From contig SLCE01000089.1 in assembly GCA_007125985.1 (NCBI GenBank), positions 1 through 40,317 on the forward strand: a stretch of DNA of 40,317 nt, given 5' to 3'. This document shows positions 1 to 40,317 of this stretch, piece after piece (the stretch's first letter is position 1; each line of letters opens with the position of its first letter). Under the pieces are notes generated by a model. That model saw only the letters and a list, made by a program, of their open reading frames with translations. It did not search any database and was not told where the DNA came from. The position numbers were made by a program, and so were the translations under genes. The DNA comes from Ectothiorhodospiraceae bacterium (GTDB taxonomy: Bacteria; Pseudomonadota; Gammaproteobacteria; Nitrococcales; Aquisalimonadaceae).

Positions 1-231
1 GCCGCAACTCGGGCAGTGTGAGGCAGGACTTACCAGACCGATTCGCGGTGGTTCCTGGGCGGGCGCCTCTTCACCCAGGGTCTCGCGGGCCTGTTGCAGC
101 CAGTCCTGTTCCAGCATGCGCGGCAGGCGCAGGATGACCACGTTCAGGAAGCTACCGATGAGCAGCCCCAGCACAAAGACAACGCCGACCAGGGCGGTCG
201 GCGTTGTGGACAGGAAGTGGATCAGTTCCAT
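1..231 (-). CDS. pilD: Type IV prepilin peptidase / N-methyltransferase PilD (N-terminal part, cut by window edge)
   Basis: This is the first 77 codons of a gene that runs out of the window. It starts at the ATG on the minus strand at 231-229, eight bases after the pilC stop. The protein opens with MELIHFLSTTPTALVGVVFV and continues into a hydrophobic segment containing GLLIGSFLNVVILRLP, the conserved N-terminal signature of bacterial prepilin peptidases. It ends at the window edge in HCPSCG, the first CxxC of the four-cysteine zinc site. PilD cleaves the leader of prepilins and methylates the new N-terminus at the inner membrane. The catalytic aspartates lie beyond the window, so activity cannot be judged. 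Its place as third gene after pilB and pilC is the usual pilBCD order. Confidence 0.93.
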   Translation of the reverse strand, partial: MELIHFLSTTPTALVGVVFVLGLLIGSFLNVVILRLPRMLEQDWLQQARETLGEEAPAQEPPRIGLVSPASHCPSCG

Positions 232-239
232 GACGTGTC

Positions 240-1460
240 TTAGACCACCTGACCCATCTGGAAGATCGGCAAGTACATGGCGATGACCAGTCCGCCGACC
301 AGAACCCCGAGAATCACCATGATCATCGGCTCCAGCAGGCTGCTCAGGCTGTCGATCATGTTATCCACTTCTTCCTCGTAGAAATCCGCCACCTTGGCCA
401 GCATGCTGTCCAGCGAGCCGGATTCCTCGCCGATGGCGGTCATCTGGATCACCATATTCGGGAACAGGTTGGAGAGTTTCATGGCCACTTGCAGCTGCTG
501 GCCGCTGGCCACCTGCTCCCGCATCTCCTGCACCCCCTTCTGGTAGACATAATTACCAGTGGCGCCGGCCACAGAGTCCAGGGCCTCCACCAGTGGCACA
601 CCGGCGGCGAACATGGTGGACAGGGTACGGGCATAGCGGGCAATCGCCGCTTTCTCCAGAATCATCCCGATGACGGGGATTTTGAGTGAGAGACGGTCCA
701 GGAACTGGACCACCTTCGGATAACGCTTTTTCGCCTCGATGAATAGCAGTACCGCCGCCACGAGGCCGATGATGATGTACAGGCCGTAATCCTGAACAAA
801 ATAGGAAAGCCCCAGGACGAACTGCGTGAACACCGGCAGATCGGCGCCAAAGCCGCGGAACAGGCTTTCGAACTGCGGTACGACGAAGTAGAGCAGAATT
901 GCGGTCACCACGAAGGCAACCACCAGCACGGCGGCCGGGTAGAACAGCGCCTTCTTGATCTTCTTTTTGATGGACTCCGTCTTTTCCAGGTAGGTGGCCA
1001 GCTTGTCCAGCAAGGTGTCGAGCACACCGGCGGATTCCCCGGCCTCCACCAGGTTGCAGAACAGCTCGTTGAACTGGCGCGGATGTTTGCCAAGGGCTTC
1101 ACTGAGATTGGTGCCGCCCTCGACGTCGGTCTTGATGTCCATCACCAGCTTCTGCATGGACGGGTTTTCGTGACCGCGTCCGACGATGTCCAGACCCTGC
1201 ACCAGGGGCACACCGGCGCTCATCATCGTGGCCAACTGACGGCTGAACACGGCGATGTCTCCCGGCGTGATTTTTTTCGCGCGCTTCCCCAGCGATAGCG
1301 ACGACTTTCGCTTCACCGCCTTCGGCGCGATGCCCTGGCGCCGAAGTTCGGCCTTCATCAGGGTCACGTTCTCCGCCTGGGTCTCGCCTTTGACCTTGAC
1401 GCCGCGCTTGTCCGTGCCTTCCCACACGAATGTGGGAATCTTGGCCGCCTTCTGTGCCAT
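240..1460 (-). CDS. pilC: Type IV pilus inner-membrane platform protein PilC
   Basis: PilC is the inner-membrane platform on which the pilus is assembled and on which the PilB motor acts. The 406-residue product has the usual length. It carries two T2SS-F domains, roughly residues 70-195 and 275-395; both open with a similar stretch (FSRQLATMMSAGVPLVQGLD and YARTLSTMFAAGVPLVEALD). There are about three membrane segments, near residues 170-195, 220-240 and 375-400. The ATG at 1460 is followed by MAQKAAKIPTFVWEGTDKRG, a normal PilC start. It lies 16 bases after pilB and 8 bases before pilD, so the three are almost certainly one transcript. No oddities are visible. Confidence 0.97.
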   Translation of the reverse strand: MAQKAAKIPTFVWEGTDKRGVKVKGETQAENVTLMKAELRRQGIAPKAVKRKSSLSLGKRAKKITPGDIAVFSRQLATMMSAGVPLVQGLDIVGRGHENPSMQKLVMDIKTDVEGGTNLSEALGKHPRQFNELFCNLVEAGESAGVLDTLLDKLATYLEKTESIKKKIKKALFYPAAVLVVAFVVTAILLYFVVPQFESLFRGFGADLPVFTQFVLGLSYFVQDYGLYIIIGLVAAVLLFIEAKKRYPKVVQFLDRLSLKIPVIGMILEKAAIARYARTLSTMFAAGVPLVEALDSVAGATGNYVYQKGVQEMREQVASGQQLQVAMKLSNLFPNMVIQMTAIGEESGSLDSMLAKVADFYEEEVDNMIDSLSSLLEPMIMVILGVLVGGLVIAMYLPIFQMGQVV

Positions 1461-1476
1461 GTTGTCGGTTCCTTGT

Positions 1477-3204
1477 TCAGTCCTTGGTCACGCGGTTGAT
1501 CTCTTCGATGCTGGTCACGCCCTGCAGCACTTTCATCAGACCCGAGCGGCGCAGATCGCGAACCCCTTCCTTCTCGGCCTGATCAGCGAGCTGGAGCGAA
1601 TTGCCGTTTTCCATGATGATGCGGCCCATCGCCTCGGAGACGGGCATGACCTGATAGATACCCACCCGGCCCTTGTAACCGAGGGTGCACTGGTCGCAAC
1701 CCTTGGGGCCGTAGAACGTGGGATTCTCGGCCAGATCCTCTTCCGTAAAGCCTTCTGTCAGCAGTGCCTCGCGCGGAACCTCCACCGGTTCCTTGCAGCT
1801 GTTGCACAGGCGCCGCGCCAGCCGCTGGGCAATGATCAGATGGACGGAAGAGGCGATGTTGAAGGCGGGGACCCCCATGTTTGCCAGCCGGGTCAGGGTT
1901 TGCGGTGCGTCGTTGGTGTGCAGGGTGGACAACACCAGGTGACCGGTCTGCGCCGCCTTGACCCCGATTTCCGCGGTTTCCAGGTCGCGAATTTCCCCCA
2001 CCATGATCACGTCCGGATCCTGACGCAGAAAAGCGCGCAGAGCCGAGGCAAAAGTCAGGCCGGCTTTGACGTTCAAGTTGACCTGGTTGATCCCGGCCAG
2101 GTTGATTTCCACCGGATCCTCGACCGTCGAAATGTTGCGGTCCTCGGTATTGAGAATGTTCAGGGCGGTGTATAGAGACACCGTTTTACCGCTACCGGTC
2201 GGGCCGGTGACCAGGACCATGCCGTAGGGCTTGGCGATGGCGTCCAGGAACAACTGCTTCTGGTCCTCCTCGTAGCCCAGTGCGTCGATGCCGAGCATGG
2301 CGCTGCTGGGGTCGAGGATACGCAGCACGATCTTTTCGCCGAACAGCGTGGGGCAGGAGTTGACGCGGAAGTCGATGGCCCGCGACTTGGACAGATTCAT
2401 CTTGATGCGGCCATCCTGAGGCACGCGGCGTTCGGCGATGTCCATGCGCGACATGACTTTCAGGCGGGCCGAAATGCGCGGCGCCAGGCCCAGCGGCGGG
2501 CTGGCCACGGTGCGCAGCATCCCATCCTGCCGGAAGCGGACGCGGAATTTTTTCTCGTAGGGCTCGAAATGGATATCGGACGCCCCTTTCTTGATGGCAT
2601 CCAGCAGCACCTTGTTCACGAAACGGACCACGGGCGCGTCATCGGCGTCGCTCTCGGAGACATCGGGACCGGCCGGTTCTTCCTCGCCGCCTGTGATGGA
2701 CAGGTTGTCCAGGTCCTCGTCGAGTTCCTCGGAGTCGAGACTGGTGTCCTGCGCATCCATGGCCCGGTCAATGGCCCGGGCAAGTTTGTCCTGCTCCACC
2801 AGGACCGGGTCTGTGGTCAGGCCGCTGTGGAACTTGAATTCATCCAGCGCATCCAGGTTGGTCGGATCGGACACGCCGACGAACAGCCGTTTGCCGCGCT
2901 TGAATACGGGGAGCGCCTGATGGTGGCGGATCAGCCGTTCGCTGACCAGGCCGGTGACTGCGGGATCCAGGTCAATGGCATTGATGTCCAGCAAAGGAAC
3001 ACCGAATTCGGCGGCCGCGGCCAAGCCCAGATCAGCCCCGGAGACCACCTTGTGTTCCACAAGCCATGCCACCAGCGGTTGGCGCGCCTTGCGCGCCTCA
3101 TCGATGGCCTCACGCGCCGCATCTTCAGTGATCAGACCGTCGCGCACCAGACGCCCCGCAAGGCCGGTTAGCTTCATTTTGTTGTTGGGGTTCGGAATCG
3201 CCAT
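1477..3204 (-). CDS. pilB: Type IV pilus extension ATPase PilB
   Basis: PilB is the hexameric cytoplasmic ATPase that drives pilus extension. The 575-residue protein has an N-terminal MshEN-type domain (about residues 10-150), which in related ATPases binds c-di-GMP. A short acidic linker follows, then the secretion-ATPase core. Visible motifs are the Walker A GPTGSGKT near residue 335, an Asp-box and Walker B in RQDPDVIMVGEIRD, a His box in GHLVLSTLHTND, and the CNSC and CDQC pairs (about residues 468-505) that bind zinc. The ATG at 3204 gives MAIPNPNNKMKLTGLAGRLV, a standard start. It is the first gene of pilBCD. A weak TATAGT -10 candidate lies at 3417-3412 on the minus strand, but no good -35 box accompanies it. 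Confidence 0.97.
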   Translation of the reverse strand: MAIPNPNNKMKLTGLAGRLVRDGLITEDAAREAIDEARKARQPLVAWLVEHKVVSGADLGLAAAAEFGVPLLDINAIDLDPAVTGLVSERLIRHHQALPVFKRGKRLFVGVSDPTNLDALDEFKFHSGLTTDPVLVEQDKLARAIDRAMDAQDTSLDSEELDEDLDNLSITGGEEEPAGPDVSESDADDAPVVRFVNKVLLDAIKKGASDIHFEPYEKKFRVRFRQDGMLRTVASPPLGLAPRISARLKVMSRMDIAERRVPQDGRIKMNLSKSRAIDFRVNSCPTLFGEKIVLRILDPSSAMLGIDALGYEEDQKQLFLDAIAKPYGMVLVTGPTGSGKTVSLYTALNILNTEDRNISTVEDPVEINLAGINQVNLNVKAGLTFASALRAFLRQDPDVIMVGEIRDLETAEIGVKAAQTGHLVLSTLHTNDAPQTLTRLANMGVPAFNIASSVHLIIAQRLARRLCNSCKEPVEVPREALLTEGFTEEDLAENPTFYGPKGCDQCTLGYKGRVGIYQVMPVSEAMGRIIMENGNSLQLADQAEKEGVRDLRRSGLMKVLQGVTSIEEINRVTKD

Positions 3205-3533
3205 GGGCTAGAGCCTGCTGCGACGCTCCGGCAGGCGCATCGGTCCTGCTTTGCTCGATGCCCGCCACTGGATGCGTCCTGTGCTGTGGTTATTCGTCCG
3301 TTGTTGCATCCCTGTTGGCCTGTTCCCACGGTCCCGCCGGCAAACACCGGCCTGAATGATCCGCCAGCCGATTCCAGGAAGTACGCATGGTTGTCGACCA
3401 TTTCTCGACGCACTATAAACGATTGCCGGGCCGGAACGAAACGATAACGGAATGCTAACAGCGGCTTGCGCCGCTGTCTGTGACACGGGCCGCGAATCCG
3501 GCAAGCGGCCCGTGTGTTCGCCATGCTGGCGCC
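3205..3533. other. Intergenic region between aacS end and pilB start
   Basis: No credible coding sequence is visible in these 329 bases. Reading frames here are short and unlike proteins. The region holds the tandem hairpins behind aacS (3458-3515) and must contain the pilB promoter. In Pseudomonas a divergent pilA often sits here. No prepilin-like sequence (leader ending in Gly followed by a hydrophobic helix) can be found on either strand. Confidence 0.6.
3458..3515 (-). terminator. Two tandem hairpins downstream of aacS
   Basis: Nineteen bases after the aacS stop lies a perfect 11-bp inverted repeat, ACACGGGCCGC at 3483-3493 and GCGGCCCGTGT at 3505-3515, with an 11-base loop. It is followed at once by a perfect 8-bp one, ACAGCGGC at 3458-3465 and GCCGCTGT at 3470-3477, with a 4-base loop. 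Neither is followed by a clear T run on the minus strand, so this is a hairpin-type 3' end of the aacS operon and perhaps a Rho-assisted or processed end, not a textbook intrinsic terminator. Confidence 0.55.
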
Positions 3534-5519
3534 TCAGCCGCTCAATAGGCCCTCTTCCCGGAGTCGTTCGCGGATGTGATCCAGCGACTCGGGATTGGTC
3601 AGGGCGCCCAGGTTTCCGGGGCGTGTTTCGCCCTGCAGCATGCGGGCGACCGCGATCTCTACCTTTTTGCCGCTGCGGGTGTAGGGAATGTCGTCCACGG
3701 CCACGATCCGGGCGGGCACATGCCGTGGGCTCGCGTTACGTCGGATGCGGTCCTTGATCTCGCGGCTCAGGTTACGGTCCAGGTGGCCGCCGTCCTTGAG
3801 CATGACCAGCAACACCACCTCCACATCGCCATCCACCGGCCGACCGATCACCAGGCTGTCGCTGATAGCGTCTATGGTCTCCACCTGGCGGTAAATCTCC
3901 GCGGTACCGATGCGCACGCCACCCGGGTTCAGGGTGGCATCCGAGCGGCCGTAGATGATGGCGCCCCCGTGTTCCGTGAACCGGACGAAATCGCCATGGG
4001 CCCAGACGCCGGGGAAGGTGGAGAAATAGGCGTCCCGATAGCGGCTGCCATCGGCATCGTTCCAGAAGCCCACCGGCATGGATGGCAGTGGTTGTCGACA
4101 CACCAGTTCCCCGCGCTCGCCGTCCAGCGCCTCACCGTCCTCGCTGTAGGCAACCACATCCACGCCGAGCAGAGGGCATTGGATCTCACCGCGTCGGACC
4201 GGAAGCATGGGGTTGCTGCCGACGAAGCAGCCGCAAATGTCGGTGCCGCCGGCGATGGATCCCAGCAGAATGTCGCGGGAGACATGGTCGTAGAACCAAT
4301 CGTAGTCCTCCGGCAACAAGGGCGAGCCGGTGGAGAACACCACGCGCAGGCGTGAAAGATCCAGGTCCTTCCCCGGACTCACGCCGAGCTTCCGGCAAGC
4401 AGCGATAAAGCGGGCGCTGGTGCCGAAATGGGTCAGTTTTTCTTCGGCGCACAGCCGCCAGAGCATGCTCGCATCCGGGTAGGCCGGCGAGCCGTCATAC
4501 ACCACCAGCGTGGCGCCGGTCATCAAGGCGGAGGCCTGCCAGTTCCACATCATCCATCCGCAGGTGGTGAAATACAGGAACCGGTCATCCGGTTTGCCGG
4601 CATCGCCATGGAGCATCAGTTCCTTGGCGTGGTTGAGGAGAATGCCGCCGGCCCCGTGAACAATACACTTGGGTTTGCCGGTGGTCCCGGACGAGTACAG
4701 GATGTAGACCGGATGATCCGCCGGCAGTGGCGTGAAGGAGGGGGGTGCCCCATGTCCCCGGGAAAGCGCATCGTCCCAGGTGGTCATCTGCGCGCTCTCC
4801 GGCATGGGGGCGTCGTCCAGGTGCCGGATGACCACGGTATGAGCCAGGCCGGGGAGCTGCCGGGCCAACGCCAGGATCTGTTCCTGCCGTTCGAATTGCT
4901 TGCCTCCGTAGCCATAGCCGTTGACCGCGATCAGCACCTTGGGCTCGATCTGGCCAAAGCGGTCGAGGGTCGCGTTGGTGCCGAAATCGGGCGAAGCTGA
5001 ACTCCACACGGCGCCCAGGCTGGTGGTGGCCAGCATGGCCACCATGGCTTCGTAGCTATTGCTGACCAACCCCGCCACGCGGTCGCCGGTTTCAACACCC
5101 TGGCTGCGCAGGAATGCCTCCAGCGCGCCCACATCCTCCAATAGCTGCCGCTGGCTGCGGCGCACCACGGCGCGCCCTTCGGCGTAGGCCACCACCGCTT
5201 CCCGCTCAGGGTCCCCGTCTACCGCATGGCGCAGCAGGTTGCGGGCGAAGTTGAGGCGGGCGCCGGGCAGCCACTGCGCGCCCGGCATCTCGCGTCGCCC
5301 CAGCATGGCGTCAGGCGGGGTCTCGGCGTGCAGTTCACAGTAGTCCCAGACTGTGCGCCAGAACTGTTCCAGATCGTCCACCGACCATGAATGCAAGGCC
5401 TGATAGTCGTTGAACGGTCCGTGACCCTGCTGTTCCAGCCAGCGCAGATAGCGCGCCATCACGCTCTGTTCCAGTTCCCGCTGTCCCGGTTGCCAGAGTA
5501 TGGGGCTGTTGTCGCTCAT
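3534..5519 (-). CDS. aacS: Acetoacetyl-CoA synthetase (acetoacetate--CoA ligase, EC 6.2.1.16)
   Basis: This enzyme activates acetoacetate with ATP and CoA to acetoacetyl-CoA. The 661-residue length fits AacS, which is longer than most acyl-CoA ligases. The adenylation signature YILYSSGTTGKPKCIVHG lies near residue 275. The stretch VWSSASPDFGTNATLDRFGQ and the N-terminal segment around ARLNFARNLL are typical of the acetyl/acetoacetyl-CoA synthetase group, and GRSDATLNPGGVRIGTAEIY with a C-terminal GKKVE carries the catalytic lysine region. It starts 13 bases after bdhA, whose product makes acetoacetate, so the two steps are adjacent in pathway and on the DNA. It is the last gene of the TRAP-bdhA-aacS operon. 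A propionyl- or acetyl-CoA synthetase is less likely given the AacS-type N-terminus and the bdhA neighbour. Confidence 0.92.
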   Translation of the reverse strand: MSDNSPILWQPGQRELEQSVMARYLRWLEQQGHGPFNDYQALHSWSVDDLEQFWRTVWDYCELHAETPPDAMLGRREMPGAQWLPGARLNFARNLLRHAVDGDPEREAVVAYAEGRAVVRRSQRQLLEDVGALEAFLRSQGVETGDRVAGLVSNSYEAMVAMLATTSLGAVWSSASPDFGTNATLDRFGQIEPKVLIAVNGYGYGGKQFERQEQILALARQLPGLAHTVVIRHLDDAPMPESAQMTTWDDALSRGHGAPPSFTPLPADHPVYILYSSGTTGKPKCIVHGAGGILLNHAKELMLHGDAGKPDDRFLYFTTCGWMMWNWQASALMTGATLVVYDGSPAYPDASMLWRLCAEEKLTHFGTSARFIAACRKLGVSPGKDLDLSRLRVVFSTGSPLLPEDYDWFYDHVSRDILLGSIAGGTDICGCFVGSNPMLPVRRGEIQCPLLGVDVVAYSEDGEALDGERGELVCRQPLPSMPVGFWNDADGSRYRDAYFSTFPGVWAHGDFVRFTEHGGAIIYGRSDATLNPGGVRIGTAEIYRQVETIDAISDSLVIGRPVDGDVEVVLLVMLKDGGHLDRNLSREIKDRIRRNASPRHVPARIVAVDDIPYTRSGKKVEIAVARMLQGETRPGNLGALTNPESLDHIRERLREEGLLSG

Positions 5520-5532
5520 TGAGGGTCTCCGT

Positions 5533-6315
5533 TTACTGCATGTGCCAACCGTGGCTCACCACCACCGATTGCCCGGTCAGGGCGTTGGTCGGGAAGGCTG
5601 CCAGGTGAATAGCGAGTTCAGCCACGTCGTCCAGCGTGGTGAATTCCTGGTCCACAGTGTTGCGCAACATGATGTTCCGCACCACCTCCTCTTCCGAAAT
5701 GCCGAACTCCTTTGCCTGTTCCGGGATCTGCTTTTCCACCAATGGCGTGCGCACAAAGCCCGGGCAGATGATGTTGGAGCGCACCCCGTGGTTGGCCCCT
5801 TCCTTGGCCACGGCCCGGCAGAGACCGAGCAGTCCGTGTTTGGCCGCAACGTAAGGGGCTTTGAGCGGGGAAGCCTCTTTGGAATGCACGGACCCCATGT
5901 AAATGATGGAGCCTCCGCGCCCGGCCTGATACATCTGGCGCAGGCTGGCCCGGGTGAGCAGAAAAGCCCCGTCCAGATGCACGGCCATGACCTTGCGCCA
6001 GTTGTCGAACGCCAGCTTGTCCAGCGGATCGATATGCTGAATGCCCGCGTTGGCGATGGCAATATCCAGTCCGCCCCAGGCGTCCACGACGGCCCGAACG
6101 CCCTGATCCACCGCCTGTTCGTCTGTCACGTCCATGGTGATCGCCATGGCCTCGCCGCCGTTATCGCGAATGTGGCCCGCGGCCTCTGCTGCCGCCTCAG
6201 CACCGAGGTCTGCGATGGCCACCTTGGCACCCTCGCGGGCATAGCTCTCGGCGATGGCGAACCCGATACCACGGGCTGCGCCGGTGATCAGTGCAATCTT
6301 GTTCTTCAGACGCAT
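5533..6315 (-). CDS. bdhA: D-3-hydroxybutyrate dehydrogenase (SDR family, EC 1.1.1.30)
   Basis: A 260-residue short-chain dehydrogenase that oxidises D-3-hydroxybutyrate to acetoacetate with NAD+. The nucleotide-binding TGAARGIG is at residues 11-18, NAG at 89-91, and the catalytic Ser142, Tyr155 and Lys159 are present. Beyond the general SDR features it has the substrate-site residues known from Pseudomonas 3-hydroxybutyrate dehydrogenase: Gln in NAGIQH, His144, Lys152, Gln196 in RTPLVEKQI, and Trp257 four residues from the end. The ATG at 6315 is preferred because AGGAG stands 8 bases upstream; an ORF extension 19 codons longer lacks a ribosome site. It sits 16 bases after dctM and 13 before aacS. 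Confidence 0.93.
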
Positions 6316-6331
6316 GGTCTCTACTCCTGCA

Positions 6332-7702
6332 TCAGCGGCCGCCATACATTTCGTGCGGCAGCCAGGTGGCAAGTGGCTCGAACCAGAAGACGAGCATCAG
6401 GCCGAGCAATTGCAGTGCGACGAAGGGCGCGACGCCCACATAGATGTCCCGGGTGCTTATGCCCGGTGGGCAGACACCCTTGATGTAGAACAGGGCGAAG
6501 CCCACCGGAGGGGTCAGGAACGAGGTCTGCAGGCAGATGGCGAAGAGAATGGCGAACCACACCGGGTCGACACTCAGGCTGAAAACCACGGGTGCCACCA
6601 GTGGCAGGATGATCAGCGTGATCTCCACCCAGTCGAGGAAGAAGCCCAGCAGGAACACCATGAACAGGATGGTGAGTACGATACCTGTCTCGGTGAAAGG
6701 CAGACCGGTGATGGCCGCGCGTACCACGTCGTCGCCGCCTAATCCGCGCAGCACCGAGGCGAACACGGTGGCGCCGATGAAGATGGCGAAGATGAAGGCG
6801 GTGGTGCGGCTGGTCTGGTACACGGCATCGGCCAGCACGCGGTAGTTCAGGCTGCGGTTGAACAAGGCGAGCACCAGCGCGCCCAGCGCACCCACGGCGG
6901 AGGCCTCGGTGGTGGTGGCAAAACCGGTGAAGATGGAGCCGAGCACGGCGATGATCAGCCCCAACGGCGGCAGCACGGCAATGAACACATCGAACAGCGC
7001 ACGCAGGGTGAGCGGTTTACGGTCTTCCGGTGCCGGTGCCAGGTCTTTCTTGATGTAGGCGGCGATGAGGATGAAAGCGATGTACATCAGCCCCAGCATG
7101 ATGCCGGGGATCAGCGCCCCCATGAACAGCCGCCCCACCGAGGCATCAGGCGTACCAAGGCGATCTGCCATGAGTACCAGCATGATGCTCGGTGGCACCA
7201 GGATGCCCAGCGTGCCCACTGAACAGGCCGTGCCCACGGCCAGCGACTTGTTGTATTTCGCCGCCATCATCGGCCCGAGCGAAAGCATGCCGAGCAGCAC
7301 CACCGAGGCGCCGACGATGCCGGTGGAGGCGGCCAGTAGCACACCGACGATGACCACGGTCACGGCATAGCCGCCGCGCAGCCCGCCGAGCACTGTGACC
7401 AGCGACTTCATCAGTCGCTCGGCGATGCCGGACCGGTCCAGCATGATGCCCATGAAGATGAACAGGGGCAGCGCCACCATGAGTTCGTTGGAGACGATGC
7501 CGTAGATGCGTCGGTCGAGCACGCCAATGGTGCCGCCCCAGGTGAACCAGATGTCCGCCTGGAAGTATTCCACCAGCACATGGCCGATGACCGCGAACAG
7601 AAAGCCCACACCCGCCAGCGACCATGCCACGGGGAAGCCCAGCAGCAGCATGGCCATGAAGCTGGCGAACATGCCAATAACCAGCAGTTCTTCCATACCC
7701 AT
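6332..7702 (-). CDS. dctM: TRAP transporter large permease subunit (DctM family)
   Basis: The large membrane subunit of a tripartite ATP-independent periplasmic transporter; it forms the Na+-coupled transport path. The 456-residue protein is almost wholly hydrophobic, with about 12 membrane segments. It has family features such as [20 protein letters not shown] near residue 80, [19 protein letters not shown] near 170 and [14 protein letters not shown] near the C-terminus. The length fits the mannitol/chloroaromatic/2-oxoacid branch of TRAP systems rather than the shorter C4-dicarboxylate branch. It starts 5 bases after dctQ and ends 16 bases before bdhA, so transport and catabolism genes share one message. 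Confidence 0.93.
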
Positions 7703-7707
7703 GCGAT

Positions 7708-8349
7708 TCAGTCCCCCGATTTGGTGGCGGTGGTTGCAGCGTGCGTACTGTCGCCTTTGGGCGTGAACGCCCGGGGGAAGCCGAACAGCAGCGTGGCGCA
7801 GCGCAGCGCGCGGGAGACGATGGCGATGGCCACCAGGCTCATGCCGATCGGTAGCATGCTCTTGATGATGAAGCGGTAGGGCAGGCCGCTGGGAGCCTGC
7901 GAGCGCTCGCCACGGATAAAGGAGCGATACGCGTACTGGATGAGTTCATCGATCATGAAGTAGAGGATTGGCAGGAGCAGCAGCACGATGGCGAGCAGTT
8001 CGATCCAGGCCTGAGTCTTCAGTGAGAACTTCTCGCGCAGCACATCCACGCGCACGTGATCATCGGTGACCACGGCGTAGGCCAGGGTGAGCATCATGGT
8101 GGCGCCGAACAGATGCCAGGACAGCTCCTCCAGCGCAATGGAGCCGCGGCCAAGGATGAAGCGGCTGAATACATTACTCAACACCACCACGAGTGTGACG
8201 ATCCACAGCCAGGAGACGGCCTTGCCGAAGATCGAAATACCGCTGTCGGCGAAATAGCTGATGCGGTTGGTGGGCAGTTTCGGCCCAGTATTGAAGCCCG
8301 GCGAGGCGCCCTGCCTTGGCTCCTCGGATGCGTCGATGCGGTCAGTCAT
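7708..8349 (-). CDS. dctQ: TRAP transporter small permease subunit (DctQ family)
   Basis: The small membrane subunit that partners DctM. It is 213 residues with four predicted membrane segments: around 33-55 (SWLWIVTLVVVLSNVFSRF), 75-95, 115-140 (LLAIVLLLLPILYFMIDELI) and 165-190. The motif LEELSWHLFGATMMLTLAYA is typical of DctQ. The ATG at 8349 is chosen; a TTG codon directly before it is a possible alternative start. GGAG lies about a dozen bases upstream. The 72-base gap to dctP is filled by a strong hairpin. The N-terminal 30 residues are polar and probably cytoplasmic. Confidence 0.9.
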   Translation of the reverse strand: MTDRIDASEEPRQGASPGFNTGPKLPTNRISYFADSGISIFGKAVSWLWIVTLVVVLSNVFSRFILGRGSIALEELSWHLFGATMMLTLAYAVVTDDHVRVDVLREKFSLKTQAWIELLAIVLLLLPILYFMIDELIQYAYRSFIRGERSQAPSGLPYRFIIKSMLPIGMSLVAIAIVSRALRCATLLFGFPRAFTPKGDSTHAATTATKSGD

Positions 8350-8374
8350 CAATCGATGCTCCAGTCAAGCGGAA

Positions 8375-8403
8375 AGCCGGGGGTGGACTGACCGCCCCCG
8401 GCT
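8375..8403 (-). promoter_or_regulatory. Hairpin between dctP and dctQ (mRNA stabiliser or attenuator)
   Basis: A perfect 9-bp inverted repeat, AGCCGGGGG at 8375-8383 and CCCCCGGCT at 8395-8403, with an 11-base loop, fills the gap between the binding-protein gene and the permease genes. On the minus strand it is followed by TTCC only, so full termination is unlikely. Such hairpins after binding-protein genes often protect the upstream message and lower expression of the downstream permeases. That function here is inference. Confidence 0.65.
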
Positions 8404-8421
8404 CGTGCGTTGCGTCAGGCC

Positions 8422-9519
8422 TTAGTCTTCCTGTGGTGCGTAGTAGCTGCGCGGCAGGTGGCCCTTGAAGTGCCAGGTGCCATGGAGTTCCATGAATTCC
8501 TGCTGGCTCTCGAGCACGCGACGGAACGTTTCGTCTTCCTCGGCGATCTCGGCCTGCACTTCGTCCGTGATGCGCTTCAGCTCCTGCAGGATGTCGTCCG
8601 GCAGAACCTGAGCATTCACGCCCTCGGCCTCGAAGTCTCGCAGCGCCTTGGGGTTCTCGATTTCGCTTTCTGAGTAGCCGTAAAGGGTGGCGGCACGGCA
8701 GGCCATATCAATCTGTGCCCGCGTTGCCGGCTCAAGATCATCCCAGACGTCCTTGTTGACTAGCAGATGGGCGGCGGTGAAGGTCTGGTGCCAGCCCGGC
8801 AGCACGTAGTTCTGCACGATCTCCTGCATGCCGAGGATGCGGTCCACGGCCGGCGCGGAGAACTCCATCGCATCGATGGTGCCGCGCTCCATGGCCTGAT
8901 AGAGCTCGCCGCCCGGGATCATGGTGACCGAAGCGCCCAGACGCTCCATGACGCGGCCGCCGATGCCGGCGAAGCGGATACGCAGGCCGTCGATCTGGTC
9001 CAGCGACTCCAGCGGCTCCGCGAACCAGCCGGCCGCCTCTGGGCCGATCATGCTGCACAGCAGCGGGTGCACGTTGTAGGGCTCATAGATTTCCTTCAGC
9101 AGTTCATGCCCACCGCCGAAGTAATGCCATGCCATGTAGGCCGGAGGCTCCATGCCGAAGGGAGGGCCGGCGAACAGCGGCAATGCCGGGATGCTGCCCT
9201 GGTCGTACCCGATCCAGGTGAAACCGGCGGGGTAGCGGCCTTCCGACACGGCATCGAGGATCTCGAAGGGCGGGATCAATTCGCCCGGCTCGTAGTAACG
9301 CAGGTTGATGTTGCCGCCGGAGACATCGTTGAGCGATTCGCTCAAGTATTTTACCGGCGTGCTGAGACCCACCAGGTGGGATGGGAACGCGATGGGAACC
9401 TGCCAGCGGACGCGTTCCTGCGCCGAAGCGGTGGTCATGCCGGCAGCCAGTAGGCCCGCGGCAGCGGTACCGATCAAGGCCGAGCGGCCGATCTGTTTGA
9501 GACCAGAACTCAGGTCCAT
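8422..9519 (-). CDS. dctP: TRAP transporter periplasmic substrate-binding protein (DctP/TakP family)
   Basis: A 365-residue exported binding protein that captures the ligand for the DctQM permease. A signal peptide covers about residues 1-31, with positive residues, the core ALIGTAAAGLLAAG and a cleavage site after ASA. The ATG at 9519 is chosen because GGAGGAGA precedes it; an upstream in-frame ATG at 9534 overlaps that ribosome site. The mature part has RIRFAGIGGRVMERLGASVT with the ligand-carboxylate Arg, then PGGELYQAMERGTIDAMEFS and LPGWHQTF. This resembles the TakP branch, which binds 2-oxo and hydroxy monocarboxylates, not the C4-dicarboxylate branch. The genes behind it make 3-hydroxybutyrate or acetoacetate the likely ligand (inference). 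It is the first gene of the operon, behind a sigma-54 promoter. Confidence 0.92.
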   Translation of the reverse strand: MDLSSGLKQIGRSALIGTAAAGLLAAGMTTASAQERVRWQVPIAFPSHLVGLSTPVKYLSESLNDVSGGNINLRYYEPGELIPPFEILDAVSEGRYPAGFTWIGYDQGSIPALPLFAGPPFGMEPPAYMAWHYFGGGHELLKEIYEPYNVHPLLCSMIGPEAAGWFAEPLESLDQIDGLRIRFAGIGGRVMERLGASVTMIPGGELYQAMERGTIDAMEFSAPAVDRILGMQEIVQNYVLPGWHQTFTAAHLLVNKDVWDDLEPATRAQIDMACRAATLYGYSESEIENPKALRDFEAEGVNAQVLPDDILQELKRITDEVQAEIAEEDETFRRVLESQQEFMELHGTWHFKGHLPRSYYAPQED

Positions 9520-9551
9520 GGGACTCTCCTCCATGCAGTTGCATCATTCCC

Positions 9552-9570
9552 GCTCTGTCAGTTGCAGAGC
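9552..9570. repeat. Inverted repeat at the dctP transcription start
   Basis: GCTCTG at 9552-9557 and CAGAGC at 9565-9570 form a perfect 6-bp inverted repeat with a 7-base centre. It overlaps the -12 element of the sigma-54 promoter and the expected start of transcription near 9557. It may be a repressor site or a small hairpin at the 5' end of the message; neither can be decided from sequence. Confidence 0.4.
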
Positions 9571-9583
9571 AATGTGGCCGCCA
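9568..9583 (-). promoter_or_regulatory. Sigma-54 (-24/-12) promoter of the dctP operon
   Basis: Read on the minus strand, 9583 to 9568 is TGGCGGCCACATTGCT. Compared with the sigma-54 consensus TGGCACG-N4-TTGCW it has the exact TGGC and TTGCT blocks, and GG and GC are separated by exactly 10 bases. Transcription would start near 9557, giving a leader of about 38 bases before the dctP ATG. The 368-base gap 9520-9887 otherwise holds an inverted repeat at the start site, an A/T-rich stretch with an IHF-like site, and three operator-like repeats. No coding sequence is visible in it. Confidence 0.82.
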
Positions 9584-9770
9584 AAAGGCAGCCCACCTCC
9601 GACCCCATAGGTCGCAGATTCGTTATACGGCTGATTCACTGACGTTCGGCCAAAGATAGTGGGTCTGCCTGATATTCCGGGCGCTCCCGCCGCGCCGAAG
9701 CTGCCACTGGTCGCCGTTTTTATGCTGTCGACCTCAAGCAGAATTTGTGCCAGAAATTAAAATTATTTAT

Positions 9771-9783
9771 TAACAATAGGTTA
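9771..9783 (+). promoter_or_regulatory. Candidate IHF binding site
   Basis: TAACAATAGGTTA matches the IHF consensus WATCAA-N4-TTR at eight of nine defined positions. It is flanked on its 5' side by an A/T-rich tract at 9753-9770, which stands out in this GC-rich window. It lies between the operator repeats and the -24/-12 promoter, where a DNA bend would help a distant activator reach the polymerase. Confidence 0.5.
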
Positions 9784-9814
9784 AAGGTTGTGCGGCAAAC
9801 TGCTTTCGTGCATG

Positions 9815-9832
9815 TGTCCGTTTTTTAGGACA
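9815..9832. promoter_or_regulatory. Operator-like repeat 1 (TGTCC-N8-GGACA)
   Basis: A perfect 5-bp inverted repeat with an 8-base T-rich centre, TGTCCGTTTTTTAGGACA. It lies about 240 bases upstream of the -24/-12 promoter and shares its layout with two more copies at 9858 and 9878. The size and dyad symmetry fit a site for a Fis-type HTH dimer, as on sigma-54 activators. Confidence 0.72.
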
Positions 9833-9857
9833 GATCAGATAAGGGGTGCTCATGATG

Positions 9858-9875
9858 TGTCCGATTTTCCGGTCA
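9858..9875. promoter_or_regulatory. Operator-like repeat 2 (one mismatch)
   Basis: TGTCCGATTTTCCGGTCA has the same 18-base layout as repeat 1, with a single change in the second arm (GGTCA for GGACA). It begins 43 bases after repeat 1, close to four helical turns, which keeps it on about the same DNA face. Confidence 0.65.
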
Positions 9876-9877
9876 TG

Positions 9878-9895
9878 TGTCTTTTTTTCAGGACA
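9878..9895. promoter_or_regulatory. Operator-like repeat 3 (overlaps the activator stop codon)
   Basis: TGTCTTTTTTTCAGGACA has the same layout with one change in the first arm. It begins 20 bases after repeat 2, about two helical turns. It covers the stop codon of the sigma-54 activator gene at 9888-9890, so the operator extends into the end of that coding sequence. Confidence 0.68.
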
Positions 9896-11336
9896 TTTTC
9901 TTGAGCTTCTCGTAAAGCACGGACCGGGAGATGCCCAGGGCGCGTGCCGACGCGGCTTTGTTCCCGCCATGAGCCTGCAGGGCGGCGGCGATTGCCTCGC
10001 GTTCGACCTCGCTGATCACATCGGTCAGTAGCCGCACCGGACGCGCCGGGGCGTCATCACGCGGGCGCGTCAATCGTCTCCCGGGAAGCAGCGGGGCCAG
10101 TTCCCGAGTCCCGAGTACGCCGACCTGCTCATTGAGAGTCAGTGCCTGCTCCAGTATGTTACGTAACTCCCTGACATTGCCTGGCCAGTCATGGCCGGCG
10201 AGCAGTTCGATTGCTTCCGGGGTAATGGTCGCGTATAGGTCGCTTTCGGCGGCCAGGTCTTCCAGAATCGCCTCGCATAGCACACCCAGATCCGTGCGGC
10301 GGTCACGTAAGGGAGGTACCTGCAGCTGCAGTACATTCAGTCGGTAATACAGGTCGGACCGGAAGGTTCCCGCGTCCAGCATCTCTTCCAGGTTCCGGCT
10401 GGTGGCGGCAATGACCCGCACATCAACGCGTTGAGGGGTGTTTGAGCCCAGGGGCTCCACTTCCTTCTCCTGCAGGGCCCGCAGCAGTTTCGCCTGCATG
10501 GGAAGCGGCATGTCACCGATCTCATCCAGGAACAAGGTGCCGCCGTCGGCCAGCTGGAACTTCCCTTCCCGGGTGCGCTTGTCGGCGCCTGTGTACGCTC
10601 CCGGTGCAACGCCAAAGAATTCAGCCTCCAGCAGATTCTCGGGGATGGCAGCCAGATTGACCGCGATAAACGCTTGCTGGGCCCGCGGCGAGGCGGCGTG
10701 GATCGCCTGGGCCAGCACCTCCTTGCCGGTGCCGGTCTCACCCAGCAGCAGCACGGGCGTATTGCGGCCGGATGCCAGGCGGGCCCGGCGCTTGACTTCG
10801 AGCATGGCCGGGCTCAGGCCCACGAAGTCGGACATCTGGTAACGGGTGGTGCGCCGCGCCAGCGCCCGGCGGGCGTCGCTCAATTCCTGCTGCAGCTTCC
10901 GGTATTTGGCGATCAGCGGTGTCAGAGGCTGCAGATCGTCGTAGAGAACGAAGGCGATGCCACCGGTAACAGCCCCTTGCTGGTCCCGGACCGGAAGCCG
11001 TGTCACCACCAGATGCATGCCGCGGAGTTCCATAATGTCGAGCAGGATGGGACGGCCGCTTTGGACGACCTCCTTCATACGGGAGGTGGGGATCACCTCG
11101 TTGACGGGTTTGCCGGCCACCTCTTTCATGTCGCGGATGTCCAGCACCCTCATGTAGCTCTGGTTCATCCAGGTGATGCGTGCATCGGCGTCAACGGCGA
11201 TGGCGCCGGCGCTGGCCTCCTCGAAGAGGGGGATCAGCATTCTCACCATGTCCCTAGTGACCGATGCACCGAGACCGTCTGGGAAGGGTTTGGCAGCGCT
11301 CACGGCAGATCTGTGGTTATCGCTTCCGGTTGCCAT
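9888..11336 (-). CDS. Sigma-54 interaction domain transcriptional activator (PAS - AAA+ - Fis-type HTH)
   Basis: An enhancer-binding protein that remodels sigma-54 RNA polymerase by ATP hydrolysis. From the ATG at 11336 it is 482 residues. A PAS-type sensor covers about residues 30-140 (AGAIAVDADARITWMNQSYM), a short coiled linker follows, and the AAA+ core lies at about 170-400. Walker A is GETGTGKE, the sigma-54 contact loop is GAYTGA (commonly GAFTGA) and Walker B is GGTLFLDEIGDM. A Fis-type helix-turn-helix closes the protein (NKAASARALGISRSVLYEKL). A GTG at 11396 would add 20 residues. It has no receiver domain, so a ligand probably acts through PAS. Its location directly upstream of the dctP operon and its domain order match HbcR, the Pseudomonas 3-hydroxybutyrate regulator. 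The assignment as HbcR-like is inference. Confidence 0.9.
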   Translation of the reverse strand: MATGSDNHRSAVSAAKPFPDGLGASVTRDMVRMLIPLFEEASAGAIAVDADARITWMNQSYMRVLDIRDMKEVAGKPVNEVIPTSRMKEVVQSGRPILLDIMELRGMHLVVTRLPVRDQQGAVTGGIAFVLYDDLQPLTPLIAKYRKLQQELSDARRALARRTTRYQMSDFVGLSPAMLEVKRRARLASGRNTPVLLLGETGTGKEVLAQAIHAASPRAQQAFIAVNLAAIPENLLEAEFFGVAPGAYTGADKRTREGKFQLADGGTLFLDEIGDMPLPMQAKLLRALQEKEVEPLGSNTPQRVDVRVIAATSRNLEEMLDAGTFRSDLYYRLNVLQLQVPPLRDRRTDLGVLCEAILEDLAAESDLYATITPEAIELLAGHDWPGNVRELRNILEQALTLNEQVGVLGTRELAPLLPGRRLTRPRDDAPARPVRLLTDVISEVEREAIAAALQAHGGNKAASARALGISRSVLYEKLKKMS

Positions 11337-12454
11337 AGCTCGGGTGATGGCGCGTGTAGAAAATAGCCTTGAACATAGTCTACTCCGGCCTGCCACAGAT
11401 GGGTCATGACCTGCGGGTTTTGTACATGTGTGGCAATGGTGCGGGCACCGGCCCGGCGAGCATGGCTGATAACGGCCTGCACATAGCGCTGCCGCGCATG
11501 GCTGTCTGCCAGGCCACGCATCAGAGCGGGCGCCAGCATCAGGTAGTCGGCCGGGAAGTCCTGGTGCATCCCGGCCGGGTCGTCGGGGGCGTAATGTCCG
11601 AGGGCGATAGCGCAGCGATGTGTGCGCAGCTCAGCCGCCAACGGCAGGTAGGTCTCCGGGGTCGCCATGACGTCTGAACACGGGAGTTCGATCACCAGGC
11701 GGCCGTCATCGGTGCGTCTTCGCCGAAGCTGCCGGGTGAGCCAGTCGAAAAAGTCTGCCGTGAGGATGGTTTCCGGGAACAGTTTTACGAAGAGCGTGGG
11801 GCTACGGTCTGAGCTGTGCTGCGTGATCGTGTCCAGCGCATGCTGCATTACCCAATGGTCGATGTGCCGGCGCAATCCCAGCCGGTCCGCGGGAGGCAGA
11901 AAGTCGCCGGGCATGATTTCACCACGGGCGGAATCATGCAGTCGGACCAGGACTTCGTGGAGCCCGCTGGGGCTTCCGTCGGGGTGGACTATGGGCTGAT
12001 AGGCCAGGCGAAACCCGTCCTCCCGCAACGCCCGCTTCAATCGTTGCCGCCAGCTTGTGTCGTAAAGCAGCCGATGCAGTTCCTGGGCCAGTTCGTCTGC
12101 GTCCCGGTCCGGATCGAGAACGGCGTCGACGGCGGGTGAATTGCGTTCACCTTCCCGATGTTGGAGTGTGACCAGGAACGCGCCAGTGCTCTCGCGGACC
12201 GCCTGGGCGCAGGCCTCCACCAGCGGATCAGTCAGCAGTTCCGCATCGGTAATGATGGCCACCGGAACAAATTGCCTGGCTGCATTGAGTAGCACCCGGG
12301 CATTCACGAAATGGCGGCTACGGAAACCGCGGCAGCGGAGGACGGATGCCAGAACGGCGGCGCGCCCGGGCTTTACCGACAGGACGGCAATGGCCGGATG
12401 TTCCACGATGCCTCCGCCCCCACCGGCGGATGCTCCTTGTGGCTCGTCGTGCAT
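11300..12454 (-). CDS. Degenerate EAL-domain protein (probable c-di-GMP receptor, not phosphodiesterase)
   Basis: A protein of 384 residues from the ATG at 12454, which has GGGAG six bases upstream; an ATG at 12493 lacks a ribosome site. The N-terminal 120 residues look like a receiver-type alpha/beta fold with no clear phospho-acceptor. The remainder is an EAL domain in which the first motif is kept as EVLVR and the late QG is kept. The metal-binding and catalytic positions are changed: FVNLS is FVKLF, the ExTE motif is ELPC, DDFG is LGHY, KxD is MLA, and the later catalytic Glu is replaced in IATHVQN. No GGDEF domain is present. By analogy with FimX, which keeps an EVL-type motif, it may bind but not cleave c-di-GMP. 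It overlaps the start of the sigma-54 activator by 37 bases, so the two are probably translated together. Confidence 0.8.
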   Translation of the reverse strand: MHDEPQGASAGGGGGIVEHPAIAVLSVKPGRAAVLASVLRCRGFRSRHFVNARVLLNAARQFVPVAIITDAELLTDPLVEACAQAVRESTGAFLVTLQHREGERNSPAVDAVLDPDRDADELAQELHRLLYDTSWRQRLKRALREDGFRLAYQPIVHPDGSPSGLHEVLVRLHDSARGEIMPGDFLPPADRLGLRRHIDHWVMQHALDTITQHSSDRSPTLFVKLFPETILTADFFDWLTRQLRRRRTDDGRLVIELPCSDVMATPETYLPLAAELRTHRCAIALGHYAPDDPAGMHQDFPADYLMLAPALMRGLADSHARQRYVQAVISHARRAGARTIATHVQNPQVMTHLWQAGVDYVQGYFLHAPSPELWQPEAITTDLP

Positions 12455-12637
12455 GACCTGCTCCCGCAGCGTTCTTGTTCTGTGGATGACCATAGCACAG
12501 CCGACCCGGCAATCGGGAAACCCGGATCGCCGGTGCTGCGTGGCCGTTCCGAGGTCGATAGAATCACCGCAGTTTCAGGGAAGCGCTGATCTATTCCCCT
12601 GGCGCGGATAACGTTGTTTTCTCTGCGGGAGCGTCCC

Positions 12638-13180
12638 ATGCCGCTGACGTCCGATTCTGCACGCAAGGATCCCCTGTGGACCTTGTTGTTCCGGCTGACT
12701 CCCGTGCGCAACTATGCGGCCAGACGTTTCTTTCGGGGAACGCCCCATTGCCGTGAGTTGGGGATGCGGGTGCTGCGCATCGACCAGCGGGAACTGCATG
12801 CCTGTGTCGACTGGCGTGAGGATCTTGTTGGCGATCCGGTGAACGGTTACCTGCATGGCGGAGTGATTACCACGTTGGCGGACCAGGTGAGCGGAGCCTG
12901 TGCCAGCCTCAGCTTACGGCCTATTGAGGTGGTGGCCACACTGGATCTGCGGATTGATCATCTACGGCCGGCTGCACCCGGGAAGAGCGTGCATGCGGAG
13001 GCGCACTGTTACCGCATTGCCCGCCAGATCGCCTTCGTTTCCTGTGTGGTCCACGATGGGAATCCGGACGATCCCGTGGCAAGCTGCGCGAGCGCGTTTA
13101 TTCGCAAGGGACCGATGAGCCGCCGGTACAGGCAGATGAGCGGAAAAACCGGGGACGGTAGAAACACAAAACCCGGCTGA
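12638..13180 (+). CDS. Hotdog-fold thioesterase, PaaI/YigI type
   Basis: A 180-residue protein of the 4HBT/PaaI hotdog family, which hydrolyses acyl-CoA thioesters. The central helix motif GYLHGGVITTLADQVSG, with the HGG turn and the following Asp, carries the family's catalytic region. After it come strands such as VVATLDLRIDHLRPA. The ATG at 12638 is preferred: GGGAG lies six bases upstream, while a TTG at 12614 lacks one. The gene runs opposite to the EAL gene. Its stop codon lies inside the hairpin loop of the terminator at 13169-13190. The true substrate cannot be told; the nearby acetoacetyl-CoA pathway is suggestive but the gene is not in that operon. Confidence 0.8.
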   Translation: MPLTSDSARKDPLWTLLFRLTPVRNYAARRFFRGTPHCRELGMRVLRIDQRELHACVDWREDLVGDPVNGYLHGGVITTLADQVSGACASLSLRPIEVVATLDLRIDHLRPAAPGKSVHAEAHCYRIARQIAFVSCVVHDGNPDDPVASCASAFIRKGPMSRRYRQMSGKTGDGRNTKPG

Positions 13181-13190
13181 AGCCGGGTTT
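13169..13190. terminator. Bidirectional terminator between thioesterase gene and tRNA-Pro
   Basis: A perfect 9-bp inverted repeat, AAACCCGGC at 13169-13177 and GCCGGGTTT at 13182-13190, with a TGAA loop. On the minus strand it is followed by TTTTGTGTTT, a good U-rich end for the ispB/tRNA-Pro transcript. On the plus strand the T run is only three bases. The stop codon of the thioesterase gene is in the stem-loop. Confidence 0.8.
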
Positions 13191-13251
13191 CGAGCAACTC
13201 CTTGGGGGAGCGTTGCGAGCAGGCCGGGAACCCGACTCGCGGATGTTTAAG

Positions 13252-13328
<77 letters not shown>

Positions 13329-13337
13329 ACAGTACGG

Positions 13338-14306
13338 TCAGTACACACGCTCGACGCTGAACAGCGCCATATTGCGCATGGATTCCCGGAACGGCGAATC
13401 CGGCAAACAATCCAGGCAAGCGACGGCTTGTTCTGCTGCCTGCGTTGCGAGGCCGCGAGTATATTCAATCGCCCCCGTGTTTTCAACGGCCCGCATGATC
13501 GGCTCGATCTGGCCTCGGCCACCTTCTTCAATGGCCCGGCGGATCAGGGCGGCCTCGGTCGCTGAACCTTCCCGCATGGCATAGATTAGCGGCATCGTCG
13601 GTTTCCCCTCCGCCAGATCGTCGCCCACGTTTTTCCCGATTTCCTGTGCCTGGCCGGTGTAGTCCAGCGCGTCATCCACCAGCTGGAATGCAGTCCCCAG
13701 GTGGCGACCGTAATCCGCCAGGCGTTCAACCACATCATCCGGCTTTTCTGCCAGCAAGGCACCGATGCGGCCGGCTGCCTCGAAAAGTGTCGCCGTCTTG
13801 CTGTAGATGACCTTGAGGTAATTCTCTTCGGTGGTGTCCGGGTCATGGACGTTGAGCAACTGCATCACCTCGCCTTCGGCGATGGTGTTCGTTGTTCCCG
13901 CCATCACGTCCATGATCGGCATGCTGCCGACCTCCACCATCATCTGGAACGCGCGCGAGTAGAGAAAGTCGCCGACCAGAACGCTGGCCTCGTTACCCCA
14001 GAGGTTGTTAGCCGTCTCTTGCCCTCGCCGCATATCGGAGCCGTCCACCACATCATCATGAAGCAGCGTCGCGGTATGGATGAACTCAATGACGGCGGCC
14101 AGCTGAATATGGTCCTCGCCCTGGTATCCGCATGCCCGGGCGGCGAGCAGCACCTGCAGCGGGCGAAGGCGCTTGCCGCCACTATTGATAATATAGCGGC
14201 CCAGCTGGTTGATCAGGACGACGTCCGAACGCAGCCGATGTTGGATCAGCCGGTTGACTGCTTGCATGTCCTGGGCGACGGGCGCCCGAATCTCGTCTAC
14301 TGTCAT
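13338..14306 (-). CDS. ispB: Octaprenyl (polyprenyl) diphosphate synthase
   Basis: IspB elongates farnesyl diphosphate with isopentenyl diphosphate to make the side chain of ubiquinone. The 322-residue length is standard. The first Asp-rich motif, LLHDDVVDGSDMRRG, is near residue 85 and the second, FQLVDDALDY, near residue 212; GGKRLRP near the N-terminus binds diphosphate. The ATG at 14306 gives MTVDEIRAPVAQDMQAVNRL, a usual start. It is divergent from rplU, the common arrangement in gammaproteobacteria. tRNA-Pro follows nine bases behind its stop. Confidence 0.96.
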   Translation of the reverse strand: MTVDEIRAPVAQDMQAVNRLIQHRLRSDVVLINQLGRYIINSGGKRLRPLQVLLAARACGYQGEDHIQLAAVIEFIHTATLLHDDVVDGSDMRRGQETANNLWGNEASVLVGDFLYSRAFQMMVEVGSMPIMDVMAGTTNTIAEGEVMQLLNVHDPDTTEENYLKVIYSKTATLFEAAGRIGALLAEKPDDVVERLADYGRHLGTAFQLVDDALDYTGQAQEIGKNVGDDLAEGKPTMPLIYAMREGSATEAALIRRAIEEGGRGQIEPIMRAVENTGAIEYTRGLATQAAEQAVACLDCLPDSPFRESMRNMALFSVERVY

Positions 14307-14411
14307 GCCTCAACCAGCGCAGCTGTAAGGGATGCACGGATGCTATGGTTGCCCCGAGGGGGTGTCAAGAACGGCGCCACCGTCCTGCCGGCGCGGCCGC
14401 GTGGCTCGCGT

Positions 14412-14440
14412 TTGACCTGGAGCGGGGGAGCGGATAGAAT
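14412..14440 (+). promoter_or_regulatory. Sigma-70 promoter of rplU-rpmA
   Basis: TTGACC at 14412-14417 and TAGAAT at 14435-14440 are separated by exactly 17 bases. Each box differs from the consensus by one base. Transcription would start near 14447, leaving a leader of about 50 bases before rplU. Confidence 0.82.
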
Positions 14441-14496
14441 CTCGCGCCTTCATGACCGGATTCGCATGGCGACCTAGCGACGGAGATTTCTCGAAT

Positions 14497-14811
14497 ATGT
14501 ACGCCGTTATCAAGACCGGAGGCAAGCAGTATCGCGTCTCCGAGGGTGACATCCTCAGGGTGGAAAAGCTGGATGCCGAAGACGGTACCTCCGTTGAGTT
14601 CGACCAGGTGCTGATGGTATCCGATGGTGACCAGATCAAGGTCGGCGCTCCGTTGCTGGAAGGCGGCAAGGTGCAGGCCCAGGTGATCCGTACCGCCAAA
14701 GACAAAAAGGTGGAGATCATCAAATTCAAGCGTCGCCAGAACTACAAGCGCACCCAGGGCCACCGGCAGTTCTTCACCGAAGTGAAGATCACCGGCATCC
14801 AGGCTGGTTAA
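14497..14811 (+). CDS. rplU: 50S ribosomal protein L21
   Basis: A 104-residue ribosomal protein that binds 23S rRNA in the large subunit. It has the diagnostic start [18 protein letters not shown] and the C-terminal segment [17 protein letters not shown]. The ATG at 14497 is chosen because the protein begins there in all relatives; a longer frame from 14452 adds unrelated residues. It lies 18 bases before rpmA and behind a strong promoter. Confidence 0.98.
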
Positions 14812-14829
14812 ACACAGGAGCTATTAGGC

Positions 14830-15087
14830 ATGGCACACAAAAAGGCAGGCGGTAGCACGCGCAACGGTCGCGATTCCGAAAGCAAACGCCTTGGCGTGAA
14901 GCGCTTCGGTGGCCAGCAGGTTATCCCGGGTAACATCCTGGTCCGCCAGCGTGGCACCCATGTCCACGCCGGCGAAGGGACTGGCCTCGGCCGCGATCAC
15001 ACCATTTTTGCCACCGTCGAGGGGCAGGTGGTGTTCGAACGCAAGGGTCCGCGCAATCGCAAATACGTGAGCGTGCGGTCGAACTGA
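14830..15087 (+). CDS. rpmA: 50S ribosomal protein L27
   Basis: An 85-residue ribosomal protein located near the peptidyl transferase centre. The sequence [20 protein letters not shown] is diagnostic. Its N-terminus is the uncleaved gammaproteobacterial form, without the extension that some Firmicutes remove. AGGAG stands about ten bases upstream of the ATG. It is followed by a strong terminator at 15109-15138. Confidence 0.98.
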
Positions 15088-15108
15088 TACCTTTCATGGT
15101 ATTGCCGG

Positions 15109-15138
15109 AAAAACCCCGTCGCCGCACGGGGTTTTTTT
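15109..15138 (+). terminator. Intrinsic terminator of rplU-rpmA
   Basis: ACCCCGT at 15113-15119 pairs with ACGGGGT at 15126-15132. Flanking A and T runs extend the stem to 15109-15136, and a run of seven T's ends at 15138. It stands 22 bases after the rpmA stop. Confidence 0.93.
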
Positions 15139-15149
15139 ATGCACAATGA

Positions 15150-17386
<2,237 letters not shown>

Positions 17387-17513
17387 GCCCTCGCGGATCC
17401 AGGCGGAAAACAGGGCCGGTGCCGACAGTCGTCACTTGATGGTGCAAGGCATTTGCCGGCTTCGGATCGCCCCAAGTACTGCTTTTCGGTTTCCCGTTTC
17501 CAGCCACAACGAA

Positions 17514-17540
17514 ACCGCCAACCCCGGCGGGGTCGGCGGT
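17514..17540 (-). terminator. Terminator of rpsT
   Basis: On the minus strand, ACCGCCGACCCC at 17540-17529 pairs with GGGGTTGGCGGT at 17525-17514 through one G-T wobble, with a three-base loop. The tail on that strand is TTCGTT. It lies 24 bases after the rpsT stop, in the gap between the converging proB and rpsT genes. The rest of the gap, 17387-17513, shows nothing recognisable. Confidence 0.75.
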
Positions 17541-17564
17541 CGCGATTCGAGCAGCCGGTCGGCC

Positions 17565-17828
17565 TCAGGCCATTTCGCGGATGCGTTCGTTCAGTCGGCT
17601 CTTGTGACGAGCAGCCTTGTTCTGATGAATCAGGCCCTTGTTTGCGGCCCGGTCAATGACAGGCATCGCAGCAGTGTAGGCGTCTTGGGCCTTCTGCTTG
17701 TCACCCGCTTCGATGGCCTTGATCACGTTCTTGATCTGCGTGCGCATCATCGAGCGGCGAGACTTATTGTGCTGGCGCCGCTTCTCTGCCTGACGGGCAC
17801 GTTTCCGTGCGGATGGGGAATTAGCCAA
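17565..17828 (-). CDS. rpsT: 30S ribosomal protein S20
   Basis: An 87-residue, lysine- and arginine-rich protein that binds 16S r[23 protein letters not shown] is the diagnostic start, and the C-terminal [12 protein letters not shown]-type segment is present as [12 protein letters not shown]. It is transcribed away from murJ, as in most gammaproteobacteria, with its own promoter at 17874-17902 and terminator at 17514-17540. Confidence 0.98.
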
Positions 17829-17873
17829 GGCTCAACTCCTGACGTAAGTATTCGGGTTCCAGAAAGGGCACGT

Positions 17874-17902
17874 AATATCCCGATTTTGGCTGGCCCTGTC
17901 AA
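17874..17902 (-). promoter_or_regulatory. Sigma-70 promoter of rpsT
   Basis: On the minus strand a perfect TTGACA lies at 17902-17897 and GATATT at 17879-17874, separated by 17 bases. Transcription would start near 17867, about 38 bases before the rpsT ATG. Confidence 0.75.
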
Positions 17903-18018
17903 CCATTGTTGCGGGGGCCGCCATCTGTGCACCGCGCATCGTCGACAACTCGGCTGGTAGGGTATCATCCGCTTCTTTGATCGGGGGATGCGCAAGCCAT
18001 GTGGGGAGTGCGCCGGGG

Positions 18019-19599
18019 ATGAGTCTGCTGAAGTCCACCGCCGTCTTCGGCATGCTGACCATGCTGTCGCGCGTGTTGGGTCTGGTGCGGGACGTGGTGA
18101 TTGCCACAGTCTTTGGCTCCAGTGCGTCCACCGACGCCTTTTTCGTGGCCTTCAAAATCCCGAACTTTATGCGCCGCCTGTTCGCCGAAGGCGCGTTCTC
18201 CCAGGCGTTCGTACCGGTGCTGTCCGCCAGCAGGACCACCGAGAGCGAGCAGGCTGTACGCCGTCTCGTGTCCCGCGCCACCGGCACGCTGCTCGTCATT
18301 CTGCTGGTTCTCACCATCCTGGCGATTGTCGCGGCGGACTACCTGGTTTTGCTGTTTGCTCCGGGGTTTCAGGGTAATCCCGAACAGTTCGCGCTGACCG
18401 TGGATATGGTCCGGATCACCTTTCCCTACCTTCTGTTCATCTCCCTGGTTGCGGCGGCACAGGGGGTTCTGAACACGTACGGGCGATTCGGAGCGCCGGC
18501 GTTTGCTCCGGTGCTGCTGAACCTGATTCTGATCGCCAGTGCCTGGTGGTGGGCGCCGCTATTCGAGCGCCCGGTGATGGCGCTTGCCATAGGCGTATTC
18601 CTCGCCGGCGCAGCCCAACTGGCGTTCATGCTGCCGTTTCTACATAAAGTGGGAATGCTGACCTGGCCGCGCTGGGGTTGGCGGGATTCCGGTGTGCGGC
18701 GCATCATGCGGCTTATGCTGCCGGCGATCTTCGGGTCGTCCGTGGCCCAGATCAACCTGTTGCTGGATACCATCCTGGCGTCGTTCCTGATTGCCGGTTC
18801 CATCAGCTGGCTGTACTACTCGGACCGGCTGGTGGAATTTCCTCTGGGTGTGTTCGGCGTTGCGCTGGGGACGGTGATTCTGCCGCGCCTGTCCAGTGAG
18901 CACGCCGCCAAGGTGCCGGAGCGCTTCTCCCGCACGCTGGATTGGGCCCTGCGCTGGGCGGTGCTGATCGCCATTCCTGCCGCCGTGGGGCTGGCGGTGA
19001 TGGCCGGTCCGATTCTCACCACGTTGTTCCAGTACGGGGCGTTCGGTGATGACGATGCGCGCGCCGCCTCGCTGAGCCTGGTGGCCTATTCCCTGGGCTT
19101 GTTCGGTTTCATGTTGGTGAAAGTGCTGTCGCCCGGGTATTTCGCCCGGCAGGACATGGTCACGCCGGTGAAGATCGCGGCCGTGAGCATGGTGTGTAAC
19201 ATGATGATGAGTGTCACCGTGGTGCTGACACTGCGCGACACACTTTACGGCCACGCGGGCCTGGCGTTTGCCACCGGGTTGGCCGCCACCATCAACGCCG
19301 GCCTGCTGTTCCGTGGCCTTTGCCGGCGCGGAGTCTATCGCGCCGAGGCAGGCTGGGGGCGGCTGTGGCTGCAGGTGGGCCTGGCAACCGCTACTATGGC
19401 GGCCGTGCTGCTGGTCGGCGTGTCTGAACTGGATGTCTGGCTCGAGGCCGGTCTGACCCGGCGTGTTCTGGCCCTGGCCGGTTGGTTGACCCTGGCCTGT
19501 CTGGTGTACCTCGGTGTGCTGTTACTTGCCGGCCTGCGTCCCCGTCATTTGCGTGAGGCCACGGGTGGGCGCGCGCTTCCTGAAGACAATACGGACTGA
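18019..19599 (+). CDS. murJ: Lipid II flippase MurJ
   Basis: MurJ moves the peptidoglycan precursor lipid II across the inner membrane. The protein has 526 residues and about 14 membrane segments. MSLLKSTAVFGMLTMLSRVL and GLVRDVVIATVFGSSASTDA are the conserved opening, and the arginines of the transport cavity lie in FFVAFKIPNFMRRLFAEGAF. The ATG at 18019 is chosen over a TTG at 17977, because the family begins with this segment and GGGGAG stands upstream. The C-terminus carries an extra hydrophilic tail of about 20 residues. It is three bases from ribF, in the standard murJ-ribF-ileS-lspA order. Confidence 0.96.
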   Translation: MSLLKSTAVFGMLTMLSRVLGLVRDVVIATVFGSSASTDAFFVAFKIPNFMRRLFAEGAFSQAFVPVLSASRTTESEQAVRRLVSRATGTLLVILLVLTILAIVAADYLVLLFAPGFQGNPEQFALTVDMVRITFPYLLFISLVAAAQGVLNTYGRFGAPAFAPVLLNLILIASAWWWAPLFERPVMALAIGVFLAGAAQLAFMLPFLHKVGMLTWPRWGWRDSGVRRIMRLMLPAIFGSSVAQINLLLDTILASFLIAGSISWLYYSDRLVEFPLGVFGVALGTVILPRLSSEHAAKVPERFSRTLDWALRWAVLIAIPAAVGLAVMAGPILTTLFQYGAFGDDDARAASLSLVAYSLGLFGFMLVKVLSPGYFARQDMVTPVKIAAVSMVCNMMMSVTVVLTLRDTLYGHAGLAFATGLAATINAGLLFRGLCRRGVYRAEAGWGRLWLQVGLATATMAAVLLVGVSELDVWLEAGLTRRVLALAGWLTLACLVYLGVLLLAGLRPRHLREATGGRALPEDNTD

Positions 19600-19602
19600 G
19601 CA

Positions 19603-20532
19603 ATGCAACTGATTCGCGGCATCCACAACATACGCCCTGACCATCGCGGCTGTGTGGCAACCATCGGTAATTTCGACGGTGTGCACCTGGGGCACCGTGC
19701 CATGCTTGAGCGCCTGCGTGGTCGTGCGGACCGGGCTGGATTGCCAGCCACGGTGATCAGTTTTGAGCCGCACCCCCGCGAATTCTTTGCGCCGGAGCAG
19801 GCACCGAGCCGGCTGTCATCGTTGCGTGACAAGACCAGGCTGCTGGCGGAGGCGGGGGTTGACCGCTTCGTCTGTCTGCACTTCAACAGGGAACTGGCGG
19901 GCATGGAGCCGGATGCGTTCGTGGATGATCTACTGATCGGGCGCCTGGGCATTCGTTATCTGCTGGTGGGGGATGATTTCCGCTTCGGTCGCCAGCGGCG
20001 GGGTGACCATGCGCTGCTGCAGGCTGCCTCGCAGCGGCACGGTTTCACGCTGGATGACACGCCTACGGTGAGTCTGGATGGAGAACGGGTGAGTAGCACG
20101 CGCGTGCGCCAGGCACTGGAATACGGAGATCTGGAACTGGCGGAGCGGCTGCTCGGCCAGCCCTACAGCGTCTCGGGCCGGGTGATCCATGGCGACCGAA
20201 TCGGCCGGGAACTGGGTTGCCCCACCGCCAATATCGCTATCCATCACCGGCCGCCCATGGACGGTGTCGCTGTGGTGGAGGCTGCTATTGATGATGGTGC
20301 GGCACTACCAGCGGTGGCCAGCGTGGGCACGCGGCCCACGGTAAACGGTACGCGCCCCCTGTGTGAGGTGCATCTGCTGGATTGGGCAGGCGATCTCTAC
20401 GGGCGCCGCCTGACCGTACGGTTTCTGCACTGGCTGCGCGGCCAGGAACACTACCCGGGTCTGGAGCAGTTGCAGCGGCAGATTGCCACGGATGTGGACG
20501 ATGCCAGGCGCTGGTTCGACGCGCGCAGGTGA
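19603..20532 (+). CDS. ribF: Bifunctional riboflavin kinase / FAD synthetase
   Basis: RibF converts riboflavin to FMN and then to FAD. The 309-residue protein has an N-terminal nucleotidyltransferase domain with IGNFDGVHLGH near residue 24 and SSTRVRQALEYGD near 165. A C-terminal kinase domain follows with GRELGCPTANI near 205 and a VGTRPTVNG-type segment. It starts three bases after murJ. The 124-base gap to ileS has no recognised site apart from an isolated TTGACG. Confidence 0.96.
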   Translation: MQLIRGIHNIRPDHRGCVATIGNFDGVHLGHRAMLERLRGRADRAGLPATVISFEPHPREFFAPEQAPSRLSSLRDKTRLLAEAGVDRFVCLHFNRELAGMEPDAFVDDLLIGRLGIRYLLVGDDFRFGRQRRGDHALLQAASQRHGFTLDDTPTVSLDGERVSSTRVRQALEYGDLELAERLLGQPYSVSGRVIHGDRIGRELGCPTANIAIHHRPPMDGVAVVEAAIDDGAALPAVASVGTRPTVNGTRPLCEVHLLDWAGDLYGRRLTVRFLHWLRGQEHYPGLEQLQRQIATDVDDARRWFDARR

Positions 20533-20656
20533 TTGAATATCCAGTCAGAGCACAAGTTCTGTTAAGCTGGGGGGCTTTGACGGGACAGTTCCTTTTTGCC
20601 CTGATCGGGGCGTTCATCGCATGACTCAGTGCAGCTAACGCAGGCAGACGGCGACC

Positions 20657-23497
20657 GTGAGCGACTACAAGCACACTCTGAATCTACCCAAGACCGATTT
20701 CCCCATGCGTGCCAACCTGGCCAAGCGCGAGCCGGAACGGCTGCAGCGCTGGTACCGGGAGGATATCTACGGTCAGATTCGCCGCGCGCGGGCCGGCCGC
20801 GACACCTTCATCCTGCACGACGGTCCCCCGTATGCGAACGGTGATATTCACATCGGCCATGCGGTCAACAAAATCATCAAGGACATCATCGTCAAGTCCC
20901 GCACCCTGGATGGTTACGATGCCCCCTATGTGCCAGGCTGGGACTGCCATGGCCTTCCCATCGAGCAGAAGCTGGAGCAGGAGATCGGCAAGCCGGGCGA
21001 GAAGGTCAGTGAGCGGGAGTTCCGCGATGCCTGTCGTGGTTTCGCGCAGAAGCAGATCGACGGGCAACGGGAGGATTTCAAGCGCCTGGGTGTGTTCGGG
21101 GACTGGGATGACCCGTACCTCACCATGAACCCGGTGACCGAGGCCAATATCCTGCGCGCCCTGGGGCGTATCCATGCCAATGGTCATCTCACCCGTGGCT
21201 TCAAGCCGGTGCACTGGTGCACCGACTGCCGCTCGGCCCTGGCCGAGGCGGAAGTGGAATACCACGATCAGACGTCGCCGGCGATCGATGTGCGCTACCC
21301 GGTGGTGGATGTGGCGGATTTCGCCGCCCGCATCGGCGTTGATGCAGGGGAACTGGACGGCCTGCGCGTCTCCGTTCCCATCTGGACCACCACGCCCTGG
21401 ACGCTGCCCGCCAGCCTTGCGGTGACCCTGCATCCGGAGCTGCACTATCGGGTGCTGCGTGCCTCCGGTGAGGTTGGCGAGGAAATCCTGGTGCTGGTGG
21501 ACGGTTTGGACCAGTCAGCCCTGGCGCGCTATGGCCTGACGGAACAGGCCGAGTTGGCCTGCGTCGCTGGCGCCCGGCTGGAGCGTCTGACTCTGCAGCA
21601 CCCGTTTCTGGATGAGCGTCAGGTTCCGGTGATCCTGGGCGAGCATGTGACCACCGAAACCGGCACCGGCGCCGTGCACACCGCGCCCGGACACGGGCAG
21701 GACGACTACATTGTGGGCCAGCGGTATGGTCTGGAAGTGGAAAACCCGGTGGGTGGTGACGGCCACTTTCTGCCCGGCACGCCCTTCGTCGAAGGCCAGT
21801 TTGTGCGCAAGGCCAACAAGACCCTCCCCAGACTGCTCGGCGAACGGGGTATGTTGCTGGCGCATGAGGACTATCACCACAGCTATCCTTGCTGCTGGCG
21901 GCACAAATCGCCCATCATCTTCCGGGCTACGCCGCAATGGTTTATCAACCTGGAGCAGCACGGGCTGCGCGAGACGGCACTGAGCGCCATCCAGCAGGTG
22001 ACATTTACCCCGGCCTGGGGGCAGGCCCGGATCGACGGGATGGTCCGCAACCGCCCGGACTGGTGCATCTCCCGGCAGCGGGTCTGGGGTGTACCCATCG
22101 CGCTGTTCGTGGACAAGCGCAGCGGTGAACCCCATCCGCGCACCCAGGAGCTGATCGAGCAGGTGGCCCAGCGGATGGAGCAGGACGGCATCGACGCGTG
22201 GTCCGATCTCGAGCCGGCGGAGCTGCTGGGCGACGAAGCGGCGCAGTACGAGAAGGTTACCGACATCCTCGACGTGTGGTTCGATTCCGGGACCACTCAC
22301 ATGACCGTGCTGGAATCCGATCCGCGGCTGCAGGTGCCGGCGGATCTCTACCTGGAGGGCTCGGATCAGCACCGTGGCTGGTTCCAGTCCTCGCTGCTGA
22401 CCTCCTCCGCCATCCGTGGTGGCGCGCCTTACCGGGGCGTGCTGACTCATGGCTTCACGGTGGACGCCAAGGGTCACAAGATGTCCAAGTCGCTGGGCAA
22501 TGTGGTGGCGCCGCAGGAAGTGATGAACAAGCTGGGCGCGGATGTACTGCGCCTGTGGGTGGCCTCCACCGACTACAGTGGTGAGATGGCGGTATCGGAC
22601 GACATTCTCAGTCGCACCGCTGATGCCTACCGTCGCATGCGCAACACGGCACGCTTTCTGCTGGCCAACCTCAACGGCTTTGATCCGGCCCGCCACATGG
22701 TGGCGCCCAAGGATATGCTGCCCTTCGACCGCTGGGCCGTGGATCGCGCCTTGCAGGTGCAGCAGGATGTCTGCCGCGCCTACGATGCCTATGAGTTTCA
22801 CCGCATCTACCACCGCATCCACAACTTCTGCGCGGTGGACATGGGCAGCCTGTACCTGGATGTCATCAAGGACCGGCAGTACACCACGCCGGCGGACAGC
22901 CTGGCCCGGCGCTCCTGTCAGACCGCCATGTACCACATTGTCGAGGCGTTGGTGCGCTGGCTGGCGCCCATTCTCAGCTTCACCGCCGACGAGATCTGGG
23001 AGCACATGCCCGGAGACCGTGACGGCTCTGTGTTCGCGGCTGAGTGGTACCAGGGTCTGTTCCCGCTGGCGTCCGGTGAGGCGTTCGACCGCGCTTTCTG
23101 GGATCAGGTTGTCGCGGTGCGCGAGGCGGTCATGCGGGAACTGGAAAAGCTGCGGGCGGCGGACCAACTGGGCGGCTCGTTGGAGGCCGAGGTGGACCTT
23201 TACTGCTCGCCAGCCCTGCTGGAGAAGCTCGGGCGCCTCGGTGATGAACTGCGCTTCCTGCTCATCACCTCGGCGGCGCGTCTGCATCCGGCGGATGCAC
23301 GGCCGGCGGAGGCCACACCGGTGGAACTGGATGGCGGCGAGGCCGTGGCGATTGCCGCGCGCCGCTCAAGCCATGCCAAGTGCCCGCGCTGCTGGCATCG
23401 TCGTGAGGATGTGGGTGTCAACGCTGAGCACCCGGAACTGTGCGGCCGCTGCGTGGAGAACATCTCCGCTGGCGGCGAACAGCGTCAGGTGGCCTGA
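20657..23497 (+). CDS. ileS: Isoleucyl-tRNA synthetase
   Basis: A class I aminoacyl-tRNA synthetase of 946 residues. The HIGH-type motif is DIHIGH near residue 70 in [20 protein letters not shown]. The editing domain lies in the middle with [13 protein letters not shown], and KMSKS is at about 608 in [12 protein letters not shown]-terminal zinc finger has CPRC and CGRC (about 910-932). This is the bacterial, mupirocin-sensitive type. The start is GTG at 20657; no ATG stands near the conserved N-terminus [20 protein letters not shown]. It is followed by lspA after 20 bases. Confidence 0.97.
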
Positions 23498-23517
23498 GCG
23501 GCCACGGAGCAGAACTG

Positions 23518-24045
23518 ATGCCGGAATCCGATGGAGCAGGGCAAGTGCGGAAGGGCACGCGGGAACACTGGATTGCGGTGCCCTGGCCGGCCATCGCCCT
23601 GTCTGTGCTGATGCTGGATCAGGTCACCAAGGTGCTGGCGGAGCGCACGCTGGACTATCTGGTGCCCGTGCCTCTGTTGCCGGTACTGAATCTGACCTTG
23701 AGTTACAACCCGGGGGCCGCGTTCAGCTTCCTCGGAGACGCTTCGGGTTGGCAGCGCTGGTTGTTCAGCGGCTTTGCTGTGGCCATCAGCGTGTTTCTCG
23801 TGGCCTGGTTGCGGCGCCTGCCCGCCGGCGAGCGCTGGATGACCTGGAGTCTGTCCCTGTTGCTGGGCGGTGCCCTGGGCAATCTGGTGGATCGGCTGAT
23901 TCACGGACATGTCATTGATTTCATTCATGTGTACTATGATCGCTGGCATTACCCGATCTTCAATGTGGCCGACATCGCCATTACCGTGGGTGTGGGGATG
24001 ATTCTGTTCCACGCCTTCGTGCTGGAAAAGCGCCAGGGCCGTTGA
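23518..24045 (+). CDS. lspA: Lipoprotein signal peptidase (signal peptidase II)
   Basis: LspA removes the signal peptide of diacylglyceryl-prolipoproteins in the inner membrane. The 175-residue protein has four membrane segments. The catalytic aspartates are Asp134 in [10 protein letters not shown] and Asp152 in FNVADI, and [12 protein letters not shown] carries the conserved Asn. The ATG at 23518 has GGAG upstream; the longer frame starting inside ileS is rejected. The N-terminal polar stretch of about 18 residues is longer than usual. Confidence 0.96.
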
Positions 24046-24130
24046 ACGTACACGGGCCTACGAGGTCTTCACAGCCAGCACCCGTGCCCCACATACTGGG
24101 CGATCCAATGTATTTTCTGCGAGGACTGCC

Positions 24131-25108
24131 ATGCCCCGCATCCTGCTAGCCAATCCCCGCGGTTTCTGTGCCGGGGTTGATCGGGCCATCACCATTGTTG
24201 AGCGGGCGCTGGATCTGTTCGGTGCGCCGATCCATGTCCGGCACGAGGTCGTCCATAACCGGCATGTGGTGGACGGACTTCGGGCCAAGGGCGCGGTTTT
24301 TGTCGAGGAACTGGACGAGGTACCGGACGGCGCCACCGTCATCTTCAGTGCCCATGGCGTCTCCCAGGCCGTCCGCGCCGAGGCTGATCGACGGGGTTTG
24401 CGGGTTTTCGACGCCACCTGCCCGCTGGTGACCAAGGTCCACCTGGAGGTGGAGAAGCACGCCCGGGAAGGTCGCGAAGTGGTGCTCATCGGCCACGCAG
24501 GCCACCCGGAAGTGGAAGGCACCATCGGTCAGTATGTGGGCCGCGGTGCGGAGCGCGGCGCCATCTATCTGGTGGAGTCGCCGGAGGATGTGGCGCGGTT
24601 GGAGGTGGGTGACCCGGAGCATCTCGCCCATGTCAGCCAGACCACCCTGTCCATGGATGACACGGCCCGTGTGATCGATGCGTTGCGGGCACGTTTCCCT
24701 GCCATCCAGGGGCCGCGCAAGGACGATATCTGCTACGCCACCCAGAACCGCCAGGATGCCGTCAAGGTCATGGCCGGACAGGTGCAACTGATGCTGGTAG
24801 TGGGGGCACGGAACAGTTCCAATTCCCAGCGCCTGCAGGAACTGGCGGAGCGTATGGGCGTGGCAGCGCATCTGATTGATGATGCCAGCATGCTGGACAG
24901 AAACTGGCTGGACGGCGTTGAGACCATTGGCGTCACCGCCGGCGCCTCCGCCCCGGAGGAACTGGTGCGGGACGTCATTCAGCAACTCACTGCCTGGGGT
25001 GCCGAGCCCCCCAGTGAAATGCAGGGTCGGGAGGAAAAAGTGGTTTTCTCCCTTCCCCGGGACCTGGTCCGCGCCGCCCGCGACGAACAGCCATCCCGGA
25101 CCGCCTAA
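24131..25108 (+). CDS. ispH: 4-hydroxy-3-methylbut-2-enyl diphosphate reductase
   Basis: IspH is the last enzyme of the non-mevalonate isoprenoid pathway; it makes IPP and DMAPP with an iron-sulfur cluster. The three cluster cysteines are Cys13 in [11 protein letters not shown], Cys97 in [11 protein letters not shown] and Cys201 in [11 protein letters not shown]. The length of 325 is normal. It lies 85 bases after lspA. The fkpB/slpA gene that separates lspA and ispH in many relatives is absent. Its 3' end converges with trhO across 92 bases that hold no clear terminator. Confidence 0.97.
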
Positions 25109-25200
25109 ACCAGTCACGACGGCTGTGACGGCATGATACGGGTACCGCCCGCAAGGCCGGCACTTCTTGCAAGCCGTAAGGGGCGAGCCGCCGGTTTTGT

Positions 25201-26085
25201 TCAACCGCCGCCGGCGTTATGATCCTGGCGGCGCTTCTCCGCCAGCCTGGCGCGACGCTCGGGGGTGAGTCGGTGGTGGCAGCGCGGGCAGCACAAACCG
25301 GGCTCGAAGTGTTCGTGCGCCTCGTCACCGGGCTGCAGGGGTTCGCCACAACCCAGGCAAAGCTGGTGCGAGCCGTCCTGATTGCCGTGGGCCACGGTGA
25401 CCCGGTCGTCGAAGACGAAACACTCCCCATCCCACTGACTGCGCTCCGGCGGAACCTCCTCCAGATAACGCAGAATGCCGCCTTCCAGTTGGAACACCTC
25501 CGGAAAGCCTTCCTCCAGCATGAAGGCCGTCGCCTTCTCGCAACGGATGCCACCGGTGCAGTACATGGCGATCCGCCGATGCCGTTGCGGGTCCAGTTGC
25601 TCCCGCACCCAGTCCGGAAAGTGTCGGAAGCTCTCCGTGTCCGGGCTCACCGCGCCGCGAAAGCGCCCCACGGAAACCTCATAGCGGTTGCGCGTGTCTA
25701 TAACCAGGGTTTCTGGGTCCTCCAGCAGGGCATCCCATGCGTCAGGCGGCACGTGCTTGCCGGTGGTCGCGGCAGGATCCAGGTCCGGGCGGCCCAGGGT
25801 CACGATCTCGCGTTTCAGGCGCACCCGCAGTTTGCGGAAAGGGGAGCGTGCGGTCTCCGACCAGCGCGGCCGGATGTCGCAGAACCGGGCGTCTTCCCGC
25901 AGCCAGGCAATAAATGTCTCCAATTGCCGGTGTGGGCCGACCAGCGTGGCGTTGATACCCTCCGCGGCCAGCAGCACGGTGCCCTTCAGCCCCAGTGCGA
26001 GGCAGCGGTCGCGGATGGCCTGCCGGAGCTCTGGCAAGTCCTGCAGGCGCACGAAGCGGTAGAATGTGGTGACGCTGGTGGTCAT
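25201..26085 (-). CDS. trhO: tRNA uridine-34 hydroxylase TrhO (rhodanese domain, YceA family)
   Basis: TrhO makes 5-hydroxyuridine at the wobble position of certain tRNAs. From the ATG at 26085 it has 294 residues. An acylphosphatase-like N-terminal domain contains GTVLLAAEGINATLVG, and a rhodanese domain has LVIDTRNRYEVSVGRF and the active loop CTGGIRC. A C-terminal part carries CLGC and CCPRC, probably binding zinc. The annotated start is chosen because MTTSVTTFYRFVRL is the family opening; a frame from 26199 would overlap the next gene on the other strand. It is divergent from the zinc-ribbon gene, with 33 bases between starts. Confidence 0.93.
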   Translation of the reverse strand: MTTSVTTFYRFVRLQDLPELRQAIRDRCLALGLKGTVLLAAEGINATLVGPHRQLETFIAWLREDARFCDIRPRWSETARSPFRKLRVRLKREIVTLGRPDLDPAATTGKHVPPDAWDALLEDPETLVIDTRNRYEVSVGRFRGAVSPDTESFRHFPDWVREQLDPQRHRRIAMYCTGGIRCEKATAFMLEEGFPEVFQLEGGILRYLEEVPPERSQWDGECFVFDDRVTVAHGNQDGSHQLCLGCGEPLQPGDEAHEHFEPGLCCPRCHHRLTPERRARLAEKRRQDHNAGGG

Positions 26086-26118
26086 GCTGTCATCGAGTCT
26101 GGCTGAAAAGAGGGCATT

Positions 26119-26304
26119 ATGGGCGATGTGGTGCCGTTCCGAAAACCGGACCGGAAGCGCAAATCCGAGGGCAAGACCCTGTGTCGGCACGGCCTGCACA
26201 AATGGAAGGCGGCCGGTGAAACCCGCTTCGACGTCAAGCAGGGCAAGCTGGTGACCCTGTACCGCTGTGCCCGCTGCGGCAAGGAGACAACAGCGCTGAC
26301 ATGA
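26119..26304 (+). CDS. Small zinc-ribbon-like protein, first gene of the ABC operon
   Basis: A basic protein of 61 residues that I do not recognise as a named gene. It opens with [19 protein letters not shown], then has Cys22, His24 and His27 in LCRHGLHKW and Cys50 and Cys53 in YRCARCGKE. This spacing would bind one zinc in a short ribbon. It is taken as a real gene because its stop overlaps the ATG of the ABC ATPase in ATGA, and because cysteine/histidine placement of this kind is unlikely by chance. There is no signal peptide, so it is cytoplasmic. Its role is unknown. Confidence 0.75.
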
Positions 26305-26969
26305 TTCACCTGCGCAGTCTGGACAAACGCTACCGGGAAGGCGGGCGGGACCGGGTGGTGCTGCACGATTTCAGCCTGGATGTGGCCGAAGGGGAGCGCC
26401 TGGCGTTGGTGGGGCGCAGCGGCGCCGGCAAATCCACGCTACTGAACATGATCAGCGGCATGGACAGCCCGGATGCGGGTGACGTCAACGTGGGCGGCGC
26501 CCGGGTGGACCGCCTGAGTGAACGTGACCGCACCCTGTTCCGCCGCCGCCACATCGGCTTTGTGTTTCAGTTCTTCAACCTGATTCCCACGTTGACCGTC
26601 CTGGAAAATCTGCTGCTGCCGCTGCAACTGCTGGGGCAGGGCGGGGCCGAGGCCCGAGGCCGCGCCGCCAAGCTGCTCCAGCAGGTCGGTCTGGCAGACC
26701 GGGGCGCCAGCTTTCCCGAACAGCTCTCCGGTGGCGAACAACAGCGCGTGGCCATCGCCCGGGCACTGATTCACCGTCCCCGAGTACTGCTGGCCGATGA
26801 GCCCACCGGCACCCTGGACGAGGAAACCGGCGCGCAGGTGCTTGCGCTGCTGGACGAGCTCACCGCCGCCTATCACATGACCGTGGTCATGGTCACCCAC
26901 AGCCCCGAGGTTGCAGCCCGTATGGACCGGGTAATCCGGCTTGTGGATGGCCGCCCCGTGGAGGCCTGA
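26301..26969 (+). CDS. ABC transporter ATP-binding protein (LolD/MacB/AttE class)
   Basis: A 222-residue ATPase of the type VII (MacB/LolD) ABC class. Walker A is GRSGAGKST near residue 38, the Q-loop is in [19 protein letters not shown], the signature is LSGGEQQRV, Walker B is VLLADEPTG and the H-loop is VMVTHS. It overlaps the zinc-ribbon gene by four bases and the permease by one base (TGATG), so the three are translationally coupled. This class moves lipoproteins, peptides or lipids by mechanotransmission rather than carrying solutes through a pore. With the AttH-like protein downstream, AttE is the closest named relative. Confidence 0.92.
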
Positions 26970-29479
26970 TGCTGCGGGCCAGTCTGCGTTACCTATTGCG
27001 GCACCCCTGGCAACTGGCCCTGTCCCTGCTGGGCGTTGCGCTGGGGGTGGCTGTGGTGGTGGCGGTGGATCTGGCCAATCAGAGCGCGGGCCAGGCCTTC
27101 AATCTCTCCGCCCAGAGTCTGACGGGGCGCACCACGCACCAGGTGCTGGGCGGTCCTCAGGGCATTCCGGAATCCTGGTATGTGGAACTGCGCACCCGGC
27201 ACGGCGTGCGGCAGGCCGCACCGGTGATCGAAGGCGAGGCGCGCCTGGCCGGTCAGCCCGGCCGCAGTCTGCGCCTGCTGGGGGTGGATCCGCTGGCTGA
27301 AGGCCAGTTCCGGGAAAGTTTCGGCGGCCTGGCGGGGGAGCAACCCCTGATCCGGCTGATGAGCCAGCCGGATCAGCTTGCGCTGCTGGATGCGGATCTG
27401 GCGGAGTTGGGACTTGCCCCGGGGGATCGCATCCGGCTGGAACTGGCCGGGCGGGAACACGACCTCAACGTGGCCGCGGCGCTGCGCCCGGAGCGGGAGC
27501 TGGATGCCCGCGGTTTGCGCGACGTGGCCGTCATGGATATCGGTGCGGCGCAGGAGTTGCTGGGCCGTGCCGGCTGGCTGGACCGGGTTGACCTGATGCT
27601 GGAGAGCGAGGCCCAGGTGGAGCAGCTGCGCGGGCTGCTGCCCGCGGACGCCCAGCTGCTGGAGGCCGAGGCGCGCAACGCCGCTCTGCAGCAGATGACC
27701 CGGGCTTTCCAGCTCAACCTCACCGCTTTCAGTCTGTTGGCCCTGATGGTGGGGGCGTTCCTGATCTTCAACACCATGACGTTCTCCGTGGTGCAGCGGC
27801 GTCAGCTGTTGGGGTTACTGCGTGCGGTGGGCGTGACCCGTGGGCAGATCTTCGGCCTGGTGATTTTTGAGGCGCTGCTCATCGGCCTGCTGGGAACCCT
27901 GGCCGGCATCGCCCTGGGCTTGGCCATCAGCCATGTGCTGCTGGATCTGGTGGGGCGCACCATCAACGACCTGTATTTCATGCTCAGCATCTCCGAACTG
28001 GCGCTTTCACCCTGGTCGTTGGCCAAGGGCCTGCTGCTGGGGGTGGGGATGACCCTGGTGGCCGCGCTGAGCCCGGCGCTGGAGGCCACGGGGACACCGC
28101 CGCGGGCGGCCCTGAGCCGCGCGGTACTGGAACAGGGCGTACGTGCCCGGCTGCCGTGGCTGGCGGGCGCGGGGCTGATACTGGTGTCGCTGGGTGTGGG
28201 GCTATTGGCCCTGGTGGGCGGCCTTGTTCCGGCCTTTGCCGGACTGTTTCTGATGATTCTCGGCTGGGCGCTGGTGGTGCCGCTGGCCATGTGCTGGCTG
28301 GTGCGCTTGCTGGCGCCATTGTTGGGGAGGCTGGCGGGTCTGCCTGGACGCATGGCGGCCCGCGGTGTGGAGGCCGGCCTGTCGCGCACCAGCATCGCGG
28401 CAGCGGCGCTGATGGTGGCGGTGTCCGCCGTGGTCGGGGTGGGCACCATGGTGGACAGCTTCCGCGCCACGTTCTCCCAGTGGCTGGATGCCACCCTGCG
28501 GGCGGATGTGTACGTGTCCGTGCCGGGGAACGGCGCGTTGCTGCCGGAAGCGGTGGAGGCGCTGATAGAGACCGATGGCGTGGCCTACTGGAGCACGGCC
28601 CGCTACGGTCGGGTGGGGTCCGGCGAACAACGCCATCGTCTGCGTGTCTTCCACCTGCCGGCCACCGCGGAGGACGCATTCCGCTTTCGCTCCGGTGATC
28701 CGGAGGCCGCCTGGAGCGCATTCCGTGACGGGGATGCGGTGTTCGTCACCGAACCCTTCGCCTATCACCAGCAACTGCAGGTGGGGGATACGCTGCTGCT
28801 GGCCACCCCGGAGGGCGAGCGCCCGTTCCAGGTGGCGGCCGTGGTCTATGACTACAGCACCAGCGAGGGGGCGGTGATGATGAGCCGGGAAACCTATGAC
28901 CGGCTCTGGGATGATCCAATAGTCAATTCGGTGGGCCTGTACGGCCCGCCGGGAACGGACGCCGACGCCCTGGTCCAGCGGTTGCGCCAGCGAACAGGCG
29001 ACATGCAGCCCCTGCGCTACCGTTCCAATCTCGAGCTGCGGCGCCTGTCCCTGCAGGTGTTCGATCAGACCTTCACCATCACCCAGGTGCTGCGGATGCT
29101 GGCCATGCTGGTGGCCGTGGTGGGGGTGCTCAGCGCGCTGATGGCCCTGGCGCTGGAGCGGGCCCGGGAATACGCTGTGATGCGTGCCACCGGCTTCACT
29201 CCGGGCCAGATCCAGGGGTTGATTGTCGGGCAGAACGCGCTGGTGGGTGGTATCGCCGGCCTGCTGGCCCTGCCGCTGGGGCTGGCGCTCTCCGCAGCGC
29301 TGATCCTGGTGATCAACCAGCGCTCTTTCGGTTGGACCATGCAGGTCCAGGTGTCCGCCGAGGTGTTACTGCAGGCCGGCGCGCTGGCGTTGTTGGCGGC
29401 GGTACTGGCCGGCTTGTACCCGGCCTGGCGCATGAGTCGTACATCGCCGGCGCTGGCCCTGCGGGAGGATGCCGCATGA
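26969..29479 (+). CDS. Large FtsX-type ABC permease (AttF/AttG-like, two FtsX domains)
   Basis: An 836-residue permease. A first membrane segment at about 15-38 is followed by a long periplasmic MacB-type domain. Then come three membrane segments of the first FtsX domain (about 245-365), two or more hydrophobic helices in the middle (about 390-450) and another near 470-490. A second periplasmic domain follows and a second FtsX domain ends the protein (about 700-830), with the closing AGLYPAWRMSRTSPALALRE. Two FtsX domains in one chain mean that a single chain could replace a permease pair. The gene overlaps its ATPase by one base and the next gene by four. Confidence 0.9.
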   Translation: MLRASLRYLLRHPWQLALSLLGVALGVAVVVAVDLANQSAGQAFNLSAQSLTGRTTHQVLGGPQGIPESWYVELRTRHGVRQAAPVIEGEARLAGQPGRSLRLLGVDPLAEGQFRESFGGLAGEQPLIRLMSQPDQLALLDADLAELGLAPGDRIRLELAGREHDLNVAAALRPERELDARGLRDVAVMDIGAAQELLGRAGWLDRVDLMLESEAQVEQLRGLLPADAQLLEAEARNAALQQMTRAFQLNLTAFSLLALMVGAFLIFNTMTFSVVQRRQLLGLLRAVGVTRGQIFGLVIFEALLIGLLGTLAGIALGLAISHVLLDLVGRTINDLYFMLSISELALSPWSLAKGLLLGVGMTLVAALSPALEATGTPPRAALSRAVLEQGVRARLPWLAGAGLILVSLGVGLLALVGGLVPAFAGLFLMILGWALVVPLAMCWLVRLLAPLLGRLAGLPGRMAARGVEAGLSRTSIAAAALMVAVSAVVGVGTMVDSFRATFSQWLDATLRADVYVSVPGNGALLPEAVEALIETDGVAYWSTARYGRVGSGEQRHRLRVFHLPATAEDAFRFRSGDPEAAWSAFRDGDAVFVTEPFAYHQQLQVGDTLLLATPEGERPFQVAAVVYDYSTSEGAVMMSRETYDRLWDDPIVNSVGLYGPPGTDADALVQRLRQRTGDMQPLRYRSNLELRRLSLQVFDQTFTITQVLRMLAMLVAVVGVLSALMALALERAREYAVMRATGFTPGQIQGLIVGQNALVGGIAGLLALPLGLALSAALILVINQRSFGWTMQVQVSAEVLLQAGALALLAAVLAGLYPAWRMSRTSPALALREDAA

Positions 29480-30633
29480 AGCGTTGGGTGGCACTACCAC
29501 TGGTAATGCTGGTGCTTGTGGCGGGCTGGTGGCTGTGGCCGTCGCCGCCCGGATCCCCCGATGCAAGCGGCCAGACCCAGTCTGTTACCCGCTTCCTGTC
29601 CGGCGAAGAGGCGGCCGAGGGCTATGCCCGCATCACGGGACCCGAAGCGTTGGAATTCCCCCGGGACCACGGGGCGCACCCGGGCTACCGTCACGAATGG
29701 TGGTACATCACCGGGCAGCTGGAAACGGCCCAGGGCCGGCATTTCGGCTACCAGATCACTTTTTTCCGTTTTAATCTGGACCCCGACGCGCCCGAGCGTA
29801 CGTCCGACTGGGGAACGAACCAGGTTTGGATGGCGCACCTGGGCCTGACCGACACCGACGGCGGACGCTTCCATCATCGGGAGCGCTTCTCCCGCGGCGG
29901 CGACATTGGGCTGGCCGGGGCCGCGGTGGACCCGTTCCGGGTATGGCTGGACGACTGGCGACTGGACGGAGCAGCCGGCCCGGACATCATGCCGCTGCGC
30001 CTGCAGGCTGCGGACGACGGGCTGGCGCTGGACCTGCATCTCGATGCGCTGAAGCCGCTGGTGTTGCAGGGGGAGGCCGGCTACAGCCAGAAGGGGCCGG
30101 ATCCGGGAAATGCGTCGCGCTATTTCTCCTACACACGACTGGCCACCGACGGGGAACTGATCCTGGACGGCGAGCGCTTTCGCGTCAGCGGCCTGAGCTG
30201 GATGGACCGGGAATGGGGGAGCAGCGTGCTGAGCGAAGGCCAAACCGGTTGGAACTGGTTCTCGCTCCAGCTCGATGACCAGACCGAGATCATGTACTAC
30301 ATCCTGCGCCTGGATGACGGCGCAATCGCCCCCCGCTCCAAGGGACTGTTCGTGGCCGCGGACGGCAGCAGCCAGGTGCTGCAAACCCAGGATGTGGAGC
30401 TGGAGGAAACCCGCCACTGGGATAGCCCACTGGGTGATGCCCGCTACCCCGTGGCCTGGCGCCTGCGAATCCCCTCCCGCGACCTGCAGCTGGAGATCGA
30501 GGCGGTGCTGGATGACCAGGAGCTGCGCACAGGATTCCGCTACTGGGAGGGGGCCGTGCGCATTCGCGGCGCGCGGGATGGAGAGCCCGTGGCCGGTGGT
30601 GGCTACGCTGAGCTGACCGGCTACGCGGAATGA
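29476..30633 (+). CDS. AttH/CrtC-like lipocalin-domain protein, exported
   Basis: A 385-residue protein with an N-terminal signal or anchor segment (KRWVALPLVMLVLVAGWWLW), followed by two lipocalin-like beta-barrel domains of the AttH/CrtC family. HEWWYITGQLET near residue 75 and LSWMDREWGSS near 240 are the family marks. The CrtC name comes from carotenoid hydratase, but no carotenoid genes are present. The order ATPase-permease-lipocalin matches AttE-AttFG-AttH. The ATG at 29476 overlaps the permease stop (ATGA). The protein probably sits in the periplasm and handles a hydrophobic cargo moved by the transporter; this is inference. Confidence 0.87.
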   Translation: MKRWVALPLVMLVLVAGWWLWPSPPGSPDASGQTQSVTRFLSGEEAAEGYARITGPEALEFPRDHGAHPGYRHEWWYITGQLETAQGRHFGYQITFFRFNLDPDAPERTSDWGTNQVWMAHLGLTDTDGGRFHHRERFSRGGDIGLAGAAVDPFRVWLDDWRLDGAAGPDIMPLRLQAADDGLALDLHLDALKPLVLQGEAGYSQKGPDPGNASRYFSYTRLATDGELILDGERFRVSGLSWMDREWGSSVLSEGQTGWNWFSLQLDDQTEIMYYILRLDDGAIAPRSKGLFVAADGSSQVLQTQDVELEETRHWDSPLGDARYPVAWRLRIPSRDLQLEIEAVLDDQELRTGFRYWEGAVRIRGARDGEPVAGGGYAELTGYAE

Positions 30634-30641
30634 TCAGCGGA

Positions 30642-30666
30642 AATTCGTCGTTTCAGACGACGAATT
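30642..30666 (+). terminator. Hairpin at the end of the ABC/AttH operon
   Basis: A perfect 10-bp inverted repeat, AATTCGTCGT at 30642-30651 and ACGACGAATT at 30657-30666, with a five-base loop, begins eight bases after the stop codon. No T run follows, so it is either a Rho-type end with a stabilising hairpin or an operator. It is unusually A/T-rich at its ends for this window. Confidence 0.5.
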
Positions 30667-30769
30667 GCGGCCGTCCGGCCACGGATCATGAGGGAAGCGG
30701 AAGGCGCACAGCTGCGCGTCCTCCGAGCCACGCCCTGGCGTATCAGGAGCTGTCTTGAAGTTGCCGGGG

Positions 30770-30790
30770 CCGGAGCATCGGTTGCTCCGG
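30770..30790 (+). promoter_or_regulatory. Hairpin in front of the EthD-gene ribosome site
   Basis: CCGGAGCA at 30770-30777 and TGCTCCGG at 30783-30790 form a perfect 8-bp inverted repeat with a five-base loop. It ends six bases before the GAAGAGG ribosome site of the EthD-domain gene. It could be an operator of the local regulator or a leader hairpin. The stretch 30667-30769 has nothing else that I can name. Confidence 0.4.
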
Positions 30791-30807
30791 TTCCCGAAGA
30801 GGTCCAC

Positions 30808-31236
30808 ATGATCAAGCTCGTCTACTGTGTCAGAAAGCGAAAGGACATGTCGCAGGCGGCGTTTTCCAGGTATTGGCTGGAGCGGCATGGGCCGCTGGTG
30901 CGAAGCCTTGCGGAGGCGCTGGGAGCGCGGAGATACGTCCAGAGTCACACCATTGAGCCGGAGATGAACGATGCGCTGCTCAAATCCCGGGGGCTGAGCG
31001 AGCCGTATGATGGTATCACCGAACTCTGGTGGGATGACATTGAGCGCTACAAGGCAACGGCCCATTCGCCGGCAGCCCGGGAAGCGCGCCGGGCATTGCT
31101 GGAGGACGAAGCCAATTTCATCGACTTCGCCCAGTCCCGGATCTTTCTCACTCAGGAACACATGATCTTTGATCTGCCGGCGGAGCATCAGCGCCCGGGG
31201 TCTGTGGACCATGGTGGGGAGACATCATGTACCTGA
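30808..31236 (+). CDS. EthD-domain protein (dimeric alpha-beta barrel)
   Basis: A 142-residue protein of the EthD family, small ferredoxin-like barrels that accompany degradation enzymes. MIKLVYCVRKRKDMSQAAFS and FSRYWLERHGPLVRSLAEAL are the family motifs (strand 1 and the W-x-x-x-H-G-P segment). The ATG at 30808 has AGAGG upstream; the frame before it is not protein-like. The last 10 bases overlap the start of the acyl-CoA ligase gene, so the two are coupled. Function within a pathway is unknown; EthD of the ethyl tert-butyl ether pathway is required but has no defined reaction. Confidence 0.85.
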   Translation: MIKLVYCVRKRKDMSQAAFSRYWLERHGPLVRSLAEALGARRYVQSHTIEPEMNDALLKSRGLSEPYDGITELWWDDIERYKATAHSPAAREARRALLEDEANFIDFAQSRIFLTQEHMIFDLPAEHQRPGSVDHGGETSCT

Positions 31237-32783
31237 CCCAATTCCTTCACAAGTCCCTGCGAGAGTGTCCCGACGCCACCATGACGGTGTTTGGTAACCG
31301 GCGCCAGACCTGCACCGAGTTCACCTCCCGGGTGGCCCGTGCGGCGAGCGTGCTGCAGTCGCATGGACTGGCGGCAGGAGATCGGGTGGGCATGCTGTCG
31401 CTGAATTCTGATCGCTACCTGGAGTTCTTTTTCGGAACGCTTTGGGCTGGCGGCGTGATCAATCCCATCAATATTCGTTGGAGTCCTTCGGAAATCGCCT
31501 ATTCGCTGGATGACTGCGACACCCGGATCCTGCTGGTTGATTCCGCATTCAGTGGTCTGGTGGAAGCGATCCGCGAACAGTCTGACGCCTTGCAGACGGT
31601 GCTCTACGTGGGCGACGACGGGGTGCCGTCCGGCCTGCTGGACTACGAGTCGATGGTTCAGCAGGCCTCGGAGGTTCCGGATGCCATGCGCGGTGGCGAC
31701 GACCTGGCCGGCGTGTTCTACACCGGTGGCACCACCGGCAAACCCAAGGGCGTCATGCTGAGCCATACCAACATCTATTCCGTGTCTCTTGGGACACTGG
31801 TCGCCGGCCCGCGCCCGGAACGTGCCGTGGGGCTACACGCCGCGCCCCTGTTCCATATCGGCGGAATTGGTCTGACCATCCAGCTGGCGGCGCGCCAGGG
31901 TAGCCACGTGGTGATCCCCCAGTTCGAACCAAAGGCGGTGCTGGATGCGATTGAGCGGGAAGCGGTTCAGGAGACCTTTCTCGTCCCCACCATGCTGGGG
32001 CGAGTGCTGGATGACCCTGAATTCGGGCAGCGCGACACCAGCAGCCTGGAAGTCGTGATCTACGGCGCGGCCCCCATCGATTCCTCGCTGCTGGACAAGG
32101 CCACGGCCGCCATTCCGGGGGCGTCCTTCATCCAGCTGTACGGCATGACCGAACTGTCGCCCGTGGCCACACTGCTGCCCGCCTGGTGTCACACGCCAGA
32201 GGGACGCAAGGCTGAAAAGCTCCTATCCGCCGGGCGTCCGATCCCCACGGCCGAGGTGCGCGTGGTGGATCCGGAGGGGCGTGATGTGCCCACGGGTGAG
32301 GTGGGGGAGATCGCCGTACGTGGTCCCACCGTTATGCAGGGCTACTGGGGCAAACCGGAACAGACCGCCGAGGCCTTACGCGATGGCTGGATGTATACCG
32401 GTGATGCGGGCCGGATGGATCACGATGGCTTCCTGTTCGTTGTCGACCGGCTGAAAGACATGATCGTCACCGGGGGTGAGAATGTTTACTCCGCCGAGGT
32501 TGAAGACGCCATTCTGAAGCACCCCAAGGTGCAGGCGTGCGCCGTGATCGGCGTACCGGATGAGGACTTCGGCGAGCGGGTCCATGCCGTGCTGGTTCTG
32601 CGCGGGGGGGAGCAATTGAGCCAGGAGGAGCTGTTCGCCCACTGCAGTTCACTGATCGGGCGCTACAAATGCCCGCGGAGCATGGAAGTGCGTGATGAGA
32701 TTCCCCTCTCCGCGGCTGGCAAGATGCTCAAGTACAAGCTCCGGGAGCCGTATTGGAAGGGCCGCGGCCGGAAGCTGGTCTGA
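31227..32783 (+). CDS. Acyl-CoA ligase (AMP-forming), medium/long-chain fatty-acid or aromatic acid type
   Basis: A 518-residue ANL-superfamily ligase that activates a carboxylic acid to its CoA ester. The P-loop is FYTGGTTGKPKGVMLSH near residue 167. A5 is QLYGMTELSP, A7 is GWMYTGDAGRMDHDGFLFVV and A8 is DRLKDMIVTGGENVYSAEVE. The catalytic lysine lies in AAGKMLKYKL near the end. The length and motifs fit the FadD-like/AlkK group. The substrate cannot be read from sequence. It is coupled to the EthD gene and followed by a terminator, then a MalT/AlkS-type regulator. Confidence 0.9.
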   Translation: MYLTQFLHKSLRECPDATMTVFGNRRQTCTEFTSRVARAASVLQSHGLAAGDRVGMLSLNSDRYLEFFFGTLWAGGVINPINIRWSPSEIAYSLDDCDTRILLVDSAFSGLVEAIREQSDALQTVLYVGDDGVPSGLLDYESMVQQASEVPDAMRGGDDLAGVFYTGGTTGKPKGVMLSHTNIYSVSLGTLVAGPRPERAVGLHAAPLFHIGGIGLTIQLAARQGSHVVIPQFEPKAVLDAIEREAVQETFLVPTMLGRVLDDPEFGQRDTSSLEVVIYGAAPIDSSLLDKATAAIPGASFIQLYGMTELSPVATLLPAWCHTPEGRKAEKLLSAGRPIPTAEVRVVDPEGRDVPTGEVGEIAVRGPTVMQGYWGKPEQTAEALRDGWMYTGDAGRMDHDGFLFVVDRLKDMIVTGGENVYSAEVEDAILKHPKVQACAVIGVPDEDFGERVHAVLVLRGGEQLSQEELFAHCSSLIGRYKCPRSMEVRDEIPLSAAGKMLKYKLREPYWKGRGRKLV

Positions 32784-32793
32784 ACCTCTGCCT

Positions 32794-32823
32794 GATCCGG
32801 GCCGTCCGATGACGGCCCGGATC
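32794..32823 (+). terminator. Terminator of the EthD/acyl-CoA ligase operon
   Basis: A perfect 13-bp inverted repeat, GATCCGGGCCGTC at 32794-32806 and GACGGCCCGGATC at 32811-32823, with a four-base loop, begins 11 bases after the ligase stop. The following CTTCCGTGCTTCTC is only moderately T-rich. Confidence 0.75.
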
Positions 32824-32850
32824 CTTCCGTGCTTCTCTGCAGCGCCATGG

Positions 32851-32878
32851 TGGTTGTCGCTATCAGCTGATGTACTAT
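32851..32878 (+). promoter_or_regulatory. Possible promoter of the MalT/AlkS-like regulator
   Basis: TACTAT at 32873-32878 is a fair -10 box, with a start near 32885 and a leader of about 30 bases. The -35 side (TGGTTG at 32851-32856, 16 bases away) is poor, so this may need an activator or be wrong. Confidence 0.3.
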
Positions 32879-32915
32879 AGGTAGCCCTTTTCAGAGCATC
32901 GAACGGCTCCTATCG

Positions 32916-35612
32916 GTGAGATCGCGCCAGCCGCCAGCCTTGGTATTGTCGAAACTCAAACCGCCGCTCCGTGCACCTTACCAGGTGTCCCGTTCGGCGG
33001 TGGTGGACCGTATTCTGGCCGCCCGCCATGGGCAACTGGTACTGGTGCGGGCGCCGGCCGGGTTCGGTAAGACCACCGTGATGCAGCAGGCCCGTGAAGC
33101 CCTGGTGGACGAGGGTGTGGCCACCGCGTGGCTGACAGTGGACCCGGCCGACAACGATGTGAACCGGTTTCTGGGTTTTCTCGCGGTGGCATTCGATGCC
33201 GTGGCCCCGGACAGTGGGGGCGAGGAAACACTGAGTGACCGTGCCACTGGAGAGCTGGCGCTGGAATTGCTGGACCAGGTAGCCGGCTGCCAGCAGCCGT
33301 TTTCGCTGTTCATCGATGACTTTGAAACGGTGCAGAATTCCACTGTGCTCGGGCTGGTGCGGGAACTGGTGGACCATCTGCCCGCCCATAGTCAACTGAT
33401 CATCGGTTCCCGCGCCGTGCCGGACCTGGGCTTTGGCCGCCTGCGTGCCCAGGGGCGCCTGCTGGAGATCGAGCCGCCGGACCTGCGGTTCAGTATTGAG
33501 GAGACCACGCGTTTTCTGCGGGAATGCCGGGGCCTGTCGTCGCTTGTCGAGGAGCATATCGCGAAGCTGCATAGCTCAACTGAAGGCTGGGCGGCAGCGT
33601 TATGGCTCGTGTCCATGGCGCTGGAGCGCCGCCCTGAGCCGGCTGCTTTCATCGACGGCTTTTCCGGCTCCTCCGCTGCCATCACCGATTACCTGGCGGA
33701 GGATGTGTTCGCCAACCTTCCGCAATCACTGCGCCTTTTTCTTTTGCGAACCAGTATTCTGCATCAGCTCCACGGGGACGTGTGTGATGCGGTGACTGGT
33801 GACCGCAAGGGTGGTGAGGTGCTGGCGGAGCTTCACCGGCGCAATCTCTTTGTCACCCCGCTGGATGAGGAACAGAGCTGGTTTCGCTACCACAGCCTGT
33901 TCAAGGATTTCCTCCGCAGCCAACTCGAGCGCACGCTGCCGGAGGAGATTCCCGCCTTGCACGCCGCCGCGGCCCGTTGGTACGGGGAACATGGACGTCC
34001 GGTGGCCGCTATTGAGCACGCACTGGCCTCCGGTCAGCTCGATGCAGCCCAGGAACTGTTATCCGACCACGCGGAGCGCCTGCTGCTTGAAGGCCGCTTC
34101 CGCCTCCTGAGTCGTTGGCTCACGGCCATGCCGTCGGATGCGCTTGATCAGCAGCCAAGGCTGAAACTTGTTCTGGTCTGGGCCCTGGCATTCTCCCGTG
34201 GCTACAAAGAAGCCATGAGCATTCTCCAGGACATGGACACGGATGCAGCTCTGGACGCGGAAACCCGGGCGCATATGTTATCTGTGCGCCCCATGCTGCT
34301 GACCATGATGGATCAGGTGGAGGCAGCCTACGAGGAAGCGCGGCACAATCTCACAGCGCTCACGCCAGGGGTGAATTTCCCCTACAGTATGCTGGCCAAC
34401 TCCTTCGCCTATCTGGCCATGGTTCGCGGACGCTATCAGGAAGCCTGCGACTTCCTGGAGGAGTCACGGCGCGCCCAGGAGGGCGGCGCCGGCCTGTTCA
34501 GCATGATCTATTCGGAGGTGGTTGAGGCCACCATCGATCTGCTGCAGGGACGGTTGCGGCAGGCCACCCACCGCTACCGGGCTGCAGCCGCCACGCGGCC
34601 TGGCCACGGGCGTTTCAACACCAACGGCAATGTGATGGCCGGCATCCCGCTGGCTGAAGTCCTCTATGAGACCAACCGCATTGACCAGGCAGAACGCCTG
34701 CTGGCGGTTTATGTTCCGTTGATCCGTGGTGTCCGTCTGCCGGATCAGATGATCAGTGCGCATGTGATCATGGCGCGGATCGCGGCCCTGAAGGGCGATC
34801 GGGATGCAGCATTCCAACTGCTGACCGAGTTGGAATATCTCGGCTACCAGGACCAGTTGCCGCGCGTGGTCGCCTCGGCAAAGCTGGAGCGTCTGCGTCA
34901 ATGTCTGGTGGCAGGCGACTACCATGGCGCCTCCGCGGAACTGGCGAAGACGCGGGACCGTGCGCTATGGAAACGGATAACCCACTACTCGTCGCTGGGG
35001 AACGATCTGGAAACCCTGACCCTGGCCCGCCTGCGCCTGCTGACCTATGGGCGTGCTCCGCAGCGCGCTATCGCCCCCTTGCGACAGGCGGTGGCGGAGA
35101 CAGAGCGTGGCCAGCGTTATCGCCGGGCGCTGAAGCTGCGCATGCTGCTGGCGGGTGCGTTGGACCGCGCCGGCCGTGCCGACGAGGCGTTGCAGGAATT
35201 GCACTCTGCTCTGCGTTTCGCCGCGCCCGAGGGGTTCATCCGAATTGCCCTGGATGAGGGTGAAGCGGTCATCAGCCTGATCCCGAAGTTTGCGGCGCGC
35301 CCGGAGTCGGCAGACCTCCCCGGGGACTATCTGCAGCGCTTAATTGATGCCAGCGGGGAGTCGGGTGGCGAGGCGCCCCCGGCGGTGGAACCGCTGCCGG
35401 AGACCAGGCTGGCCGAGCCGTTGACCCGCAAAGAGCAGCGGGTACTCGAGGAGTTGGCGGAAGGGCATTCCAACAGCGGTATCGCTCAGGTCCTGTTCGT
35501 CTCGGAGAGCACTGTGCGCACCCACCTGCGCAACATCTACGCAAAGCTCAACGCCAGCAATCGTACCGAAGCGGTGGCTATTGCCCGGCGGCTCGGGCTG
35601 GTGAAAGGCTAG
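32916..35612 (+). CDS. LuxR-family ATP-dependent regulator, MalT/AlkS type
   Basis: An 898-residue STAND-class transcription factor. The N-terminal ATPase has Walker A APAGFGKTT near residue 50 and Walker B FSLFIDDFETV near 133. A long helical-repeat (TPR-like) sensor region covers about 340-800, and a C-terminal LuxR helix-turn-helix lies at about 835-895 (LTRKEQRVLEELAEGHSNSG, then VSESTVRTHLRNIYAKL). Such proteins bind an inducer, use ATP to oligomerise and then activate nearby genes. The GTG start at 32916 is uncertain: no ribosome site is visible, and TTG codons at 32940 and 32946 are possible. The nearest named relatives by layout are MalT and AlkS; the adjacent acyl-CoA ligase favours an AlkS-like role. 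It converges with gshA across 28 bases. Confidence 0.88.
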   Translation: MRSRQPPALVLSKLKPPLRAPYQVSRSAVVDRILAARHGQLVLVRAPAGFGKTTVMQQAREALVDEGVATAWLTVDPADNDVNRFLGFLAVAFDAVAPDSGGEETLSDRATGELALELLDQVAGCQQPFSLFIDDFETVQNSTVLGLVRELVDHLPAHSQLIIGSRAVPDLGFGRLRAQGRLLEIEPPDLRFSIEETTRFLRECRGLSSLVEEHIAKLHSSTEGWAAALWLVSMALERRPEPAAFIDGFSGSSAAITDYLAEDVFANLPQSLRLFLLRTSILHQLHGDVCDAVTGDRKGGEVLAELHRRNLFVTPLDEEQSWFRYHSLFKDFLRSQLERTLPEEIPALHAAAARWYGEHGRPVAAIEHALASGQLDAAQELLSDHAERLLLEGRFRLLSRWLTAMPSDALDQQPRLKLVLVWALAFSRGYKEAMSILQDMDTDAALDAETRAHMLSVRPMLLTMMDQVEAAYEEARHNLTALTPGVNFPYSMLANSFAYLAMVRGRYQEACDFLEESRRAQEGGAGLFSMIYSEVVEATIDLLQGRLRQATHRYRAAAATRPGHGRFNTNGNVMAGIPLAEVLYETNRIDQAERLLAVYVPLIRGVRLPDQMISAHVIMARIAALKGDRDAAFQLLTELEYLGYQDQLPRVVASAKLERLRQCLVAGDYHGASAELAKTRDRALWKRITHYSSLGNDLETLTLARLRLLTYGRAPQRAIAPLRQAVAETERGQRYRRALKLRMLLAGALDRAGRADEALQELHSALRFAAPEGFIRIALDEGEAVISLIPKFAARPESADLPGDYLQRLIDASGESGGEAPPAVEPLPETRLAEPLTRKEQRVLEELAEGHSNSGIAQVLFVSESTVRTHLRNIYAKLNASNRTEAVAIARRLGLVKG

Positions 35613-35640
35613 TCCGGCCCCGGTCCCAAGGTTCTGCTGC

Positions 35641-37218
35641 TCAACCTTGCGCGAAATACCGGTCCAGATAGGCCTGGAAGTCCTCTGTCTCAATGTCCCT
35701 GGCCTCGATCTCCGCCTGCTCCGCAAGCGATTGGGTCGCCGCGTCGCGGAACTGCTGCTCCAGCTCCGGTGACAGGGGCTGGGCGCGGAAGTAGCCTTCA
35801 TGCTGTCGGGAGACGCGCATGGCGAACTCGATGAAATGTTCCTGCCGGTCCCGCATCTCCCGCAGTACCCGGGCAGAAGGGGTGTGCTCGGCGTCATCCA
35901 CAGCACGGCGGTAGTCCGCCAGTGCATCCCGGTACGGCTGGCCAGGCCGCAACTGGTCCAACAGTTCCATCGGCCCTTCCAGCGTCTGAAAGATCTCCGC
36001 CGCCCACTGCCGCAGCGGAACGCGCTCCCCCTGGCCTCGGTAGAGCTGGAGATCGGGGTCACGTCCATGGCGTGCCACCAGTCCCTGGTTGGCGTTGATG
36101 CCGGCCTGTTCCCTCGGCGAGATCACCGGGCTGTCCTGCAGCAGGCAGAACAGCAGCAGGCCTTCCAGGAACACCAGGTGCTGCTCGGCGATGCCAGTGG
36201 GCTCGAAGGGGTTCAGATCCAGGGCGCGGATTTCCACATATTCCACGCCGGCCCGGCGCAGCGCCAGCGTGGGCTTCTCCCCGGAGCGGGCAATGGCCTT
36301 GGGCCGGATGAAGCTGTAGTACTCGTTCTCGATCTGCAGGATATTGGTGTTCAGCTGGCGCCATTGACCGTCCACCACGGTGCCGATGCGGGCGTACTCC
36401 TCGTCCGGTGTGGAAATGGCGCGGGTCAGCGTGTCCACATAGCTGTCCAGATCGTTGTAGGAGATCTTCAGCCCCGCCTGCGCCTTGTTCTTGTAGCCGA
36501 TATCGCTCATCCGCAGGGAGGTGCCGTAGGGTTCGTAAAGGGTATGACCATCGAAGCTCTGGAAGCCCAGTTCCTGGCCCTGGGTGAATGAACTGCAGAC
36601 CGCGGGGGAGGCGCCGAACAGGTAGGGCACCAGCCAGCCGTAACGCTGGAAGTTCCGGATCAGCCGGAAGTAGGCGTCTGAGCGATACACGGGCTCCGGG
36701 CGGCTGTCGCCTTCCGCGGCCTGCAGCGCCTGCAGGAACTCGCGGCTGAACGAGTAGTTGAAATGGATCCCGGAAATGGCCTGCATGGCGCGACCGTAGC
36801 GCCAGTCCAGCCCGCGCCGGTAGACGTGCTTCATGAAGCCCACGTTGGAGCTGCCGTATTCGGCGATGGGGATGCTGTCGTTGCCGCCCACGATGCAGGG
36901 CATACTCGTGGCCCACAGCAGCTCGTCGTCCAGCTGGTGGTAGACGAAGCGGTGAATGTCCTCCAGAAAACCCAGCGTCTCCGCCGTGTGCGCATGGGGA
37001 GGCGTGATGAACTCCAGCAGGGCTTCTGAGTAGTCGGTGGTGATCCACGGGTGGGTGAGGGCTGAGCCAAGCGCCTTGGGGTGGGGTGTGCGGGCAATCG
37101 TGCCCTCCGGGGTCACCCGCAGGCTTTCTTTTTCCAGGCCCTTCAGGCTGTTGAGCAGCAGCCCCCGGGTGCCGTTCTGCAAAAGTCCGCTCAGCCGTTG
37201 CTCGGTGCTTCGATACAT
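35641..37218 (-). CDS. gshA: Glutamate--cysteine ligase
   Basis: GshA joins glutamate and cysteine in the first step of glutathione synthesis. The 525-residue length is that of the enterobacterial class (about 518). LLLNSLKGLEKESLRVTPEG near residue 20 and TTDYSEALLEFITPPH near 60 belong to the active site, as do EIRALDLNPFEPTG near 320 and the segment DLNP. The ATG at 37218 gives MYRSTEQRLSGLLQNGTRGL. It is 79 bases from the sensor kinase gene in the same direction, with no clear promoter or terminator between, so read-through is possible. Confidence 0.96.
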   Translation of the reverse strand: MYRSTEQRLSGLLQNGTRGLLLNSLKGLEKESLRVTPEGTIARTPHPKALGSALTHPWITTDYSEALLEFITPPHAHTAETLGFLEDIHRFVYHQLDDELLWATSMPCIVGGNDSIPIAEYGSSNVGFMKHVYRRGLDWRYGRAMQAISGIHFNYSFSREFLQALQAAEGDSRPEPVYRSDAYFRLIRNFQRYGWLVPYLFGASPAVCSSFTQGQELGFQSFDGHTLYEPYGTSLRMSDIGYKNKAQAGLKISYNDLDSYVDTLTRAISTPDEEYARIGTVVDGQWRQLNTNILQIENEYYSFIRPKAIARSGEKPTLALRRAGVEYVEIRALDLNPFEPTGIAEQHLVFLEGLLLFCLLQDSPVISPREQAGINANQGLVARHGRDPDLQLYRGQGERVPLRQWAAEIFQTLEGPMELLDQLRPGQPYRDALADYRRAVDDAEHTPSARVLREMRDRQEHFIEFAMRVSRQHEGYFRAQPLSPELEQQFRDAATQSLAEQAEIEARDIETEDFQAYLDRYFAQG

Positions 37219-37297
37219 GCGCCGCTCGATCTGTGGTGATTACTGAAAGAGCGGATTGTGCCCCTTGCGGCGGTAAAATGAAATGCCGCTGCGGGAT

Positions 37298-38656
37298 TCA
37301 CGTAGCTGCCAGTACGCCCGGCCGGAGTGGCAGGCGCACCCGGAGACTGGCGCCGCCCAGCGGGCTCTGGCTGATGGTCAGGTCACCCTCGTAGTCGTTG
37401 ACCAGATCCCGCACCACGGCCAGGCCCAGGCCCTGACCAGGGCGGCTCTGATCACCGCGGATGCCGCGTTCCAGCACCTGTGCCCGCAGGGTGTCGGGAA
37501 TGCCCGGGCCATCATCCTCCACCACCAGCGTGAGCTGCCGGCCCTGATGCTGGTCCACGGTCAGCCGTATGCGGGATGCGGCCCATTTGGCGGCGTTGTC
37601 CAGCAGGTTGCCCAGCAGTTCCATGAGATCGGCTTCCGGGCCGGGAAAGCGCGCCTCCGGTTGACAATGGACATCGATGCGTACGTCCCGGTCCGCCGGC
37701 ATCGGGATGGCCCGCTGCAACCGCGTGATGACCGGTGCGGCCGGGCTGCTCTCTCCCAGTCCGGCGCGGCCGGCCCGGGAGGCGCGCCCCAGGTGATACT
37801 GCAGGCTGCTGTCCATGCGTTCGATTTGCTCGATGACCTCGGCGGGGGCCGGTGTGTCGGGGTCCGATTCCACCCGGCTGCGCAGCACGGCCAGCGGTGT
37901 TTTCAGGCTGTGTGCCAGGTCGGCCAGGGCCTGCCGGTACCGGGTGCCGCGTTCCCGTTCCGCTTTCAGCAGGCGGTTCAGGCTCTGGGTCAATGGCAGC
38001 AGTTCCCTCGGGTAATTCTCATCCAGACTCTGGCGCTTGCCGCGACGGATGGCGTCCAGTTCCCCGGCCACACGGCGCAGAGGGGCCAGGCCCCAGCGCT
38101 GTATCATGACCTGCGCCAGCAGCAGCGCCGCCGCCGCACCCAATAGCCAGCCCCAGAGCCCCTGCCGGTACGCCTGCAGTTCGGCCTGGCGAAGCGACAG
38201 GGCCTCGGCCAGTTCCACGGTGAACCGGCCCGCGCCCACTGCCGGATCCTCCCATTCCAAGCCGTAGCTTAGTACCAGAACCGCCTCGCCGGCGGCCTGA
38301 CCTTCCGCCCAGCGCTGTTCCCCGGGGGGGAGAGTGCCGGTGCCGGACCAGGCCTGTCCCATCAATGACTGGGAGCGCCACACCGCGCGACCGGCGTCAT
38401 CCAGAATCCGCGCATAAAGGCCTGACTCCAGAGTCCGGAACCGCGCGTCCGCCAGCGGGGGTTCCACCACCAAACCCTCCTCTTCCAGGGAGGCGGCGGC
38501 GAGCAGGGTGTAAAGCAGGGCCTCCATGCGCTGGGTGCGAGACGCGTCCAGACTGTTGCGGAAGGCCTGATCCAGCGCCAGGCCGGTGGCACCGAGAAAA
38601 CCCGCCAGCACGAGGCTGGAAACCAGCAGCAGGCGGCGGATAAGCGAGGGGTTCAC
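37298..38656 (-). CDS. PhoQ-like sensor histidine kinase
   Basis: A 452-residue membrane kinase. One membrane helix is at about 8-28; a periplasmic sensor of about 135 residues follows, with SLEEEGLVVEPPLADARF and GLYARILDDAGRAVWRS. A second helix is near 167-187, then HAMP. The dimerisation box is DLAHSLKTPLAVL, with the phosphorylated His near residue 250; this is close to the PhoQ form. The ATP-binding motifs are GNLLDNAAKWA (N), EDDGPGIP (G1) and GQGLGLAVV (G2). The start is GTG, which overlaps the regulator stop in GTGA. PhoQ senses low Mg2+ and cationic peptides; whether this one does is inference. Confidence 0.88.
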   Translation of the reverse strand: MNPSLIRRLLLVSSLVLAGFLGATGLALDQAFRNSLDASRTQRMEALLYTLLAAASLEEEGLVVEPPLADARFRTLESGLYARILDDAGRAVWRSQSLMGQAWSGTGTLPPGEQRWAEGQAAGEAVLVLSYGLEWEDPAVGAGRFTVELAEALSLRQAELQAYRQGLWGWLLGAAAALLLAQVMIQRWGLAPLRRVAGELDAIRRGKRQSLDENYPRELLPLTQSLNRLLKAERERGTRYRQALADLAHSLKTPLAVLRSRVESDPDTPAPAEVIEQIERMDSSLQYHLGRASRAGRAGLGESSPAAPVITRLQRAIPMPADRDVRIDVHCQPEARFPGPEADLMELLGNLLDNAAKWAASRIRLTVDQHQGRQLTLVVEDDGPGIPDTLRAQVLERGIRGDQSRPGQGLGLAVVRDLVNDYEGDLTISQSPLGGASLRVRLPLRPGVLAAT

Positions 38657-39342
38657 CGTCCATCCCCGCCCAGTCCGGGACGTAGGGCGTAACCCAGTCC
38701 GCGTTGGGTCTGGATGGGCTGCAGTGTTCCGTCCGGATCCAGCTTCTGCCGAAGGCGGCGCACGAACACCTCGATCACATTGCTGTCACGATCGGCTTCG
38801 TCCGGATACAGGTGCTCAGTGAGTTCGGTTTTGGACACTGCCTGGCCGGGGCGGTGCATCAGGTACTCCAGCACGCGGTATTCGAACGCGGTCAGCGCCA
38901 CCGGCTGCCCCTCCATCGAGGCTTGCTTGGCACGGGTGTCCAGGGCCAGTGGGCCGGCGATGAGTACGGGATGGGCGAAGCCGGCGGCCCGCCGCAGCAG
39001 GGCGTTCATGCGGGCAAGCAGCTCTTCCATGCGGAAGGGTTTGGTGAGGTAGTCGTCAGCACCTGCTTCCAGCCCTTCCACCCGGTCCTGCCATTGGTGG
39101 CGGGCGGTGAGAACCAGGACGGGTAGGCGACTGCCATCGGCCCGCAGACGGCGGATGAGTTCCAGGCCGGAGAGTTCGGGCAGCCCCAGGTCAACGATGG
39201 CCAGGTCGATGGGGTAGTCCTGCGCCAGGTGTAGGCCGGTGCGGCCATCGTTGGCCAGGTCCACCACATACCCCTCGCTCTGCAGGCGTTCCGCCACCTG
39301 GGCAGCGAGTTGTGTTTCGTCTTCAATCACCAGTACGCGCAT
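38653..39342 (-). CDS. OmpR/PhoP-family response regulator
   Basis: A 229-residue regulator with a receiver domain (Glu7-Asp8 acidic pair, phospho-acceptor Asp51 in AIVDLGLPELSG, Lys near 101 in DDYLTKPF). A C-terminal winged helix carries DSNVIEVFVRRLRQKLDPDG as recognition helix. The ATG at 39342 is chosen because the family begins MRVLVIEDE; a start nine codons upstream would overlap the PepSY gene. It lies one base after the PepSY stop and overlaps the kinase start by four bases, so the three genes are tightly coupled. It is the likely reader of the repeat at 40212-40229. Confidence 0.93.
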   Translation of the reverse strand: MRVLVIEDETQLAAQVAERLQSEGYVVDLANDGRTGLHLAQDYPIDLAIVDLGLPELSGLELIRRLRADGSRLPVLVLTARHQWQDRVEGLEAGADDYLTKPFRMEELLARMNALLRRAAGFAHPVLIAGPLALDTRAKQASMEGQPVALTAFEYRVLEYLMHRPGQAVSKTELTEHLYPDEADRDSNVIEVFVRRLRQKLDPDGTLQPIQTQRGLGYALRPGLGGDGR

Positions 39343-39343
39343 G

Positions 39344-39598
39344 TCATCGCATCCGGCCGGTTTCGGCATCCACGCGGTAAACCCGCACCTGGCCCTCGCG
39401 AACCAGCACCCGGATCCGATGCACCTGGCGATCGCCCTGGCGCACCGTTTCTGCAGCCAGCACCCGGCCCCCGCTGCGCTCGCGCACCATTTCCACGGCT
39501 TCGTTCAGGCTCACCGCGGGCTGACCGGCTCCGGCCAGAGGCGCGATCAGCGATAGCGCGAGCAGCAGACTCATGAACAGGTGACGCAGGCGTCCCAT
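39344..39598 (-). CDS. Small exported PepSY-domain protein
   Basis: A protein of 84 residues. A signal peptide (MGRLRHLFMSLLLALSLIAP, cleavage probably after AGA near residue 24) leads to a single PepSY domain with SLNEAVEMVRERSGGRVL and the closing VYRVDAETGRMR. PepSY proteins of this size sit in the periplasm and are often encoded beside PhoP/PhoQ-like pairs, where they may tune the sensor. GGAGAGG stands directly before the ATG at 39598, which decides against an upstream start. The gene is one base from the response regulator. Confidence 0.88.
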   Translation of the reverse strand: MGRLRHLFMSLLLALSLIAPLAGAGQPAVSLNEAVEMVRERSGGRVLAAETVRQGDRQVHRIRVLVREGQVRVYRVDAETGRMR

Positions 39599-39648
39599 GG
39601 CCTCTCCACGGGGCAGGCAGAAGCCCAATGGGCGCCTCTGCCCCACAG

Positions 39649-40167
39649 TCAGTAGCGAACGGGGGTGACATCCACGCGCACCCGGATGCGGTCGCCGGGG
39701 TGGTGATCCATCTCGGTCCAGTAGCTGTCACCCTGGTAGCGGTATTGTACCCGATAGCCGACAGTGCGCTCTTCCTCGTACCAGCTGTCCACCACCCGGC
39801 AATGGGTTTCGGTGCTGGTCCAGCGCCGCGCCGGGCGCTCGGTGAGGCGGTCGCCGATAGCGGCACCGGCAATGGTGCCCGCCACGGTGGCTGCGGTCTT
39901 GCCGCTACCACCGCCGAAGCGGTTGCCCACCACGCCGCCGGCGATGCCGCCCACCACCATGCCTGCGGTGTTGCGGCCACGGTCCGTGTGGCGGATCTGT
40001 TCGTCCCAGCATTCCTGGCGCGGGTGGGAGACACGCACCGTCTCCTTGATGGGGATCACCTGCTGGACCCGGGCCGTGGCGTAGCTGCTATGTGCCGACG
40101 CGTTGCCCAGCGGTAGCATGGCTGCGAGCAGGCCGGCGCCGGCGATCAGGGAAAGGCTCTTCTTCAT
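39649..40167 (-). CDS. Glycine-zipper outer-membrane/periplasmic protein (17-kDa surface antigen type)
   Basis: A 172-residue exported protein. The signal peptide is MKKSLSLIAGAGLLAAMLPL with a cut after ASA. A glycine-zipper segment follows near residues 67-105 (AGMVVGGIAGGVVGNRFGGG, then GTIAGAAIGDRL), and the C-terminal part is rich in Tyr and charged residues (VGYRVQYRYQGDSYW). Two cysteines flank the zipper and may form a disulfide. There is no lipobox. The ATG at 40167 has GGAGGTG upstream; a longer frame to the window edge is not protein-like. It is the first gene of the PepSY-regulator-kinase operon and may be a target of that system. Confidence 0.85.
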   Translation of the reverse strand: MKKSLSLIAGAGLLAAMLPLGNASAHSSYATARVQQVIPIKETVRVSHPRQECWDEQIRHTDRGRNTAGMVVGGIAGGVVGNRFGGGSGKTAATVAGTIAGAAIGDRLTERPARRWTSTETHCRVVDSWYEEERTVGYRVQYRYQGDSYWTEMDHHPGDRIRVRVDVTPVRY

Positions 40168-40191
40168 GACACACCTCCGCTCAGGTTGATG

Positions 40192-40229
40192 ACTGTAGTC
40201 TGCAGCGGGTTGGCTGAACGGAGGCTGAA
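40192..40229 (-). promoter_or_regulatory. Promoter and direct-repeat operator of the glycine-zipper/two-component operon
   Basis: On the minus strand the direct repeat TTCAGCC-TCCG-TTCAGCC (40229-40212) has a period of exactly 11 bases, the spacing used by OmpR-family regulators. A TACAGT -10 box follows at 40197-40192. The -35 position (CGTTCA, 40220-40215, 17 bases away) is poor and overlaps the second repeat, as expected for a promoter that needs an activator. The leader would be about 18 bases. The remaining upstream bases to the window edge show nothing I can name. Confidence 0.6.
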
Positions 40230-40317
40230 TGGTGCGGTGGTCGTTTGGCGGAGGGCTTCGATCCGGCCCGGGCCATTCAGAAGCCGGCCCGGAGGATGAT
40301 GCAACGGTTTCGGACAC

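Follow-up and report, generated by a model that had tools for sequence, protein, structure and literature searches.

The direct repeat upstream of a two-component operon near the end of the window (the whole 40,317-nucleotide stretch of DNA that we analysed) is very probably a PhoP box for the operon's own PhoP-lineage regulator, which would be phosphorylated by the PhoQ-like kinase of the same operon and would activate its own expression. As a Pseudomonas-type PhoP box the site is a known kind of element, a type already described from P. aeruginosa, and it is real and widely conserved; less well known is how widely such a box accompanies PhoP-lineage operons that contain PepSY and glycine-zipper genes. 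An anonymous repeat can thereby be read as a named operator, and an unnamed two-component operon is placed in the PhoP/PhoQ lineage.

The repeat, its promoter and the operon

The initial annotation described an 11-bp-period repeat, TTCAGCC-N4-TTCAGCC, and this repeat is real: the letters of the window read TTCAGCC-TCCG-TTCAGCC, exact, on the minus strand at 40229-40212. The conserved unit reads as ATTCAG-N5-GTTCAG, a refinement of the heptamer repeat (Table 1). The half-site had also been held to be unlike the known PhoP boxes; it does differ from the enteric GTTTA, but it matches the PhoP box published for P. aeruginosa, GTTCAGNNNNNRTTCAG (PMC3156716, PMC7916210), and the regulator belongs to the PhoP clade. 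The window box, ATTCAGCCTCCGTTCAG, departs from the published form, (C)GTTCAGN5RTTCAG, by one mismatch, its first base being A instead of G, and A or G occupies this position in 49 of the 52 conserved leaders; as far as the letters go, the repeat fits the P. aeruginosa box. According to the available portions of the two reports, that box is backed at retS by gel-shift and mutation evidence (PMC3156716) and genome-wide by a ChIP-seq motif, G/ATTCAG (PMC7916210).

Taken alone in the window, the box is not above chance, and its weight derives from conservation in other genomes. Exact 7-mer direct repeats of period 11 number five in the window against about 4.2 expected, a scan of the window for the repeat with three mismatches allowed found eight against a mean of 4.3, and within the 150-bp leader any such repeat arose in 33 of 5000 dinucleotide shuffles and the strict box RTTCAGN5RTTCAG in 0 of 5000. 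Exact TTCAGCCN4TTCAGCC occurs nowhere else in the 3.24-Mb assembly, and three further places match it at one mismatch. As a genome-wide search pattern the full heptamer repeat was uninformative (four hits with at most one mismatch, one for the reversed control) and was abandoned.

On the minus strand the leader runs from the box through 11 nt to CAGACT, then to a GGAGG Shine-Dalgarno sequence and the ATG of gene 1 at 40167. The overlap with a weak -35 box noted in the initial annotation is a fair description, as the 17-bp-spaced slot takes in the final base of the first half-site together with the N5 spacer that follows it. A consensus scan of 37000-40317 found no sigma-70 consensus promoter, which fits an activator-dependent promoter but is no proof of one. 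When the 52 leaders are aligned on their boxes, the hexamer 11 nt after the second half-site carries A at position 2 in 47/52 and T at position 6 in 46/52, a signal that played no part in picking the box sites, and this hexamer reads as a -10 element in fixed phase to the box. An earlier candidate for the -10 was TACAGT, which lies 15 nt beyond the second TTCAGC; it was dropped when the column profile of the 52 leaders pointed to CAGACT. The N5 spacer and most of the flanks are little conserved across the same leaders, which argues against mere recent common descent. In E. coli, the boxes of phoP (GTTTA-N6-GTTTA, exact) and slyB (one mismatch) are each followed by a -10-like hexamer, with the spacing seen in the window.

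The initial annotation placed the repeat at the head of a two-component operon; it does head the regulator operon, but this has four genes, of which the first two encode a glycine-zipper and a PepSY protein. The PepSY stop lies one base before the regulator ATG, the kinase start overlaps the regulator stop, and a terminator scan found none between genes 1 and 3; because of these tight or overlapping junctions and the lack of a terminator, the four genes are likely to share one transcript. Between the glycine-zipper gene and the PepSY gene (39649-39599, minus strand) a G+C hairpin that lacks a U-tract can form (-26.1 kcal/mol, z only -1.1); it might separate gene 1 expression from that of the downstream genes. 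E. coli SlyB and gene 1 match the same Pfam family, which links the two only weakly, given how simple glycine zippers are. The window is an entire contig (G000:C9) that ends at 40317, with the promoter 87 bp from the contig end.

Table 1. Features of the operon and its leader, in window coordinates.
Feature	Position	Strand	Remarks
PhoP-type box ATTCAG-CCTCC-GTTCAG	40214..40230	(-)	two 6-bp half-sites, 11-bp period; conserved upstream of orthologues
-35 slot GCCTCC	40220..40225	(-)	17-bp spacer to -10; no resemblance to TTGACA
-10 element CAGACT	40197..40202	(-)	11 nt after second half-site; implied by conservation
Gene 1, secreted glycine-zipper protein, 172 aa	39649..40167	(-)	PF05433; NCBIfam PRK11280 above its cut-off
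Gene 2, small secreted PepSY protein, 84 aa	39344..39598	(-)	PF03413
Gene 3, PhoP-clade OmpR-family response regulator	38653..39342	(-)	likely ATG 39342; open frame extends to 39369
Gene 4, PhoQ-like sensor histidine kinase, 452 aa	37298..38656	(-)	start overlaps regulator stop
Gene 4 periplasmic sensor domain, residues 34-160	38177..38557	(-)	PhoQ-type PAS-like fold (predicted)

Conservation of the box upstream of related regulators

The comparison drew on 110 loci: 30 were best matches from the window's genome and its relatives, and a scan of public genomes supplied 80 named ones. L024, which shares a contig with L130, and L006, L137, L154 and L155, with less than 300 bp of upstream sequence, were left out of the box counts. 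A box was scored when RTTCAGN5RTTCAG occurred with at most one mismatch on the regulator's strand, no more than 1500 bp upstream of it, and a locus was called orthologue-like when its regulator was at least 49.5% identical, a cut set after seeing the identity table. By this measure 52/60 orthologue-like loci carry the box as compared to 1/45 of the others, for which the Fisher p value of 4e-20 is only a guide because the cut was chosen post hoc and related loci are not independent. The exact box is found in 31/60 and 0/45, respectively. Control spacings of N2-N4 and N6-N9 gave 0-3/60, and the reversed pattern 1/60. The initial annotation had proposed an OmpR-family operator placed for activation from a weak -35, and autoregulation, as the regulator is encoded in the same operon; both proposals gain support from the sequence, and autoregulation, which hinged on the repeat being conserved upstream of orthologous operons, survived this comparison.

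That the repeat is a functionless chance event has therefore become a negligible possibility: it is true that by itself the repeat is not rarer in the window than expected, but conservation in 52/60 leaders, around spacer bases that are not conserved and in a conserved phase to the -10, refutes this as far as sequence allows. It is also quite improbable that a PhoP-type box mediates repression here, or that it chiefly serves a gene beyond the contig end. Repression has a precedent, as P. aeruginosa PhoP is reported, in the available text, to repress retS through a box between the -10 and the start codon (PMC3156716), and the window stops 87 bp upstream of the box, leaving the neighbouring gene out of view. 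Yet the conserved orientation of the box and its fixed distance to a -10 on the operon strand match the E. coli phoP and slyB promoters, which PhoP activates, and boxes on the opposite strand occur in 7/60 leaders as against 52/60 on the operon strand. An activator site for the operon itself thus appears the better account.

The box is absent from eight of the 60 orthologue-like loci (L012, L026, L099, L110, L122, L123, L124 and L127). In the L012 genome a box precedes a detached PepSY gene some 9.5 kb upstream of the regulator. In one relative (L252, G004:C2:225400-236000) about 9 kb with a number of long open frames, many of them on the other strand, lie between the box with its PepSY gene and the regulator, apparently a split operon. 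In a sample of Enterobacterales, 34 of 99 genomes matched and yielded 30 loci, 21 of which have the box in the leader, as compared to 5/30 leaders with one of four control spacings; the nine leaders lacking the box include some with little upstream DNA. Two related PepSY operons of this sample, L228 and L233, have a repeat of the TTAAG/TTAAT type about 480 bp before the regulator, and it keeps the same phase to a -10, as if the half-site had shifted.

The regulator and kinase in the PhoP/PhoQ lineage

In a quick tree with SH-aLRT support and no bootstrap (omitting L033, L095, L137, L153 (short reading) and L024), the window regulator, E. coli PhoP and three Pseudomonas PhoPs, including that of P. 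aeruginosa, fall in one clade of 54 rows with an SH-aLRT of 99. The box accompanies 49 of the 53 rows of this clade that are not from E. coli, the exceptions being L006 (241 bp of upstream sequence), L012, L099 and L110, and it is found in none of the tree rows just outside the clade, which are largely alphaproteobacterial. The match between clade and box gives the same picture as the counts, free of any identity cut.

The tree also bears on the proposal that another OmpR-family regulator, for example of the CreB, PmrA or QseB type, binds the box, in which case the operon would be a target with no autoregulation. OmpR-type half-sites are short, CreB sites (TTCAC-N6-TTCAC) look similar, and the assembly holds 28 matches to the regulator, a number that includes receiver-only hits. 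CreB, PmrA and QseB, considered as binding families on the similarity of half-sites, were nevertheless set aside by the regulator tree: CreB, BasR and QseB of E. coli lie outside the PhoP clade, whereas the box tracks the PhoP-clade gene itself across the tree. We consider a foreign regulator unlikely and retain the operon's own PhoP-lineage regulator as the candidate ligand of the box.

The operon belongs to the PhoP/PhoQ-lineage modules. The top NCBIfam model for the regulator is RppA at 221.5 bits, followed by PhoP at 213.1 bits, below the PhoP cut-off of 336. For the window kinase the best model is PhoQ, at 215.7 bits as compared to a cut-off of 497, which was passed in only one of 14 control genomes and looks, for this reason, to have been set for PhoQ of the enteric type. 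In the window's genome it is the sole strong PhoQ-like kinase (214.6 bits, 78.7 for the next).

Among the solved relatives of the window kinase, whose fold was based on an alignment of 40 of the kinases listed, PhoQ kinase and catalytic domains rank at the top. The predicted sensor domain, based on an alignment of 33 of those 40, places PhoQ sensor domains at ranks 1-3 and 5-7 by Z (1yax, Z 10.8, rmsd 2.6, 102 aligned; 3bq8, Z 10.5, rmsd 3.0, 112 aligned), whereas unrelated PAS-like sensors reach Z 9.5 and lower; Foldseek E-values of the PhoQ rows are 0.006-0.04. The model thus gives gene 4 a PhoQ-type periplasmic fold.

A Mg2+ or envelope-stress signal may act through this kinase, but the former is not implied by its sequence. 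In enteric PhoQ divalent cations are bound by an acidic cluster of the sensor, EDDDDAE in E. coli. This patch is absent from the window sensor, which has at most three acids per seven residues as compared to six in E. coli, and its absence means that Mg2+ sensing should not be presumed. PhoQ of P. aeruginosa PA7 likewise has at most three acids in any seven residues, and also lacks a Pfam PhoQ_Sensor match. DbfS-type kinases are often annotated as phoQ and yet, according to the available part of the report, DbfS shows no response to PhoQ ligands (PMC7768729), so that the window kinase, too, need not sense Mg2+.

Three known systems resemble the operon. P. aeruginosa oprH-phoP-phoQ shares with it the GTTCAG-N5-RTTCAG consensus, the 11-nt phase to a TAnnCT-like -10 and an envelope protein as the first gene of the operon. 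In PA7 the leader holds four tandem GTTCAG half-sites before a gene that we take by its sequence to be oprH, whereas the window has two half-sites followed by glycine-zipper and PepSY genes. The gene order given in the accessible part of PMC2650801 agrees with this naming. The enterobacterial phoPQ and slyB promoters have the 11-bp period and the distance to the -10 that are seen in the window, with GTTTA in place of GTTCAG as half-site. According to the same partial source, phoPQ and the lipoprotein gene slyB are the two PhoP targets common to ten enterics and the slyB product lowers PhoP activity (PMC2650801). These two targets parallel those of the window type, a phoPQ-like operon and glycine-zipper genes; in E. 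coli, however, slyB is at a distance from phoPQ, and phoP has no PepSY gene before it, whereas the window operon has a glycine-zipper and a PepSY gene. The third system, V. cholerae DbfQRS, shares with the window, by gene order, a small secreted PepSY gene followed by the OmpR-type regulator and the sensor kinase. The available text reports that DbfQ, a PepSY protein whose gene directly precedes dbfR and dbfS, binds to the DbfS sensor domain and shifts DbfS to phosphatase activity, and that the data suggest positive autoregulation of the operon (PMC12714742). The glycine-zipper gene is part of the window operon and stands outside the DbfQRS operon as described in that text, and the published descriptions of DbfQRS, in their available portions, give no DNA site for DbfR (PMC12714742, PMC7768729).

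Based on these comparisons we propose that the PhoQ-like kinase phosphorylates the regulator, which would then form a head-to-tail dimer on ATTCAG-N5-GTTCAG, beside and across the useless -35 slot. The bound regulator would replace the missing -35 contact and recruit RNA polymerase to the -10 CAGACT, so that the glycine-zipper protein, the PepSY protein, the regulator and the kinase would be raised together. By analogy with DbfQ, the PepSY protein probably restrains the kinase in the periplasm, and as such a restraint it would mean that the operon also makes its own brake.

Other boxes and candidate targets

A loose pattern, TTCAGN6TTCAG with one mismatch, gave 172 hits in the window's own genome against 37 for the reversed control and was discarded. 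Of its eight exact hits, the operon site and one on contig C176 have a -10 in phase, with A at position 2 and T at position 6; the remaining six lack it, and each of them falls under an open frame of 100 codons or more. We searched 40 genomes with the phased pattern, the box plus a -10 in fixed phase, and obtained 29 sites in 19/40 genomes, with none for the reversed control. A phased site is present in 18 of 20 genomes that have a regulator orthologue (at least 57% identity) as compared to 1 of 20 without (p 6e-8), and the 19 genomes that lack both a close orthologue and a phased site further argue against binding by another regulator. This count replaced an earlier one of unphased GTTCAGN5GTTCAG (17/20 with an orthologue and 4/20 without) because some of those hits, among them the sole hit of the window's genome, fall within open frames. 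The phased pattern offers a way to list targets of PhoP-type regulators across many genomes.

Fourteen of the 29 sites are associated with the regulator operon or with its PepSY gene, eight lie before a second glycine-zipper gene (five assigned by tblastn, three by blastp) and seven elsewhere. The window's genome has exactly two, the operon's own and one before a second glycine-zipper gene on contig C176. The latter (G000:C176:17968-18001, minus strand, loci L040/L203) precedes a 155-aa His-rich glycine-zipper protein, and the same arrangement occurs in seven other genomes of the family. In PA7, which served as the positive control, the pattern gave five hits, two of them in the oprH leader and the others at an arnB-like gene, at a PagL-like gene and at one further place; the names arnB-like, PagL-like and oprH are presumed from the translations. 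A P. fluorescens genome gave no site with this pattern. Both oprH and arnB are listed as PhoP-bound in P. aeruginosa in the accessible part of PMC7916210.

Tentatively, and with a little less than even confidence, we suggest a broader reading, in which GTTCAG-N5-GTTCAG with a -10 at 11 nt would be the ancestral operator of a broad gammaproteobacterial PhoP/DbfR family, the enteric GTTTA a late variant, and the core targets always the operon itself and envelope proteins (PepSY and glycine-zipper or SlyB-like proteins) with a feedback on the kinase. If true, DbfR and many unnamed "PepSY-TCS" regulators would acquire a predictable binding site and regulon, and the box already suggests a DNA site to seek in PepSY-containing systems such as DbfQRS. 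Among open-licence papers we found none with the box sequence written out, and none on a DbfR binding site together with PhoP.

Further boxes were seen at single loci. Two Colwellia genomes carry an extra box directly after the kinase gene (L129, at about 5230, and L131, at about 5224), that of L129 heading a 438-aa protein. In two genomes of the same genus, L205 (G004:C7) and L206 (G007:C401), phased boxes precede twin-arginine-type secreted proteins, which presumably resemble high-potential iron-sulfur proteins.
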